Shown one piece after another: positions 1 to 60,570 of a stretch of DNA of 60,570 nucleotides (the first letter of the stretch is position 1; every line of letters starts with the position of its first letter). Made by a program: the position numbers and the translations under genes. Origin of the DNA: an uncultured bacterium (lineage in GTDB: Bacteria; Bacillota; Clostridia; Lachnospirales; Lachnospiraceae); the NCBI GenBank assembly GCA_947381965.1, contig CANCXX010000028.1, positions 1 through 60,570 on the forward strand, in the 5' to 3' direction. Below the pieces are notes generated by a model. The model saw only the letters and a program-made list of their open reading frames with translations. It had not been told where the DNA came from and did not search any database.

Positions 1-44
1 TGATAATTATATTATACCAAATATAGGCGGTGGTATCTACTTTT

Positions 45-790
45 TCAGCGGCCTCCGTAAAACGGGTGGCTAGGGACGCGGGCTCTAAGCCCGCCCTGCT
101 TGGCTGCGTCTCAAGATGCTGGCTTTCTCTTTAAGACCATGGGAAGCCTGCCCACGGCTCCGTTCAAGCCACATTGCTTTTGACTCGTTACTACCCCTAA
201 AGGGGTGTTTGTACTACTCAGCCTTGACCCTTAAAAGGGTCTTCATATTCTTTTACACTCAGCTTGTCCTGCATGATATCTGCTTTCTCCTGCTCCTGAA
301 TATACTTTTTGATCGTGGCTTCATTTAATCCTACTATACTCACATAATAGCCTTCTGACCAAAAGTGACGGTTCCCAAACTTGTACTTCAGATTTGTATG
401 CCTGTTAAACATCATCAGCGCACTTTTCCCTTTAAGATATCCCATGAACGAGGACACGCCTTATCTTTGGCGGTATGCTTACCAGCATATGCACGTGGTC
501 GGGCATAAGATGCCCTTCTAAAATCTCCACACCCTTGTAACTACACAACTGCTTCAAAATATCCCGCAGATCTGTTTTATATTGATTATAGACAATCTTC
601 CGTCTATACTTTGGGGTGAAGATGATGTGATATTTACACATCCACTTCGTGTGTGCGAGCGAATTCGTTTGCTTTGCCATAAAATCACCTTTCCTTTCTC
701 TAATAGTGACCTGAACACCTCTATTATAATGGAAAGGTGATTTTTGTATAACAATCGTCGTGCATCCGCATAGCGGGTGGTTTAACGTTG
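45..790 (-). mobile_element. IS200-type element, probable extent
   Basis: The span contains one frameshifted IS200 transposase. Imperfect foldbacks lie near each edge: cctccgt...acgggtgg at about 55-71 and catccgc...gcgggtg at about 764-780. IS200/IS605 elements end in subterminal hairpins rather than inverted repeats, so these two similar hairpins are plausible ends. A hairpin gacccttttaagggtc-like at about 227-242 lies just after the transposase stop. The exact ends are inferred and no target duplication is expected for this family. Confidence 0.4.
218..680 (-). pseudogene. tnpA: IS200-family transposase TnpA, frameshifted
   Basis: TnpA of IS200/IS605 elements is a small HUH-type (Y1) single-strand transposase. 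The start is the ATG at 680 (MAKQTNSLAHTKW), preceded by a purine-rich stretch. The first part contains KYHIIFTPKYRRK and the HUH motif in MPDHVHMLVSIPP. About 455-460 an extra base (aaggcgtg where the family has a ..AAGGTG-like stretch) shifts frame; the second part continues SSFMGYLKGKSALMMF, the expected downstream sequence, and the Y1 region EATIKKYIQEQ. Together the two parts give a normal length of about 153 residues. The element is therefore probably immobile on its own unless frameshifting rescues it. No tnpB is seen in the window. Confidence 0.9.
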
Positions 791-852
791 AGTACATTTC
801 CGTTTCTCTGCCCTGAAACTCCAATGCACTCAACAGGATCTATCCGACCCAT

Positions 853-882
853 AAAAAAAACCGCATTACTGCGGTATTTTTT
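853..882 (-). terminator. Bidirectional terminator after tRNA-Met
   Basis: Stem accgca/tgcggt with a four-base loop, flanked by an A-run on one side and a T-run on the other. On the minus strand it follows the two tRNAs directly and ends in eight Ts, so it most likely ends the tRNA transcript. It would also work for the plus strand. Confidence 0.75.
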
Positions 883-884
883 AG

Positions 885-958
885 TAGCGAGAGGGGGACT
901 TGAACCCTCGACACTACGGGTATGAACCGTATGCTCTAGCCAGCTGAGCTATCTCGCC
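885..958 (-). tRNA. tRNA-Met (CAT), elongator type
   Basis: The minus strand gives a full cloverleaf: acceptor GGCGAGA pairing TCTCGCT, D-arm AGCTCAGCTGGCTAGAGC, anticodon stem TACGG/CCGTA around TTCATAC, and T-arm GGGTTCAAGTCCC. The anticodon is CAT. The first pair is G-U rather than the mismatch of initiator tRNA, and the body resembles elongator tRNA-Met of Firmicutes; a tRNA-Ile2 reading cannot be fully excluded. CCA is not encoded (A is followed by CTA). It is 28 bases downstream of tRNA-Val and shares the terminator that follows. Confidence 0.93.
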
Positions 959-986
959 ATATAATATTATCCTAATTTTTCAGGAG

Positions 987-1059
987 TGGGACCTATAGGG
1001 CTCGAACCTATGACCCTCTGCTTGTAAGGCAGATGCTCTCCCAGCTGAGCTAAGATCCC
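987..1059 (-). tRNA. tRNA-Val (TAC)
   Basis: The minus strand folds as a standard cloverleaf: acceptor GGGATCT with AGGTCCC (one G-U), D-arm TAGCTCAGCTGGGAGAGC, anticodon stem TCTGC/GCAGA with loop CTTACAA, and T-arm TAGGTTCGAGCCCTA. The TAC anticodon reads valine codons. Discriminator A is followed by CTCC, so CCA is added after transcription. It is the first gene of a two-tRNA unit with tRNA-Met. Confidence 0.95.
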
Positions 1060-1130
1060 ATTTCTTTCAGTCATTTCCTTGACTGCTCTGCTATTATACT
1101 ATTTTTCTACTATAGTTGTCAATATTTTTT

Positions 1131-1481
1131 TTAAATTTTTTTATCTTTTTGTGCAAGCCACTGTTTTATAATAAATTGCCAATTCATCCCATCCTGCAAA
1201 ATGCGGAGAATTGTTATCATAGCATTCTCTTCATCTATAATATAAAAAATCAGATACGCACGGTATGGCCTTATATAAATATCATACCCTTTATGCTCAA
1301 AGCCTGTCATTTCCTGGGCAGCAGGCTGCATCTTTATTCTGCCTGCTGCCTCTTTCATTTTACGCATAAAGTCCTCGCCCATTTCCCGGTACTTAAAATA
1401 TTCCAGAATATCTTCTTTTATTTTTCTTATATCGTTTCTGCTGCTGTAAGTATACTCTATCTCATATTTCTTTTGCTGCAT
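1131..1481 (-). CDS. RelE/ParE-family toxin
   Basis: A 116-residue protein of the RelE/ParE superfamily: small basic toxins that cleave mRNA at the ribosome or poison gyrase. Family landmarks are the N-terminal helix pair (ILEYFKYREMGEDFMRKMKEA), the central GYDIYIRPYRAYLIFYIID strand block and the MITILRILQDGMNW strand with a following helix; the block resembles the usual YRAYRIFYRID...VLRVLH. It is slightly long for the family. The antitoxin gene lies 12 bases upstream on the same strand, the usual order for these pairs. Which subfamily (RelE or ParE) cannot be settled from sequence alone. Confidence 0.85.
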   Translation of the reverse strand: MQQKKYEIEYTYSSRNDIRKIKEDILEYFKYREMGEDFMRKMKEAAGRIKMQPAAQEMTGFEHKGYDIYIRPYRAYLIFYIIDEENAMITILRILQDGMNWQFIIKQWLAQKDKKI

Positions 1482-1493
1482 ACGCCACCCACA

Positions 1494-1652
1494 CTATATT
1501 GCATCAATTTCTTCCCACAGTTCTTCTTCAGATATCACCCTGCCGCTTCTTTGGTCTTCAATTGCACCATCTAACTCCCACATTAAAACTTCCATTGCAT
1601 CTTCTAATACATAGGATGATTCCTGTCCTTCCAAACCATGCACCGCATCCAT
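1494..1652 (-). CDS. Antitoxin partner of the RelE/ParE toxin
   Basis: A 52-residue acidic protein beginning MDAVHGLEGQE. I chose the ATG at 1652 because an AAAGGG ribosome site lies about 9 bases upstream; an upstream ATG would add 17 residues reading into the promoter. The C-terminal half (GRVISEEELWEEIDAI) is the acidic tail that usually wraps the toxin. No clear DNA-binding domain is present, though the residues preceding this could be a short AbrB/Phd-like remnant. It is placed directly before the toxin gene, and an inverted repeat over the promoter suggests autoregulation. Confidence 0.7.
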   Translation of the reverse strand: MDAVHGLEGQESSYVLEDAMEVLMWELDGAIEDQRSGRVISEEELWEEIDAI

Positions 1653-1693
1653 AAATAGTCGCCCTTTCTGAATGAATCCATTTTGTCTGCTAT

Positions 1694-1744
1694 AGTATAC
1701 CACTTTTTATGGTTGGATGCTATCATTTTATTTTCATCCAACCA
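1694..1744 (-). promoter_or_regulatory. Promoter and probable operator of the toxin-antitoxin pair
   Basis: On the minus strand a TATACT box (1694-1699) lies about 42 bases before the antitoxin start. Immediately upstream is a perfect 10-base inverted repeat, TGGTTGGATG/CATCCAACCA (1710-1744, 15-base spacer), which overlaps where the -35 box would fall. A repeat in this place fits an autoregulatory operator; it lacks a T-run, so it is a poor terminator. Confidence 0.5.
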
Positions 1745-1799
1745 TCTCTTCTCTTTATTATTATTTGGGGCAATAATTAAAATTTTGCTACACTAAAAC

Positions 1800-1872
1800 C
1801 GCTCGCCCTCACACCTAAATCATATTTTCACGGAACGCGCCGAAAGTGCACATTCCTGACCCATAGACAGCA
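1800..1872 (+). repeat. Degenerate partial copy of the 146-bp element
   Basis: Matches the right half of the 146-bp element (see 3468-3613 and 33460-33605) through the stretch cgccctcac...cacggaacgcg...agtgcacattcctgaccc and a decayed terminal tagacagcaac. Many substitutions show it is much older than the two intact copies. It ends two bases from the GNAT stop codon. Confidence 0.7.
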
Positions 1873-1873
1873 A

Positions 1874-2905
1874 CTACCCTTCTGTCTTCATAACATAAAT
1901 CTGACAGGGATTTTTCTCTCCCCACAATGTGGGAAAAACCTCAAGCTCTCCAAACCCCAGGCTCTGATAAAACCTGTTAGTCTTGTCATATTCCTCATAA
2001 CAGCCCATTTGTACGGTCTTAACCTGCAAGAATGAATATCCTTTCCGGGCCGCACACTTTTTCGCTGCCTGAAATAATTCCCTTCCAACCCCCTGATGAT
2101 GATATTCCTTTAAAACTCCCATAACTGCAAGCTCGGCGGTTTCTTTTCCTGTCTTCTTCAGGCACAGAAAACCTATGGGGCGTTCTGCACAGAACGCAGC
2201 AAAAAACAACTGCTGTGTACTTTCTCCTATATACGCTTCCCTTGCTTCTGCAATCCCAAACCACTCCGTCAATGTTTCCAGTATTTCCCTTGCTATACTT
2301 GTTTTTTCCAAAGGGTCTGTTAACTGCTTTACCGACCATTTAGGTCTGGCCAATGCCTCATATTCCTTTTTTAAAATGGAATACCAGCACTCATCACATA
2401 TACCCTGATTATTCACACCGCCCTCTCTCCATGTTCCTTCATAGGTCATCCCACATTTTCGCATAACTCTGCCTGAATTTGGATTCCGTGGATCGTGACA
2501 GGCATTCACACTGTTCATTCCCACTTCCTTAAAAAAGAAAATTATCACTGCCTGAAGCGCTTCTGTCATAATTCCCTGTCCCCACCAGCTTCGTCCAATA
2601 CAATATCCAATGGTAGCCGACTGTGTGCCCGCATCTGTTTTCACTGCAGAAATGCTTCCAATCGGTTCACCAATCGCCTTCCATTCAATCGCCCACTGAT
2701 AGTTTTCCGGATTTTTATTCTCCTCAATCCAGCTTTCCACTACCATCCTTGAAATTCCCGGATTTTCATGAGCCGGCCAGGTCAAAAATCTGGTTACTTC
2801 CGGATCTGATGCCCAATTATGAAACATCGGCTCCCCATCTTCCTTTTTAAAAGGCCGAAGAATCAGACGTTTTGTTTCAATAATTTTTGTGCCTATATGC
2901 TTCAT
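1874..2905 (-). CDS. Tandem GNAT acetyltransferase (two domains)
   Basis: A 343-residue cytoplasmic protein with two complete GNAT folds. Residues about 8-185 resemble the RimJ/RimL type (ETKRLILRPFKKEDGEPMF at the start, acetyl-CoA loop GYCIGRSWWGQGIMTEAL, end NPNSGRVMRKCGMTYEG). Residues about 190-343 form a second GNAT with its own acetyl-CoA loop EYHHQGVGRELF and the C-terminal NRFYQSLGFGELE. RimJ/L enzymes are usually about 180 residues, so this is a fusion. Substrates are unknown; protein N-terminal or small-molecule/antibiotic acetylation are both possible. It stands alone, followed by the toxin-antitoxin pair. Confidence 0.88.
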   Translation of the reverse strand: MKHIGTKIIETKRLILRPFKKEDGEPMFHNWASDPEVTRFLTWPAHENPGISRMVVESWIEENKNPENYQWAIEWKAIGEPIGSISAVKTDAGTQSATIGYCIGRSWWGQGIMTEALQAVIIFFFKEVGMNSVNACHDPRNPNSGRVMRKCGMTYEGTWREGGVNNQGICDECWYSILKKEYEALARPKWSVKQLTDPLEKTSIAREILETLTEWFGIAEAREAYIGESTQQLFFAAFCAERPIGFLCLKKTGKETAELAVMGVLKEYHHQGVGRELFQAAKKCAARKGYSFLQVKTVQMGCYEEYDKTNRFYQSLGFGELEVFPTLWGEKNPCQIYVMKTEG

Positions 2906-3269
2906 ATTATTTCTCTCATCTTTCTATAAATTTTCTTTCTGTTCAGAAAAATATTTCTGTTCTATACATGCTAATTACTTTGGCAATTTCCACTACAGTA
3001 CTTTATGTCCAACTCTTCTTTCTGCCCTCTCATACATGGAAGTAAGTTTCTTTTTGTTATGTATAACTTTTCATTTAAGCTAATTAACAGCACACTTTCA
3101 ATGGATACCAGTACAGCATTGCGCCAATTCTTGCGTAATCAGCACTCGCTGTTTACGCTATTGCCGCGTTGTCGTCAGTCAACAATGCCACCGCATTGCC
3201 TCCTTCCTCCACCTTGCATATGAAGCAATCATCTTGAGCCAATGTATCAGAAATTAAATATTCGATGTA
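2906..3269. other. Intergenic region with a weak repeat
   Basis: No credible gene. The stretch about 3110-3215 (ataccagtac ... acaatgccaccgcat) shares both ends and their roughly 82-base spacing with a segment at about 47742-47840; the interior is strongly diverged. It may be an old mobile-element remnant. Nothing else is recognised. Confidence 0.4.
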
Positions 3270-3838
3270 CTAAAATACTCTGGGAAGGTAAAGTTCCAAC
3301 CAAGCTCTTATACATATATATATGATATAATGGAACGCCATGGTTAACCAATTTATAGGGCACCGGCGCCTTTTCCCATAATCGGAACTGTTTCGTTTAG
3401 TATAACATGGAAGAGTAAAATTCTCTATAGTAATGATAGATAACAAAGCAAACACAAAGGATATAACGTTACTATTCACGGGTCAGGAATGTGCACTTGT
3501 TGCGCATTCCGTGAGAACATGATGCAGGAGTGAGGGGCGATTTTTGCGAAGCAAAACTTGGAATATCGCTCCGAATTGTTACTATGAGCGGCTCCCAGGC
3601 CGTGAATAGTAACGATATAACTGTTAAAATAACAGGGAATACCAGATTTCCCGCTAATAAAAAATCACCAATATTTGCCTGTGTCAGTAAAACTAATAGA
3701 AGGGAAGTAATAATGGCTGCCATAGATGACTTCATTTTCAATCCTATAAACAGTGCGATAAAGCTTATGCTTACAGTCACTACAGATTTCAAAAAAGCTG
3801 TACATAAAAAGAAAAATTTCCCATATTAAAGTCAATCT
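3270..3838 (-). pseudogene. ABC-2-type permease fragment, split by a miniature element
   Basis: The minus strand reads KFFFLCTAFLKSVVTVSISF...GNLVFPVILTVIS, then the 146-bp element, then FVFALLSIITIENFTLPC. Removing the element and one copy of its 8-base target duplication joins the two parts in frame as ILTVISFVFALLS, so the gene was open before insertion. The hydrophobic segments resemble the permeases of bacitracin/lantibiotic-type ABC exporters that follow two-component genes. The upstream part is missing: the reading runs directly out of the histidine-kinase fragment at about 3835, indicating an internal deletion. The last stretch after LPC looks unrelated, so the 3' end may also be rearranged. 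Confidence 0.7.
3468..3613 (-). mobile_element. 146-bp miniature inverted-repeat element, copy 1
   Basis: Bounded by GTTACTATTCACGG and its reverse complement CCGTGAATAGTAAC. The 8 bases gatataac occur immediately on both sides (3460-3467 and 3614-3621), a target-site duplication. It encodes no protein. The sequence differs at one base from the inverted copy at 33460-33605. The 8-base duplication is compatible with several IS families (IS256, ISL3 and others); the transposase that moved it is not in the window. Confidence 0.88.
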
Positions 3839-4377
3839 GAATTAGCAGCCCGTAAAAACCAAGTACATTCTCTCTGCACAGCTCATTGATATTAACTTTT
3901 GTTATTTCAATAATATTCATATCCCCGGCTTCCAATTTTGCCAAAGTAAAAAACTGGTTTATCAGCTCCATACCCTGTCTGGCTTTTACCTCCACCTTTT
4001 GCAATGTTTCATTATCCTTATTTTCCATCCCCATTTTTTCCAGATAGTCAAGAATAACTGTAAATGGTGTTTTTATATCATGTGAAATATTTGCAAGCAT
4101 TTTCTTGGCAGACAGTTCCTGTTTTCTGTAATCCGTTTTTACTTTCTGTCTGTCTAAAAGTATCCGGTTAATCTGTCCGCATAAGCTCATTAATACCTTA
4201 TTATCCGTAAAAACCATTCCCTTTTCATCGCTGTCCTTTCTAAAATATCTGACAGCTTTTCACTGATTTTTTCAGCTTATCCTGAATGCCTCTTCCGAAC
4301 ACAATCTGCTGGTAACACACAACTGCAAGCAGCAGAATATTCATACATATCAGGAAAAAAATCGGCTTATCATTCAT
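3789..4377 (-). pseudogene. Sensor histidine kinase, truncated and frameshifted
   Basis: Starts at ATG 4377 (MNDKPIFFLICMNILLL, a membrane segment) and contains a dimerisation/phosphoacceptor box NISHDIKTPFTVILDYLEKM. Two single-base losses break the linker: one in the A-run near 4262 and one near 4222 (ERTA/DEKG). The ATP-binding half is absent; the frame runs into the permease sequence at about 3835. It resembles the kinases that control lantibiotic/bacitracin-type ABC exporters. With the response-regulator relic before it and the permease relic after it, this is a decayed three-part sensing and export locus. Confidence 0.8.
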
Positions 4378-4645
4378 TTACACTTCTCCCAATTTATATT
4401 CAATCCCCAAACTGTAATGATATACCTGGGATTACAGGGATTGTCCTCTATTTTATTCCGCAGCCTGCTGATATGAACGTTCACTGCATTTTCATCTCCA
4501 ACATAGGCATCCTTCACACAGCAGAATAAATCTGCTCTTTGGTATAAACCTTATAGGGATTTACCATAAACAGCTTTGGATTTTCAAACTCCTTTGCTGT
4601 CAGTTCTATCTTCCCACCATTTTTCACTACAGAATAATCATTTTT
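4374..4645 (-). pseudogene. OmpR-type response regulator, C-terminal relic
   Basis: The minus strand encodes the winged-helix effector domain of an OmpR/PhoB regulator: KIELTAKEFE, VYTKEQIYSAV, then after a one-base shift VKDAYVGDENAVNVHISRLR and NPRYIITVWGLNINWEK. An in-frame stop follows YSAV at the shift. The receiver domain is missing. Its stop (4374-4376) overlaps the kinase ATG by ATGA, the usual coupling of such pairs, so the three relics were one operon. Confidence 0.85.
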
Positions 4646-4802
4646 CCACCATCCCTAAAGTGTGTGAAATTTTAATTCTTCACTTTTCTTTCTGCCTTTA
4701 ATTTTATACGTCCAAACATATCATATCAAGATGAATTTCATATAAATAATTTCATCTGTTTCCAGACATTTTAAATACCTTCTCTTTTTGCCCTGCCAAA
4801 AA

Positions 4803-4829
4803 AGGCACCTGTCATGATGACAAGTGCCT
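4803..4829 (-). terminator. Rho-independent terminator
   Basis: Stem AGGCAC(c)TGTCAT / GATGACA(a)GTGCCT, followed on the minus strand by a run of Ts (TTTTTTGGC). It lies 88 bases after the membrane-protein gene at 4918-5733 and would end that operon. Confidence 0.85.
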
Positions 4830-4917
4830 GTATATACATCCCGTTCTTATTTCACCTTGATTTATTTAGTATTTAACCAAAGCAGAAAAGGTTGAAAAGC
4901 TTCATAGTATCAGTTCT

Positions 4918-5733
4918 TTACTGAAAATCCACGCTCTTTACTTCGCCAATCAGATTGTCCAATGCAGACTCTGTAATCCTCCGTGAAGTATCTGTAATCA
5001 ATCCCAAAAATGTCTGATCGTACCGTGAAAAACACATATTGACAATTTCTCCGTTCTCACCAATAACATTTACTGCAATCGTCGGATCGTTTCCGGAATA
5101 CCCCTGACAATTGTACTCTACACGGTCCACCTGGCTATTAATCAGCTTACATTCCTCCATTTTCTTTTTGGCCAGCTCCGCATATATGCTATAATCTTTT
5201 TCCAGCGCCGCGTTATATTCAAGGGGGACATTTACATCCAGCTGTCTGCCATGACCGATGTTGAAAAGCTCACCTGTCACTGCATCTATCATATAGGTCC
5301 ATCTTGTACTTTCAGGTGTTTGCTCTTTTTCAAACAGAACATCACCTGACCAGAAAGCACGTGGAAAGGTTTCAGTTCCCGGATAATACATCATATATAC
5401 AAAAGCCCCCTCCAAATCCAGCCCGAAAATATTCTTCAGGTATTCTGCGCCTATCTTTGCAGCCTCTTCCATCGTTAAATCCATATCCGTAGGCGTTCCG
5501 GTATTGAGGCTGTCCATACTTACATGATAATTTACCTTTCTGCTGCTTTCTTCTTCAGGTTCTGGCAGTGCTGCCTCCAGACGGTCAGAAACCTGATAAC
5601 TGGTGGGAACAGATTCCACCTGTCCAATTCTCGTCACCATGGCCGCTTCGGTTACAAGGTTGAAAAGGATAGTTCCTGCACCAATAATAACACATGTTAC
5701 TGTTGTTAATGTTAAGATATTTTTTCGTTTCAT
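4918..5733 (-). CDS. Membrane-anchored exported protein of a two-component operon
   Basis: A 271-residue protein with one N-terminal hydrophobic segment (residues about 7-30, LTLTTVTCVIIGAGTILF) acting as uncleaved anchor or signal, then an exported domain. MTMEEAAKIGAEYL-like text (LTMEEAAKIGAEYLKNIF) and RWTYMIDAVTGELFNIGHG resemble a PepSY-like fold, where the DAVTGE turn is typical; two such units may be present (EYNAALEKDYSIYAELAKKK, then GLITDTSRRITE). No enzyme motif is seen. It is the third gene after a response regulator and histidine kinase (98 bases downstream), so it may be a regulated target or an accessory sensor. Function unknown. Confidence 0.6.
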   Translation of the reverse strand: MKRKNILTLTTVTCVIIGAGTILFNLVTEAAMVTRIGQVESVPTSYQVSDRLEAALPEPEEESSRKVNYHVSMDSLNTGTPTDMDLTMEEAAKIGAEYLKNIFGLDLEGAFVYMMYYPGTETFPRAFWSGDVLFEKEQTPESTRWTYMIDAVTGELFNIGHGRQLDVNVPLEYNAALEKDYSIYAELAKKKMEECKLINSQVDRVEYNCQGYSGNDPTIAVNVIGENGEIVNMCFSRYDQTFLGLITDTSRRITESALDNLIGEVKSVDFQ

Positions 5734-5831
5734 AAATAAACTCCTTTCTAAATGTTTTGATAACTACACTATAAAGCCGTTCTTTATCAAAGAAATATCA
5801 AAACTGTTATGAACTTGTAAATTTTTGTCTT

Positions 5832-7235
5832 TCACACCTGCGGAAAAAGAAGCCTTACTATGGTTCCTTTTCCGCGTTCAGAAGTAAATGTCAGTTCTGC
5901 ATGATGAAGCTGCACTATTCTCTCGCAGATAGATAGCCCAAGACCCGCACCACCCACAGCACGGCTGCGGGCCTTATCTACACGGTAAAAAGCTTCTTTT
6001 ATATGAGAAATCTGGTCTGGTTCCATGCCAATCCCATGGTCTTCCATTTCCACTACAGTCCTGTTTTCCTTTAAATAAGCCGAAACACATATTTCCCCTT
6101 CCGGCGGGCTTGCTTTCATTGCGTTATCAATCAGATTGTTAAACAGGATAAGCAGCTGTTCCATATTACCTCTGATAATAAAATTTCCAGACATGGTATA
6201 GGACAGATTGATTCTTTTTTCCCCAGCCTTTACATACATCACCCTTCCGGACTGCTCAAAAAGCGTCGCCACAGAACAGTCTTCCTCTTCAATTTCGTCA
6301 CTCCTTAACAGTGCCATATCAAGAAGCTGATAAGCCATATTTTGGAGTCTGGTACACTCTGACATGATAAACTGCGTACATTCATAACGTTCTTCCACTG
6401 ATATATGTGCTTTTTGAATATACTCTGCATACCCGTAAATTGCTGTTAAAGGAATTCGTAACTCGTGGGAAAAATTGTCAATAAACTTCTGTTTTTGCTC
6501 CGCAATCTCCTGAAAATACATAATCTGCATCTCCACTTGCTCTGCCATAAGATTAAAGTTATGCGCCACGCTGGCAATTTCATCCTTTCCCTTAACCAAA
6601 AGCCTGCTTTCATAATTTCCATTTGCAATATTTGTTGAAGCGCTGGAAATCTGTCTTAATGGACGAAAGATAATATTCAGAAATTGAAAGAGAAAAAATG
6701 CCATAGCAAACATCATCACAGCCCCCATAAAAAAAAGGATGTTTTTCATATAACGCCATGATGAAATGATGTCGCTTAAGCTTCCAGTGTACATAAGTCC
6801 ATATTCCTGCCACGGAGCCGGAAATCTGCCATAAATACAGAGAACCGGATTGGTTTCATTTTCCATATAAACAATCCTCTCCTGCCTGTAATCTGTATCC
6901 GGCGGAAAGTTTGTATTATTTTTTAACATATGTGCAGAGCTTTTATAAATCCATTCCCCGGAGAAAGACACTGCAAGTCCGCTTCCTTTTCCCTGCAGGT
7001 ACCGGATATATGAGCCCATCAGCTGACCTATTTTTTCTTCCACATTATTTTCCCGCTGATCCAATGCCTGTATATCCCCAATCAAGGAGGAGGCAATAAC
7101 ATAGTGCTCTGCCAGACATCTGTCCCTGACAGTTGAGAGTTTATCGTTTAGAATGACAATAGAAACGATCACTATCATAGAATTAAGAAATATAAGAAAC
7201 AAAGTCAGCATAACGAAAAAAGTCCGTTTTTTCAT
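5832..7235 (-). CDS. Sensor histidine kinase (HAMP)
   Basis: A 467-residue membrane kinase. Transmembrane segments at about 5-27 and 160-185 flank an extracellular region; a HAMP domain follows (RPLRQISSASTNIANGNYES). The phosphoacceptor box is NFSHELRIPLTAIYGYAEYI; the N box LFNNLIDNAMKAS, G1 box DHGIGM and G2 box GGAGLGLSICERI are intact. I start at the ATG at 7235 (MKKRTFF), because GCGGGGGA lies 6-10 bases upstream; an in-frame ATG at 7256 falls inside a repeated 5' element. The gene follows its response regulator, separated by two tandem copies of that element. Signal unknown. Confidence 0.92.
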   Translation of the reverse strand: MKKRTFFVMLTLFLIFLNSMIVIVSIVILNDKLSTVRDRCLAEHYVIASSLIGDIQALDQRENNVEEKIGQLMGSYIRYLQGKGSGLAVSFSGEWIYKSSAHMLKNNTNFPPDTDYRQERIVYMENETNPVLCIYGRFPAPWQEYGLMYTGSLSDIISSWRYMKNILFFMGAVMMFAMAFFLFQFLNIIFRPLRQISSASTNIANGNYESRLLVKGKDEIASVAHNFNLMAEQVEMQIMYFQEIAEQKQKFIDNFSHELRIPLTAIYGYAEYIQKAHISVEERYECTQFIMSECTRLQNMAYQLLDMALLRSDEIEEEDCSVATLFEQSGRVMYVKAGEKRINLSYTMSGNFIIRGNMEQLLILFNNLIDNAMKASPPEGEICVSAYLKENRTVVEMEDHGIGMEPDQISHIKEAFYRVDKARSRAVGGAGLGLSICERIVQLHHAELTFTSERGKGTIVRLLFPQV

Positions 7236-7242
7236 TCTTTTT

Positions 7243-7310
7243 CCCCCGCATATCACAAGCGCTGCTTGTGATACTGCGCCAATAAGCAGTATGGAAGTTT
7301 ACTTCCATAC
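7243..7310 (-). repeat. Two-hairpin 5' leader element, copy A
   Basis: On the minus (mRNA) strand: hairpin GTATGGAAG/CTTCCATAC, linker with ATTGGCGCAG, hairpin TCACAAGC/GCTTGTGA, then TATGCGGGGG, which serves as the ribosome site of the kinase gene. It belongs to a family also seen at 7316, 16005, 17599 and 51144. Confidence 0.75.
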
Positions 7311-7315
7311 TTTTA

Positions 7316-7381
7316 CCCCTGCATATCACAGACAATGCCTGCAATACAACGCCAATATTGAATTTGGAAGTTTACCGCCAC
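7316..7381 (-). repeat. Two-hairpin 5' leader element, copy B (degenerate)
   Basis: A tandem, more diverged copy directly upstream of copy A: remnants of the first hairpin (GTAAACTTCC), linker ATTGGCGTTG, second hairpin around CAGGCATTGTCTG and TATGCAGGGG. It begins within a few bases of the response-regulator stop. Confidence 0.6.
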
Positions 7382-7384
7382 GCT

Positions 7385-8032
7385 TTAAACCTCCAGTCGG
7401 TATCCAAGTTTATACACTGTCCTGATATGATTTTCCAAATGCAGCTTATGGCGCAGTCTCTGTATATGAACGTCCACAGTACGGGTACCACCGTCAAAAT
7501 CATATCCCCAAACCATATCCAGCAGCTTTTCCCTGGAAAGGGCTATATTCCGGTTACGAATCAACACCTCCAGCAGTTCATATTCTTTGGGTGTACATTC
7601 TACAACTGTACCCTCTAAGAAAATCTGATGTCTGTCAAAATCACATTTCAAATCTCCCAATGTAAATTCTACCTCAACCTTTTTGGTTCTCCGCAGCAGC
7701 GCTTCCACCCGCGCCGCCAGCTCCAGCATCTGAAAAGGCTTTGTCAGATAATCATCTGCCCCCATAGCCAGTCCTTTCAGCTTATCAGTCAGTTCACTTT
7801 TGGCTGTCAGAAAAATAGACGGAATTCCCGAAGCTCTTTCAAGCACCTGATATCCATCCAGTTCAGGCAGCATAATATCCAGAATAAGTAAATCAAATTG
7901 TCCCTTTTCCAACAGCTCAATTGCAGACAATCCGTCGAAAGCCTGGGTACAGTGATGCCCTGTAAGACTTAAATTCCTCCTTATCAATTCATTAATGGAA
8001 AGTTCGTCTTCCACAATTAATATTTCTGCCAA
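7385..8032 (-). CDS. OmpR-family response regulator
   Basis: A 215-residue two-domain regulator. The receiver (1-120) has the acidic pocket VEDE, phosphoacceptor Asp in LLILDIMLPELDG, the conserved Thr/Ser in FLTAKSE and Lys in YLTKPF. The DNA-binding winged helix (125-215) ends GGTRTVDVHIQRLRHKL...RTVYKLGYRLEV. The start is a TTG (8032) ten bases after GGGAG, and a 44-codon open frame ends three bases before it, so translation may be coupled. It forms an operon with the kinase at 5832-7235 and the membrane protein at 4918-5733. Confidence 0.93.
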   Translation of the reverse strand: MAEILIVEDELSINELIRRNLSLTGHHCTQAFDGLSAIELLEKGQFDLLILDIMLPELDGYQVLERASGIPSIFLTAKSELTDKLKGLAMGADDYLTKPFQMLELAARVEALLRRTKKVEVEFTLGDLKCDFDRHQIFLEGTVVECTPKEYELLEVLIRNRNIALSREKLLDMVWGYDFDGGTRTVDVHIQRLRHKLHLENHIRTVYKLGYRLEV

Positions 8033-8035
8033 CTT

Positions 8036-8170
8036 TTACACACTCCCTTTTTTAATAATAGAAAAGTATACCTCAAAAATGTTTCTAAATTGTAAATTGA
8101 TATAATCAACTTTCTCCATTCGGTATTTTTCTCCCCAAAAGATTTCCATGTATTCCTCCGGATAGTCCAA
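8036..8170 (-). CDS. Possible 44-residue leader peptide of the two-component operon
   Basis: An open frame with TTG start (8170), a GAGAGGA site four bases upstream, and a stop three bases before the response-regulator start. The product begins MDYPEEYMEIFWGEK and has no recognised domain. Tight abutment to the regulator suggests translational coupling or a short regulatory peptide. It could instead be a chance frame or the remnant of a gene cut by the miniature element just upstream. I recognise no homologue. Confidence 0.3.
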   Translation of the reverse strand: MDYPEEYMEIFWGEKYRMEKVDYINLQFRNIFEVYFSIIKKGSV

Positions 8171-8196
8171 GTTATCCTCTCTTTCTAAATATAACT

Positions 8197-8411
8197 TAGG
8201 TAATTGCAAAACTTGAAGTTATGGAAATATTCTGACAATATATTCCACTCAAATCCTGTTGCACCGTGCATTCCATTAAGCCCAGCAGGACAGAAGACAG
8301 TCGGGGAGCGTCCCTCCTGCCTTCTATGGTCTTGATTCCATGGTGCATAAGGCTTTTCGCAGAATAGATTGTCAGAATATTCAGCAAGTTTACGAGTTTC
8401 GCAATTTCCTA
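8197..8411 (-). mobile_element. 215-bp miniature inverted-repeat element, copy I
   Basis: Ends are TAGGTAATTGC and its complement (right end slightly decayed, gcaatttccta). The 11 bases taaatataact flank it exactly (8186-8196, 8412-8422), a target duplication. Opposite in orientation to copies II and III. It lies upstream of the response-regulator operon and probably within its leader or promoter. No protein is encoded; short open frames across it are shared by all copies but have no ribosome site. Confidence 0.9.
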
Positions 8412-8583
8412 TAAATATAACTGTATGAAAACAAATCAGCACTGCCATAAAGCACAGTATATCATTGATTCAGAAAGCAGAAAAGCGTTTATCGGTTCTT
8501 TTCCAATAAACACTTTCCCGCCTTAATGCCTAATCCATTTACGTTCCATTCTTTTATATCTCTCGTTTACTGTTTCCGTCCAC
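8412..8583. other. Intergenic, former upstream region of the two-component operon
   Basis: Contains one copy of the 11-base target duplication and a minus-strand TATACT box near 8458-8463 that could have been the promoter of the two-component operon before insertion of the 215-bp element. No gene seen. Confidence 0.35.
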
Positions 8584-9765
8584 TTACTCTACATAAATTT
8601 CCTTAGCTATGACAGCCCTGTCCGCCGCACTGCTGTTCATTCCCTCCTGCTCCATCTGTGCCCAGTCATCAAGGTTATCAAAAATAAAGATATGCAGGGT
8701 TTTTATCTCTTTTCCCTGAACTGCAAATCCTGCCCTGCCTGCCATTTCCGTATCCGGGTAAAGCATTTCCCCATCCTGATTAAAACAAATTGTCTGGCAG
8801 GGTGCATAAGACCACCCCAGAAGCTCAAACATCTCTGCATCTGTCATGTCCGGATCTTTTGAAAGCAGCTTTTCCCTCCTGTCATCTGTCAGTTCTCTCT
8901 GCTCTCCCGGTGTTGTCGCATGGACAATCACTTGATACGGAGATATCACTACATTATCAAATGTAATATTTCCCTTTTTCTCACCCACTTCAATCGTCTT
9001 AACATCTGTTCCATTTACTTCAAACGGAATAATAAGATTCCAGTTGCCATCTGTCCAGTGGGATGCAGATATTTCTTCACTATCAAGCATCCTGTCGTCA
9101 TCATAACCAAGCCCGTCTACATTTAAATGAAGTTCCCCGGTGCCTGCAAGTTTCTCCGCAAGGTCTATCTTCAGCATACCCGCAAAGGTGTGACTGTCGA
9201 TTACCTTACCCTCAAATGTGTTTTCGAGCTGCTCCGTTGAATTGCCATCAGCACTCCATGTTCCGCCTATATAAAATCCTGCGGCTGTTTTGTTATCTGC
9301 AACATTCATGCCTGTATAATGCTCCGGAATATGAGTAAAATCTGCATCTTCTGCTTCAATATTTACCGTAAGGAATATGGAATATCCATCACAGTAGACT
9401 TCTGATGCAGTCAATGTAATTCCTTTATCAGATACGGAATAATTCGACGTATCCAAATTTCCTGCATAATCTTCATTTGTCAAAACGATTCCCTTATCTG
9501 TGTAATCACCAGAGTATATAACGTCCTCCTCAACTTTTTCAAAAATTTTCCCAATCAGCGGTATCTTTGCTGCAAGCGCCGGATTAAAATACCCCAGTCC
9601 ACCGATTCCAATAACCGCAGCTGCCACTGCTGCTGCAATAACTTTTCCTATTTCACCAAATTTTTTCATTTTATCCTTCCTCCTTCTATGTACCCGGATT
9701 TCTTTATCACTTATTTCAGGAGCAAGGGCCTGTTTTAAGATTTGATTCAATTTTTCATCTGTCAT
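8584..9765 (-). CDS. DUF4179 membrane protein, probable anti-sigma factor
   Basis: A 393-residue protein: cytoplasmic N-terminus (1-35, basic), one membrane segment (about 38-60, VIAAAVAAAVIGIGGLGYF) and a long extracellular domain. The N-terminal half matches the DUF4179 family, which in Clostridia is encoded directly after an ECF sigma factor and thought to hold it at the membrane. Here it overlaps the sigma gene by 11 bases on the same strand, supporting that role. The extracellular part (FEGKVIDSHTFAGML..., beta-rich) is a likely signal-sensing region. No peptidase or catalytic motif is visible. Confidence 0.8.
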   Translation of the reverse strand: MTDEKLNQILKQALAPEISDKEIRVHRRRKDKMKKFGEIGKVIAAAVAAAVIGIGGLGYFNPALAAKIPLIGKIFEKVEEDVIYSGDYTDKGIVLTNEDYAGNLDTSNYSVSDKGITLTASEVYCDGYSIFLTVNIEAEDADFTHIPEHYTGMNVADNKTAAGFYIGGTWSADGNSTEQLENTFEGKVIDSHTFAGMLKIDLAEKLAGTGELHLNVDGLGYDDDRMLDSEEISASHWTDGNWNLIIPFEVNGTDVKTIEVGEKKGNITFDNVVISPYQVIVHATTPGEQRELTDDRREKLLSKDPDMTDAEMFELLGWSYAPCQTICFNQDGEMLYPDTEMAGRAGFAVQGKEIKTLHIFIFDNLDDWAQMEQEGMNSSAADRAVIAKEIYVE

Positions 9766-10294
9766 ATCCTATTGCCTCCAATTTTTCCTTTAACTGCTTC
9801 TTTGCTTTCCGCATCCGGCTCTTAACGGTTCCTTCCGGCAGTCCAAGAATCTCCGACACCTCATTTATTTGCATATCCGCTGAATAATACAAATAGATTG
9901 GTATCCTGTACTTCTCAGGCAGGGAGGCAACTAATTCCTGAATCATGTCTATCTCATTTTGCTGCAATACAATGTGCTCCGGCGAAACCTCATTGTCATG
10001 ATCGGAAACTTCATATCCCTCATCAGACATCTCGTCCATACTGTCAAACTGAACCAGCCTCATCCTGTTTGCATATTTTTTCTTCTTATTTTTCCAGAGA
10101 TAAATTGAAGTGGATAAAGCGTAACTCTTTGTGTTCTGCGTAAAGTCCAGCCTTTTCTTTTTCTCCAGCAGCTTGAGCATAGTGTCCTGATACAGTTCGT
10201 CCCCATTTTCCGCATCTCCGGCTGTCATCCGGCAAAACCGCAGAATATCCTTTCCAAACTTCAGGACAAACCGCTCGAATTCTTCATTATTCAT
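9755..10294 (-). CDS. ECF-type RNA polymerase sigma factor
   Basis: A 179-residue sigma-70-family protein. Region 2 spans ERFVLKFGKDILRFCRMTAGDAENGDELYQDTMLKLLEK; region 4 is the C-terminal LVASLPEKYRIPIYLYYSADMQINEVSEILGLPEGTVKSRMRKAKKQL-type helix-turn-helix (given here in parts: LPEKYRIPIYLYY, ISEILGLPEGTVKSR-like). The ATG at 10294 is preferred because AAGGAGG ends nine bases before it; another ATG at 10303 abuts that site. It is coupled to the DUF4179 gene and likely autoregulated from the promoter at about 10358. Confidence 0.9.
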   Translation of the reverse strand: MNNEEFERFVLKFGKDILRFCRMTAGDAENGDELYQDTMLKLLEKKKRLDFTQNTKSYALSTSIYLWKNKKKKYANRMRLVQFDSMDEMSDEGYEVSDHDNEVSPEHIVLQQNEIDMIQELVASLPEKYRIPIYLYYSADMQINEVSEILGLPEGTVKSRMRKAKKQLKEKLEAIGYDR

Positions 10295-10354
10295 AGCAGC
10301 CATCCTCCTTCTTCTTTCAAGTCGACTTGCAAAGATTTGCCCTTGCATATATAT

Positions 10355-10387
10355 ATTGTCTCGACCCTGGAAAAAGTTTTCAAATGT
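10355..10387 (-). promoter_or_regulatory. Possible ECF-type promoter of the sigma/anti-sigma operon
   Basis: On the minus strand TTGAAAACTTTTT is followed about 7 bases later by GGTCGAGACAATA. An AAC-TTTTT -35 block and CG-rich -10 are features of autoregulated ECF promoters. The match is by eye only; a TATATATA run just downstream could alternatively serve a housekeeping promoter. Confidence 0.4.
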
Positions 10388-10394
10388 CCGAAGA

Positions 10395-10602
10395 ATTTTA
10401 TAATTTTATAGCTAAATTAAGCACAAAGGCGAATGGGTACTGTTATGGCGGATACAGTAACTTCATTTTTTACCAGCATACCAATACTTGCATCTATAAC
10501 CAAAATGATCCTTTGTCAAATTATTCATCGCTCTTTCATTTGAAAGCATTTATGTCATTAAAGTAATTCATTTATAGTTATCAAGGACTTTTTGCTACTA
10601 TC
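10395..10602. other. Intergenic, no gene recognised
   Basis: About 200 bases between the sigma promoter and the hemZ terminator. AT-rich, no ribosome-site-led frame, no structured repeat found. Confidence 0.5.
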
Positions 10603-10648
10603 GTTAAAAAGCAACGGGAAGCCCAATTTGTGAACCACCCATTGCTTT
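10603..10648 (-). terminator. Terminator of hemZ
   Basis: Stem AAAGCAATGGG / CCCGTTGCTTT (one G-U) around a 19-base loop, followed by TTTTTAA on the minus strand. It lies about 100 bases after the hemZ stop. Confidence 0.7.
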
Positions 10649-10749
10649 AAAAAAGTCTTTTTTCTATTTGTTGCACTTATGTTGTACTTTAGAATTTTTT
10701 AGTACTCAATTATGCCTTCTGCTGAATGAGTTTCCTTTTACAAATTTAA

Positions 10750-12282
10750 TCAGCAATCATCTAAAAGATGCTTTTTGCGCTCAATCATTTCCCCGATTCT
10801 CTCAATATATTGGGAAACATCCTTCACATTCTCGCTTCTCTCGATCCGTCCCTCCGGGTACACCCGTTTGGAAATCGAACCGGCTCCGCAAGCCACGATA
10901 GTCTGTTTCTCCTCCATAATCAAAATATTATATATTCCATATTTTCCTTCTCTGGCATACCCTACATTTTCAAAATTACCAGACATATTTTTCTGACGGT
11001 AGAGATAATAGGGCGCCATTCCCATCTGCATTGCTCCTCTTGCCGTAATCTGCATCATCTCATCTGTATTATTCAGCGAAGAAATCCCATTTTCCTCTAT
11101 CCACAAATTAAGCTTTGAGGCCCGTTTTACCGCAAGGGAATGAACCGTCAGGCTGTCGGGATTTAGTTTTTGAATTTCCTCCATTGTATGAAATACGTCT
11201 CTCTCCCTTTCCCCAGGCAGGCCAAGTATCAAATCCATGTTAATGTTTTCAAACCCTGCCTTCCTTGCCATTGCAAAGGCTTCCTTCACCTGCAAAACCG
11301 TATGCTTTCTTCCGATAAAGTCCAATGTCTCCTGTTTCATTGTCTGTGGATTCACCGAAATTCTTGTGACTCCGTATTGTTTAAGCACTGCCAGCTTCTC
11401 CGGCGTTATGCTGTCTGCCCGCCCTGCCTCCACTGTAAACTCTTTAAGATTGGAAAGATCAAGGGTATTTCTGATTTTTAAAATCAGTCTTTTCAGCTCT
11501 TCGGCTTCCAGTGTAGTAGGGGTTCCGCCGCCGATATAAATGGTATCCAGTACCTTATTTTCAAAGCTATGCGCCACAAACTCAATTTCTTTATCCAGTG
11601 CATCCAGGTATTCTCCAATTTTCTCTTTCCATGAAAAGACCGGAAACGAAGTAAAGGAGCAATACAGGCAGGTCGTTGGGCAAAAGGGAATACCGATATA
11701 AAGACTATAGCCATTTTCGCAATGTAATGGCGCAAGAATTTCTTTTTCCCTTTGGGCGATTTGGATTGCCAGCTCTCCTTTTTCCTTACTGATATAGTAA
11801 ACATCTTCCATATACTTCATTATTTCTTTGCTGGATTTTCCTTCTTCAAGCATACTCATAGGAATTTTCGTGGGACGGATACCTGTCAGGGTTCCCCAGG
11901 GAAGCTTCCTGCCTGTATACTCTGAAAGCGTCTTGTATAAAACCTGCTTCAAACGGTTTTTTACCTCCGGCCTGGGCATGTCCGGGGAGATCTCTGCCTT
12001 TTTTTCAGCAAAAGAAGCCGTTCCCGGTTTCCCTCCCTTCAGGGAAATCAAAACAGCTTCCTTTGTAAAATCTATCATAAGCTCCGGCAGACTTAAGCCG
12101 GAGCTTTCCTTCCCCTCACAGGCGTTCCCATGATTCTGCGCCAGGGGCTCCTGTTCCTCTTTTATAAATACTTTCACATTGCAGGCAGGATAAAATGCTT
12201 TTACCAGAGAATGGATGTCGTATTCAAATCCTGCCTGATTTACCATAATTGCAACTAAATTATCATCTGTTATTTTTGTCAT
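10750..12282 (-). CDS. hemZ: HemZ-type radical SAM protein (coproporphyrinogen dehydrogenase family)
   Basis: A 510-residue radical SAM enzyme. The 4Fe-4S motif is CPTTCLYCSF (residues about 205-214, CxxxCxxC), followed by the SAM-binding YIGGGTPTTL and NPQTMKQETLDFIGRKH. An N-terminal domain of about 180 residues precedes the barrel and a HemN-type C-terminal domain follows (GSISKRVYPEGRIER). This longer HemZ form is the usual one in Clostridia; many of these organisms lack a full heme pathway, so the real substrate is uncertain. Start ATG 12282 follows GAAAAGGGAAAACA. It is followed by its own terminator and downstream of glmS by about 100 bases. Confidence 0.88.
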   Translation of the reverse strand: MTKITDDNLVAIMVNQAGFEYDIHSLVKAFYPACNVKVFIKEEQEPLAQNHGNACEGKESSGLSLPELMIDFTKEAVLISLKGGKPGTASFAEKKAEISPDMPRPEVKNRLKQVLYKTLSEYTGRKLPWGTLTGIRPTKIPMSMLEEGKSSKEIMKYMEDVYYISKEKGELAIQIAQREKEILAPLHCENGYSLYIGIPFCPTTCLYCSFTSFPVFSWKEKIGEYLDALDKEIEFVAHSFENKVLDTIYIGGGTPTTLEAEELKRLILKIRNTLDLSNLKEFTVEAGRADSITPEKLAVLKQYGVTRISVNPQTMKQETLDFIGRKHTVLQVKEAFAMARKAGFENINMDLILGLPGERERDVFHTMEEIQKLNPDSLTVHSLAVKRASKLNLWIEENGISSLNNTDEMMQITARGAMQMGMAPYYLYRQKNMSGNFENVGYAREGKYGIYNILIMEEKQTIVACGAGSISKRVYPEGRIERSENVKDVSQYIERIGEMIERKKHLLDDC

Positions 12283-12390
12283 TGTTTTCCCTTTTCTTTT
12301 TCAGAATAAAAAATAATTTCCAGGCTTCCTCTCATACCCCTTTGTTAGCCTAAAGCTACAAAAACCCGGACTTTTCCCCCCTTGTTAAAC

Positions 12391-14208
12391 CTATTCAACC
12401 GTAACCACCTTTGCAAGATTTCTTGGTTTATCCACATCCAGCCCTTTATCAAGAGATACATAGTATGCAATAAGCTGAAGTACAATGGAAGCCGGCATCA
12501 CCATGAAGGGATCTTCCATCTGCGGAAGCCGGTAAATACAGCTCCATTTTTCCCCTTCATCCAGTGTTTCGTTTTCTTTAATCAAAAGCAACACTCTCGC
12601 ACCTCTTGACTGTACCTCTCTGATATTGGAAAGCTCTTTGCTTTTTAGCTTTTCCTGTGTCACCACTGCAATCACCGGCGTATCTTCTGTGATCAGCGCA
12701 ATCGTTCCATGCTTTAGTTCCCCGGAAGCGTATGCTTCAGAATGAATATAGGAAACCTCTTTCAATTTTAAGGAACCTTCCAATAAAATAGAATAATCCA
12801 ATCCCCGGCCTATCATAAACACATCACGGGCATTTAATATTGTACCTGCCAGGCGGTGTATCTCATCCTTAGTATCCAGAATTTTTTTCATCACTTCCGG
12901 CACCCTAAGCAGCTCCTTTATAAAATTCCTGATCTTTTCACTGCCCCACAGCCCCCTTGCCACTGCCATTCTAGCTGTTACCAAGTAAAGAACTGCAAGC
13001 TGGGTAGTGTAAGCTTTGGTGCTTGCCACTGCAATCTCCGGTCCTGCGTTAGTATAAATCACATATTCGCTTTCACGGGCAATAGACGCCCCTTTTACAT
13101 TTACAATGGAAATACTGGGAGAACCGCACTTTCTTGCAAATTTAAGGGCCTCTAAGGTATCAATCGTCTCTCCCGACTGTGAAATTGCAATTACCAGCGT
13201 ATCTTTATCCACCACCGGATCATTATACATAAACTCGGAAGCCATCACCACATCTACATGAATGCCAATCATTGCCTGGATCAGGCTTTTCCCCACCAAA
13301 CCTGCGTGCATGGCGGTGCCGCAGGCAATCACGCATATTCTCTGACAGGCAGAAAACACCTTGTCGGGGATTCCTTCCGATGAAAAATCCGGCATATTAT
13401 CTTTTATTCTTGGCCGGATGGTTTCCTCTATTACCTGGGGCTGCTCCATAATTTCCTTTTCCATATAAAAGGGATAACCGCCCTTTCCGCTCCGGGTTAC
13501 ATCCCAATCCACCTTCAGCCATTCAATCTCTTCCCTGTCACCGGATAAGTCATACATTTCGATTCCGTCAGGCTTTAAACAGGCCACATGAAATTCGGGC
13601 AATACAAAATAAACTGCCGTATAGGGCACAATTGCCGCCACATCGGAAGATAAAATGGCGCCTCCAGGCGTAACCGCCGCCACAATAGGGCTTACGTTGC
13701 GGACAGCAAAAATTTTATCCGGCTGGTCATCAAACATAATTGCCAGTGCAAAGGTTCCTTTTAATTTTAGCACTGTTCTGCGGATTGCCGAATAGGGATC
13801 TCCGGTATAAAAATGCTCCAGCACAGCCGCTGCCACTTCGCTGTCCGTCTCCGATTTCAAGCGTCCTTCCAGTCCATACTTTTCCGTCAGTTCTCTGTAA
13901 TTTTCTATGATTCCGTTATGTATCAGTGTAATATGGCCAAATCTGTGGGGATGGGCGTTTGCATCACATACGCCCCCATGCGTCGCCCATCTGGTATGGC
14001 CAATTCCACAGGTTCCTTCCGGCTTTTGGTCTGCGCACAGCTTCCGTAAGTCTCTAACCCGTCCCGTACCCTTAACAATCTGTGCACTGCCGCCTTTTAA
14101 AAGTGCAATTCCCGCACTGTCATAGCCCCTGTATTCCAAAAGCTCCAACGCATCCAGCATGATTTTTTCTGCCCTGCCTTTTCCTGTATATCCAATAATT
14201 CCACACAT
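12391..14208 (-). CDS. glmS: Glutamine-fructose-6-phosphate aminotransferase (isomerizing)
   Basis: A 605-residue enzyme making glucosamine-6-phosphate from fructose-6-phosphate and glutamine, the first step to UDP-GlcNAc for peptidoglycan. The mature N-terminus MCGIIGYTG supplies the catalytic Cys; the glutaminase domain (GHTRWATHGG, HNGIIENYRELTE) is followed by two SIS domains (ISQSGETIDTLEAL, GRGLDYSILLEGSLKLKEVS) and the C-terminal DKPRNLAKVVTVE. The start is fixed at 14208 by that invariant Cys, although the frame stays open upstream into a miniature element. Regulation: a glmS ribozyme lies upstream (about 14575-14765), with a 215-bp insertion between it and the gene. Confidence 0.97.
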   Translation of the reverse strand: MCGIIGYTGKGRAEKIMLDALELLEYRGYDSAGIALLKGGSAQIVKGTGRVRDLRKLCADQKPEGTCGIGHTRWATHGGVCDANAHPHRFGHITLIHNGIIENYRELTEKYGLEGRLKSETDSEVAAAVLEHFYTGDPYSAIRRTVLKLKGTFALAIMFDDQPDKIFAVRNVSPIVAAVTPGGAILSSDVAAIVPYTAVYFVLPEFHVACLKPDGIEMYDLSGDREEIEWLKVDWDVTRSGKGGYPFYMEKEIMEQPQVIEETIRPRIKDNMPDFSSEGIPDKVFSACQRICVIACGTAMHAGLVGKSLIQAMIGIHVDVVMASEFMYNDPVVDKDTLVIAISQSGETIDTLEALKFARKCGSPSISIVNVKGASIARESEYVIYTNAGPEIAVASTKAYTTQLAVLYLVTARMAVARGLWGSEKIRNFIKELLRVPEVMKKILDTKDEIHRLAGTILNARDVFMIGRGLDYSILLEGSLKLKEVSYIHSEAYASGELKHGTIALITEDTPVIAVVTQEKLKSKELSNIREVQSRGARVLLLIKENETLDEGEKWSCIYRLPQMEDPFMVMPASIVLQLIAYYVSLDKGLDVDKPRNLAKVVTVE

Positions 14209-14313
14209 ATTGTTTCCCTCATCTTTCCGATTTATTATTATGCCCTGGTGCGCCGTCCACACCAGGGACCTCTGTTTATATGCTATGAATCTTCTCTGCT
14301 TTTGACATAAAAG

Positions 14314-14528
14314 TAGGTAATTGCGAAACTCGTAAACTTGCTGAATATTCTGACAATATATTCTGCGAAAAGCCTTATGCACCATGGAATCAAGACCATA
14401 GAAGGCAGGAGGGACGCTCCCCGACTGTCTTCTGTCCTGCTGGGCTTGATGGAATGCCCGGTGCAACAGGATTTGAGTGGAATATATTGTCAGAATATTT
14501 TCACAACTTCAAGTTTCGCAATTACCTA
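14314..14528 (+). mobile_element. 215-bp miniature inverted-repeat element, copy II
   Basis: Terminal repeats TAGGTAATTGCGAAACT at both ends; the perfect match continues imperfectly for about 50 bases including ATATTCTGACAATATATTC. Flanked exactly by the 13-base direct repeat tttgacataaaag (14301-14313, 14529-14541). It sits between the glmS ribozyme and glmS, in the mRNA leader, and would fold into a long hairpin there. Confidence 0.92.
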
Positions 14529-14574
14529 TTTGACATAAAAGCAAAGCATAATAATTCTTTTCCTCCGCTATACC

Positions 14575-14765
14575 GTATTTGTTTTGAAGTTACCTGCATA
14601 TTTGCCGGTATATCTCGCACCGGAGGGGATACGAAAGAGCATCCGCCGAATTTTCGATAACTCTTTTCCTCGTCAGCCTTTCTAGTATCTGTTCCGTCAG
14701 TATAACATTCCTGGTAACATTTACATCTGTACTTACTTGTTTCAAAAGGCCATGGCGCTAGATAA
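14575..14765 (-). ncRNA. glmS self-cleaving ribozyme / riboswitch
   Basis: The minus strand carries the family signature: cleavage site TCTA|GCGCC (between 14759 and 14758), then after a variable P2 region GGCTGACGAGGA, followed by AGAGTTATCGAAAA and TTCGGCGGATGCTCTTTCG. These match the conserved core (AGCGCC...GACGAGGA...UAUCG...CGGCGGAUGC). In Firmicutes this RNA cleaves itself when glucosamine-6-phosphate binds, and the downstream mRNA is then degraded from its new 5' end. Extent is approximate. It precedes glmS on the same strand but the 215-bp element now separates them; core residues look intact. Confidence 0.93.
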
Positions 14766-14844
14766 GGGAAAACAATGACAGTTTCATTTACTTTATGCAA
14801 TTATCAAGGTACAGGCAAAACTGCCCACAAGTATTATACATAAA

Positions 14845-14871
14845 ACACCTGCAGTTGTAAACTACAGGTGT
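14845..14871 (-). terminator. Terminator of the LCP gene
   Basis: Stem ACACCTG(c)AGT / ACT(a)CAGGTGT, followed on the minus strand by TTTTATG. It lies 46 bases after the LCP stop and upstream of the glmS leader. Confidence 0.75.
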
Positions 14872-14916
14872 CTGCTAAATTTTGTTTCTTATACTTTGTT
14901 ATTTATAATTCCTAAA

Positions 14917-15999
14917 TTAATAAATGAGGTAATCTTCCGTGTCTGCTTTTATCACTTTGCTAAATTCTGACACGTCACTGGAAATCTTGTAATTTACTTC
15001 ATTGTACAGCAATTCATGAAGCTTCACCACATTTTCTTCCAGTGAGGTAGGCACCACACAAGAACCGTTTGTTCCAATGGTTCCTCCATTTCTCATTCCC
15101 ACAAAGGGGAACCCATCGCTTACCGTCACCTTGTAATCGCCTATCATGCCAAGCACAGGCAAAATGTCTTTTATATCCAGAGAAGTCCTGACATTGGGGA
15201 AAACTGCGTTTAATGCCTCTGTCAGGGTTCCAATTGAGGATGTCTTTCCTTTTTCCATCATGGCTACCAGCAAATCCCTTTGCCGCTGGGTACGCCTGAA
15301 ATCATCCCCGCCGCCATAACGGATACGGCAGTAAGCCGTAGCCTGAAGACCGTTAAGTGTCTGTCTGCCTGCTTTGGTCACTGGCGTATATTCAATCCCC
15401 ATCTCCGCCGCCATAGTGCTTTGATAGTTATTCAGATGGCTGATTTCCACTTCCGTAATCTCCATCTCAACGCCCCCAAGGGCATCTACGGCTTCCATCA
15501 GCCCTTCAAATCCCACAGTAATATAATCCGTCACATATAAATCTGTGTTTCTATTAATCATCCCAATCGCCTGCTCCGGTCCTCCCAGTGCATAGGCCTT
15601 ATTACATTTTCCATAGGCATCATTTCCCAGATTCAAATATGTGTCTCTGTATATGGAAACAAGGCGTATCTCATGGGTATCCATATTGATGGAACAAATC
15701 ATGATCGTATCGCTCCGGTTTCCCTTGCCAAGACTGCCATCTCTGGCATCCACCCCAAAAAAAGCCACATTAAAAATGCCGGAATATTCACTTTCTGCCC
15801 CAGACTGAGCAATATCCTGTATTTTTTCTTTGACTTCCGGATTAACAATGATATCTTCCTTATCAATTACTACTTTTTCAGCCCCATTTTTACTGTCAGT
15901 AGCCCGGAGCGTAATGTATAAAATACAGGCGGCTGCCACTAGCACAACAATCTCTAAAATAAATAATGGAATATGTTTAACCCATTTCTTTTTATCCAT
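14917..15999 (-). CDS. LytR-CpsA-Psr (LCP) family protein
   Basis: A 360-residue membrane protein: short basic cytoplasmic start, one membrane helix (about 10-31), then an extracellular LCP domain. Landmarks are FNVAFFGVDARDG, GNRSDTIMICSIN, IRLVSIYRDTYL, the GFEGLMEAVDALGGVEMEI block, LNGLQATAYCRIR and FRRTQRQRDLL, which hold the Arg/Asp residues that bind polyprenyl pyrophosphate. LCP proteins ligate wall glycopolymers to peptidoglycan, consistent with a role outside the membrane. Start ATG 15999 has GGAGG six bases upstream, inside a degenerate copy of the two-hairpin leader element. Confidence 0.92.
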   Translation of the reverse strand: MDKKKWVKHIPLFILEIVVLVAAACILYITLRATDSKNGAEKVVIDKEDIIVNPEVKEKIQDIAQSGAESEYSGIFNVAFFGVDARDGSLGKGNRSDTIMICSINMDTHEIRLVSIYRDTYLNLGNDAYGKCNKAYALGGPEQAIGMINRNTDLYVTDYITVGFEGLMEAVDALGGVEMEITEVEISHLNNYQSTMAAEMGIEYTPVTKAGRQTLNGLQATAYCRIRYGGGDDFRRTQRQRDLLVAMMEKGKTSSIGTLTEALNAVFPNVRTSLDIKDILPVLGMIGDYKVTVSDGFPFVGMRNGGTIGTNGSCVVPTSLEENVVKLHELLYNEVNYKISSDVSEFSKVIKADTEDYLIY

Positions 16000-16004
16000 T
16001 TTTA

Positions 16005-16110
16005 CCTCCGCATATCCCAGATCTTATATGCAACACCGCGTAATCCACATTCCTTATGGGTATCATCTGCCTGTGATACTGCATCAATTGATGGTTTGAA
16101 AGTTCTGTAC
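16005..16110 (-). repeat. Two-hairpin 5' leader element, copy C (diverged, longer)
   Basis: Before the LCP start: remnants AACTTTCAAACC, linker CAATTGATGCAGTATCACAGGC, then an inserted stretch and GATATGCGGAGG, which supplies the ribosome site. About 35 bases longer than copies A and D, so the second hairpin is altered. Confidence 0.5.
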
Positions 16111-16218
16111 GCTTCCCGGTCTTTCTTTCTTTTAAGTTGTGTACAGACAAATCAAAATATATTTTACCACAAAAAGCTTTATTTGAACACAAAATTTTTA
16201 AATTTATTTATAAATCTG

Positions 16219-17586
16219 TCATAAAAGGTCTATGGCCTCCCTCACATTCTTTACACCAATTATTCGGATTCCCTTAATTTCTTTTACGCTGTCCATGCAC
16301 ACGGAAGGAATAACACAGAGGGTAAATCCCAGCTTTTTTGCCTCCTGCACCCTTGCCTGTACCATGCTGACTCCCCGAACTTCACCGCTTAATCCCACTT
16401 CTCCCACAACAATCATTTTGCTGTCTATCACTTTGTTTTTAAAGCTTGAAACAATAGCCATTGCAATCCCTAAATCAGTTGCCGGCTCCTGTATACGGAT
16501 TCCTCCTGCGATATTTACATAGGCATCGCAGTTTCCAAGGGATAAACCCAGACGCTTTTCAAGTACCGCAATCAAAAGATTCACTCTGTTGAAATCGGTT
16601 CCTATAGTCTGGCGCCTTGGAATGCCAAAATTTGAATGACATACAAGCGCCTGTATTTCTATCAGCATGGGGCGTGTGCCTTCCAGCGAACAGACCACCA
16701 CGGAACCGCTTGCCTCTTCCGGTTTTCCGCTTAGCATAAACTCAGAAGGGTTAAAGACTTCTTTAAGCCCGGAGGAGGCCATCTCAAACACGCCAATTTC
16801 ATTGGTAGAGCCAAATCTGTTTTTTACCCCCCTAAGGATACGGTATGCCGCATATCTGTCTCCTTCAAAATAAAGCACAGTATCTACCATATGTTCCAGC
16901 ACACGGGGCCCTGCCACCGTTCCCTCTTTGGTTACATGTCCCACAATAAAAATTGCGGTATTCAGTCCTTTGGCCAGCTGCAAAAATACGCTGGTGGCTT
17001 CCCGTACCTGTGAAACGCTTCCCGGTGCGGAGGAAATGCTTTCATGATACATGGTCTGAATGGAATCGATTACCACTACATCCGGTTTGGTATGCCGGAT
17101 GGTTTCCTCTATTGTCTCAAGACTGGTTTCGCATAAAAGTTTCAGACAGGCGCCAAATTCTCCAATACGGTTGGCGCGGATTTTAATCTGCTTTAATGAT
17201 TCCTCCCCTGACACATACAACACCTGCCGCTTATCCTCCGAAAGGTTTCTGCACACCTGCAGCAGCAATGTAGACTTTCCAATCCCCGGATCCCCACCTA
17301 CAAGTGTAAGAGATCCTCTTACCAGCCCTCCCCCTAACACTCTGTCCAATTCCTGCATGTGCGTACTGATCCGGTCCTCTTCTTCCAGTGAAATCTCTGA
17401 AAGGGCAGCCGGCTTGTTCTTTTCACGGTCAGCTCCCCCATTGCTTTTTCCCTGGCTGCCGGCTGTTACTTTCTCTTCCACAAAAGTATTCCACTGCCGG
17501 CACCCAGGACACTGCCCCAGCCATTTAGGGGACTCATGCCCACAGTTCTGACAGAAAAACACTGTCGTATTTTTTCCTTTTGCCAT
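16219..17586 (-). CDS. radA: DNA repair protein RadA
   Basis: A 455-residue RecA-like ATPase that helps branch migration in recombinational repair. It has an N-terminal C4 zinc finger (CQNCGHESPKWLGQCPGC, residues about 11-28), Walker A GGDPGIGKSTL, Walker B VVIDSIQTM, the RadA signature KNRFGS and a C-terminal Lon-like domain (GGIRIQEPATDLGIAMAI). The start is taken at 17586 (MAKGKNTTVFF), the usual RadA N-terminus; GCGGGGG from the two-hairpin leader element lies 12 bases upstream, and frames further up read through that element. Next upstream gene is at 17740. Confidence 0.96.
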   Translation of the reverse strand: MAKGKNTTVFFCQNCGHESPKWLGQCPGCRQWNTFVEEKVTAGSQGKSNGGADREKNKPAALSEISLEEEDRISTHMQELDRVLGGGLVRGSLTLVGGDPGIGKSTLLLQVCRNLSEDKRQVLYVSGEESLKQIKIRANRIGEFGACLKLLCETSLETIEETIRHTKPDVVVIDSIQTMYHESISSAPGSVSQVREATSVFLQLAKGLNTAIFIVGHVTKEGTVAGPRVLEHMVDTVLYFEGDRYAAYRILRGVKNRFGSTNEIGVFEMASSGLKEVFNPSEFMLSGKPEEASGSVVVCSLEGTRPMLIEIQALVCHSNFGIPRRQTIGTDFNRVNLLIAVLEKRLGLSLGNCDAYVNIAGGIRIQEPATDLGIAMAIVSSFKNKVIDSKMIVVGEVGLSGEVRGVSMVQARVQEAKKLGFTLCVIPSVCMDSVKEIKGIRIIGVKNVREAIDLL

Positions 17587-17598
17587 TTTTATATCCAT

Positions 17599-17667
17599 CC
17601 CCCGCATACCGTAAGCTGTGCTTACGGCGCTGCACCAATAAAAAGTTTGGAAGTAAACTTCCAAACT
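17599..17667 (-). repeat. Two-hairpin 5' leader element, copy D
   Basis: mRNA sense: hairpin AGTTTGGAAG/CTTCCAAACT, linker TTATTGGTGCAG, hairpin CCGTAAGC/GCTTACGG, then TATGCGGGGG before radA. Both stems differ from copy A but keep pairing (compensatory changes). Confidence 0.75.
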
Positions 17668-17739
17668 AATCTGTTATTCTTTTCTATGGAACAGGAAACT
17701 GCTGCAAATATTACTTTGCAGCAGCCCCATGTAATCCCC

Positions 17740-18150
17740 CTATTTGGTTATTCTGACACTAACTTCCTGAGTCTCTGCAAGCTCTACACTAATATTCAGC
17801 TTTCCCCCAAGATTTGTCTTCATTTTACCGATGCTCTTATCATCTACGAATACCTCGTATTCGGTATCCTCATTCAGCTCCAGTGTTATCTGTGCATCTT
17901 CACTGCCTGATACCCGGAAGCTGATTTCCTCAGCGGTTTCCTTAAAATGGGCAACGCTTGTTCCGGGCACTGACCCATAAACAAACATTCCGTTTTTGGA
18001 TAACCGGGTCATGGTCTTGAAGGTTTTGACCTTATACAAGTCCCCACAGTGCTCAAAGTCTATTTTTTTTGCCTTTTCTTCAAGCACATGATTTCCAAAA
18101 CTGATTGTACCGTCTGCTTCTGAACGAAGTAATTCCTCAACAACAGCCAT
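17740..18150 (-). CDS. Conserved hypothetical protein of unknown function
   Basis: A 136-residue protein, no signal peptide or membrane segment. The N-terminal half (LRSEADGTISFGNHVLEEKAKK...LYKVKTFKTMTRLSKNG) and the beta-rich second half (EEISFRVSGSEDAQITLELNEDTEYEVFVDDKSIGKMKTN, in pieces) suggest an all-beta fold resembling carbohydrate- or ligand-binding modules. I believe similar proteins occur widely in Lachnospiraceae but I do not recognise a function. It lies between clpC and radA on the same strand, about 100 bases from clpC, with an own likely promoter (TATTATACT box near 18200). Confidence 0.7.
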   Translation of the reverse strand: MAVVEELLRSEADGTISFGNHVLEEKAKKIDFEHCGDLYKVKTFKTMTRLSKNGMFVYGSVPGTSVAHFKETAEEISFRVSGSEDAQITLELNEDTEYEVFVDDKSIGKMKTNLGGKLNISVELAETQEVSVRITK

Positions 18151-18251
18151 TTCTTATGTCCTCCTGCTACCATTTTGTTACTCTGCTGGTTAATGATAGT
18201 ATAATATATTTTGGCTCCGAAATCTATAGAAAATATAATAAGAAATTTATA

Positions 18252-20696
18252 TTATTTCACCTCAAAGCAGACCTGTTCTTTACGGTATCCTGCCGTTACG
18301 GTATCTCCTGTTTTTACCTTTCCTTCCAGTATTTCTTCTGCCAAACGATCCTCCACCACATTCTGCAAAGCCCGTTTCAGCGGCCGGGCGCCCATCTTAT
18401 CATCCGCATATTTGGTGACAATATGCTCCTTTAAGGCATTGCTTACTGACAGCTTAATCTGCATCTGCTCCCGGCATCTTTTCGATAGATTCTCACAAAG
18501 CAGATTAATGATATCGTGCATTTCCCTGGAGCCTAATTGCTGGAATACCATGATTTCATCAATACGGTTGATAAACTCCGGTTTAAACAGTTTCTTTACC
18601 TCTTCCATCACGCCTGCTTTCATCTTTTCATAATCCTGCTCCTTTGAGGTTTCCATGGAAAATCCCAGATTCTTTGGCGCCACAATCCTCTGGGCGCCGG
18701 CATTAGAGGTCATTATCAGTATGGTATTTTTAAAGCTCACTTTCCGCCCCTTGGAATCAGTAATATGACCGTCATCAAGCACCTGCAAAAGCACATTGAA
18801 CACATCCGGATGGGCCTTTTCAATTTCATCAAAAAGAACCACCGAATAAGGATTCTTTCTGATTTTCTCACTTAACTGTCCCCCCTCTTCAAATCCTACA
18901 TATCCGGGAGGTGAACCAATCATCTTGGATACAGAGTGACCCTCCATATATTCAGACATATCCACACGTATTAACGCGTTTTCCGTGCCAAACATAGCTT
19001 CCGCCAACGCTTTGCTAAGCTCTGTTTTTCCCACGCCGGTGGGACCAAGGAAAAGAAAGGAACCTATAGGCCTGTGGGGGTCCTGCAATCCCACCCGTCC
19101 TCTTCTTATGGCTTTTGACACAGCTGTGACAGCTGCTTCCTGTCCAATCACACGTTTATGCAGTATTTTCTCTAACTTTAACAGACGTTCACTTTCTTTT
19201 TCTGTAAGTTTCTTTACCGGCACCTTTGTCCAGGAGGCTACTACTTCCGCAATTTCATTTTCTCCCACAGTAAAACTGTTCTCTATCTGACTTTTACGGT
19301 TTTTCTCTCTTGCCCTGTCATATTTTTTAATTAATTTTTCCTGCTCACTTCTGATTTGCGCTGCCTGTTCCAAGTCCTGGCTTTTCAGGCATTCTTCCAC
19401 TTCCTCATCCATCTTTGAAATCTGTTGCAGCATTTCCTTTAAATTTGCAGGTGTGTGCATGTTTTTCAGCCGCACCGCCGCCGCTGCCTCGTCAATTAAA
19501 TCAATGGCTTTATCAGGCAGATTCCTGTCATTAATGTAGCGTTCCGACAACTGGACCGCTGCAGTAATCGCTTCCTGGGTGATTGTTACCTTATGATGCT
19601 CCTCATACTTGGCGGCAACGCCCTTCAGGATTTCCACCGCCTCCTCTATGGTAGGCTCCTCCACATAAACAGACTGGAAACGCCGTTCCAAGGCCGCATC
19701 CCTTTCCACATATTTGTGATATTCCGCCACAGTCGTCGCACCAATCAGCTGCAGTTCCCCTCTTGCAAGGGACGGCTTTAAAATATTGGAGGCGTCAATG
19801 GCTCCCTCTGCGCCCCCTGCACCAATAATGGTGTGCATTTCATCCAAAAAAAGAATTACGTTTCCGTCTTCCTGCACTTCCCGGATTACTTTTTTAATTC
19901 TCTCTTCAAACTCTCCACGATATTTGGAGCCTGCTACCATTCCTGATAAATCCAGCGTAAGAAGTCTTTTGTTCTGGACTGTAAAGGGTACTTCCCCTGA
20001 CACAATCCGAAGAGCAAGACCTTCCACCACAGCGGTTTTCCCTACTCCGGGCTCCCCAATCAGACAGGGATTATTTTTGGTTCTGCGGCTTAATATTTCT
20101 ATCACCCGCTTAATTTCATTTTCCCTGCCAATCACCGGGTCTAATCTGCCTGATGCTGCAAGGGCCGTTAAATCCCTGCTGTACTGCTCAAGCGCAGAAG
20201 TCTGTCTGCCTTTCCGGTTTTGCTTTTTACCCAAGTCTTCTTTATAAAGACTTCCATCCTCCCCCATGGCAATCAAAGTGTCCGCATAAATCCTTTGAAC
20301 AGACATTCCAATGGTATTTAAAAGCCTTACAGCAACATTTTCACCCTCCTTTAGCAATGCAAGAAGAATGTGCTCTGTTCCGGTTGCCTCCGCGCCAAAG
20401 CGGTCTGCCTGTCTGTGAGCTTCATCCAGCACCTTTCGAGCCCTTGGGGAATATCCTTCTTTCTCCTTTACGGCAACTGCCGCCTCCGGCATAATCAGCT
20501 CCCGTATCATGTCCATGATTTTTTCTTCATCAGCGCCGTTTCCCTTAAGGACTTTAGCGGCCACTCCCGTATTTTCCTTTAGCAAACCTACAAGAATATG
20601 CTCTGTTCCCACATAACCTGTCCGCATTCTTGATGCTGTTTTCTCTGCAAGTGACAATGCTGTTTTTGCTTTGTCTGTAAAACCACCTGGCTGCAT
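18252..20696 (-). CDS. clpC: ATP-dependent Clp protease ATP-binding subunit ClpC
   Basis: An 814-residue AAA+ unfoldase that feeds ClpP. It has two N-terminal Clp-N repeats (FTDKAKTALSLAEKTA, YSPRARKVLDEAHRQA), AAA-1 with Walker A GEPGVGKTAV, a middle coiled coil with a UVR-like stretch (about 420-460), and AAA-2 with Walker A GPTGVGKTEL and sensor text GSPPGYVGFEEGGQL. The ATG at 20696 is chosen: GGAGG lies eight bases upstream, inside the end of the GntR gene; the frame further up overlaps that gene. It is one base after the gntR stop, so the two are co-transcribed. The usual ctsR-mcsA-mcsB partners are absent. Confidence 0.95.
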   Translation of the reverse strand: MQPGGFTDKAKTALSLAEKTASRMRTGYVGTEHILVGLLKENTGVAAKVLKGNGADEEKIMDMIRELIMPEAAVAVKEKEGYSPRARKVLDEAHRQADRFGAEATGTEHILLALLKEGENVAVRLLNTIGMSVQRIYADTLIAMGEDGSLYKEDLGKKQNRKGRQTSALEQYSRDLTALAASGRLDPVIGRENEIKRVIEILSRRTKNNPCLIGEPGVGKTAVVEGLALRIVSGEVPFTVQNKRLLTLDLSGMVAGSKYRGEFEERIKKVIREVQEDGNVILFLDEMHTIIGAGGAEGAIDASNILKPSLARGELQLIGATTVAEYHKYVERDAALERRFQSVYVEEPTIEEAVEILKGVAAKYEEHHKVTITQEAITAAVQLSERYINDRNLPDKAIDLIDEAAAAVRLKNMHTPANLKEMLQQISKMDEEVEECLKSQDLEQAAQIRSEQEKLIKKYDRAREKNRKSQIENSFTVGENEIAEVVASWTKVPVKKLTEKESERLLKLEKILHKRVIGQEAAVTAVSKAIRRGRVGLQDPHRPIGSFLFLGPTGVGKTELSKALAEAMFGTENALIRVDMSEYMEGHSVSKMIGSPPGYVGFEEGGQLSEKIRKNPYSVVLFDEIEKAHPDVFNVLLQVLDDGHITDSKGRKVSFKNTILIMTSNAGAQRIVAPKNLGFSMETSKEQDYEKMKAGVMEEVKKLFKPEFINRIDEIMVFQQLGSREMHDIINLLCENLSKRCREQMQIKLSVSNALKEHIVTKYADDKMGARPLKRALQNVVEDRLAEEILEGKVKTGDTVTAGYRKEQVCFEVK

Positions 20697-20697
20697 G

Positions 20698-21072
20698 TTA
20701 GGCTCCTCCAAATTCTTCATATATTTCATCAATCATTCTATGGGCTTCCTCGCGGGAAACCCCTTTACATATACCTTTTGCAAGAATGACTCTTAAGTCC
20801 CCATCCATCTCTTCCATTGCCCTTAGTTTATCCACATTCAGTGCAATTACCGCACCCTTTCTTCTGTCCACTTTTACAAAGCCTTCCTGTTTTAATACCG
20901 TGTAAGCTTTATTTACCGTGTGCATATTGATGCCAATGTCGTCCGCCAGCTGCCGCACAGAAGGAAGCGTGTCTCCTTCCTGAATTTTCGCAGTGGCAAT
21001 ACCAAGGATAATTTGATTGCGAAGCTGCTGGTAAAGCGCCTCCCCACTGTTAAAATCTATTTCAATAATCAT
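20698..21072 (-). CDS. GntR-family regulator (YtrA type)
   Basis: A 124-residue regulator with a winged helix-turn-helix (YQQLRNQIILGIATAKIQEGDTLPSVRQLADDIGINMHTVNKAYTVLKQEGFV, given by parts: EGDTLPSVRQLA, INMHTVNKAYTVL) and only a short C-terminal helical tail, which marks the YtrA subfamily. These usually control a neighbouring ABC or stress operon. I start at ATG 21072 because GGAAAGGA is eight bases upstream; a longer frame exists but lacks a site. It directly precedes clpC with one base between, taking the place CtsR occupies in other Firmicutes, so it may regulate clpC. Confidence 0.88.
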   Translation of the reverse strand: MIIEIDFNSGEALYQQLRNQIILGIATAKIQEGDTLPSVRQLADDIGINMHTVNKAYTVLKQEGFVKVDRRKGAVIALNVDKLRAMEEMDGDLRVILAKGICKGVSREEAHRMIDEIYEEFGGA

Positions 21073-21213
21073 GTGTGCATCCTTTCCTTCCACATAATTC
21101 AAACCAGCACAAAAGTTTATGACTTTACGAAAGTTCCTTAAAGCATGCTTGGAAAACACTTACGTACTCTTTACGAAAAGTATTTCTCAGACACGCCCCA
21201 GGAACTCTCAGGT

Positions 21214-22584
21214 TTACAAATCTTTATCATCCATATTTAAAAATTCAAACTCAAATTCATCATCTTCCACCAGGAAATTCTGTGGTTTTCTGGATGCCGT
21301 TTTTTTGACAGGTTCCTTTTTTTCCGCAGCATGAAGTTCTTTTTCTCCCTTGGGTCTGGACTGCGCGGATTTTTCCTGACTTCTTACAGGTCTTTCCTGT
21401 CCCTGGGCAGAAGCGCTCTTTTTCTTTTTCACCGCAACAGGCTCTTCCTCTTCTTCATCCTCTACCCGTCTTCTGGTCTTTTTCCTTACAGGCGCCGGTT
21501 CCTCCTCCTCATCTTCCTCTTCTTCATCCTCATAATCATCATAGTAAAGCTCTCTGATTTTAAATAAGAGAATGGTCAGAACAATAAACAATATAACAAT
21601 CACCACAGCCAGCACAATAATGATAATCTTGCCTTTATCTATCTGGTCCTGAAGCTTCTGACTGTTCTCATTTGCCACATTCACCACATTGAGAAGTTCT
21701 CCAAGCTTCTGTCTGTTGCTGTTAATATTGTCATAAAGATAATATTCAAATTCCCCTGCTTCGTTTTGGGCATATACTATTTCATAGTCGTTATGCTCCT
21801 CTGCAGGCGCAGGCTGCTGTTCTCCGCCTTCCGGAGCGCCGCCTTCTCCTCCGCCTTCCGGATTTTCTCCGCCTTCCGGGTTCTCTCCTTCTCCCCCGCC
21901 TTCCGGATTCTCGCCGCCTTCCGGACTGGTATTTTCTCCGCCGCCTTCGCCTGTAGCAGCTCCAAGCACTACCAGGTCGGACCTTACGTACCCTTCCACT
22001 GTCTTATTATTATAGTTACAGGTTATCTGGTACCATTTGTTTCCGGAATTATCATTTGCCTCTCCAATTAAGGTAATTGCTGTTCCGCTGGGAAGAGATG
22101 CCACCGTATCATGTTTGGTGGAAGCCCCGGAGCGCACTCTTGCGTTATTGCCGGATTTAACAGTGGCCTGCTGCTCTCCTATGGCGGTAGGCACTGTATC
22201 TGCCGGTTTGCTTCCGCCGCCTCCGGACGAATTGTTAGAGGCTGTCTGCCCGGAGGTTTCACTTATAGGAATATTGGCGCTGGTTTCCACCAAATCTCCC
22301 CTGATATAGCCATAGCCTCCGCCAGATACGGCAACTTTATACCAGACGGTGCCTCCGCTGTCCTTAGCCGCCCCTAAAATATCAATTACTTTTCCCTTCA
22401 CAGTGCTGCCTACCACCTCGCTGTCCGTGCTTGCCTGTGCACGGATTTTGGCAGTTTCAGCAATCACTTTTCCTTCTGCGGCAAAACAAGAGATTGCGGC
22501 CATGCAAAACACGCCGGCTGCCATCACCATGCCTGCCAGTCCCTTTTTCCAACTGCTAAACTTTTTCACAATGTTTTTCCTCAT
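21214..22584 (-). CDS. Secreted/membrane SH3b-domain protein
   Basis: A 456-residue protein: signal peptide (residues about 1-36, ending ISCFAAEG), two bacterial SH3 domains (about 37-100 and 140-205; each with IRAQAST/VRSGAST and a WYK/WYQ motif), a low-complexity Gly/Glu/Pro/Asn region built from repeats of ENPEGG (about 210-265), one membrane segment (about 318-342, IIIIVLAVVIVILFIV) and a very acidic then basic cytoplasmic tail. SH3b domains bind wall peptides, so it probably links wall sensing to the cytoplasm. The upstream zinc-finger gene overlaps it by four bases. Confidence 0.85.
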   Translation of the reverse strand: MRKNIVKKFSSWKKGLAGMVMAAGVFCMAAISCFAAEGKVIAETAKIRAQASTDSEVVGSTVKGKVIDILGAAKDSGGTVWYKVAVSGGGYGYIRGDLVETSANIPISETSGQTASNNSSGGGGSKPADTVPTAIGEQQATVKSGNNARVRSGASTKHDTVASLPSGTAITLIGEANDNSGNKWYQITCNYNNKTVEGYVRSDLVVLGAATGEGGGENTSPEGGENPEGGGEGENPEGGENPEGGGEGGAPEGGEQQPAPAEEHNDYEIVYAQNEAGEFEYYLYDNINSNRQKLGELLNVVNVANENSQKLQDQIDKGKIIIIVLAVVIVILFIVLTILLFKIRELYYDDYEDEEEEDEEEEPAPVRKKTRRRVEDEEEEEPVAVKKKKSASAQGQERPVRSQEKSAQSRPKGEKELHAAEKKEPVKKTASRKPQNFLVEDDEFEFEFLNMDDKDL

Positions 22585-23039
22585 CTTTCTCTCTTATAAC
22601 GTTTGCTTCCCTTATCTCCCATTTCAAGTTCATAACCGCTAAGACCCTGCTGTCTTTCTTTCCTGGCCTGTTCTTCTACCTTTCTGTGATATGCCTCCTC
22701 GCACTTATGGCACATACGTCCGCTCTTGATCTCTATTCCACAGCTTTCACAGCGGAGGAATCCTCCTCTGCTTTCAATCACTTCAAAACGGTTTTCCTTT
22801 ATCATTTCCCGGATGGATTTATGCGAAACGTCCGTTGCACTGGATATCTCAGCAACATTGGCTCCCCTGTGATGTTCCAGATAGTTGCGCACTTTTCCGT
22901 AATCATCATATTCCACTCCGCCGCATTCCTCGCACTGGTATTCTCCAATCCCGCGATACACCAGAATCCCACTGCACTTCTGGCATATGGTCGGTCTTGC
23001 TAAATCCCTTGAGAACATATTCCGCATTTTCTCAGCCAT
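22581..23039 (-). CDS. Zinc-ribbon/helix-turn-helix protein (YvyF-like)
   Basis: A 152-residue cytoplasmic protein. An N-terminal zinc ribbon (CQKCSG...CEECGG, residues about 18-40), a helix-turn-helix segment (VAEISSATDVSHKSIREMIKE) and a second CxxC pair set (CESCGIEIKSGRMCHKC) match the layout of YvyF-like regulators found in flagellar operons. No flagellar gene is in the window. The start MAEKMRN (ATG 23039) follows AAGGTGG by eight bases. It overlaps the SH3b gene by four bases and follows purD by 14 bases, so all may be read together. Confidence 0.72.
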   Translation of the reverse strand: MAEKMRNMFSRDLARPTICQKCSGILVYRGIGEYQCEECGGVEYDDYGKVRNYLEHHRGANVAEISSATDVSHKSIREMIKENRFEVIESRGGFLRCESCGIEIKSGRMCHKCEEAYHRKVEEQARKERQQGLSGYELEMGDKGSKRYKRER

Positions 23040-23053
23040 GTCTAACACCACCT

Positions 23054-24325
23054 TTATATTTCGTCAATTGCTTTTCCAATATCATGGCGCATATACTTAT
23101 TCTCAAAAGTCACCCATTCCGCCGCTTCATAGGCATGTTTTCTTGCTTCCTTTAAATCTTTTCCTTTGGCAGTGACTCCAAGAACTCTTCCGCCGTTTGT
23201 CACAATGCCCTTTTCCGTCATTTTCGTTCCGGCATGGAAACAAAAATAAGAGTCCTGTCCCTCAAACTTCTCAAGCCCGTTGATTACAAATCCCTTTTCG
23301 TATTTTACCGGATAACCTTTTGATGCTAACACCACGCATACGGCCGCATTGTCCTCAAACTGAAGGTCAATCTCATCAAGCCTTCCGTCTATACACGCTT
23401 CCATCACTTCAATGATATCATTTTTCATTCTCGGAAGTACCACCTGGGCTTCCGGGTCGCCAAATCTGGCATTATACTCAAGAACTCTTGGTCCCTTATC
23501 TGTGAGCATAAGTCCAAAGAAAATAATTCCTTTAAACTCCCTGCCCTCTGCTGCCATAGCATCTACCGTTGCCTGATAAATGTATTTCTTACAAAATTCA
23601 TCCACTTCCTTCGTATAAAAGGGGCTGGGTGAAAATGTACCCATACCGCCTGTATTTAAACCCATATCCCCGTCTTCTGCCCGTTTATGGTCCTGTGCGG
23701 AAGTCATGGTCTTTATGGTTCTGCCATCCACATAAGATAAAACAGATACTTCCCTGCCAGTCAAAAACTCCTCAATTACAAGGCGGCTTCCGGCGTCGCC
23801 AAACTGCTTATCCTGCATAATGGTTTTAACCCCGTCTTTTGCCTCCTTAAGGTCCTCACAGATAAGTACGCCTTTTCCAAGGGCCAGTCCGTCCGCCTTA
23901 AGCACAATGGGAAACTCAACCCTTTCTAGATAATTTATAGCATCCTCCGCACAGTCAAAAGTCTCATAGCTGGCTGTGGGAATATGATATTTTTTCATAA
24001 GGTTCTTGGAAAAAGCCTTACTTCCTTCTAATATTGCCGCATTTTTTCTTGGCCCAAAGACACGCAGTCCTTCCTTTTCCAATTCATCCACAAGACCTCC
24101 CACCAGCGGATCATCCATTCCTACAATAGTAAGGTCTATTTCTTTTTCTTTCGCAAATGCCCTTATCTTATCAAACTCCATCGGGCCAATAGGCACACAT
24201 TCCGCAATCTGCCCAATCCCCGCATTTCCGGGCGCGCAATAAATTTTGCTGACTTTTTTGCTTTTTGCAGCACTTGCGGCAATGGCATGTTCTCTGCCGC
24301 CGCTTCCAACAATCAGTATTTTCAA
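23054..24325 (-). CDS. purD: Phosphoribosylamine-glycine ligase
   Basis: A 423-residue ATP-grasp enzyme making glycinamide ribonucleotide, step 2 of de novo purine synthesis. N-terminal [16 protein letters not shown]-grasp body with FPIVLKADGLALGKGV, and TGGMGTFSPSPF are intact. The start is a TTG (24325) overlapping the purN stop in TTGA, with GGAAAGGGGAAAG upstream. Last of the purE-purM-purN-purD run. Confidence 0.96.
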   Translation of the reverse strand: MKILIVGSGGREHAIAASAAKSKKVSKIYCAPGNAGIGQIAECVPIGPMEFDKIRAFAKEKEIDLTIVGMDDPLVGGLVDELEKEGLRVFGPRKNAAILEGSKAFSKNLMKKYHIPTASYETFDCAEDAINYLERVEFPIVLKADGLALGKGVLICEDLKEAKDGVKTIMQDKQFGDAGSRLVIEEFLTGREVSVLSYVDGRTIKTMTSAQDHKRAEDGDMGLNTGGMGTFSPSPFYTKEVDEFCKKYIYQATVDAMAAEGREFKGIIFFGLMLTDKGPRVLEYNARFGDPEAQVVLPRMKNDIIEVMEACIDGRLDEIDLQFEDNAAVCVVLASKGYPVKYEKGFVINGLEKFEGQDSYFCFHAGTKMTEKGIVTNGGRVLGVTAKGKDLKEARKHAYEAAEWVTFENKYMRHDIGKAIDEI

Positions 24326-24933
24326 TTTTCTTTCCCCTTTCCCGCTTTTCGCAGGGCAATCTCATTAATTGCCTTTGGCAGTATAATCCATTCCGCCTCT
24401 TCCATCACTCTGCGCTGGAGGCTTTCCGGTGTATCATCCCTTTGGACTTCCACCGCCTTCTGGCAGATTATTTCCCCTGTGTCTGTTCCTTCGTCCACAA
24501 AATGAACCGTGGCTCCGGTTATTTTAACGCCCCTTGCAAGGGCTTCTCTATGTACCTTAAGCCCATAGTACCCTTTCCCACAAAAAGAAGGAATCAGGGA
24601 TGGATGAATGTTTATAATCCGTTTCCTGTATTTTTTTACCAAATCTTCCGGCAAAATCACAAGAAAGCCGGCAAGAACTATCAAATCAGGAGCAAGCTCG
24701 TCTATTTTCTCTAAAAAGGCCCGGTTAAACGCTTCCCGGCTTTCAAATTTCCTGGGTGAGATACAAAAAGCCGCAACACCAGCGCTTTCCGCCCGCTTTA
24801 GCGCATAAGCGCTCTCATTATTGCTGATAACACCTATTATTTGTGTGTTTTTGATGATTTGCTTTTCTATACCATCAATGATCGCCTGGAGATTGGTTCC
24901 CCCGCCGGAAACACATACTACAATGTTCAGCAT
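24322..24933 (-). CDS. purN: Phosphoribosylglycinamide formyltransferase
   Basis: A 203-residue 10-formyl-THF-dependent enzyme, step 3 of purine synthesis. N-terminal [14 protein letters not shown], the active-site HPSLIPSF with conserved Asn/His (IINIHPS) and [11 protein letters not shown] are present. Its ATG overlaps the purM stop by seven bases (ATGCTGA) and its stop overlaps purD, indicating tight translational coupling. Confidence 0.96.
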
Positions 24934-25952
24934 ATTTCCACTCCCTTTTCCCCAGCTTCCATTCTTCCTATTATAAACGCATTCTCTCCTGCCGCCTTTA
25001 AAGCTTCTATTGCCTTATCCCCATCGGAAGGCGCAAGGGCAAGGGTCATGCCAATGCCCATATTGTAGGTATTATACATCATCTTTTCGTCAAGATTTCC
25101 CTTTTCCTGCATCAGCCTGAAAACAGCAGGCAGCTGGTAGCTGCTTTTTTCCACCACTGCCCGGATTCCTTCTGGCAGCATTCTGGGGATATTTTCATAA
25201 AATCCGCCTCCGGTAATGTGACTGCAACCCTTAATTGTAACGCCCGCTTCCTTCACACTCTTTAACGCCTTTACATAGATTTTGGTAGGTGTAAGCAACG
25301 CTTCTCCCAGTGTGCATCCAAGGGCATCATAATAGGTCCCAAGACCTTCCTTGGTCATATCAAAAATCTTTCTTACAAGAGAAAACCCATTGCTGTGAAC
25401 GCCAGAAGATCCGATCCCTAAAAGCACATCCCCGGATTTGATGTTTTCCCCCGTAATCAAATCCTTTTCATCTACCACCCCTACGGCAAAGCCTGCCAAA
25501 TCGTATTCATCTTCCGGATAAAAGCCAGGCATCTCAGCAGTTTCCCCGCCAATCAGGGCAGCCCCTGCCTGACGGCATCCCTCTGCAACCCCCTTTACAA
25601 TTGAAGCAATCTTGTCTGGATAATTTTTGCCGCAGGCAATATAGTCAAGGAAAAACAGCGGTTCTCCGCCTGCACAGGCAATGTCGTTGACGCACATGGC
25701 CACACAGTCAATTCCCACCGTATCATGCTTATCCATAAGGAATGCAAGCTTCAGCTTCGTTCCCACACCATCGGTTCCTGAAACCAGCGTGGGCTTTTCC
25801 ATATTCTTTATTGCAGAAAGGGAAAAAGCTCCTGAAAAACCTCCAAGTCCTCCCAGCACTTCCGGCCGCGCAGTTTCCTTAACATATTTCTTAATCAGCT
25901 CCACACTGCGATAGCCTGCTTCAATGTCTACTCCGGCTTTCTTATAGTCCAT
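24927..25952 (-). CDS. purM: Phosphoribosylformylglycinamidine cyclo-ligase
   Basis: A 341-residue AIR synthetase, step 5 of purine synthesis. Landmarks: [43 protein letters not shown] and [15 protein letters not shown], with length normal for the family. Located between purE (74 bases upstream) and purN (overlap). Confidence 0.97.
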
Positions 25953-26026
25953 TTTTCCACCCGTACCTTTCCCATTTTAAATAATCGGCCATAAATGTCT
26001 TCTGACTTTCTGCCTGATATTATGCT

Positions 26027-26527
26027 TTAATATTCCTTATATCCAACCCTGCCAAGCCTTTCATCCTTCTTCTGGACACTTGACTTTAAGCTCTGGCTAT
26101 ATGCTTTCAGCCTCTGTAAAAGCTCCGTATCGGAAGTCGCCAGGATTTTTGCTGCAAGAAGTCCCGCATTGGCGCCGCCATTAATGGCAACCGTTGCCAC
26201 CGGAATCCCCTGTGGCATCTGTACAATAGAGTACAGGGAATCTCTTCCTCCAAGGGAAGCGGTGTGCATGGGAATACCAATTACAGGCATTGGAAAAATA
26301 GCCGCACACATCCCCGGAAGATGTGCAGCCATGCCCGCCCCCGCAATAATAACCTTAAACCCCTTTTCTTCCGCTGTCTTTGCATATTCAAAAAACACGT
26401 CCGGTTCTCTGTGTGCGGAGATAATATTCATTTCAAAAGAAACGCCCAGTTCTGTAAGGATATCCGCAGCCTTTGCCATAACCGGCATATCCGAATCACT
26501 GCCCATAACTATTCCAACCTGTGCCAT
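26027..26527 (-). CDS. purE: 5-(carboxyamino)imidazole ribonucleotide mutase
   Basis: A 166-residue class I PurE, converting N5-CAIR to CAIR in purine synthesis. Core motifs GSDSDMPVMAKAADIL, SAHREPD and AGMAAHLPGMCAA are clear. A GGGAGGC site precedes ATG 26527. It is the first gene of purEMND; no purine riboswitch is visible in the short leader, and the partner purK is not in the window. Confidence 0.96.
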   Translation of the reverse strand: MAQVGIVMGSDSDMPVMAKAADILTELGVSFEMNIISAHREPDVFFEYAKTAEEKGFKVIIAGAGMAAHLPGMCAAIFPMPVIGIPMHTASLGGRDSLYSIVQMPQGIPVATVAINGGANAGLLAAKILATSDTELLQRLKAYSQSLKSSVQKKDERLGRVGYKEY

Positions 26528-26566
26528 CGCTCTGCCTCCCGTTTTCTGTTCCTGTTATTCTATAAC

Positions 26567-26596
26567 ATCATACTATAAAATGCTTCTCTTGTGCAA
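26567..26596 (-). promoter_or_regulatory. Putative promoter of the pur operon
   Basis: Minus strand TTGCAC (26591-26596), 18-base spacer, TATGAT (26567-26572), 40 bases before the purE start. Confidence 0.55.
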
Positions 26597-28717
26597 CTAT
26601 ATTCTGCCATCTAGAGGAATGTTTAATTCCCCGCATCCTTCCAGCACAAATCTTCCTTCCTCAATAACCGGTATCACACCTTCGTCGTAGGTTACAACAC
26701 TCACCTCTCCCAGCTCGTCATAAGGAATGGTTATATCCGTATGACAGTTAAAATAAGCGGAAGGATCCTTTTCCTTTCTTCTGATAGAATAAGTGTTATC
26801 CCTTGCGATAATTTCTTTTCCATCAGGATTATATACCGCCACATCTTCCGCATGGGAATAACAGGTATCTCCCACTGCAAAATGGGGGCCTGTCTTTTCC
26901 GCTATTAATATAGGAAGCTTATCTTCAATTCCATATTTTTTCGCTACCACAAAAGCAGTGGTGTTGGTGCCAATGGCAAACTCTCCCAAAGGCAGAGTGT
27001 CATGATGGACAAGCACGTTATCTTTGATATATTTACGGTTCTCTTCCTCGTTTTCAAAATTGCTGCAGGTATAGTCCGTTACCATTCCGTCCCCTATAAC
27101 CAGCGTAAGGTCTTTATACTCCATTTCGTTCAAAAATACCCTGCTGACATGAAGAATCCCTTCTGTCCCTTCCAGCACCGGAGAGGTAAACACTTCTCCC
27201 ACCGGAATATTAACATCCGCCACGCAGTTTTCAAAGTTCGTCTGCTTTTTCCCATCTTCCAGCGTATGAAGCATAACCTTTATATTGGTTTTGTTCCCCT
27301 TCATCCCCTTTACAAGCACATATTTCCCTTTATCCAGCGTGTCAATTATCTGCTGCTGCATCTTCTGGTAAAGCTTATAATCAAGGGTATTAATCCGTAT
27401 CACTTCATCAAAAATTTCTTCATAATCTTTTCCTATTTCCGGCACAGGGAAGGCGATAATGGTAAAGCTTCTCTCTTCCCCTTTAATATACTGGTTTTGA
27501 AGCTCCCCTGCCGCCGACATATATTCCACCATTAGCTTTTGCTGGTTTTTTGACAAATGAAGGGATTCAGGCTTTTCCTTAAGCTCTGCCGGCTTTTCCC
27601 CAAAAACCTCCACCACGGCGGGGCCTCCAAATACTGCCGCCTCTTCTTTGTACTTTTCGTAGCTTTCTCTGTTGGCCTCCATACGCACCTGCACCAGTCG
27701 TTTGTCAAGCACAAGCGCCTGGTCATCCTTGTGGTCAAAATCATACTGCCTGTTGGGAATTGCGCCATAATATCCTATTCGGTTCATTCCCCTTCCCTGC
27801 AAAATACTGGATGCCGCACGGTAAATTACAGGTTTTAATCCTATCCTTTCAAAGTTTTCCACTGCCAGTTTTATCATTGGTTCAAAACCAAGACAATAAC
27901 GGATATTAACTGTTTTCTTTTTTGTAATATCCTTACTGGTAACTTCAAATCCAATCCTGTAACCTTCTGTATAAGTATCTGCCATCCTGCACAGCGTTTC
28001 CTTTGGCAGGGAATGCAGATGCTTCCAGGTCTTTATCTCATTTTCAGTGACATATTCCCCATAATAATAAAGATATCTTGGATCAGACAAATCGCCCTCT
28101 ATCATATCCATAGCAAAGCTTTCTTCTGGCAGCAGCGTCTCTCTTAACCTTTTTTCCGTCGCCTCTTTTGTATAGTCGCTTACATACCAGTAGACAATGT
28201 CTTTAAGCGTTTCCAGCCTGGGTGGTCTTCTGCTCTCTTCCATTTCGCCGCAAAAAGAACCGTAAATCTCCAAAAACAGTTCCATACGGATTACCAGATC
28301 CTCCAGCCGTCTCTCAAAGGCAAAAGGAATCATACTTCGCAGTTCCCCATACAAAAAGCACAAAAGCTGTCCGTAATTTTCTCCTAATCTTGCTGCGCTT
28401 ACAGAAGGATTGGCATAGCTTTTGTCATAATTTTCAGGAAGAATGTCTTCATACAGCCTGTAATTTCTGTCTTTTAGTTCTGAAACAGGACACTTTTTTA
28501 ATCCGTCTGACAGGATAAAATCATAATTTTCACAAACCATTCCAATAAACCGGGCCATGTCCACAAAATATTCCCAAAATTCCTGGTTTGTAACCTCCTC
28601 TTTTCCTTCTTTTCCGTCTGTGTGCACTGCCGTGTCAGATAACTGTCCCGGAATCCCTCCAAGGCTTATCTCCTGTATACGTTCTCTTGCCAGTGAAAAT
28701 CTTTCTTCTACCATCAT
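26597..28717 (-). CDS. M29-family aminopeptidase with long N-terminal extension
   Basis: A 706-residue protein. The C-terminal 400 residues match thermophilic-type (M29) metallo-aminopeptidases: VADVNIPVGEVFTSPVLEGTEG, GEFAIGTNTTAF and EKTGPHFAVGDTCYSHAED provide the Glu, His, Tyr and Asp ligands of the two metal ions. M29 enzymes are normally about 410 residues; the first 290 residues here are an extra, helix-rich region (RNYRLYEDILPENYDKSYANPS, RYLYYYGEYVTENEIKTWKHL, in parts) of unknown role. It is cytoplasmic by absence of a signal. The start overlaps the stop of the membrane gene at 28714 in ATGA. Confidence 0.85.
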   Translation of the reverse strand: MMVEERFSLARERIQEISLGGIPGQLSDTAVHTDGKEGKEEVTNQEFWEYFVDMARFIGMVCENYDFILSDGLKKCPVSELKDRNYRLYEDILPENYDKSYANPSVSAARLGENYGQLLCFLYGELRSMIPFAFERRLEDLVIRMELFLEIYGSFCGEMEESRRPPRLETLKDIVYWYVSDYTKEATEKRLRETLLPEESFAMDMIEGDLSDPRYLYYYGEYVTENEIKTWKHLHSLPKETLCRMADTYTEGYRIGFEVTSKDITKKKTVNIRYCLGFEPMIKLAVENFERIGLKPVIYRAASSILQGRGMNRIGYYGAIPNRQYDFDHKDDQALVLDKRLVQVRMEANRESYEKYKEEAAVFGGPAVVEVFGEKPAELKEKPESLHLSKNQQKLMVEYMSAAGELQNQYIKGEERSFTIIAFPVPEIGKDYEEIFDEVIRINTLDYKLYQKMQQQIIDTLDKGKYVLVKGMKGNKTNIKVMLHTLEDGKKQTNFENCVADVNIPVGEVFTSPVLEGTEGILHVSRVFLNEMEYKDLTLVIGDGMVTDYTCSNFENEEENRKYIKDNVLVHHDTLPLGEFAIGTNTTAFVVAKKYGIEDKLPILIAEKTGPHFAVGDTCYSHAEDVAVYNPDGKEIIARDNTYSIRRKEKDPSAYFNCHTDITIPYDELGEVSVVTYDEGVIPVIEEGRFVLEGCGELNIPLDGRI

Positions 28718-29037
28718 TCTACATACGCTCCTGCAAATAATATAAGACTAAGCATCCCAAAAGCCAGGATATTCAAAAAAATTCCCAGCACAATAAACAG
28801 TTTGAACTTTTCCTTTTCTGTTGTAGACCATACCCCTAAAACCAATCCCGCCGTCATGTATACCACTGCAAGAAGCGCTGCAGCCGTGTTCCGATCAGAG
28901 GGTGCGCCATCGCTCAGATAAGAAAAGTAAACTGCTGTTCCCAGCGTAATATTGGCCAGCATCCCAAGTATTGTGGACATAATTCCCTTTTTCGGATGCT
29001 CCTTATTTGTGAAAATATATCCTTTCTTTCTTAACAT
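28714..29037 (-). CDS. Small membrane protein, DUF6142-like
   Basis: A 107-residue protein with three hydrophobic segments (about 20-40, 52-72, 80-103) after a basic N-terminus. I associate it with the DUF6142 family of Firmicutes membrane proteins; no function is known. It is translationally coupled to the aminopeptidase gene (overlap of four bases), so the two may act together at the membrane. Confidence 0.7.
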   Translation of the reverse strand: MLRKKGYIFTNKEHPKKGIMSTILGMLANITLGTAVYFSYLSDGAPSDRNTAAALLAVVYMTAGLVLGVWSTTEKEKFKLFIVLGIFLNILAFGMLSLILFAGAYVE

Positions 29038-29071
29038 TCTGCCGTTCTCTTTCTGTTTCTGTTCATCAGAA

Positions 29072-29106
29072 AGAGGGCATTTCTCTTTTTGGAAAAATGC
29101 CCCTCT
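29072..29106 (-). terminator. Probable terminator after the small membrane gene
   Basis: Stem AGAGGGGCATTT/AAATGCCCTCT with a 12-base loop, followed on the minus strand by TTTCTG. Lies three bases after the 52-residue gene. Confidence 0.6.
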
Positions 29107-29108
29107 CT

Positions 29109-29267
29109 TTAAAATAAAATCTTTGATTTACCCGCTAACAGCTTTGAACCGCCTACAATCATCAGTATGCCGCAGACTACCCCTGTTACCAGTGTTACAA
29201 CACCCACAGCGATACTCGTTGCACCTGCGCCGCCCATAATTTTATAAACTTTTTCTTCCATATTCAT
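29109..29267 (-). CDS. 52-residue membrane peptide
   Basis: Starts ATG 29267 with AGGAAAGGGG immediately upstream at proper distance. The product begins MNMEEKVYKIMGGAGA and contains one long hydrophobic stretch (about 17-40, VGVVTLVTGVVCGILMIVGG) ending in a basic tail KLLAGKSKILF. It lies 30 bases downstream of pyrE and ends at a hairpin, so it is a real transcription unit. Function unknown. Confidence 0.7.
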   Translation of the reverse strand: MNMEEKVYKIMGGAGATSIAVGVVTLVTGVVCGILMIVGGSKLLAGKSKILF

Positions 29268-29297
29268 GCCCCTTTCCTGATTGATATGAAATAAGTA

Positions 29298-29981
29298 TTA
29301 CCTCCAGACGCCTGCACCATACTCCTCATAGTATGCGTCAATTGCTCCTTTAATCTTATCGTCAATATAAATCTGCCCCTGGTAAGGCCTGTTATATAAA
29401 TATTCCGTCACTTCCTGCATATTGACAATCGCCTTGGCCTCAAAACCATATTTCTCTCTGATTTCCTCCAGGGCGCTTTTTTCTGTCTGCCCCTTTTCCA
29501 TCCGGTTTAAAGAAACCATCAGTCCTTTTACCTCAACGTCTGCCTGGGCGCGGATAATGGGATATGTCTCTTCAATGGATTTGCCGGAGGTGGTTACATC
29601 CTCAATAATTACGACTCTGTCTCCATCTTTTAATTTACTTCCCAGCAAAATACCTGTATCCCCATGGTCTTTTGCTTCCTTCCGGTTGGAGCAGTAACGG
29701 ACATCCTTGCCATATAATTCACTGACAGCCATGACCGTTGCCACGGAAAGAGGAATTCCTTTGTAAGCCGGTCCAAAAAGAACATCAAAATCAAGACCGT
29801 AATTATCATGAATTGCCTTTGCGTAATACTCTCCCAGCTTACGAAGCTGGGTTCCGGTCACATATCCGCCTGCATTCATAAAAAAGGGAGACTTTCTTCC
29901 GCTTTTCAATGTAAATTCGCCAAATTTTAAAACCTGACTGTCCACCATGAATTCAATAAATTCCTGTTTATACTGTTCCAT
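29298..29981 (-). CDS. pyrE: Orotate phosphoribosyltransferase
   Basis: A 227-residue enzyme converting orotate and PRPP to OMP in pyrimidine synthesis. The PRPP loop VVIIEDVTTSGKSIEETYP, the flexible-loop Lys/His stretch SNRKEAKDHGD and FGPAYKGIPL are intact. The ATG at 29981 (MEQYKQEFIEF) is used: GGGAGG lies 11 bases before it; a TTG three codons earlier is also possible. It stands apart from the pur operon and no other pyr gene is present. Confidence 0.95.
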   Translation of the reverse strand: MEQYKQEFIEFMVDSQVLKFGEFTLKSGRKSPFFMNAGGYVTGTQLRKLGEYYAKAIHDNYGLDFDVLFGPAYKGIPLSVATVMAVSELYGKDVRYCSNRKEAKDHGDTGILLGSKLKDGDRVVIIEDVTTSGKSIEETYPIIRAQADVEVKGLMVSLNRMEKGQTEKSALEEIREKYGFEAKAIVNMQEVTEYLYNRPYQGQIYIDDKIKGAIDAYYEEYGAGVWR

Positions 29982-30164
29982 CGTCGCCAAACCTCCCTGC
30001 CCGTGGGCATTTTTGCCTGCTGTTCACTATATATCTTTCACGATTTTACCACAATTTTCATTTTTATTCAACCATTTTGAATTTATTGCTATGGAAATGC
30101 CGCGGAAATCAATTTCCACTTTGAAGGGACAAAGTTGCTTTTAGACGGAAAATAATTCCTGCCA

Positions 30165-32915
30165 TCACATTTCAATTCCGTACCACTTTATTTTCCATCC
30201 CTGCTCGGTTTTGATCATTTCCATATCCAGATAAACCTTTGACCCGGCTGCTTCCACATCCCCCTTATATTCATAAAATATCCGGCTGCACACCCCCACA
30301 GGGAGATTTCCCTCTGGCAGCCCTCCAATATAAGTTTCTTCAATCTGCCCGGCATTTTCGGGATATGGATAGAAGTCTATGCTTTCACTAAAATCTTCCG
30401 CAAGTAACATTTCCAGACTTTCCCTGTCCCCGTGAAAATAGGCAGATGCAAAATCCCTGGCCGTCTGCTCCATCGCCAGTGCATCTTCTGATTTTTCATT
30501 ATTGTTTTCCCTCTCCATTCCATTTTCATCCGGGTCCAGACTAATGGCCTCCTGACCGTCAAAAAACATTCTGCCATTATATACGCCGCAGTGCCGATAC
30601 CAGCCGCTTCCGTAGGTTTTCGTATTTTCTTCCAGCCAGTATACTTTTTGGGCCCCGCCTCCTGTCCTTGGCACACGCAGCAGGCAGCTTTCCTCTACCC
30701 GGTTATTTTCCCTGTCATATCCAATATCTCTTTTTTGCAGAATATATACATAATCCTTATCATAATTTGCCAGGGAAATCTCCGCCCACTCTCTTGACTG
30801 TCTTGCAAAAAACTTTTCAGATTGTCTGGTTTCAAAATCGATGTACCAGATTTCTCCCTCTGATGCAAAATAATACAAACCTGTCTCCGTAACCAACATT
30901 GGAAAGCCAACAGCGTCACACAAATGTTCATAGGCGCCATCTTCATTTTCAAAATATATGCCGGACATCAGTTCATCTTTATACCGTCTGACCACCTGTC
31001 TGCCCTGCAGCATTTTCTTACAGGCCGCCACATCCACAACAGCCTGATATTTGCTCTCCTGCTCCTCCACCAGACGCCAGTACTCATCCGTATCTACACC
31101 TGAGTTCAATTTAGCCAGCTCCAGCGCCATATAATCATTATATTCCTTATATAAAAAATCCTCCCCATCCTTGTCCAGTAAACCTGCAATTTCACCCTCC
31201 TGATTTAAGGCAAAGCCAATCCTCTGCTCATAGCCTTCCGCCACATATAAATTTCCTTCATAAATAGATATCCCATAGAGCGCTTCATATTTCTGACTAA
31301 ATGCCGCAAGTAAATCCACTGTCTTGCGGGTATCCAGATTCATCCGGTAAATTGTGGCCGCATTTTCCTCTCCTCTTTGCACCGATCCACAAAAGTATAA
31401 AAAGTTCCGTTCTATTTCCATCCCTCTCCGGAGGCCATAGGTATTTTCAAAAAGAAGCTCTTCCTCCCCTTCTCCTCCTTCTATATAGTAAATGCCATTT
31501 TCCCTGGCCAGATAAATGTTATTCTGATAAACTCTGATTATCTCATTATATTCATGATTGTAGTTAAAGTTTTCCGTCTCTTCACCTTTTGCAGTATCTT
31601 TAAACACCTTATCTTCCGTTTGTCCGTTTTGCGGTTCTTTATTTGCCGCCGCCCCTTCCAAAGACTCTCTTTGATAAGAAGAATCCTTTTTATCCTCTTC
31701 CTTTCTCTCCCTATCCTCCTGCTTATATCCGCAGGAAACAGTAAATCCCATGATCAGAATCATGACGATTACCATTACAATGCTTCCTCTGCCCTTTTTT
31801 CTCTCCTTTGTATCAAACATAAAATCTATCCTTTCTTTTACCCATCTTTTTTTCTCCCCAAAGCCTGTAGAAAACGCACCTGTATCCTTTTTTCTCCCTG
31901 CAAAGGAAAGCATCAGTTTTGCATAGGCCTCCCGTTCCTTTTCATTTTTATTCTTAAGCACGCTTTCATCACAGGCAAGTTCCATATCATAAGCGAACTG
32001 CCTTTTTATTCTGTAGACTACCGGATTAAACCAATAAATGGCGTTTACCACCGCCATAAACAATTTCAGCCAAAGATCTTTTTTCTGATAGTGGCAAAAT
32101 TCATGCGCCATTATCAAATCCAGCTCTCTTTCCTTCCATTTTTCTCTTCTTGCAGGAAGAATCAGTCTCTGCCGCATAACCCCGGTTAACATTGGACTGG
32201 ATACAGCAGCGCTTTGGTATATGGGAACCTTCACCTTTCCGATATATTTTTTCTGCAGCGCACAGCTTTTCCGAATCAGGGAAGCATCCCCAACAGGCCG
32301 GAGCGTTTTCCTGCATCTGGTATAAAAAAACTGATAACTGCCTGCAAGAAAAAGCAGGCTTGCCGCTATTCCGATTAACCATATCTTAACCAAAATATCT
32401 GTGTAAAAAGAAGCTTCCCTGCTGCCCTCCGGATTATTTCTTCTGTCCGCTGATAGATTTCCTGCCGGATTTTCAGGCTGTTTTACAGACAAATATCTGC
32501 CATCATTCTTCTTATCAGGAGCTTCATCAAATGCGGTATGGTTCCATTCTCCTGGTTCCGTTTCCAGAAATTCCGGTTCCGTTTCTTTTCCGGCTGCGGT
32601 ACTTTTATTGTTTCCCTCTACTTCCGGTTCCGTCTTCAGGCCGTTTTCTGCCTGTCCGTCAAAATCCGGATTTTCATCCGAAATGCCGCCCCGACTCCCC
32701 TGCCCAAAGCCTGCATAATTAAGAAACCGGATTTCAATAAAGGGGAAAGACACATTGTAGGGTATTAACAGCCGGACCGCCAGTAAAAGCCAGAGCAGTT
32801 TCATCCATCCCGCCCCATACCGGCTGCGCAGCTTCCCTGCCAAAAGACAAAACACCAGGCCAGTAACAGTTACAACAATGTTAACCTCAAGTATGTCAAA
32901 AAATATTTTTCTCAT
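30165..32915 (-). CDS. BlaR1/MecR1-type M56 metallopeptidase sensor with large extracellular domain
   Basis: A 916-residue membrane protein. N-terminal helices (about 7-27, 38-58, and 180-200) surround an M56 peptidase with zinc site AHEFCHYQKKD (HExxH, about residue 272) and downstream LACDESVLK. A further helix (about 378-396, VMVIVMILIMGFTVSC) leads to a long extracellular part: a beta-propeller-like stretch (NNIYLARENGIYYIEGG, TIYRMNLDTRKTVDLL) and a C-terminal NTF2-like piece (ASAYFHGDRESLEMLLAEDF). Instead of the penicillin-binding domain of BlaR1 it therefore carries a different sensor, so its signal need not be a beta-lactam. It overlaps blaI-like 32912-33298 by ATGA. Confidence 0.82.
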   Translation of the reverse strand: MRKIFFDILEVNIVVTVTGLVFCLLAGKLRSRYGAGWMKLLWLLLAVRLLIPYNVSFPFIEIRFLNYAGFGQGSRGGISDENPDFDGQAENGLKTEPEVEGNNKSTAAGKETEPEFLETEPGEWNHTAFDEAPDKKNDGRYLSVKQPENPAGNLSADRRNNPEGSREASFYTDILVKIWLIGIAASLLFLAGSYQFFYTRCRKTLRPVGDASLIRKSCALQKKYIGKVKVPIYQSAAVSSPMLTGVMRQRLILPARREKWKERELDLIMAHEFCHYQKKDLWLKLFMAVVNAIYWFNPVVYRIKRQFAYDMELACDESVLKNKNEKEREAYAKLMLSFAGRKKDTGAFSTGFGEKKRWVKERIDFMFDTKERKKGRGSIVMVIVMILIMGFTVSCGYKQEDRERKEEDKKDSSYQRESLEGAAANKEPQNGQTEDKVFKDTAKGEETENFNYNHEYNEIIRVYQNNIYLARENGIYYIEGGEGEEELLFENTYGLRRGMEIERNFLYFCGSVQRGEENAATIYRMNLDTRKTVDLLAAFSQKYEALYGISIYEGNLYVAEGYEQRIGFALNQEGEIAGLLDKDGEDFLYKEYNDYMALELAKLNSGVDTDEYWRLVEEQESKYQAVVDVAACKKMLQGRQVVRRYKDELMSGIYFENEDGAYEHLCDAVGFPMLVTETGLYYFASEGEIWYIDFETRQSEKFFARQSREWAEISLANYDKDYVYILQKRDIGYDRENNRVEESCLLRVPRTGGGAQKVYWLEENTKTYGSGWYRHCGVYNGRMFFDGQEAISLDPDENGMERENNNEKSEDALAMEQTARDFASAYFHGDRESLEMLLAEDFSESIDFYPYPENAGQIEETYIGGLPEGNLPVGVCSRIFYEYKGDVEAAGSKVYLDMEMIKTEQGWKIKWYGIEM

Positions 32916-33298
32916 GACTTTCTGTTTTTCCTTTTCTCATTGATGTAATCCTCTAACTCCTTTAATTCACTGTCTGAAAGATTGTCTCCATCATATAACG
33001 CCGCAAGAAAATTCTTCGCCGAATTGTGAAAAAGACGTTTTAAGATATTCCGGCTCTCTGCCCGCATATAATCCTCTTTATCCACAAGGGCACTATAAAC
33101 ATTATTTTTCCCTGACTTGCTCACTTCAAGAAATCCCTTTTCCTGTAATCTGGACAAAAAGGAAAGCACCGTTGTGGGAGCTGGTTTCTTCCCCTCCCCC
33201 ATTTGCTCTTCTATCTGGGCTCTTGTCACAGGCCTATTTAAATCCCATATAATCATCATAATTTCCAGTTCTGAATCTGGCAGTCGTTTCATCCCCAT
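32912..33298 (-). CDS. BlaI/MecI-family repressor
   Basis: A 128-residue winged-helix repressor: LPDSELEIMMIIWDLNRPVTRAQIEEQM, TVLSFLSRLQEKGFLEVSKSGK-type wing (in parts TTVLSFLSRLQEKG, NNVYSALV) and a C-terminal dimer/cleavage helix region. In this family the M56 partner triggers cleavage of the repressor on signal. It is first in the operon with the M56 gene and sits under a promoter overlapped by a long palindrome (33340-33386), the expected autoregulated layout. Confidence 0.93.
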   Translation of the reverse strand: MGMKRLPDSELEIMMIIWDLNRPVTRAQIEEQMGEGKKPAPTTVLSFLSRLQEKGFLEVSKSGKNNVYSALVDKEDYMRAESRNILKRLFHNSAKNFLAALYDGDNLSDSELKELEDYINEKRKNRKS

Positions 33299-33339
33299 CT
33301 CTTACTCCTTTTTGTATCTGTTAAAAAGTAATTATCTGT

Positions 33340-33395
33340 ATATTCGACAGTTGTAGAACATATTTTATTCTACAACTGCCGAATATATCTGTCAA
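33340..33395 (-). promoter_or_regulatory. Promoter and operator of the BlaI/M56 pair
   Basis: Minus strand TTGACA (33390-33395), 17-base spacer, TAGAAT (33367-33372). Overlapping it is a long inverted repeat: ATATTCGGCAGTTGTAGAA and its near-complement (33340-33358 and 33368-33386, one mismatch). The TACAACTG/CAGTTGTA core resembles the TACAnnTGTA boxes bound by BlaI/MecI. Confidence 0.8.
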
Positions 33396-33459
33396 TACCA
33401 TTTCTTTCTATCACCCCATATTAAAGTTTTTCCTACCTGCCGGAAGACATATTTTCTCT

Positions 33460-33605
33460 GTTACTATTCACGGCCTGAGAGCCGCTCATAGTAACAATTC
33501 GGAGCGATATTCCAAGTTTTGCTTCGCAAAAATCGCCCCTCACTCCTGCATCATGTTCTCACGGAATGCGCAACAAGTGCACATTCCTGACCCGTGAATA
33601 GTAAC
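33460..33605 (+). mobile_element. 146-bp miniature inverted-repeat element, copy 2
   Basis: Same 146 bases as copy 1 in the opposite orientation, one base different, with ends GTTACTATTCACGG and CCGTGAATAGTAAC. Flanked by the 7-base direct repeat tttctct (33453-33459, 33606-33612). It lies between two divergent operons, upstream of the promoter at 33646. Confidence 0.88.
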
Positions 33606-33645
33606 TTTCTCTCATCTTCCCGCGCTTTTTGTACTGTACTTTTTC

Positions 33646-33674
33646 TTGCATTTCCCATAATTCTTCCCTATAAT
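33646..33674 (+). promoter_or_regulatory. Promoter of the ParB-like/BMP gene
   Basis: TTGCAT (33646-33651), 17-base spacer, TATAAT (33669-33674), 46 bases before the start codon. Confidence 0.75.
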
Positions 33675-33720
33675 GATATAGAAGCCGAACAAAAATTTCA
33701 TAAAATTACAGAGGGAAATT

Positions 33721-35631
33721 ATGGGAAGAGAAGATTACAGTAAAGCATATAAATTAGGAAAAAAAGATTATCAGGCCCGAATGCTCCGGGGTGAGCTGCC
33801 TACCTTACAGATTCTGGATGACATTATGCCGGAAAAGGGGGCTTATTCTGAAATGCCTCTTGGTCTGGTGCAGATTCCAATTGACCAGATTGCCGGAACC
33901 AAAACTGCCGGAAGGAGCAACTCTTTTGCGGGAAACTTTATGCCAATTTTACAGGAGGATACGGAATTTGCCTACAAATGGTCAGATCTGAGCAATCACC
34001 ATGTAGAAGAAGGCATCCGTGACCCCATCAAAGCTTATGAGTACATGAATAAGTTCTATGTGCAGGAAGGAAACAAACGGGTAAGCGTTATGAAATATTT
34101 TGGGGTTGTCTCCATTCCCGGAAATGTTATACGAATTGTTCCCAAACGCACTGATGAGAAAGAAAATAGAATTTATTATGAATTTCTGGATTTTTATGAT
34201 GTTGCCCCTATTAATTATATCTGGTTTTCCCAGGAAGGATGTTTTGCAAAGCTGCAGGAGGCTGTTGGCAAGGCGCCGGGGGAAACTTGGTCAGGAGAGG
34301 ATTTACTGAAATTCAGTTTCATTTACACAAAATTTACCTCCGAGTATAAGGCAAGAGGCGGCAGCAGGCTGCGGATTACGCCGGGGGATGCTTTTCTGTC
34401 TTTTATCACCTTATATGGATATGATTCCATTGAGGAAAAGACCACCAGCGACCTGAAGGAACTGATTTTAAAAAGCTGGGAAGAATTTGAACTGCTTCAG
34501 GAAGACCAGGAAATCGACCTGAAAATGAAACCCAGTCAGGAAAAGAAAACGCTGCTTAGCAAGCTGCTGCCCCTTAGCTCCCCTAAGCTGAAGGCAGCAT
34601 TCATTTATGAAAAAACACCGGGAACTTCTGCCTGGACATATTCCCATGAGTTGGGCAGGCTTTATCTGGAACAGACCTTCCCTGATGAGGTCAGCACCAT
34701 AAGCTACGAAAATGGCACGCAGGAGAACGCAGACTCCCTGATAGAAGATGCGGTAAGCAAAGGATGTAACCTGATTTTTACCACCTCTCCTACTTTTGTA
34801 CCTGCCAGCGTAAAAGCGGCTATTGCTTATCCGGACATCCGGGTTCTAAGCTGTTCCTTAAATACCTCTCACAGGTATATACGGACCTATTACTCCCGGC
34901 TTCATGAAGCCAAGTTCCTGATGGGGGCCATTGCCGGCGCCATGGCGGAAAACAGCCGTCTGACCTATATTGCAGATTATCCGATTTACGGCTCCATCGC
35001 CAACATTAACGCCTTTGCGCTGGGGGCCAAAATGATTAATCCACGGGCCAAGGTTTATTTGGAATGGTCCACCATGAAAGATGTGGATATTGAAAAAAAG
35101 ATTACGGAATCCGGTTCTTCCTGTATTTCAGGAAAAGACATGGTTATCCCGGAAGAGGGCACCCGTTTCTTCGGCATTTACCATATGGAAGACGGCCACC
35201 CCAGAAATCTTGCTATGCCGCTGTGCCATTGGGGAAAGTTTTATGAACAGTTAATCCGTACAATTATGGACGGAACATGGAAATATGATGACAACCCCTC
35301 TTCCATGAAAGCTATTAATTACTGGTGGGGAATGTCTGCCGGTGTAATTGATGTGATCTGTTCCCAGCACCTGCCTATTGGAACCAAACGACTGGTGGAA
35401 CTTTTAAAGAACACCATCACTTCCGGAGAATTTAATCCCTTTTCCGGTATACTGTATTCCCAGACGGGCGTTGTGGTAAATGAGCCTGACAGAAGTCTTT
35501 CACCGGAGGAAATCATGACCATGGACTGGCTGGCAGAAAATGTTATTGGCTCTATTCCCAAAAAAGAGGAACTGACGGAACAGGCCGCACCTGTAATTAA
35601 ACAGCAGGGAGTAATAAAGAAAGAAGGTTAA
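33721..35631 (+). CDS. ParB-like domain fused to BMP/PnrA-type ligand-binding domain
   Basis: A 636-residue protein without a signal peptide or lipobox, so cytoplasmic. Residues about 45-140 resemble a ParB/Srx-type N-domain: LVQIPIDQIAG at the start, EEGIRDPIKAYEYM and YVQEGNKRVSVMKYFG, where EGNKR takes the place of ParB's GERR. From about residue 282 to 610 it resembles the basic-membrane-protein (BMP/PnrA) nucleoside-binding fold (LKAAFIYEKTPGTSAWTYSHE, FLMGAIAGAMAENSRLTYIADYP). BMP proteins are normally exported lipoproteins of ABC importers; none is next door. It forms an operon with a phosphoesterase starting seven bases downstream. Role unknown; an intracellular nucleoside-sensing switch is an inference. 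Confidence 0.72.
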   Translation: MGREDYSKAYKLGKKDYQARMLRGELPTLQILDDIMPEKGAYSEMPLGLVQIPIDQIAGTKTAGRSNSFAGNFMPILQEDTEFAYKWSDLSNHHVEEGIRDPIKAYEYMNKFYVQEGNKRVSVMKYFGVVSIPGNVIRIVPKRTDEKENRIYYEFLDFYDVAPINYIWFSQEGCFAKLQEAVGKAPGETWSGEDLLKFSFIYTKFTSEYKARGGSRLRITPGDAFLSFITLYGYDSIEEKTTSDLKELILKSWEEFELLQEDQEIDLKMKPSQEKKTLLSKLLPLSSPKLKAAFIYEKTPGTSAWTYSHELGRLYLEQTFPDEVSTISYENGTQENADSLIEDAVSKGCNLIFTTSPTFVPASVKAAIAYPDIRVLSCSLNTSHRYIRTYYSRLHEAKFLMGAIAGAMAENSRLTYIADYPIYGSIANINAFALGAKMINPRAKVYLEWSTMKDVDIEKKITESGSSCISGKDMVIPEEGTRFFGIYHMEDGHPRNLAMPLCHWGKFYEQLIRTIMDGTWKYDDNPSSMKAINYWWGMSAGVIDVICSQHLPIGTKRLVELLKNTITSGEFNPFSGILYSQTGVVVNEPDRSLSPEEIMTMDWLAENVIGSIPKKEELTEQAAPVIKQQGVIKKEG

Positions 35632-35638
35632 GTTACAT

Positions 35639-36259
35639 ATGAAAATACTGGCAATTGCGGATGAAGAATCCAAATCTTTGTGGGATTTTTTTGATAAAAG
35701 CAAGCTGGAAGGAATTGATTTGATTATCTCCTGCGGCGATTTGAACCCACATTATCTTTCATTTCTGGTAACTCTTTCCACAGTGCCTGTATTATATGTA
35801 CATGGAAATCATGATGGAAAATACGAACAGACACCGCCGGAAGGATGTATCTGTATCGATGACCAGATATATGTCCACGAAGGCGTTCGTATCTTAGGGC
35901 TGGGAGGCTCCATGCGATATAAACCCGGCCCCCATCAGTATACTGAACGGCAAATGAAACAACGGGTGGCCAGATTGTGGTTCCAGCTGTTCCGTAAACG
36001 TGGGTTTGATATCCTGGTAACTCACTCTCCCGCTTATGAATTAAATGATGGACGTGACCTGCCCCATCAGGGCTTTCAAATTTTTAAAACCCTAATGGAA
36101 AAGTACCGTCCAAAATACTTTCTCCACGGACATGTCCATATGTCCTATGGAAGAAACCATAAACGGTACGACAAATATATGGACACCCATGTAATCAACG
36201 CATATGAAAAATGTGTCATTGAATTTGAGGATGAAAACCCAAAAGAGCACATCTATTAG
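35639..36259 (+). CDS. Calcineurin-like metallophosphoesterase
   Basis: A 206-residue cytoplasmic metallophosphoesterase. The metal-binding motifs are in order: SCGDLNPHYL (with KILAIADEES replacing the usual DxH start), VHGNHDGKYE, LVTHSPAYELND and LHGHVHMSYG. The first motif is atypical: ADEE in place of a clear Asp-x-His, so the first metal site may differ. Substrate unknown. Start ATG 35639 follows AAGAAGG. It is second in the operon after the ParB-like/BMP fusion, which suggests the two act on or respond to the same small molecule. Confidence 0.85.
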   Translation: MKILAIADEESKSLWDFFDKSKLEGIDLIISCGDLNPHYLSFLVTLSTVPVLYVHGNHDGKYEQTPPEGCICIDDQIYVHEGVRILGLGGSMRYKPGPHQYTERQMKQRVARLWFQLFRKRGFDILVTHSPAYELNDGRDLPHQGFQIFKTLMEKYRPKYFLHGHVHMSYGRNHKRYDKYMDTHVINAYEKCVIEFEDENPKEHIY

Positions 36260-36287
36260 ATACCTGCGCATCGGGTTCAGCTGGGTC

Positions 36288-36695
36288 TTACTCAGTTGAA
36301 TCCGGCGCCTTATCCGATACTTTAGCAAGGGCTGCTTTTTTCTGCTCTTCCAGAGCTTCTTCTAATTGCTGACCAATTTCTTCCTCTGTGTCATCAAATT
36401 TTTCAAGAAATCTGTCCCACTCTTTTAGTGTAAAAGAACTTGCTCCAATCTGAAAGCTCTGTTGAGTCTCTCCTTTTAAGACCTTTTTATATATTTCATC
36501 CATCTTATCATGGATTGCCTGGCCTGCGTCCTTCTCTTCCTCTTTTGATGCTGCTGCCATATTTTCCAGAAAACTCTTGCTCCTGCCCGGTGCGCTTTCC
36601 ATTGAAACGTCAGCTATCCCCTTTTCCCTTGTCCGGGCCTTCTGCCTGGTCCTGCCAAGGCACATCTCAGCCTGCCCTATCCCCGTAACTGCCAT
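36288..36695 (-). CDS. Hypothetical protein, helical and charged
   Basis: A 135-residue protein starting MAVTGIGQAEMCLG, with a basic N-terminal third and an acidic C-terminal third. The segment SFQIGASSFTLKEWDRFLEKFDDTEEEI (in parts) resembles motifs I recall from small Lachnospiraceae proteins encoded beside DUF6033 proteins, which is the next gene upstream. No membrane segment or enzyme motif. Function unknown. Confidence 0.55.
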   Translation of the reverse strand: MAVTGIGQAEMCLGRTRQKARTREKGIADVSMESAPGRSKSFLENMAAASKEEEKDAGQAIHDKMDEIYKKVLKGETQQSFQIGASSFTLKEWDRFLEKFDDTEEEIGQQLEEALEEQKKAALAKVSDKAPDSTE

Positions 36696-36742
36696 AAATG
36701 CTTCTCCCTTCTGATTATTATTGTATTAGATAATTGTATATG

Positions 36743-36789
36743 ATTGAAAAGTGCAGGCCCTTTTCTGTCAGGAGTCTGCACTTTTCAAT
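36743..36789 (-). terminator. Hairpin after the DUF6033-like gene
   Basis: A perfect 14-base stem ATTGAAAAGTGCAG/CTGCACTTTTCAAT with a 19-base loop, 33 bases after the DUF6033-like stop. No T-run follows, so it may be an inefficient terminator or an attenuator before the 135-residue gene. Confidence 0.55.
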
Positions 36790-36822
36790 TATATGGCTAT
36801 ATTCTGGTATCTTCGGCCCGGA

Positions 36823-37554
36823 TTACCACCGGAAATCAATATGCTGTCCTACCGCCTTTTCTTCTTCCGTCCATACTGAGTTACTCCGTGCATCATAAAC
36901 AATATCATCAATCTTTTTAAGAAGCTCCTCTATGGAAGAAGCGGATACTGTAACTAAGTCTTCTTTGGCTTCCGCCCTTTCTTCCCGTTTTTCCGTCCAC
37001 TTTTCTTCGGCCGCTTTCTTAGCTTCTTTTTTGGCTGCTGTCTTTTTCTGCTCTGCCTTCTTCTCCGCATTCTTTTCAATACGTTTCTTCTGAGCAGCTA
37101 AGGACTTATCCACTACTGCAAAAAATGATGCGGTCCCGCCATCGTTTACCTGCATGCCAAAGGCTTTCACGCTGGAAGCATTGCTGCCAAGGCTTGCCTT
37201 CATCTGAGGCAGCTTCGTTCCTGCACTGCTGATAATACTTTCGTACTGCTTTCGGAATTTTTCATCCGTGGCCATCCGTTCCAGCTTTTCCTCGTCAATC
37301 AACACTACCATTTTGTTAGGATTTGAATAGCTTCCGGCCCTGGATTTTGCAATTTCCTTCATATCATTGCTTACAAGGATAAAGTCCATATTGGAAAACT
37401 TTTTCTTTAATTCCTTATAATACTCCGCTGCCTTGTCACTAAGCTCCGGCTGTCCTATGGTTTTTCCATAGTTTCCCGGCTTTTTCTGTGTACTGGAAGT
37501 CTCGTTAACCTGATTTGCCTGTGCGCTGCTTTCAATTATTTCTGGTGATATCAT
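36823..37554 (-). CDS. DUF6033-like protein
   Basis: A 243-residue protein. The conserved core is LSDKAAEYYKELKKKFSNMDFILVSNDMKE, KMVVLIDEEKLERMATDEKFRKQYE and VKAFGMQVNDGGTASFFAVVDKS (each quoted in part), followed by a Lys/Ala/Glu-rich coiled coil and a short C-terminal domain. I associate this with DUF6033, found in Lachnospiraceae; no function is established. ATG 37554 (MISPEIIESSA) follows AAGGAGG by seven bases; a longer frame lacks a site. It precedes the 135-residue hypothetical gene. Confidence 0.65.
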   Translation of the reverse strand: MISPEIIESSAQANQVNETSSTQKKPGNYGKTIGQPELSDKAAEYYKELKKKFSNMDFILVSNDMKEIAKSRAGSYSNPNKMVVLIDEEKLERMATDEKFRKQYESIISSAGTKLPQMKASLGSNASSVKAFGMQVNDGGTASFFAVVDKSLAAQKKRIEKNAEKKAEQKKTAAKKEAKKAAEEKWTEKREERAEAKEDLVTVSASSIEELLKKIDDIVYDARSNSVWTEEEKAVGQHIDFRW

Positions 37555-37747
37555 ATTTTTTCCTCCTTGATTTAATTCTTCGAAATCCATTTCGTTTTAT
37601 AACATTAGAGCAAACGGCAAATTTATTTGTCGTTTATTATATATCGGCCGAAAACACGTTTTTTATAATATTTTTCCCAAAAATGTAACCAAATGGCAGA
37701 ATATATGTCACGAAGTCAGAAATTGCGCAAAATCTTCTTTACAAATG

Positions 37748-38893
37748 TCAGTCATCTCCCAGCCTTCGCAGTTCCGTGTAAGCTAGTAAGAGCGGTCCTA
37801 CTCCCTTGGCATCATCCTCCACAACAGGCTCCGACATATAATACCCAAAGCTTCCGTCCCGTCTTAAATTGTCGGCAGGGCCTAAACCGGCTACCAGACA
37901 TATTCCTCCCAGACTCAGCCTTCCGTTTTTTTCCTTCAGATACCTGTCACAAATACCCTGAAAAGCCTTAAGGCCATATGTCCGGTAGCTTTCCGGCAGG
38001 AATTTAAGGCGCACGCCCTTTAACAGGGAATATGCCATAATTGCACTTCCGCTGGTTTCCAGATAATTCGGCTCTCTTTGGCCTAATGCCGGAAGCTGGT
38101 ACCACATCCCTTCCCTGCTCTGAAATTTCAACATCGAATCAATCAGCTCCACAAATACCTGCTTTAAATATGTATATTCCTTCTGCCATTCTTCCCCTGG
38201 CTTACACTTGTTTAAAGTATCTAAAAGCGCCATAGCATACCATCCAATAGCTCTAAGCCAGAAGTTTTCCGAAAGCCCGGTTTCTTTATCACACCAAAAC
38301 ACTGACTTGGAAGCATCATACCCATGGTAATACAGTCCGGTTTCTTTATCCCGCATCCTTTTTACAACATTTTCAAACTGTCTGAAAATATCGCCATAAT
38401 TCTCCCGGTTATGAAACTTAGTCTCATATTCCATATAAAAGGGCTGTCCCATATACATACCATCCAGCCACACCTGATTGGGATAGATCTTCTTATGCCA
38501 GAAATTTCCCTCTCCGGTTCTTGGCTGAGTCTGCACCTGACTGTAAATAAGGTCAATGGCCTTACGGTACTTCTCCTTTCCATTGATTTCGTACAATGAA
38601 AACAGGGTTTTTCCTGCATTGACATTGTCAATATTGTATTCCTCCACACAGTACCCGGCAATGCTTCCGTCTTCCCTTACCCTGTGGTCAATGAAAGCGT
38701 CGGCAAATTCATAATATTTCTTTTCACCTGTGGCCTGATAGATTTCAAGAAGCGCAAGGATCATGCAGCCGTCTATATAATTCCACCCAGCTGCCTTTCC
38801 TTCCCTTGCCTTTTCAATATTCCACGCCGGAACATCCAGCGTGCTCTTTTCAATCAGTTCATCAATATACTTTTCAAATATGGGCATTTTCAT
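37748..38893 (-). CDS. GH88/GH105-type unsaturated glucuronyl/rhamnogalacturonyl hydrolase
   Basis: A 381-residue alpha6/alpha6-barrel enzyme. WNYIDGCMILALLEIY, VWLDGMYMGQPFYMEY (the Asp of this motif is the expected catalytic residue), FWLRAIGWYAMALLD and YLETSGSAIMAYSLLKG are the family blocks. It removes unsaturated uronic residues left by lyases, so it takes part in pectin or glycosaminoglycan use. No signal peptide, so substrates are imported disaccharides. Start ATG 38893 (MKMPIFEK) with GGAGAGGG upstream. No transporter is adjacent. Confidence 0.9.
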   Translation of the reverse strand: MKMPIFEKYIDELIEKSTLDVPAWNIEKAREGKAAGWNYIDGCMILALLEIYQATGEKKYYEFADAFIDHRVREDGSIAGYCVEEYNIDNVNAGKTLFSLYEINGKEKYRKAIDLIYSQVQTQPRTGEGNFWHKKIYPNQVWLDGMYMGQPFYMEYETKFHNRENYGDIFRQFENVVKRMRDKETGLYYHGYDASKSVFWCDKETGLSENFWLRAIGWYAMALLDTLNKCKPGEEWQKEYTYLKQVFVELIDSMLKFQSREGMWYQLPALGQREPNYLETSGSAIMAYSLLKGVRLKFLPESYRTYGLKAFQGICDRYLKEKNGRLSLGGICLVAGLGPADNLRRDGSFGYYMSEPVVEDDAKGVGPLLLAYTELRRLGDD

Positions 38894-39042
38894 AATCGTC
38901 TGCACCCTCTCCTTTTACTTTTTACACGCTGTTACCGATTACTTTCCAAAATCTGCTGTGGTGCAGCTTTGGCCTTCAAAAACAACCTGCTTATCCGGCA
39001 TACAAAACATGGCATATGTTTTTGTCAGTTTAAAGAACCGCT

Positions 39043-39186
39043 TTATTCTTTATGTCCGCATCCGCCGCAATGTCCGCAGTCACATCCGCACTGCAGGGAT
39101 TTGCCGCTCTTTTTATCCCGCACCATTTTCCTTATAATCATTCCCACAACGCCGGCTAAAACCACTGCTGTAACTATTGTTCCCAT
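39043..39186 (-). CDS. FeoB-associated Cys-rich membrane peptide
   Basis: A 47-residue peptide: one N-terminal membrane helix (MGTIVTAVVLAGVVGMII), a basic stretch (RKMVRDKKSGKS) and a Cys/His-rich tail (CGCDCGHCGGCGHKE). This is the layout of FeoB-associated Cys-rich proteins thought to help ferrous iron transfer. AGGAGAC lies upstream of ATG 39186, and feoB ends 22 bases before it. Confidence 0.85.
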   Translation of the reverse strand: MGTIVTAVVLAGVVGMIIRKMVRDKKSGKSLQCGCDCGHCGGCGHKE

Positions 39187-39208
39187 AAAATGTCTCCTTT
39201 ATAAACGA

Positions 39209-41392
39209 TTATTTTGCGCGGACCATTCTTTTCAAATCTTCTTTCAGAGTTTTGCTTTCTTTATAAGGCCGCACCAACAGATAAAGAAAACCACTTATCA
39301 GAAGAACCGCTATTAATGTTCCCAGGCTCAGGAGCCCTTGGTCAAAGAATATCCCAAGCTGGTAAACACACAGGGAAACCACATAAGCAAGAGCCGTCTG
39401 ATAACCAATGGCAAACCAGAACCACTTTATATTATTCATCTCCCGCTTAATTGCTCCCATAGCTGCAAAACAGGGGGCGCATAAAAGGTTAAATATCAGA
39501 AAGGAATATGCGGCAATTGCACTGATACTGCCCTGGAGCTGTCCCCAGATTTCCGCACCATCCTCCGCCACTTCCCCAAAGCCAAAAAGAATTCCAAAGG
39601 TCCCCACCACATTTTCCTTGGCAATCAGCCCTGTGATGGCTGCAACCGCCATTTTCCAGTCTCCCCATCCAAGAGGTGTAAATAAAGGAGCAAAGATACC
39701 TCCAAAAGCCGCCAGAATACTGTTTTCCAGCTGTTCCTCCTCCAACATGCCAAAGGAGCCGTCCACCCAGCCAAAGCACATCAGGAACCATAAAATAATG
39801 GTGGACAGGAGAATAATGGTGCCCGCCTTTTTGATAAAAGACCATCCTCTCTCCCACATGCTTCTTAGAATACTGCTTGCTGTAGGCATATGGTAGGCAG
39901 GAAGCTCCATAACAAAGGGAGCAGGGTTTCCGGCAAACATTCTTGTTTTCTTTAATAAAATGCCTGAACAGATTATTGCGGCAATTCCCACAAAGTAAGC
40001 GCTGGGAGCCACCCACCATGCCCCCTCAAACAATGCGCCTGCAATCAGGGCGATAATCGGCAGTTTGGCCCCGCAAGGCACAAATGTGGTGGTCATAATC
40101 GTCATTTTCCGGTCACTATCGTTTTCAATGGTTCTTGAAGCCATAATACCGGGGACACCACAGCCGCTTCCAATCAGCATAGGGATAAAAGATTTCCCTG
40201 AAAGCCCAAACTTTCTGAAAATCCTGTCCATAATAAAGGCCACTCTCGCCATATACCCACAGCCTTCCAGAAAAGCCAGAAAAATAAACAAAACCAGCAT
40301 TTGTGGCACAAACCCCAGCACAGCCCCCACTCCGGCCACAATACCATCCAGTATCAGACCCTGTAACCAGTCCCCGCAGCCTATAACAGAAAGAACCCTT
40401 TCAAGCAATATCGGAATGCCCGGCACTTCCATCCCCAAAAGGCTCCAGCCATCTCCAAACACTCCATCATTTACCCAGTCAGTTGCCCAGCTTCCCACTG
40501 TGCTTACGGATACCCCATATACAATAACCATAATCACCGCAAAAACAGGAAGCGCCAGCCATCTATTGGTTACAATTTTATCAATCTTATCTGAAACCGT
40601 CAACTTTTCTTTACTTGCTTTTGTATAACATTCATCTATAATAGAAGAAATATATATATACCTTTCATTGGTAATAATGCTTTCTGTGTCGTCATCCATC
40701 TCCTTTTCAATCAGAGCAATTTCTGGGGACACATCAGGCACGCGCCCCATCTGCTGCCCAATTTTGTTATCCTTTTCCAGAAGCTTAATTGCAAAAAAAC
40801 GCTTTTGTTCCTCCGGGATATCACTGCCCAATTTATCTTCCACCGCTTCCAGCACATTTTCCACTCTGATGGCAAACTTATGTATCCGGGAAGCTGTTTT
40901 CTTTTGACCTGCCAGTGCCGCTGCCTTCTCTGCCGCTTTATTAATTCCTGTTCCTCTAAGAGCAGAAATTTCCACCACATCACAGCCAAGCTTTTCACTA
41001 AGTCTGGACACATGAATTTTATCACCGCTCTTTTCCACCACATCCATCATATTGACAGCTATAATCATTGGAATACCAAGCTCTAAAAGCTGGGTGGACA
41101 GATAAAGGTTTCTTTCTATATTGGTGCCGTCTACAATATTAATAATGGCATCGGGCCTTTCCCCAATCAAATAATTTCTTGCCACCACTTCTTCCAGTGT
41201 GTAGGGAGAGAGAGAGTATATCCCCGGAAGATCCACAACCGTCACATCTCCGTGTCCTTTCAGCTTTCCCTCCTTCTTCTCCACCGTAACTCCCGGCCAG
41301 TTTCCAACAAACTGATTAGAGCCCGTCAAAGCATTAAATAGTGTGGTTTTCCCACAGTTTGGATTCCCTACAAGTGCAATTTTAACTGACAT
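39209..41392 (-). CDS. feoB: Ferrous iron transporter FeoB
   Basis: A 727-residue inner-membrane Fe2+ transporter. N-terminal GTPase: G1 GNPNCGKTTLFN, G3 VDLPGIYSLSPYTLEE, G4 VNMMD; then a helical GDI-like region and the membrane part with Gate motifs (GCGVPGIMASRTIEN, FVPCGAKLP). Length is typical. It follows two FeoA genes, and a TTAG-N6-CTAA dyad lies 24 bases before its start. Confidence 0.97.
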   Translation of the reverse strand: MSVKIALVGNPNCGKTTLFNALTGSNQFVGNWPGVTVEKKEGKLKGHGDVTVVDLPGIYSLSPYTLEEVVARNYLIGERPDAIINIVDGTNIERNLYLSTQLLELGIPMIIAVNMMDVVEKSGDKIHVSRLSEKLGCDVVEISALRGTGINKAAEKAAALAGQKKTASRIHKFAIRVENVLEAVEDKLGSDIPEEQKRFFAIKLLEKDNKIGQQMGRVPDVSPEIALIEKEMDDDTESIITNERYIYISSIIDECYTKASKEKLTVSDKIDKIVTNRWLALPVFAVIMVIVYGVSVSTVGSWATDWVNDGVFGDGWSLLGMEVPGIPILLERVLSVIGCGDWLQGLILDGIVAGVGAVLGFVPQMLVLFIFLAFLEGCGYMARVAFIMDRIFRKFGLSGKSFIPMLIGSGCGVPGIMASRTIENDSDRKMTIMTTTFVPCGAKLPIIALIAGALFEGAWWVAPSAYFVGIAAIICSGILLKKTRMFAGNPAPFVMELPAYHMPTASSILRSMWERGWSFIKKAGTIILLSTIILWFLMCFGWVDGSFGMLEEEQLENSILAAFGGIFAPLFTPLGWGDWKMAVAAITGLIAKENVVGTFGILFGFGEVAEDGAEIWGQLQGSISAIAAYSFLIFNLLCAPCFAAMGAIKREMNNIKWFWFAIGYQTALAYVVSLCVYQLGIFFDQGLLSLGTLIAVLLISGFLYLLVRPYKESKTLKEDLKRMVRAK

Positions 41393-41415
41393 TTGATATT
41401 CACCTCTACTTATTA

Positions 41416-41429
41416 TTAGTTTTATCTAA
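41416..41429. promoter_or_regulatory. Candidate DtxR-type operator before feoB
   Basis: TTAG-N6-CTAA dyad (41416-41429). A related TTAG-N10-CTAA stands between feoA and the divergent DtxR-type gene. Metal-dependent DtxR regulators bind TTAG..CTAA dyads, so both may be iron-responsive; the evidence is pattern only. Confidence 0.4.
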
Positions 41430-41514
41430 CTCATTAATAAAAAAAACGGGAAACATATTTATAAAAGTCTTACAAAGCTGTTGCCATAATCCCATGTAGA
41501 CTTACTCCGGAAAA

Positions 41515-41736
41515 TTACTGAACCAGAATCATTTCCGCATCCGCCTTTCGCAGGGACAACTCATATCCTCTTACCGTGATTTCCACTGGATCCCCCAAAG
41601 GCGCTGTTTTTCTCACAAAAACATCTACCCCCCTGGTGATTCCCATATCCATAATCCGCCGTTTAACCGGTCCTTCTCCGGTTAGCTTTGTTACCTTTAC
41701 GGTTTTACCGCATGGAATTTCTTTTAATGTCTTCAT
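41515..41736 (-). CDS. feoA: FeoA domain protein (second)
   Basis: A 73-residue SH3-like FeoA protein: VKVTKLTGEGPVKRRIMDMGITRGVDVFV and PLGDPVEITVRGYELSLRKADA blocks (quoted in part) are typical. FeoA supports FeoB activity. It lies 122 bases upstream of feoB and 50 bases downstream of another feoA. Confidence 0.93.
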   Translation of the reverse strand: MKTLKEIPCGKTVKVTKLTGEGPVKRRIMDMGITRGVDVFVRKTAPLGDPVEITVRGYELSLRKADAEMILVQ

Positions 41737-41785
41737 TGCTCCTCCTTATTTGCCAGAATATATCACAAAGCTTTACCATAACTTT

Positions 41786-42010
41786 CTAAGACATACTCTG
41801 GTTTACTAAAATTTTATTTGCCATATCCCTTCCAAGCGCAACTCTCGCATCTTTGACATTCACAATTAAGCTGCCGCCGTTCCAGGATATCACAGTCACA
41901 ACACCGCCGGTTACAAATCCAAGATTTTCAAGAAATCTTCTGGTTTCTTCCTTACCTGCAACTTTGTGTATGATTCCGGCTTCACCTTCTCTTACCATTG
42001 ATAGTGGCAT
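41786..42010 (-). CDS. feoA: FeoA domain protein (first)
   Basis: A 74-residue FeoA-fold protein: MPLSMVREGEAGIIHKV, RRFLENLGFVTGGVVTVIS and GSLIVNVKDARVALGRDMA. Start MPLSM (ATG 42010) is preferred, with GAAGGTG five bases upstream. Having two FeoA genes before FeoB is common in Clostridia. Together with feoB and the Cys-rich peptide it forms a likely iron-regulated unit. Confidence 0.92.
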   Translation of the reverse strand: MPLSMVREGEAGIIHKVAGKEETRRFLENLGFVTGGVVTVISWNGGSLIVNVKDARVALGRDMANKILVNQSMS

Positions 42011-42097
42011 TTCCACACCTTCTTTCCATAGCGCTCTTATCCGCATCACTGTTTCAATATAAGACTATAAGCTATAGCATCTAGTAACTATCTTTAG

Positions 42098-42115
42098 TTA
42101 GTATATTCTATCTAA
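42098..42115. promoter_or_regulatory. Candidate operator between feoA and the DtxR-type gene
   Basis: TTAGTATATTCTATCTAA: TTAG and CTAA separated by 10 bases, in the divergent control region. Confidence 0.35.
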
Positions 42116-42222
42116 TATTAGTTGTCAATAATTTCTTTATATTTTTTTAAGTTTTTTTTATATCCATTTTGTGGTACAATGAATAATTATCAAAGAGAAA
42201 ACAATGATCAGGGGAAAGTAAC

Positions 42223-42582
42223 ATGCATGTAAACGAGTCGGCGGAAAACTATCTGGAAACTATATTAGTCTTAAGTAAACGCAAGCCCGTTGTGCGCTCG
42301 GTGGATATTGCGGAGGAACTGAACTTCAAAAAATCAAGTGTCAGTGTTGCAATGAAGAATCTGCGTGAAAAAAAACATATTACTGTTACCAGGGAAGGAT
42401 TTATTTATCTTACGCCTTCTGGCAGGGAGATTGCAGAAATGATTTATGAACGCCACGAGCTCCTTACCTTATGGCTGACAAGGCTGGGGGTGGACGAGCA
42501 CATTGCGGCGCAGGATGCCTGCAAAATTGAGCATGTTATCAGTAAAGAAAGTTTTGAAGCAATCAAAAAACATATCAAATAA
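42223..42582 (+). CDS. Metal-dependent DtxR/MntR-type regulator
   Basis: A 119-residue regulator with helix-turn-helix SVDIAEELNFKKSSVSVAMKNL and the wing ITVTREGFIYLTPSG (in parts), then the metal/dimer domain (ERHELLTLWLTRLGVD, AAQDACKIEHVIS, with Glu/His ligand candidates). It lacks the SH3-like third domain of DtxR, as in short MntR-like proteins. It faces the feo operon divergently, so iron-dependent repression of feo is likely. A hairpin (42583) follows the stop at once. Confidence 0.92.
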   Translation: MHVNESAENYLETILVLSKRKPVVRSVDIAEELNFKKSSVSVAMKNLREKKHITVTREGFIYLTPSGREIAEMIYERHELLTLWLTRLGVDEHIAAQDACKIEHVISKESFEAIKKHIK

Positions 42583-42603
42583 GCGCCAAAAAACAGCTGG
42601 CGC
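42583..42603 (+). terminator. Weak terminator after the DtxR-type gene
   Basis: GCGCCA/TGGCGC stem with a nine-base loop, followed by ATTTT. It starts right after the stop codon. Confidence 0.5.
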
Positions 42604-42652
42604 ATTTTCCCTTCCCATAGATATTATACCTGATAAGCAGTTCCAGGATTTT

Positions 42653-43579
42653 ATGGAAAGGAAAGCGGTTCCCTATTTATCCTCAATCCGTAAAACAGGA
42701 TATATAAACAGGGAAATGAGCGGCAGGCTTTATTATGAAGCTTACCGTCCTGCCTGGGCTATAGGCGCGGTTGTTATCAGTCATGGCTTTAGCGAGTCTG
42801 CGGAAAAATATAAAGAGGTTATTTATTATTTTACCAAAGCCGGCTATCAGGTTTATCTTGCGGAGCACAGAGGACATGGCCGGTCCTTGCGGGAAACCTC
42901 CCACCCTAACATGATTCACGTCAACCGCTTTAGCGATTATGTAAGGGACCTTCATATATTTATCAAAAAGGTGGTAAAGCCTGCTTCCTTGGGCCTGCCC
43001 CTTTATTTGTTTGCCCACTCCATGGGCGGCGCCATTGGCGCTTTTTATCTGGAGGCTTATCCCAATACCTTTAAAAAAGCGATTCTGACCGCTCCCATGC
43101 TTAGCATAAATTTAGGCACGCTTCCTTCTCCTTTTGCCAGAGCATTTGGACGTATTATGATACGCCGGGGACGCGGCGGGGTTTATGCCCCCGGACAGCA
43201 TCCATATGACGACAGCCGGGAGCGGTTTGAAAGCAGCTGTTCCTCCTGCCCGGAAAGATTTTTTTATTACCAGAAAAAGAAAAAATCCACTCCTCTCTAT
43301 CAGACCTGCGGTTCCAGCTATAGCTGGGCATATCAGTCCTTAAATGCCTGCCAGTCCATCACCCGCAAGAAAAACTGCCGGAAAATCACAATTCCGGTTC
43401 TGGTATTCCGCTCCTTCAGCGATCGTATGGTTCGGGCAAAAGGCATTTATCTGTTTGTAAAAAACACACCTTCCGCCCAGCTTATTGGAATTGCCGGAAG
43501 CCGACACGAAATTTATAACAGCTCTGCATGGGTACTGGAAGCGTATTACCGGAAGATTTTTGAATTTCTTAAATCTTAA
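42653..43579 (+). CDS. Alpha/beta hydrolase (monoacylglycerol lipase-like)
   Basis: A 308-residue serine hydrolase. Oxyanion/HG segment VVISHGFSESAEKY, LAEHRGHGRS, nucleophile elbow LFAHSMGGAIG (GxSxG-type), Asp in VFRSFSDRMV and His in AGSRHEIYN fit the MGLL/YpfH-like family. No signal peptide. The ATG at 42653 is the first in-frame start after the DtxR gene with only a weak CAGGA; a non-ATG start upstream is possible. The frame extends back into the DtxR gene but that part is not expected to be translated. Substrate (glyceride, lysophospholipid) is inferred. Confidence 0.82.
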   Translation: MERKAVPYLSSIRKTGYINREMSGRLYYEAYRPAWAIGAVVISHGFSESAEKYKEVIYYFTKAGYQVYLAEHRGHGRSLRETSHPNMIHVNRFSDYVRDLHIFIKKVVKPASLGLPLYLFAHSMGGAIGAFYLEAYPNTFKKAILTAPMLSINLGTLPSPFARAFGRIMIRRGRGGVYAPGQHPYDDSRERFESSCSSCPERFFYYQKKKKSTPLYQTCGSSYSWAYQSLNACQSITRKKNCRKITIPVLVFRSFSDRMVRAKGIYLFVKNTPSAQLIGIAGSRHEIYNSSAWVLEAYYRKIFEFLKS

Positions 43580-43640
43580 AATATGTTATTAGCAAACAAT
43601 AAATATACAATTTACGTTTATAACTATTTTCTCGAAGCGG

Positions 43641-43674
43641 CAGGAGGCTGGCAGATTCAACTGCCAGCCTCCTG
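43641..43674. terminator. Strong hairpin between convergent genes
   Basis: A perfect 14-base stem CAGGAGGCTGGCAG/CTGCCAGCCTCCTG with loop ATTCAA between the lipase (plus) and beta-mannosidase (minus). Likely bidirectional transcription stop despite the short T-run. Confidence 0.75.
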
Positions 43675-43718
43675 TTACTGAAAAATACTTTTTCTGCTAT
43701 AGGCTTAAGCTTCCATTT

Positions 43719-46232
43719 TTATGCAATATCATATACGCAGCGACAGGATAATTCCTCCGCATCTCCTCTAAGAATATCTACCGTATATTCTCCTGCCTCC
43801 ATATCAAAGAAATTATCCGACAGCCACAAATCCCCGTCTATGCCTGTAATCTCTACATTCTTGGCATAGGCGCTGGCATAAATCGTTATCCGGCTGCCTT
43901 TCTTTTCCCACCGGAGATTTGGATTCATAAAGTTGTAATGTTTGGGCGGTGTAAAGAGACAGGTATTTTGGGAAACAATCTGACCATTTACCGCAAAGCT
44001 GTAGGATAAATGGATTTCTCTCTCTTCATATTCGCTAAAGTCCATCTTTTCAAGCCACAGGCCGTCCAGTGCAGGCACTGTCACCTTTTGGGTTCCACTT
44101 AAAATCACACTGCTGTCAGGCCGGTGCAGATGCCAGGAAACAATGCCTTCCACCGGCTCTTTCGTTTCATTTGCAATATGCAGCCTTGCGCTTTTTTCAA
44201 TTGGGGCAGGCTCGGCAATACAGTAGGGCCTCTCACTCATCTCCCCCTTTTCCTCGCAGGAAATCATCACTGGCGCAAACATCTTTCTTTCTGCATAGTG
44301 CAGGGCTTTCCATCTTCCATAATAGTCAATGCCCGCCCAGGACGCCACAGGCCAGATATCATTGAGCTGCCAAACCACTGTTCCCATGCACCTTCCTCTA
44401 TACCGGCGGAAATGTTCCACACCATAGCGAATGGCATCTGCCTGCAAAAGCTGGGACGCATATAAAAGATGATCAAAGTCCTTTGGGTACAAATAGGTTG
44501 CTGATAAATAATTTAATATTTTACCGTTTGCAGCACAGTTCCGCTGGTGCATTTCCATCACCCTGGAAAAAATATTCCGGTCAGAAGGGACTGTAAAGGT
44601 TTCCACCGTTTTCAGGGAAGGAAAAGACTGGAACCCAAATTCCGACACATACCGGAACCGGTACTTCCGGTACTCGGTAAAGGGCCTGTCTCCATGCCAT
44701 ACCCCCCAATAATGGGCATCCCCACGGTTTTCATCCCAGGGATTATCAAAATTTCCGCCCGATGAAGGTGATGAGGGCCAGTAAAATGCTGCCGGGTCCT
44801 CTTCTTTCAGGATTTTAGGGATAATATATTCATATAGTTTAATATAATCATACCTCTGTTTGGCAGAAGGCTTCCATGCGCCGTCCAATGTCTGGGTTTC
44901 CATCTCATTATTACCGCACCATAGTCCCAAACAGGCATGGTGGCGTATTCTCCGCACATTGTCTATGGTTTCCTGAACGATATTAGCCTCAAAAGCGTCA
45001 TCCAGTTCATAGGAGGCACAGGCATACATAAAGTCCTGCCACACAATCAGCCCCAGTTCATCGCAAATATCAAAAAAGTAATCTTCCGGGTAATAACCGC
45101 CGCCCCAGACCCGGATGCAGTTATGATTTGCCCACGCCGCATCCTCCAATAGCTTTTTGGTCCGCTCCCTGCCTGTCCTTCCAAGCAGATTATCCTCTGG
45201 GATATAATCTGCTCCCATGGCAAATATTTTAACGCCATTCACCTCATGGGCAAAACAGTTGCCCCATTGGTCTTTATCAGTATTTACCGTCATAGTTCGG
45301 AGCCCAATTTTTTGCTCCCACACGTCCAATACCTCTTCCTGCCCATCGTAAAGTACCACCTTTACCTGATAAAGCGGCTGCGCCCCGTATCCCTTTGGCC
45401 ACCAAAGCATTGGATTTTCCAACACAATTTTGTAATCCTGATTTTCCGGCAAAACACCTGTCTTATCCTCCACCGATACCTGAGCCCCATCCGGATCTGT
45501 AACTGTGATCCTTACTTTTTCTTCCTGCTCTTCCGTTCCGTTTCCAGCGCATTTTTCCTTTCCTTCAAACAGCTCAAGGGCAATGTCAAAATCAAGGGTT
45601 ACTTTTCCCTCTTCATGAATCTGTGTTATGTAAACAGAATCCAATCTGCTCTTTCTCACTCCAAGCAAAGATACCTGCCTGAAAATTCCAGCATCAGGAA
45701 GCCTTGGACCCCAGTCCCAGCCAAACATGCAGTGGGCCTTTCTTATATGAGGAAACCCGGCCATGGCGTCCAGTGAACCGCCGGTATAAACCTTTTCATT
45801 TTCTTCCTTAATATACTTTGTAGGTGAATGAAGCGTCACCTTCAGCTGATTGATTCCTTCCCTGACACATCCTAAATCCAACAGGTCAAATTCCCATACT
45901 CTGTGCATGTTGTAAGCAGATCCTGCCTGTTCTCCATTTACATAAATATCTGCCAGCGTATCTATCCCATCAAACCGAAGCAATAGTCCGTCACAGGAAA
46001 GCATCTCTTTACTTACCACAAATTCCGTGGAATAGCAGAAATCATTATCCATCAAGGGCAAAACCTTTAACTCATTGTCCCTGTAATAAGGGTCCGGTAT
46101 CAGCTTTTCTAAAAGCAGTGCGCCATAAACCGTTCCCGGTACCGCTGCCTTAATGCCCCCTTCCGGCAAAAGAGCGGCATCCTTCCCCAGAATTTCTAAA
46201 TTCCAGGTTCCATTTAAACTTTCTTTTAACAT
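43719..46232 (-). CDS. Beta-mannosidase (GH2)
   Basis: An 837-residue GH2 enzyme. N-terminal jelly roll with RFDGIDTLADIYVNG, FGWDWGPRLPDAGIF, beta-sandwich, then the barrel with acid/base Glu in LWCGNNEMETQ, the RVWGGGYYPEDYFFDICDE block and nucleophile Glu in YVSEFGFQSFPS; VWQLNDIWPVASWAGIDYYGRWKALHY (in parts) is the mannosidase end motif. It releases mannose from beta-mannosides of plant mannan or N-glycans. No signal peptide. No mannan-specific transporter is adjacent. Confidence 0.93.
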   Translation of the reverse strand: MLKESLNGTWNLEILGKDAALLPEGGIKAAVPGTVYGALLLEKLIPDPYYRDNELKVLPLMDNDFCYSTEFVVSKEMLSCDGLLLRFDGIDTLADIYVNGEQAGSAYNMHRVWEFDLLDLGCVREGINQLKVTLHSPTKYIKEENEKVYTGGSLDAMAGFPHIRKAHCMFGWDWGPRLPDAGIFRQVSLLGVRKSRLDSVYITQIHEEGKVTLDFDIALELFEGKEKCAGNGTEEQEEKVRITVTDPDGAQVSVEDKTGVLPENQDYKIVLENPMLWWPKGYGAQPLYQVKVVLYDGQEEVLDVWEQKIGLRTMTVNTDKDQWGNCFAHEVNGVKIFAMGADYIPEDNLLGRTGRERTKKLLEDAAWANHNCIRVWGGGYYPEDYFFDICDELGLIVWQDFMYACASYELDDAFEANIVQETIDNVRRIRHHACLGLWCGNNEMETQTLDGAWKPSAKQRYDYIKLYEYIIPKILKEEDPAAFYWPSSPSSGGNFDNPWDENRGDAHYWGVWHGDRPFTEYRKYRFRYVSEFGFQSFPSLKTVETFTVPSDRNIFSRVMEMHQRNCAANGKILNYLSATYLYPKDFDHLLYASQLLQADAIRYGVEHFRRYRGRCMGTVVWQLNDIWPVASWAGIDYYGRWKALHYAERKMFAPVMISCEEKGEMSERPYCIAEPAPIEKSARLHIANETKEPVEGIVSWHLHRPDSSVILSGTQKVTVPALDGLWLEKMDFSEYEEREIHLSYSFAVNGQIVSQNTCLFTPPKHYNFMNPNLRWEKKGSRITIYASAYAKNVEITGIDGDLWLSDNFFDMEAGEYTVDILRGDAEELSCRCVYDIA

Positions 46233-46598
46233 TTTTTTAGCCTTTCTTTAGGTAATATAATAACAATTATAACATAATCCTAAGTAAAGCCAAAGTATTA
46301 TTTGGGGGAATTTAAAATATCGGAATCCGGAAAGGATGTTTCTGTGCAGGATGGACAGAGAGCCGTCAGAACGAAAAACGATTTATTATATGGGTTTACC
46401 CGGCAACAAAGCACAAAACATCATACAAAGTCGAATGGCATTCAGAACATGATACAGTCTGATTTTTAAGGTCATAGAATGTTTTTCTGGGTAACATATT
46501 CCATTTAAGTTAAATTTCAAATAAATCCCTACTCTCTTTATTTCCCATTATCCCTGTCAAGAATTTTTATTATAAACCATACACTTTGTATGATATTT
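46233..46598. other. Intergenic, no gene recognised
   Basis: A 366-base gap between beta-mannosidase and the dehydrogenase. No ribosome-site-led frame or repeat is visible. A minus-strand promoter for beta-mannosidase is expected here (TATAAT-like ATAACAATTAT near 46260). Confidence 0.5.
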
Positions 46599-47669
46599 CT
46601 ATCCTTCCACGACACTCATAATCTTTATATAATCTTCTGTTCTGTCTCTCATTATATGAAGTCCTTTCTTAAGCTCATCTAGGGCAAATTTATGGGTAAT
46701 CAGCGCCCCAGGAGCTATCCTTTTCCGCTCTGCCCTCTCTAACGCATAACGCCAGTCGTCCCCTGCCTCTTTGGTAAAAGAGGAATTCCAGGTTCCGATT
46801 ATTTCAAGCTGATTGCGGAGAATTTTCCAGTACACCTGTTTTTCCAGCTCCATATCCGAACATGGATTCCCTACCAGTACTACTTTTCCTCCGGGGGAAG
46901 CCCCGCAAACCGCCTGTACCAATGTCTCGTTTTTTCCCACACACTCAAAAAACAGGTTCACACCTGTACCATCTGTTTTGTCCAGAAGCCACTTCCCCAC
47001 ATCCTCTTTCTTACTGTCACAATAACAGTCTTCCGAAATTCCCATGCGAAGGACTGTCTGTTTCTGGAACTCTTTGTTTCCAATTACCAAAATCCTTCCG
47101 GTGTTTTGGGATTTTTCTTTTTTCTTTTCCAGAAGAAACATAAGAATCAAAAGGCCAATGGTTCCCAATCCGCAAATAGCAATGGTATCATCTGCCATTG
47201 GCCTGGCCCTTCTTATGGCATGGACAGCAACCGCCATTGGCTCTAACATGGCTGCCTCTTCAAAGCTTACTCCATCAGGCAGCTTTATCAGGTTTTGAAC
47301 TGGTACTGCCGCATACTCTGCAAATCCTCCATTCTGGCGGGAGCCGAGATAGCCGTAATTTCTACACATCTCATACTGCCCCCTTTGACAGGGCAGACAC
47401 AAATGACAGGGGATTAGTGGAAATATCCCCACCCGCTGTCCCTGCCATTCTATGTCCACGTTATCCCCCGTTTTTGCCACAACACCGGAAAACTCGTGTC
47501 CCGGTATCAATGGATAGGAATAGGTTCCTGTGCGGAAAATTCTGGGTATATCTGAACCGCAGATCCCTGCCGCTTTCACAGATACCAAAACCTCACCGGA
47601 GGCTGGCTTTGGCTTTTCCACTGTTTCCATTCTTAAATCATTTATTCCATGTAAAACCCATGCTTTCAT
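46599..47669 (-). CDS. Zinc-dependent alcohol dehydrogenase (polyol/GatD-like)
   Basis: A 356-residue medium-chain dehydrogenase. Catalytic zinc Cys in AAGICGSDIPR, the GHEFSGVV motif, structural zinc Cys set (CHLCLPCQRGQYEMC), EPMAVAVHAIRRA, and nucleotide-binding GLGTIGLL are present. Closest in style to galactitol-1-phosphate 5-dehydrogenase or sorbitol/threonine dehydrogenases; substrate not settled. GGGAGGGAG precedes the ATG. It stands alone. Confidence 0.88.
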   Translation of the reverse strand: MKAWVLHGINDLRMETVEKPKPASGEVLVSVKAAGICGSDIPRIFRTGTYSYPLIPGHEFSGVVAKTGDNVDIEWQGQRVGIFPLIPCHLCLPCQRGQYEMCRNYGYLGSRQNGGFAEYAAVPVQNLIKLPDGVSFEEAAMLEPMAVAVHAIRRARPMADDTIAICGLGTIGLLILMFLLEKKKEKSQNTGRILVIGNKEFQKQTVLRMGISEDCYCDSKKEDVGKWLLDKTDGTGVNLFFECVGKNETLVQAVCGASPGGKVVLVGNPCSDMELEKQVYWKILRNQLEIIGTWNSSFTKEAGDDWRYALERAERKRIAPGALITHKFALDELKKGLHIMRDRTEDYIKIMSVVEG

Positions 47670-47866
47670 CTGTGCATCTCCCTCCCGGATACTGCCTTTA
47701 TAATCATAGTCCCGCTACAAGCAGGGTATTTGCTCTTTTGTATACCAGTACTCCATCCGGCCTGAAATTAGAATTGTAAACCGCTTGTCTCGCACCATTG
47801 CGTCGTAAAATTTCTAGACAATGCCACCGCATCGCCGTCGGAATTTTGTCTGACACTAGAGCATGT
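47670..47866. other. Intergenic region with repeat-like segment
   Basis: Contains ataccagtac...acaatgccaccgcat (about 47742-47840), sharing end sequences and spacing with 3110-3215. No gene seen. Confidence 0.4.
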
Positions 47867-49264
47867 TTACCTTTCCAGAATATTTCCTACAGAGGTCATT
47901 AAACCAGGAAGGTTTACGTTCATTCTTTCCAGCGATTCAATCACTATGATATCCGCATTTTGGATTGCTTCCACCGCAACCGCCTCTTCCATATTAAAAG
48001 AGTTGAGCAGCATACATCTGCCAAAATCCTTGGAAAGGAACTGCCCCATACTGATTCTGAAGGAATCGCCTACCACAACAATACTGCTTTGGTTTTCCGC
48101 AGTGGAAACGGTACTGCATATATCAGAAGAAAAATGTTCTCCTTCTTCAAAGGTAACATCCACATACAACTTATAATAAATCATATACGAGATATCTCCC
48201 TCATAGTCTTTTCCATTCAGGTTTCCCACACGCACCAAATCCCCGCTTTCAAATGCCCTTTCTTCTGCTGTAAGCTCCGATAGATCAGTAACCGGCACCT
48301 CCATCAGAGCATATAATGCCTGGGTTCCAATAAACGCACCAGCATCATTCCAATGGGTATCCGTCTTAAAGTAAAGCTGCCACTTTTCCTTTGCAGCCTT
48401 TAATTCCTCTATAGGATAAATAATCTTAATATCCGAATTTGCATGTACATAATCCACCAGCCGCTGGACCCTTTTATAAGTGTCAGCAGTCTTATATGTG
48501 GGCATAAACTCTGCATATACCTGTTCCTTGTTTGGCGGCAGAAAGAAATATAGCTTTTTTCCCTTTTCCTGACATATCCTTTCCAGTTCTTCCATACCGT
48601 CCAAATAAGTTTTAAGTTCTTCCTCACTTAAAATATTATTTCCAAGATAATCTTCCAGACTGTTTTCCAATGCAAAAAACAACCATTTTTCCCGTCCTTC
48701 TATTGTAGATTTATTATGCACCTTTGGCGGAAAATAACCCTCCAAAGGTTCGTTAACTTCCTCACTTCCATCCCTGTACTTGTCCTCATCATATTCATTA
48801 GAGCCGGTAGTTTGTCCACCTTTTGACAAACCGGAGGAAGGGTCTGTCCGTATGGAACTTTCCTCATTTGGGGTATCTGCCTTTTTGCCAGACTCCGGTC
48901 TTCCGAAATCATCATAAAATAACTTTACCAGGCAAGGGCCTATCAGATCGTCATATGGCTTTTCCATCCACAAAGTCAGGTTTCTCTGTGCCAGTATCAT
49001 TGCTGAGCGAAAAGGCAGTCTGTCGTTATAATACGCTTCCAGCTCCTCTCCGTACGCCGGTCCAAAGGTTTCCGGAAAAGGGGCCATGTTCCGGTTTTCA
49101 TCCATCTGAAAATTCACCCCTTCCCTTCCTTTTGGCCATATCATTCCCATTACCAGCCATACAGCAGTTGGCAGTACCAGCACTGTCATAAAAACTACAA
49201 TGGAAAATATGGCAAATCCCCTGTTTCCTTTCCATTCCCCTTCTTTCTTTTTTATCTCCTGCAT
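47867..49264 (-). CDS. DHHW/AlgJ-like SGNH-type acetylation protein
   Basis: A 465-residue protein with an N-terminal membrane segment (about 18-40), a disordered Ser/Asp-rich linker (about 130-180) and an SGNH-like domain: VVVGDSFRISMGQ (nucleophile Ser) and FKTDTHWNDAGAF (the DTHW catalytic pair). Such proteins work with MBOAT transferases to O-acetylate extracellular polysaccharide, as AlgJ/AlgX with AlgI. It is 15 bases downstream of the frameshifted MBOAT gene in one operon. Confidence 0.88.
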   Translation of the reverse strand: MQEIKKKEGEWKGNRGFAIFSIVVFMTVLVLPTAVWLVMGMIWPKGREGVNFQMDENRNMAPFPETFGPAYGEELEAYYNDRLPFRSAMILAQRNLTLWMEKPYDDLIGPCLVKLFYDDFGRPESGKKADTPNEESSIRTDPSSGLSKGGQTTGSNEYDEDKYRDGSEEVNEPLEGYFPPKVHNKSTIEGREKWLFFALENSLEDYLGNNILSEEELKTYLDGMEELERICQEKGKKLYFFLPPNKEQVYAEFMPTYKTADTYKRVQRLVDYVHANSDIKIIYPIEELKAAKEKWQLYFKTDTHWNDAGAFIGTQALYALMEVPVTDLSELTAEERAFESGDLVRVGNLNGKDYEGDISYMIYYKLYVDVTFEEGEHFSSDICSTVSTAENQSSIVVVGDSFRISMGQFLSKDFGRCMLLNSFNMEEAVAVEAIQNADIIVIESLERMNVNLPGLMTSVGNILER

Positions 49265-49279
49265 AAAGATATGTCTCCT

Positions 49280-50768
49280 TTAAAATTGGAAATAAATAAA
49301 CGGATTATAGGTTCCGCTTACCATCATCAGGATGGATAACACCAGCGCTGCCACCTGTATGCACAGGTCACAGGCCATAACTGGCAGCTGCATCCTTATC
49401 TTTTCATATATTCCTCCGGCCAGCCTCTGCACAAACCCTGCACACAGTATTCCGGCAACAAGGGCAAGCACCACCTTCATTGACAGAAAAGATACCACTG
49501 TATAATTTCCCGCTTTTCCTCCGAACATCTGCCCCAGATACCCGGCCGCCTGGTACACTGTGTCAGAACGGAAAAACACCCATCCTGTCATTACACACAG
49601 GGTACAGTACACCCAGTTTATTATTTTTACAGGATTTTTTTCCAGTATCTTTCCAAGAAACACTCTCTCAGTTATCAGAAGCACGCCATAAAACAGCCCC
49701 CAGAGCAGAAATGTAAAGTTGGCCCCGTGCCAGATTCCTGTAAGCAGAAACACAAGAAACAGGTTCCGGCAGGTCTTTCCGCTCCCGCCTCTGCTTCCTC
49801 CCAGAGGAATATACACATATTCCTTAAACCAGCCTGACAAAGATATATGCCACCTGCGCCAGAACTCCTGCACGGAAAGAGAGGTATAAGGGTAATTAAA
49901 ATTCTCCCGGAACCGGAACCCCAGCATCCGTCCAATTCCTATGGCCATATCGGAATAACCCGAAAAGTCAAAATAAATCTGAAGGGTATAGGCCGCAATT
50001 CCCAGCCATGCAACACCACACCCTATCCCTGATACATTCAGTGCCCAAATACTGTCTGCTGTCTCCGCAAAGGTATTGGCAAGCAGAACCTTTTTTCCAA
50101 GTCCATAGCAGAAACGCTTCTGCCCACTGACAAACAGGGAAACTGTTTCTTTCCGTTCCTGCAGCTGCCTGTCTATATCACTGTACTTCACAATCGGCCC
50201 TGCTACCAGCTGGGGGAAGAAAGACACATATAGGGCAAAATCATACAGATTTTTCTGAACGGCCGTTTTTTTCATATAAACATCTATCACATAGGACATT
50301 GCCTGGAAGGTAAAGAAGGATATCCCTATAGGAAGAACAATCTGCGGAATTCCCAGCCTTCCGGTTCCTTCCATGGAAAGCACATGATGAAGCAGGGAAA
50401 CCGCGTCTTCTCCTGTATCCATGATGGCTTCCACCACAGTGACAATCATGTTAAAATACTTAAATACAACCAAAATGCCAAGATTTATGGCAATAACAGC
50501 TGTCAGTTTTATTTTTCTGTTCCTGCTCCGCTCTTCTCTTCCAATGGCAAGATCTCCAAAATAGTTCACTAAAATGGAAGACAGCATAATAAACAGACAG
50601 TATCCCCCCTCCCCAGGCATAAAAACATAGACTGGAAATCAGTAAAAAAATATTTTTAGCTTTTATTCTGCTCCCTTCCTCCCGGAAGGAAATTATGGAC
50701 AGCAAAAAATTGACAATTATCACTATGGGCAGGAATACCCAGATAAAAATCATGGAACTAAACAACAT
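49280..50768 (-). pseudogene. MBOAT-family O-acyltransferase (AlgI-like), frameshifted
   Basis: The first 52 residues (MLFSSMIFIWVFLP...LCFYAWGG) and the rest (GEGGYCLFIMLSSILVNY...) are in different frames. Restoring one base in the tract TGGGGAGGGGGGATAC (about 50603-50618) gives the family sequence FYAWGxGGYCLFIM. The body is intact: LVAGPIVKYSDI, FWRRWHISLSGWFKEYVYIPLGGS and the catalytic His in LTGIWHGANFTFL. About 496 residues when repaired. MBOAT proteins move acyl groups across the membrane for the DHHW partner. The break is in a G-run, so phase variation, mutation and sequence error are all possible. Confidence 0.9.
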
Positions 50769-50808
50769 TTTTTAATTTACCCTTTCTAAACGTAATTTTA
50801 TCCTGTCC

Positions 50809-51138
50809 TCACTGCTCTGGCACTACTGCAAAAAATATCAAATCTTCCCCGCCATTATTCATCATTGAGTGGCTGTGCCCCTTGGGACAATAATGACACC
50901 CGCCTGCAGTCATTTCTTCTGTTTCCTCATCATAAAGGAAATCAGCCTTGCCGCTTAAGATATAAATAATTTCACTGCTTGTCTCATGCTTGTGAAATCC
51001 AATAGATGCTCCCGGCTTCAGGCTGCCATACATAATCTTCCCCAAATCATCGGAGTGCATACGTACTGCAAACTCTCCTATGCCGCCTTTAAAACCGGAA
51101 GTTCTTGTTTCTTCTATTCCATTAAAATTTATAATCAT
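50809..51138 (-). CDS. Cupin-domain protein
   Basis: A 109-residue single cupin: motif 1 GASIGFHKHETSSEIIYILSGK (in parts GFHKHETSSEIIY) and motif 2 PKGHSHSMMNNG give metal ligand His/Glu residues. Such small cupins bind sugars or act as isomerases/dioxygenase-like sensors; function unclear. A two-hairpin leader element with GGAGG stands immediately before the start. Confidence 0.85.
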   Translation of the reverse strand: MIINFNGIEETRTSGFKGGIGEFAVRMHSDDLGKIMYGSLKPGASIGFHKHETSSEIIYILSGKADFLYDEETEEMTAGGCHYCPKGHSHSMMNNGGEDLIFFAVVPEQ

Positions 51139-51143
51139 TTTCT

Positions 51144-51219
51144 GCCTCCATATATCTCAGGCAACGCCTTGGCTACCGCACCAATTAAGACTGGAAGTTT
51201 AATTCCACGCTTCCAGTCT
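51144..51219 (-). repeat. Two-hairpin 5' leader element, copy E
   Basis: mRNA sense: hairpin GACTGGAAG/CTTCCAGTC, linker TTAATTGGTGCGG, a weaker second hairpin (CAAGGC-GTT-GCCTGAG) and ATATGGAGGC as ribosome site of the cupin gene. First-stem bases differ from A and D but still pair. Confidence 0.7.
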
Positions 51220-51231
51220 TATATTGCCTTA

Positions 51232-51879
51232 TTATTTACAATTTCCTATATTTCCCTGAAAAATAGAAATAATTGTTTCCTGCATACTGCCCCGCTCCAT
51301 CTGTAAAAGCCTTTCCAGATTATAGATAAATGCCTCTATCTTTTTTAGCTTTTCCTCTCCACTACACCCCATAAGGTCGTCAAATACCGTATTAACATAT
51401 AAAAACGTCATCTCCGCCACTTCTTCCGGATAGTCCGTCTGGCATATTCCCTCATCTGTGCCTTCCCGGATTAATACAGCAATATACGGCGTGATTCCAT
51501 CCAACAGACTTTTCTGCATTTTCTGGTGCATAAGCGCATTCTGCGGCTTATGCACCTGCTCCAAAATTTCATGACTGAAATTGCCGCCGTCTGCATTAAG
51601 TGCAAGCATCATCATTGTAAGCCTCTGTAATACCGGTATTTCCTTTTGAGCTACAATCTCTTCCAATATCCGGTCCATCCGTCCAATCATACGTTCAATC
51701 ATCGCGTCCAGAATATCTTCTTTTGATTTAAAATGATAATATAAGGTTCCCCTTGCAATTCCTATTTCATTTAAAATATCATTTGTACTGGTATTATCAA
51801 ATCCTTTTGCGCCAAACAATCGCTCTGCCACATCCAATATCTCATTTTTTCGTTCTTCTGCTTCTTTTACAATCCGCAT
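51232..51879 (-). CDS. TetR/AcrR-family regulator
   Basis: A 215-residue regulator. N-terminal helix-turn-helix: NEILDVAERLFGAKGFDNTST then ILNEIGIARGTLYYHFKSKED (in parts), typical TetR. The rest is an effector-binding helical domain. ATG 51879 (MRIVKEAEERK) is used; a GTG nine codons upstream is possible. It follows the chemoreceptor gene by 38 bases on the same strand. Ligand unknown. Confidence 0.92.
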   Translation of the reverse strand: MRIVKEAEERKNEILDVAERLFGAKGFDNTSTNDILNEIGIARGTLYYHFKSKEDILDAMIERMIGRMDRILEEIVAQKEIPVLQRLTMMMLALNADGGNFSHEILEQVHKPQNALMHQKMQKSLLDGITPYIAVLIREGTDEGICQTDYPEEVAEMTFLYVNTVFDDLMGCSGEEKLKKIEAFIYNLERLLQMERGSMQETIISIFQGNIGNCK

Positions 51880-51917
51880 CCGTTTTGCATCTCCTGCTAT
51901 GCCCACTTATCGGCCAA

Positions 51918-53942
51918 TTACCAGTTTCGGTTTATTTCCTTATTTTTCAGCCGGAATTTCGCTACCAGCTCTCTAAGTGCAGCCGCCTGTCCAGACAACT
52001 CTTCACTGGCAGCAGCACTGGATTCCGCCGTATTTACATTATTTTGGACAACAATAGAAATCTGATCAATTCCATGACTGATTTCTTCCGCTGTAACAGC
52101 CTGCTGTTTTGTATAATCCGCAATTCCCACTATCAGACTATCCATTTCTTCTGCCAGTTCTGCCGCTTTTAGCATAGATTTGGCTGTATCATCAGCCGCA
52201 TTAACGCCTTCTTCCATGGACTCTATGGTTTCTCCAAGAAGCTCTGTAGTCTCCCTGGCTGCATCGGCGGACTTGCCTGCCAAAGTCCGAACCTCTTCGG
52301 CTACAACTGCGAAACCTTTTCCTGCCTCTCCTGCTCTTGCCGCCTCTACTGCCGCATTCAGCGCAAGAATATTCGTCTGAAATGCAATGTCATCAATTGT
52401 CTTCACAATCTTATTGATTGCATTGGATTTCTCGCTTATCTTCCGGATTACGCCAGTCATATTCTGCATCTTATCGTTGCTCTCTAATAGCCCTTCTCTG
52501 ACTTCTCTGGAAATACCACTGGCTTTCTGTGCGCTTTGGGCAATTTTTTGTACACTGTCGGAGGCTTTTCCAATATGTCCCGCCAAAGCGTCCACTTCCG
52601 CCGCCTGTTCCGTGGAGCCCTGGGACAGACTTACTGCACTGTCAGAAATCTGTGCCGCACCAGCAGCAACATCTCTTGAAGATGTCCGCATCTGCCCAAT
52701 GGCAATATTAAGCTCAACAGCAATTTCATCCAAAGATTCCTTGATTTTCACAAATTCACCGGTATATTCATTTTTTAGTTCAAATGCCAGATTTCCCCTA
52801 GCAATTTCCCGCAAGGTATCTGATATCTCATTTATATATTTTACGTAATCGCGAAGTCTTATTGTAACCTGGTTGAAATCATCTGCAAGTATACCCAGCT
52901 CGTCTCTGGATTTGTACTGAATGGTCTGGTTTAGCTCTCCTTCTGCAATCCGGGTAGCCACCTGGCTTAACTCTTTTACCGGCCTGCCAATAATCCGCCT
53001 AATCTGAATGGTAACAAGAATCGTCAGTAAAAGCACCGCTATCACTGACACCTTTGTCATGATATTTGTAAGGTCGTAAAGCTCCGCCAATACTTCTGCC
53101 CTGGATACATAGGCCACAGCCACCCAGCTGCTTCCTGCAATCTGCGCTATCTCAATATATGTATCTTCATAAAGGCCAAGCCCCAAATTTCCTGCCTGAA
53201 TCTGTTCCTCCGCATAGGCATACATACCCGAAGCCTCACCCAGCTTTTTTCCCACTACTGCATTGTCCCTGTGTCCAATAATCGTATCCGTACGTGTGTC
53301 TACCAAAAAAATGCCGCCTGTATCCTCAATCTGGATGCCGCTGACAATATCTGAAATAGAATTCAAATAAACATCTGCTGCCGCAACGCCGCGCACTGCA
53401 CCTGCGCCATCCTTGAGCGCCCCGGATGCTCCCACTACGTATGACTGACTGTCCTCATCAAAGTACACATCCCCTAATATAAAGTCTTCTGAATCCAGCC
53501 CATCCAGATACCAGCTTTTTTTTAGGGCATTAAACTCTGGCCCCGGAACAAAGGACGCATGGTACAGGGAACCATCCGTCAAAGCCACATATAATCCGGC
53601 CGGATAAGCATCATTCTGCCCCACCGTATGCTTAATATACTCTTTCATTTCAGAGATATTCATATTTTCGTATTCTATGGTATCTCTCTGTGTTTCCAGC
53701 ATAGCAAGGGTCTGATTCATCCACGCCCTGGTTTCCTGAAGCGTCTTGTCCGTAGTCGTATGTAATATTTCCTCGCTTTTCTCAAGCAATGTCTGGGACA
53801 TTCTGTCATATACCACTGCCAGCAAAACTGACATTGCAATAACAGCGCTGGCAACAATAGCCGCCACCAGTTTCACTGTAACTCCTATTCCCCGCCGCTT
53901 TAAGACTCTGGGGCCATGCTGTGTTTCTTTTGTTTGGTTCAT
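51918..53942 (-). CDS. Methyl-accepting chemotaxis protein (Cache sensor)
   Basis: A 674-residue receptor: helix at about 25-47, an extracellular double-Cache-like sensor ([33 protein letters not shown], in parts), helix at about 290-315, HAMP, and a signalling domain with the hairpin tip [37 protein letters not shown] (in parts). The presence implies chemotaxis or a related signalling array, though no che or flagellar genes are in the window. Start ATG 53942 (MNQTKE) follows GAGAGGGG; a longer frame reads into the miniature element 30 bases upstream. Confidence 0.95.
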
Positions 53943-53971
53943 CTCCAATCCCCTCTCTCCTTTATTTTTGA

Positions 53972-54186
53972 TAGGTAATTGCGAAACTCGAAAACTTGCT
54001 GAATATTCTGACAATATATTCTGCGAAAAGCCTTATGCACCATGGAATCAAGACCATAGAAGGCAGGAGGGATGCTACCCGACTGTCTTCTGTCCTGCTG
54101 GGCTTGATGGAATGCACGGTGCAACAGGATTTGAGTGGAATTTATTGTCAGAATATTTCCATAACTTCAAGTTTCGCAATTACCTA
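53972..54186 (+). mobile_element. 215-bp miniature inverted-repeat element, copy III
   Basis: Same element as copy II in the same orientation, ends TAGGTAATTGCGAAACT and its complement, flanked exactly by the 10-base repeat ttatttttga (53962-53971, 54187-54196). It sits 30 bases before the chemoreceptor start, so it probably alters its promoter or leader. Confidence 0.92.
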
Positions 54187-54194
54187 TTATTTTT

Positions 54195-54270
54195 GAGCAA
54201 CTGCATAATTTATAAACCGGGTGAATCTATTGGCAGAATGTTCCCCCAATTAAAATTTCGCAGTTACTTA
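54195..54270 (+). repeat. Relic of a related miniature element
   Basis: Right half reads, in reverse complement, TAAGTAACTGCGAAATTTT...GAACATTCTGCCAATAGATTC, parallel to the element end TAGGTAATTGCGAAACTTG...AATATTCTGACAATAAATTC. The left edge (gagcaactgcataattt) is a plausible decayed opposite end, so this may be an internally deleted old copy. Confidence 0.5.
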
Positions 54271-54693
54271 TATCCTTCTTTTCCATAAATACCATACTTT
54301 TCCTGCATCGTTTACAGGCAAACAAGCCAGCAAAGACATACTAATTTAAATTATATTCATTCAATCATTTATACTTGTAAATTTTGATAGTATAGAATTT
54401 TTTATGGCTATTTTAGCAAATTAAAGACATCCATTTTATATCTTGTAATCAACCCACTACTTGCTATGACAAAATAATAACCAATTATTTTATTATTATA
54501 TGGTAGTGTTAAAATTGTGTCAATCAGTTTATCTTATCAGAATCCCTCCATACGCATCCGCAAACATTCTGATAAACAGATTTGTTTCCCTACACAAAAT
54601 TTCCAAAAGCTGCATAGCTTCATCAGCGTTATGGCAAATTAGTGTCAAGTATAAAAACATGCTATAATGAACTGTTTGCCTGTATTAAAAAAT
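54271..54693. other. Intergenic, no gene recognised
   Basis: About 420 AT-rich bases between the relic and the surface-protein terminator. Some weak dyads (cagaatccctcc; aaacagatttg...) but no frame with a ribosome site. Confidence 0.5.
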
Positions 54694-54736
54694 GACTGTA
54701 TAAAAGCGCCTCACCAAGAGATACTTCTATACAGTC
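54694..54736 (-). terminator. Terminator of the LRR surface protein
   Basis: Stem GACTGTATAgAAG/CTTTTATACAGTC, then ATTTTTTAA on the minus strand. It is about 95 bases after the gene. Confidence 0.7.
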
Positions 54737-54830
54737 GTTCTATCTGTCTGACACTTGGGATAACTATAGTAAATATCAGATGCCCCATACAAATTGCTAT
54801 ATCAGCTGATTTGTTTTCTATATACTGTTC

Positions 54831-57059
54831 CTACTTATAAATTAATGCGTAAGCATAAAACTTATTTGTTTTTATTGTAATTGTTTCAGGGTTATTGTCT
54901 GAATCGTTATAAATAATCGGCTGCCCACCCTTTGTTACACAGATCATCTTATACTCTCTGTTTTCTTTGTAAATGTCTGACGGAATTTTTATAGTAACCT
55001 CTATTTCTTTATCCATACTGTATGTGTTATCAGATTGCGAGTAAATGTTATAAGTCCTTCCAATCGTATAATCCCCAAGAACCGCCTCAAAAGACTTAAA
55101 ACACATTGGTCCCTGCATTGCATTCTCTATAACAACCTGATAGGCGTTATCTTTTGATGGTGTGTACCAGACGGCTTCTCTCCCCACACAGGCATACCGT
55201 TTTCTCTCGTCAGGAGTTGTAGGTTTCCATGTTTCCACAACCGCTTTTATGCCTGAATTAATAATGGATGATGCTCCTTGGTTGCCCTCAGCGCTGTCGC
55301 TGTCAGTTTCCATATTACTGCTGACATTGTCACTTGAACTGCTGTCCGTAGGATTTCCACCGGATGTATTTCCAGCGTTATCCCCAGATTGATCCCCGCC
55401 GGGATTATTTCCGGTGTTATTATCGCCATCAGGATTGGGGGTTGGACGCGGAACAGGAATATAGTTATAATGTACCGTTGCAGTTGATGCCGTATCATCT
55501 ATTTTATTTATGCTGTTCCACTGCCCTTCGGTACCGGTAAAATATATATCTTTCACAAAACAATTTGAAAATGCGCCTGCCCCTATTGTCGTTACGCTGT
55601 CCGGGATTATAACAGTCGTCAGTCCAGGACAGGAAGCAAAAGCTGTTGCGCCAATGCTTTCCGCACCTTGTGGAATTTCCACTTCAGTTAACAGTTTACA
55701 ATTTACAAACATCCCCTCACCAATACAGTTTATATTTTGAGGCAGTGTTACACTCGTCAGCTCATAACATCGCGCAAATATACTGTTTCCCATCTTTACC
55801 TGTATGCCGCCTGAGGCAAACTCCGCACTTTTCATCTTCGTACATTCAAAAAAAGCCGCATCTCCCACCTCTCCAATACTGGCAGGCAGGGATATAGAAG
55901 TAAGATTTGTGCAGGCGCGGAAAACATTTTGTCCAATCGTTTCCACTCCTTCGCAGACAGCCACCGAACTAAGATTTTGACAGCCCTGAAACGCACTGTC
56001 ACCAATGGTTTTCACACTGGATGGAATCTCTGCACTAATAACCGGGCAATTCATAAAAGCGTTGTCTCCAATACTGGTAACGCCTTCTTCAATAACAACC
56101 TTCCGGACTTTACTGCCGCAAGCGCTCCATGGCTGATTTTCGGCACTGCCAAAATCCGGCATAGCCCCCTGACCGGAAATGGTCAGTGTACCCACATTCG
56201 TCAGGTTCCAGACAAGCCCTCCCTCAAGAGAGCCGTTTGCAAATGATTCATTTGCCCCTGGGTCATCCGGCGGAACATAGCCTTCCGGATAACGGGTAAT
56301 ATAATGGCTTGTTATGTTCATTACTTCATCCTTAGATATTACCCTCCCCCAGTGAACCTTCCCCTGGTGATCTCCCGTGCTGATGTTTCCTTCAGCAACG
56401 ACCACATACGCATCGCTTACTTCAAGTACTATTACGGTATGAGCGTCATTGTTTACCCGCAGAATATCTCCGACTTTTATATCTTCAAATGAAAACCCGT
56501 CTGCTGCATACATCCTGGCTTCTGAAGTACCAAATGCCGCATCACTAAGTTCAAATGCAAAAGCTACACAGCCAACAGCAGCAATGTTCACGCCGTCAAG
56601 AGGTCCGCCTTTCCAACGATAATATCCCTTTAAGTCTGAATAAGGCTCTTCATTGGTCCAGGTCGCTCCTTCTCTATACTTATCTTGCTCCTTCAAAGCG
56701 ATCATTGCCTCATACACTTCCGTTGGGTCCGAAAATGTACCATCACGTGTGACCCGTCCACCCTGAAGCGCTTGGGGCAGTACCTCCTTGGGCCGGGAAG
56801 GGGTTTTCTGCGGCGTTGGACTCACATTCACACTGGGAAGTACCTTAACAGGACTTTCTTGGGGCTGGGCTTCCTCCGGCTGCAACGGCGTTCCCTGGGG
56901 CAACGGACTTATGCTGTCATCTGACTCCTCCCCTACAGGGCTTTCTTTGGGCAATGCTTCCTCCGGCTGCAACGGCGTTTTTTGAAATGCGTATGCCGCT
57001 GAATGGGAAGAAATACATAAGCAAAACGCTAAAATAATTGGAAAAACTCGTTGTTTCAA
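54831..57059 (-). CDS. Secreted LRR (BspA-type) protein with NlpC/P60-like domain
   Basis: A 742-residue secreted protein. Signal peptide (1-24, ending AAYAF); three near repeats of a Pro/Glu-rich unit (TPLQPEEALPKESP, TPLQPEEAQPQESP, TPSRPKEVLPQA; residues about 27-95); a papain-fold NlpC/P60-like domain (about 105-265) with GCVAFAFELSD Cys, NDAHTVIVLEV His and AEGN polar residue; BspA-type leucine-rich repeats (about 285-510; IEEGVTSIGDNAFMNC-like units); a Gly/Asn/Ser-rich linker; and a C-terminal domain (about 600-742). No sortase or membrane anchor is seen. Probably wall-acting or host-contact protein. Confidence 0.88.
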   Translation of the reverse strand: MKQRVFPIILAFCLCISSHSAAYAFQKTPLQPEEALPKESPVGEESDDSISPLPQGTPLQPEEAQPQESPVKVLPSVNVSPTPQKTPSRPKEVLPQALQGGRVTRDGTFSDPTEVYEAMIALKEQDKYREGATWTNEEPYSDLKGYYRWKGGPLDGVNIAAVGCVAFAFELSDAAFGTSEARMYAADGFSFEDIKVGDILRVNNDAHTVIVLEVSDAYVVVAEGNISTGDHQGKVHWGRVISKDEVMNITSHYITRYPEGYVPPDDPGANESFANGSLEGGLVWNLTNVGTLTISGQGAMPDFGSAENQPWSACGSKVRKVVIEEGVTSIGDNAFMNCPVISAEIPSSVKTIGDSAFQGCQNLSSVAVCEGVETIGQNVFRACTNLTSISLPASIGEVGDAAFFECTKMKSAEFASGGIQVKMGNSIFARCYELTSVTLPQNINCIGEGMFVNCKLLTEVEIPQGAESIGATAFASCPGLTTVIIPDSVTTIGAGAFSNCFVKDIYFTGTEGQWNSINKIDDTASTATVHYNYIPVPRPTPNPDGDNNTGNNPGGDQSGDNAGNTSGGNPTDSSSSDNVSSNMETDSDSAEGNQGASSIINSGIKAVVETWKPTTPDERKRYACVGREAVWYTPSKDNAYQVVIENAMQGPMCFKSFEAVLGDYTIGRTYNIYSQSDNTYSMDKEIEVTIKIPSDIYKENREYKMICVTKGGQPIIYNDSDNNPETITIKTNKFYAYALIYK

Positions 57060-57243
57060 ATTTATTACCTCCTTTATCGTTTGGGAAAACTTTTGATTTA
57101 CAATACTCTCCCATATGAATATATAATGTCAGGTTCAAAAAAGTTGGTAAAATAACTGTATAATAGATTTTTAAATTATACAAGTTATTTTCAAATTTAT
57201 GACTACATTCCTATCCGTTTCCTCCTTTCCCGCTACTTTGCCT
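57060..57243. other. Leader region of the LRR protein
   Basis: GGAGGTAATAAATTTG just before the start is the ribosome site. No other feature is recognised. Confidence 0.4.
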
Positions 57244-57415
57244 TAGGTAATTGCAAAACGCGTAAACTTACTGAATATTCTGCGAAAAGCCTTATGCACC
57301 ATGGAATCAAGATCATAATAGAAGACAGAAGGGAGGCTGCCTGACCGACTTCTGTCCTGACGGGCTTGATGAAATGCCCGGTGCAGCAAGATTTGAGTGG
57401 AATATATTGTCACAA
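57244..57415 (+). mobile_element. 215-bp element, copy IV (degenerate, right end lost)
   Basis: Begins TAGGTAATTGCAAAACGCG and follows the other copies through aatgcccggtgcagcaag and ggaatatattgtcac, with a 12-base deletion after tgaatattctg and other changes. The right terminal repeat is not present; similarity stops at the GH3 relic. No target duplication found. Confidence 0.75.
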
Positions 57416-57730
57416 TTCTTCTCCGGGAATTAATATTACCTTTTTGATACCTTTCAGCTCTTTCATCGGGCAAACCACACTGGCTGCCACATCCCGGATA
57501 TACATCTGCAGGGTCTGCGTCCCATTACGATTCCAACACTTTTTATCCGCACCTTTGCATTAATGGGCTTATTTTCTGTCACCACATCTTCACTTAAATT
57601 GGCAGATGATAACTCAAAGTCCGTGTAACTAAGTCCATAACCAAAGGGGTAAAGCAGTTTATTTGGTATATCTATGTACCGCCACCGGGATCTGTCCTTT
57701 ATCCCGTCCAATGCCGGGCGTCCTAAAATA
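57412..57730 (-). pseudogene. GH3 beta-glucosidase C-terminal relic
   Basis: The minus strand reads RPALDGIKDRSRWRYID, NKLLYPFGYGLSYTDF and ENKPINAKVRIKSVG, then after a one-base shift NRNGTQTLQMYIRDVA and PMKELKGIKKVILIPGEEL, then stops where the miniature element starts. These are the fibronectin-III-like end of GH3 beta-glucosidases. The catalytic domains are absent. It has lost both ends, one against the pseudo-methyltransferase gene stop and one against copy IV. Confidence 0.85.
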
Positions 57731-57732
57731 AT

Positions 57733-59628
57733 TTATTTTTCCAAATGAATTAATAAGTCATCCAACATTGCGCCCAAAAAAGCCTCTGTAGGCTGCTCAT
57801 TCCGTTCTTTTATTTCCATCAACTCTAAAATATCCCTGTCGGATAAACAGAGAATCAACTTCCCGCTTTCTCGAAGACTTCCACGTACAGCGGCAAGGGC
57901 ATTTTCATCTGCTCCCTTCCTGGAAATTATAATCGCCACTCTCCGCAATGCCTTTTCATATAAATATTTTTCCGTTGTATATATTTCTTTTTGCGTGATT
58001 TTCTCGCTGTGGTTTTTAAATTCAAAAACGATATATTTCGTATTAAAATATTGTTGGACCGTATCGAAAAAATCCTGATTTGTCCCAGCCTTGATTTTAC
58101 AGCATAAATCAAATCTATACATTCCATTGTCTGTATTTTCCTGCGCATACCACAGGGTCAGATAATCTCCCAAAACATACTTTAATATTTCAATACAAAC
58201 CTTTTCATATTGCTGCCACTGCTCTGTTCCGGGTTTAATCTTCAATAATTTTTCTTTCAGGCTCTCATCTTCCGTCCTTCTCTCTATTTCGTCAAAGATA
58301 TATGGTTCAGGTTTTTGCGGTTCGATTACTTCTGTTGAATAGTTCAAAAAGGCAACAAACTCATTTTCAATTCTTGTAAATTCTCTGAACAACCAAAGAA
58401 GATTTCCTGCATCCCATATATTAATTCCATACTCAGATTTACATAATTCTTTTACTTCCTCAGATACTATATTTGCTACCACAAGAACGATACAGTCACC
58501 TTCTTTTTTTCCTTTTGATAATCTCTCACTTGCTTTACACAAATTCTCTCTCATTGAAAAATTACTGCTATAAAATTTCAAAGCAAAATACACTGTGGAA
58601 TCTTTATATGTATAAACAATATCCAATTCCATATCCTGTTCCGTGGAATTCTTTATTTCTCCGCCTTTTTGCTGCAGATAACTGCTAAATATCTGTTCAA
58701 ACTCCCTATAGTCTGCTATCTGTTGTTTACGCAGAGGCGTTTGTGTAAGATGATCTGCAGTATACTTTACGACCTGCACATTCGGTGCATATACCAGCAT
58801 CCTGTACAACCATGCCCTATTCGCTCTATTCATGTCATAATTTTTCGGAAATCCTTTCAATACTGCCATTTCTTTGTGTGATAGCCTATGAATAATTCCA
58901 TCGACTCGAACCAACGGAATTTTTATTAAATTCCACCCCACATATGGCTGTTCTATATATTTGTCTTTCCTCCAACAAAGAAAACTATCCTCTTTGCTCT
59001 CTTCTGAAATTTCATCCCTGTTAATCCTATAGTACCATCCGTCTTCTTCCATGTCGGAAATGAACTTACAAACTGGAATCGTTATTCCCAAATCCCTATA
59101 TCCCGGAAATTCATACTGATAATCTGGTATTATGCTTCCAATCGCATAGAGGTGCTCCTCTCTCACCGGGAATCCGGTAATCTCCCTACTGCTCAGAACC
59201 CTCCAGGTAATATTATAACCTGTCTGACATATTTCATCGCAAAATCCTGACCACATCGGGTTTTTATACATTCCTTTTTGCATAACCAGAAAAAACATGT
59301 GCGGTCTTTTCCACTTTATAATCTCCGCAGTCTTTTTCAAAGGTGTTTCATTAAACCCATGCGGTTCAAATTCACTTTTTCCACTGTTTTTAGATGTAAA
59401 CGCCTGCATCAAATCAATTGCTATTACATCTACATCTGAAATTTCTTCCGGCATAAGTTCCATCAAACCTCTTTCGCATATTTTTCCTCCAATATTCTTC
59501 CTGTGAATTTCTATCGCTTTCCTGTCTTTTACAAAAATCTCTTTTATCTGAAAACCGGCTTCCACAAATCCCAAAGACATTGCTCCAATTCCTGCCTCTA
59601 TAATCGCGACCGTATTGTTCAAAATCAT
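57733..59628 (-). CDS. Pseudo-C5-cytosine methyltransferase fused to two nuclease-fold domains
   Basis: A 631-residue protein. Residues 1-300 keep C5-methyltransferase landmarks: motif I-like EAGIGAMSLGFVEAGF (11-26), motif VIII-like GFPVREEHLYAIGSI (152-166), motif IX-like HRLSHKEMAVLKGFPKNYD (247-265) and motif X-like PNVQVVKYTADHL (282-294). The catalytic parts are gone: GGPPCQ is IAIDLMQAF (69-77) and ENV is LVMQKG (114-119). Residues 305-420 look Mrr-like (LDIVYTY, FALKFY), partly degenerate. Residues 470-605 form a PD-(D/E)xK domain: FDLCCKI Asp (507), VFEFKNH Glu536/Lys538. AGGAGGTGA abuts ATG 59628; a TTG two codons later has better spacing. Possibly antiviral; function inferred. Confidence 0.75.
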   Translation of the reverse strand: MILNNTVAIIEAGIGAMSLGFVEAGFQIKEIFVKDRKAIEIHRKNIGGKICERGLMELMPEEISDVDVIAIDLMQAFTSKNSGKSEFEPHGFNETPLKKTAEIIKWKRPHMFFLVMQKGMYKNPMWSGFCDEICQTGYNITWRVLSSREITGFPVREEHLYAIGSIIPDYQYEFPGYRDLGITIPVCKFISDMEEDGWYYRINRDEISEESKEDSFLCWRKDKYIEQPYVGWNLIKIPLVRVDGIIHRLSHKEMAVLKGFPKNYDMNRANRAWLYRMLVYAPNVQVVKYTADHLTQTPLRKQQIADYREFEQIFSSYLQQKGGEIKNSTEQDMELDIVYTYKDSTVYFALKFYSSNFSMRENLCKASERLSKGKKEGDCIVLVVANIVSEEVKELCKSEYGINIWDAGNLLWLFREFTRIENEFVAFLNYSTEVIEPQKPEPYIFDEIERRTEDESLKEKLLKIKPGTEQWQQYEKVCIEILKYVLGDYLTLWYAQENTDNGMYRFDLCCKIKAGTNQDFFDTVQQYFNTKYIVFEFKNHSEKITQKEIYTTEKYLYEKALRRVAIIISRKGADENALAAVRGSLRESGKLILCLSDRDILELMEIKERNEQPTEAFLGAMLDDLLIHLEK

Positions 59629-59703
59629 TCACCTCCTGATCCACACATTTTTTCCATAATCTGTTACCGTTCAAACCAATTTTCCATTTATCCTATACAA
59701 AAA

Positions 59704-59740
59704 AGCCGGTCAATACAGTTTTTTACTGTATTGAACAGCT
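59704..59740 (-). terminator. Terminator after the toxin-antitoxin operon
   Basis: Stem AGCTGTTCAATACAGT/ACTGTATTGACCGGCT (wobble pairs) followed by TTTTTTG on the minus strand, 14 bases after the toxin-relic stop. It separates the toxin-antitoxin unit from the pseudo-methyltransferase gene, whose promoter must lie in the short gap that follows. Confidence 0.85.
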
Positions 59741-59753
59741 CTTCTTTTCCAGT

Positions 59754-60135
59754 CTACATACAATAAGTCTCTACTAATTCCACAATCTCCTGATTAGTCG
59801 GTATTCTGTTATCATCCTTTTTATAATAAATCGTAAGCAGATACACTTCCGCATCATCCCTGACTGCATAATAAATAATCCGATACCCGTTGGACTGCCC
59901 TGCCTTGGTATCTGTATTTGCTGACCTGACTTTGAAAGTATGCCCATCTGTCGGAATCCTTAATCCCGGAATTTCCGTTCCTATCAGGTTTCCTTTTTTC
60001 TAATTCATCAGTTATTGCTTTAATATCCGCACCTATATGCGTGAATCCTTTTTTCTTGATGTAATATTACACATCTTTTTCGAACTGTTCAGTAGGTATA
60101 ACTGTTACATTTATCTTTCTTCCTCTTTGCTCCAT
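59754..60135 (-). pseudogene. RelE-family toxin, broken by a stop and a frameshift
   Basis: From ATG 60135 (MEQRGRKINVTVIPTEQF) the frame hits TAA after EKDV, continues YYIKKKGFTHIGADIKAITDELEK, then shifts at an A-run (gaaaaaagg, about 59998-60004) and resumes GNLIGTEIPGLRIPTDGHTFKVR...NGYRIIYYAVRDDAEVYLLTIYYKKDD...VELVETYCM. The GYRIIYYAV and LLTIYYKKDD strands are RelE-family. The start overlaps the antitoxin gene by 25 bases, the standard order. The two lesions make an inactive toxin. Confidence 0.85.
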
Positions 60136-60320
60136 TTTTCAATATTCGCAAATAAATCATTTAAGGAATGCTTGGGAGTTTTGCCTTCACGCATATTCTT
60201 TACTTCCTTGCATGACTGCATAATAGATTCTGAAATTGTACAAGGTCTTTCCAAATTTGCATCTACGCTCATTACTTGTTCCACTTCCACTACTTTATTT
60301 TTTCCTGCTTTCTTACACAT
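60111..60320 (-). CDS. Antitoxin of the broken RelE pair
   Basis: A 69-residue protein: MCKKAGKNKVVEVEQVMSVD at the start, SESIMQSCKEVKNMREGK in the middle and SLNDLFANIEKWSKEEER at the end, an acidic toxin-binding tail. AAAGGTGG lies six bases before ATG 60320. It has no lesion, so it survives as an orphan or still represses its promoter. A dyad flanks the promoter. Confidence 0.78.
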   Translation of the reverse strand: MCKKAGKNKVVEVEQVMSVDANLERPCTISESIMQSCKEVKNMREGKTPKHSLNDLFANIEKWSKEEER

Positions 60321-60363
60321 ATCATACCACCTTTTAATAATTCTGTATAGTTAGTATGATACT
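60319..60363 (-). promoter_or_regulatory. Probable operator/promoter of the antitoxin gene
   Basis: tatcatacc (60319-60328 region) and agtatgata (60352-60361 region) form an inverted repeat around the start-proximal promoter; the minus strand reads ATCATACTAAC...GGTATGAT. Such a dyad fits an autoregulated toxin-antitoxin pair. Confidence 0.45.
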
Positions 60364-60474
60364 CTCCAAGCAAAAATATCTAAAAGCACAATAAATCTTG
60401 TATTTAACGCTAATGTGCCGAAAAAACTCATTAATCCAAAATCCATCCTTATTTCTACCCCGGCAGACTATCCC

Positions 60475-60498
60475 GCCTCAAGTCGGAAGACTTGAGGC
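60475..60498. other. Perfect 10-base hairpin with GGAA loop
   Basis: GCCTCAAGTC-GGAA-GACTTGAGGC. No T-run follows on either strand within the window. It may be part of a terminator, repeat or RNA whose rest lies past the window end. Confidence 0.5.
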
Positions 60499-60570
60499 CA
60501 CACACAACGCCCCATACCCCGCGTATGTCAAGTTAATGTCACAAACTTTTTTCACTTTTTTTGAGCGAAA

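What the first reader, a model, noticed from the sequence alone, without database searches (positions are those of the whole stretch)
57733..59628. Dead cytosine methyltransferase fused to two nuclease-fold domains
Seen: C5-methyltransferase landmarks I, VIII, IX and X in order over 300 residues, but the catalytic PCQ and ENV motifs replaced (IAIDLMQAF, LVMQKG). Then an Mrr-like segment (LDIVYTY..FALKFY) and a PD-(D/E)xK segment with D507, E536, K538. Family knowledge: restriction enzymes sometimes fuse active methyltransferase and nuclease, but an inactive methyltransferase fold would more likely read DNA or a target-base state than modify it. It sits among broken toxin, GH3 and element remnants, an accessory setting. 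Inference: a single-protein defence nuclease using the pseudo-methyltransferase as sensor.
Basis: partly seen in the sequence, partly recalled or inferred. Interest (0 to 1): 0.88.

Follow-up and report, generated by a model that had tools for sequence, protein, structure and literature searches.

The report
Dead methylase fused to defence nuclease
A gut bacterium's mobile gene joins a disabled DNA-methylating enzyme to a conserved nuclease whose relatives often sit beside antiviral genes; evolution has kept the disabled part, probably as a sensor or bait rather than as an enzyme.

Summary
Window 57733-59628(-) encodes 631 aa: a C5-cytosine methyltransferase fold without its catalytic residues, an Mrr-like PD-(D/E)xK domain, and a second PD-(D/E)xK domain with D507/E536/K538. 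The inactivation is inherited: pseudo-methylases in six genomes lack the catalytic Cys, and the five put in a tree form one clade (100/99). In two of them the dead domain sits on another candidate effector (PADLOC PDC-M59A with PDC-M59B beside it, tested in one). The C-terminal module is a family of its own (phrog_31260). It stands alone in prophages and plasmids, or carries TIR, half-helicase or pseudo-methylase N-termini; D/E/K is kept in 19 of 19 members compared. Neighbours of some relatives are Septu, Lamassu LmuC and TIR genes.

The former target-recognition region is acidic and the former catalytic loop evolves fast, which favours a protein-sensing or bait role over DNA reading. Ten nearby window ORFs show no convincing defence gene.

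dN/dS is 0.21, so the protein is maintained. New variant of a known kind: a defence nuclease with exchangeable N-termini. Nuclease activity, defence and sensing are inferred.

The parts
57733..59628 (-). whole gene: pseudo-C5-methyltransferase + Mrr-like + C-terminal PD-(D/E)xK nuclease, 631 aa
   Evidence: ORF; PF00145 and sub-threshold PF04471; phrog_31260 E 1.7e-63, best stretch residues 452-631
58729..59628 (-). residues 1-300, catalytically dead C5-methyltransferase domain
   Evidence: PF00145, motif table, AF2 pTM 0.85, Foldseek M.HhaI E 9.5e-16
59329..59424 (-). residues 69-100, former motif IV-V catalytic loop; Cys replaced by Met; fast evolving (dN/dS 1.32, window vs L187)
   Evidence: residues 81-90 have pLDDT below 50
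59272..59289 (-). residues 114-119, motif VI ENV replaced by VMQ
59155..59175 (-). residues 152-158, motif VIII QxRxR replaced by VREEH (first Arg is Glu in the five pseudo-methylases aligned)
58894..59133 (-). residues 166-245, former target-recognition region; acidic; dN/dS 0.20 against L187, 1.57 (6 N, 1 S changes) against L003
58333..58728 (-). residues 301-432, Mrr-like PD-(D/E)xK domain, degenerate (D336, A349, K351)
   Evidence: PF04471 20 bits, cut-off 21; residue table
57736..58332 (-). residues 433-631, C-terminal PD-(D/E)xK nuclease domain, strongest purifying selection (dN/dS 0.06-0.08)
58108..58110 (-). codon of D507, predicted metal ligand
   Evidence: kept in 19 of 19 members
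58015..58023 (-). codons of E536-F537-K538 (ExK)
   Evidence: E and K kept in 19 of 19 members
59754..60320 (-). upstream: 69-aa ORF and the broken copy of a 118-aa toxin-like ORF that is intact in L003; part of the same conserved block
   Evidence: the L003 ORFs have no Pfam hit
57721..57735 (-). 3' edge of the shared block: similarity to L003 ends 12 bp after the stop codon and to L187 9 bp after it

Best explanation
The gene encodes a mobile, single-protein candidate anti-phage effector. Its working part is the C-terminal PD-(D/E)xK nuclease. The N-terminal domain descends from a C5-cytosine methyltransferase that can no longer methylate and acts as a non-enzymatic switch holding or releasing the nuclease. 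In this lineage the middle Mrr-like domain has lost its catalytic acid and probably serves as a linker or binding domain. What the switch senses is not shown. A protein (a phage methyltransferase, anti-restriction factor or other phage product that engages methyltransferase folds) is my first guess; DNA is second. Shown by computation: fold, loss of catalytic and cofactor residues, shared ancestry of the dead domain on two different effectors, purifying selection, nuclease residue conservation, defence-gene neighbours of some relatives. Inferred: nuclease activity, defence role, sensing and its ligand.
For: Dead domain conserved: of 61 distinct ORFs matching the pseudo-methylase profile in loci L001-L091, 5 full-length pseudo-methylases lack PCQ and ENV, 54 have both, 1 has PCV+ENV (L085), 1 is a C-terminal fragment (recount 118). 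One clade, 100/99, in 58 rows. Shared derived residues: Glu for the first Arg of VIII, LKG for LQG in IX. In L040 the domain sits on PDC-M59A (E 1e-102) beside PDC-M59B (E 3.5e-40). Module also occurs alone, with TIR, or with a half-helicase. D/E/K in 19 of 19. dN/dS against L187: 0.21 overall, C-term 0.08, dead domain 0.31. Loop 1.32 (16 N, 3 S) against 16 N/35 S pooled in 5 true pairs, Fisher P 1e-4. Of 14 hand-picked neighbour proteins of relatives, 8 match PADLOC profiles: Septu PtuA and PtuB, LmuC, ThsB-like TIR, TIR effector, PD-Lambda-2_B, PDC-M59B, weak Avs4.
Against: No activity or phage test exists. Six of the 14 neighbour proteins scanned matched nothing, and 10 window ORFs show no convincing defence gene. 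PADLOC names only methyltransferases in this protein at E<=1. Full-length relatives are few: L003 (found again as L186), L187 and L039; L004 and L188 are contig-edge fragments. The loop result rests on one pair of sequences. Against L003 the target-recognition region has dN/dS 1.57 (6 N, 1 S), unlike the 0.20 against L187. Net charge is a crude proxy for DNA binding. AF2 of the C-terminus used 8 sequences (pTM 0.53), and Foldseek gave one hit below 1e-3 (MspJI, TM 0.25).
Confidence: 0.6

Rival explanations
1. The dead methyltransferase still binds DNA through its target-recognition region and delivers the nuclease to a sequence or modification state (a type IV-like or specificity-subunit role).
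For: The VIII-IX region has dN/dS 0.20 against L187, within the 0.15-0.78 of true pairs, and near-normal length (82 residues; median 95.5, range 63-118 in 36 true enzymes). Foldseek aligns the model with M.HhaI over 328 columns, gaps included.
Against: The VIII-IX region has net charge -6 (window), -4, -7, -2, -8 against a median of +2 (range -5 to 13) in 36 true enzymes. The loop that in M.HhaI closes on DNA (recalled) is fast evolving and of low pLDDT. Gln and the first Arg of motif VIII and GNSV of motif X are gone.
Confidence: 0.25
2. The domain senses S-adenosylmethionine (for example its depletion by phage SAM-degrading enzymes) and licenses the nuclease.
For: GxG of motif I is kept in the five aligned; acidic residues at motifs II and III are kept in siblings L039, L009 and L040.
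Against: In the window and L003 both acidic residues are lost (V and G), the motif I Phe is Glu, and motif X is lost, so the pocket is unlikely to bind SAM here.
Confidence: 0.1
3. A decaying or selfish gene without present function.
For: Upstream toxin-like ORF is broken in the window; the Mrr-like active site is lost.
Against: Intact ORF in window, L003, L187 and L039; dN/dS 0.26 (L003) and 0.21 (L187), C-term 0.06-0.08.
Confidence: 0.06
4. It is a fused restriction-modification enzyme or half of a two-subunit methyltransferase needing a partner.
For: Fusion of methylase and nuclease is known in restriction enzymes (recalled).
Against: The catalytic methylase residues are lost. A profile of 36 true methylases finds no second methylase in the window, L003, L172 (around L039), L173 (around L040), L177 (around L009) or L187. 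The genome's only other PF00145 match at E<=0.001 lies on another contig.
Confidence: 0.05

Closest known systems
phrog_31260 (phage protein family of unknown function; Mrr-like + C-terminal PD-(D/E)xK)
   Same: the window's C-terminal region belongs to it (E 1.7e-63)
   Different: the viral-contig members seen here (L068-L073, 337-366 aa) have no methyltransferase N-terminus; the window lineage has lost the Mrr acid
PADLOC PDC-M36A and PDC-M59A/B (candidate defence proteins)
   Same: sister proteins match PDC-M36A over the last domain (L039, L007, L068 and others); pseudo-methylase sister L040 matches PDC-M59A with PDC-M59B next
   Different: the window protein itself gave no PDC-M36A match at E<=1; the PDC-M59A profile (338 positions) aligns only to L040 residues 294-631, and a 52.8% relative of that part in Ilyobacter has no methylase part and follows type III R-M genes
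Shedu nucleases with variable N-terminal sensory modules
   Same: same logic: a PD-(D/E)xK core with exchangeable N-termini (seen as a passage and a reference title in PMC12839542; the Shedu paper is not held)
   Different: no Pfam match to the Shedu nuclease domain (DUF4263, name recalled) in the window at E<=1; the N-terminus here is a dead methylase
PrrC/EcoprrI, Ronin and PARIS (guards sensing anti-restriction proteins)
   Same: a toxin or nuclease released when an anti-restriction protein is sensed; in Ronin the modification subunits are proposed as the sensor (passages read in PMC12409349)
   Different: those are multi-protein systems; here one protein carries a catalytically dead methylase, and sensing is untested

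Membership tests
C5-cytosine DNA methyltransferase (PF00145), as homologue | sequence and fold similarity | tested here: met
   PF00145 over cut-off; Foldseek M.HhaI (model built with true methylases in the alignment)
C5-cytosine DNA methyltransferase, as enzyme | catalytic Cys in PCQ, ENV, QxRxR | tested here: not met
   LMQ, VMQ, VREEH
C5-cytosine DNA methyltransferase, as enzyme | SAM-binding residues of motifs I, II, III, X | tested here: not met
   GxG kept; motif II acid, motif III Asp and GNSV lost in window and L003
Mrr-like nuclease (PF04471) | profile match | tested here: inconclusive
   20 bits against cut-off 21 in this copy, no match at E<=0.01 in L187; over the cut-off in L039, L006, L182
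Mrr-like nuclease, active | D...(E/Q)xK | tested here: not met
   A349 in window, L003, L187; Q in L039
phrog_31260 / module nuclease | profile match and conserved D, ExK | tested here: met
   E 1.7e-63; 19 of 19
Shedu | SduA nuclease domain (DUF4263, recalled) | tested here: not met
   no such Pfam family at E<=1 in the window protein
PDC-M36 | PADLOC profile match | tested here: inconclusive
   no match for the window at E<=1, match for L039 E 4.6e-11
anti-phage defence system | defence-gene neighbourhood | tested here: inconclusive
   8 of 14 hand-picked neighbour proteins of relatives match PADLOC; 10 window ORFs give nothing convincing
anti-phage defence system | protection against phage | not testable with these tools
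   needs a bench test

The most novel reading that the evidence does not exclude
The dead methyltransferase is an integrated decoy, like decoy domains built into plant immune receptors: an imitation of a host methylase kept as bait for phage proteins that bind or disable methyltransferases, and used as a module on unrelated effectors (a PD-(D/E)xK nuclease, and the PDC-M59A protein with its Doc-like partner). Touching the bait would release the effector.
Probability: 0.35. Interest if true: 0.87.

Novelty: new variant of a known kind. Interest (0 to 1): 0.66.

Why it matters
DNA methyltransferases are central to restriction-modification, and phages carry proteins against it. A methyltransferase domain that evolution has kept after removing its chemistry, and that sits on two different candidate effectors, would show that the modification enzyme itself can become a sensor or bait. 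It gives a compact one-gene candidate in which ligand, switch and nuclease can be tested separately, and it links two unexplained candidate defence families (PDC-M36A-like and PDC-M59) through one shared domain.

Tried and rejected
Recently mutated methylase: rejected, the losses are shared by the top-scoring relatives down to 23-28% identity over the domain and by an 84% copy. Pseudogene: rejected by dN/dS. SAM sensor for this lineage: disfavoured. Conserved operon partner: none seen in the ORF lists; upstream is a toxin-like ORF in window and L003 and a RecD2-like helicase in L039 (names recalled). One combined structure alignment (A8) misaligned the methylase C-termini, so I split the protein in two (A9, A10). 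Full-length relatives in viral contigs: none (235 pattern matches, no relative). The L040 protein in viral contigs: none. Literature: ten searches; judged by titles and abstract starts, nothing listed describes this architecture; others returned no paper. The library holds open-licence PMC papers only. I read passages of four papers, none in full. The RhuM name for the L009/L040 C-terminus is recalled; Pfam gave no such hit. Not in the 19-member table (ORFs of at least 150 aa, one row per near-identical C-terminus): L071 (near copy of L070), L183 and L184 (stop inside the match), split L027/L035, and Mrr-only matches. Corrected on re-check: Septu lies 1.2 kb, two phage genes, from the nuclease in L070, not in the same slot; LmuC is the direct neighbour in L023; a window PADLOC scan and a second-methylase scan were added.

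Full report
What is there. The ORF at 57733-59628 (minus strand, ATG start, 631 aa) is intact. Pfam gives C-5 cytosine methylase (PF00145, E 1.1e-9, best stretch 12-150) and, just under its cut-off, Mrr_cat (residues 306-411, 20 bits against 21). PHROGs gives phrog_31260, an unnamed phage family of 365 positions, best stretch residues 452-631 (E 1.7e-63). PADLOC at E<=1 sees only methylases in this copy. AlphaFold2 of residues 1-305 gave pTM 0.85, mean pLDDT 81.6, and Foldseek's best hits were M.HhaI chains (E 9.5e-16, TM 0.73). The alignment used held 32 true methylases from viral contigs, which pushes the model to that fold, so the independent evidence is the Pfam match. Residues 300-631 gave pLDDT 82 but pTM 0.53 with 8 sequences; Foldseek's best was the MspJI restriction enzyme (E 3.9e-4, TM 0.25), followed by weaker hits that include Avs4, RPB5, HindIII, AF1548 and Card1. 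This fits PD-(D/E)xK-type domains but is weak on its own.

The methylase is dead, and has long been so. Against 36 true enzymes, the window has LMQ for PCQ (Cys to Met), VMQ for ENV, VREEH for QxRxR, LKG for LQG, and no GNSV. GxG of motif I stays, but the motif II acid and motif III Asp are gone and the motif I Phe is Glu, so SAM binding is unlikely in this lineage. L039 (54% identical over the whole length), L009 and L040 also lack the Cys, the ENV Asn, the first Arg of motif VIII (Glu in each) and GNSV, but keep acids at motifs II and III. A search of 397 genomes of the family with the pseudo-methylase alignment A2 (built from window, L003 and L009) gave matches in 132, with a gap between four places (window, G147, G597, G661; E <= 1.9e-47) and the rest (E >= 1.7e-26). 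In loci L001-L091, 61 distinct ORFs matched the five-row profile: 5 full-length pseudo-methylases without PCQ and ENV, 54 with both, one with PCV and ENV, and one C-terminal fragment (recounted). Only fetched loci were examined, not every match. In a tree of 58 proteins the five pseudo-methylases form one group (100/99). Long branches could help them group, but the shared Glu in VIII and LKG in IX argue for common descent. The 84% copy L187, found later, has the same losses.

One dead domain, two effectors. In the window, L003 (Lachnospiraceae bacterium IMSAGC_005, 97%), L187 (same genus, 84%) and L039, the domain precedes the Mrr-like and C-terminal nuclease domains. In L009 and L040 it precedes a different C-terminal half. 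In L040 this half is PADLOC PDC-M59A (E 1e-102, residues 294-631), followed by a gene matching PDC-M59B (E 3.5e-40). L009 was not scanned with PADLOC; its next gene matches Pfam Fic. A 52.8% relative of the L040 half in Ilyobacter stands without a methylase part, directly after type III restriction-modification genes and before a Doc toxin gene. So the dead methylase seems to have been added to two different ready-made effectors, or exchanged between them.

The nuclease module. Nineteen distinct members were compared (those not in the table are listed under Tried and rejected). All 19 keep D507, E536 and K538 equivalents. The Mrr-like site reads ExK in 13, QxK in one (L039), DxK in one, AxK in three (window, L003, L187), and is not recognisable in one (L028). 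So in this lineage the middle domain is probably not a working nuclease. N-termini vary: none, judged by length, in viral-contig proteins (L068-L073), plasmid proteins (L020-L023) and L025; TIR in L182 (over the Pfam cut-off) and L006 (under it); a type I/III restriction half-helicase in L007 and L026. In three P2-like contigs (L069, L070, L072) it lies between similar flanking ORFs, named for L070 as tail-completion (phrog_26) and baseplate (phrog_9992) genes; L071 shows the upstream flank and then ends (P2-like is my reading). In L070 a Septu PtuA/PtuB pair lies 1.2 kb upstream, two phage genes away; L071 has the same ORFs.

Neighbours. I scanned 14 hand-picked neighbour proteins of relatives with PADLOC. 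Eight matched: PtuA and PtuB in L070; LmuC of Lamassu directly beside the Rhizobium ruizarguesonis copy (E 2.5e-71); a ThsB-like TIR gene directly before the R. etli copy (E 1.4e-16); a TIR effector-like gene beside L006 (E 3.9e-8); a PD-Lambda-2_B-like gene beside L007 (E 1.9e-43); PDC-M59B after L040; and a weak Avs4 match 7 kb from the L003 copy (E 4.7e-6). Six matched nothing: the L003 toxin-like ORF, and one or two neighbours each in L175, L176, L020 and L073. In the window, 10 ORFs between 39209 and 57711 gave two matches, a beta-galactosidase-like part of a CARF fusion profile and a marginal RexB (E 8.5e-4), neither convincing. The phylum search found the module alignment in 11 of 398 genomes at E <= 0.001, several by the Mrr part only; the family search with the last domain found 7 of 397 at E <= 1e-6, the window's genome included in both. 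It is rare and scattered.

Selection. Window against L187 (631 codons): dN/dS 0.21 overall; dead methylase 0.31; VIII-IX region 0.20; Mrr-like 0.23; C-terminal nuclease 0.08; former catalytic loop (69-100) 1.32, with 16 nonsynonymous and 3 synonymous changes. A scan of every 32-codon stretch puts the highest N/S ratios of the protein there. Window against L003, with few changes (17 S, 17 N), gives 0.26 overall and 0.06 for the C-terminus, but 1.57 for the VIII-IX region (6 N, 1 S), which does not fit a strongly constrained recognition region. In 7 pairs of true methylases the loop had dN/dS 0.00-0.31 and the VIII-IX region 0.15-0.78 in the six with changes. Pooling the loops of 5 non-overlapping pairs (16 N, 35 S) against the window-L187 loop gives Fisher P 1e-4; against the rest of the same domain P is 0.012. 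This is one pair of pseudo-methylases, so it shows relaxed or diversifying change but cannot tell which. Net charge of the VIII-IX region is -6, -4, -7, -2, -8 in window, L003, L039, L009, L040, against median +2 and range -5 to 13 in 36 true enzymes. A DNA-reading surface would not be expected to turn acidic.

Mobility. The block shared with L003 (96.8%) ends 12 bp, and that shared with L187 (86%) 9 bp, after the stop codon; the three copies then run into DNA that does not align. Upstream, the block includes a small ORF and a toxin-like ORF, intact in L003 and broken in the window. L003 carries a phage-integrase gene downstream (Pfam) and two more ORFs that read as integrases. In L039 the gene sits alone after a RecD2-like gene, with UvrB-like and ribosomal-protein genes further down (names recalled). 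No second methylase lies in the window, L003, L172, L173, L177 or L187 by a profile of true methylases.

How it most likely works. I take the C-terminal domain as the cutting part (conserved residues; activity inferred) and the dead methylase as its switch (inferred from conservation after loss of chemistry and from its presence on another effector). The ligand is open. Acidic recognition region, loose loop, and the place of the PDC-M59A relative after restriction-modification genes in Ilyobacter lean towards a protein ligand, possibly a phage anti-restriction protein or methylase. Known guards such as PrrC, Ronin and PARIS act on that principle (passages read in PMC12409349). Inactive REase domains in other defence systems have been proposed as sensors or as decoys for phage inhibitors (passages in PMC12839542), and RhuM-like/Doc fusions and restriction-linked loci were noted in PMC3710099 (passages). 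Nothing I read describes a dead C5-methylase in this role; the searches are listed under Tried and rejected.

Verdict. New variant of a known kind, interest 0.66.

Noticed in passing
L070:2944-7065 and L071:2942-7065: P2-like contigs with a Septu PtuA/PtuB pair (PADLOC, L070) and, 1.2 kb and two phage genes away, the module nuclease: two separate cargo sites in the tail-gene region.
   Followed up: partly
L040:1489-3846 and L009:2-2267: Pseudo-methylase fused to a different C-terminal half (PDC-M59A in L040) with a Fic/Doc gene abutting or overlapping downstream; a second candidate system with the same dead domain.
   Followed up: partly
L007:524-2089 and L175:2116-3544: Module nuclease with a half-helicase N-terminus whose Walker A and DEAH motifs look degenerate by eye, directly after a PD-Lambda-2_B-like gene and a small ORF.
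   Followed up: partly
L026:958-2523: N-terminal half of an SF2 helicase (no helicase C-terminal half) fused to the module nuclease; a possible second restriction-derived N-terminus.
   Followed up: no
L003:2-934: Start of an NTPase-like gene with a weak Avs4 match (E 4.7e-6), about 7 kb upstream of the IMSAGC_005 copy.
   Followed up: no
window 54831-57059: BspA-type leucine-rich repeat protein of 742 aa (PF13306, E 9.1e-56) close to the element edge.
   Followed up: no
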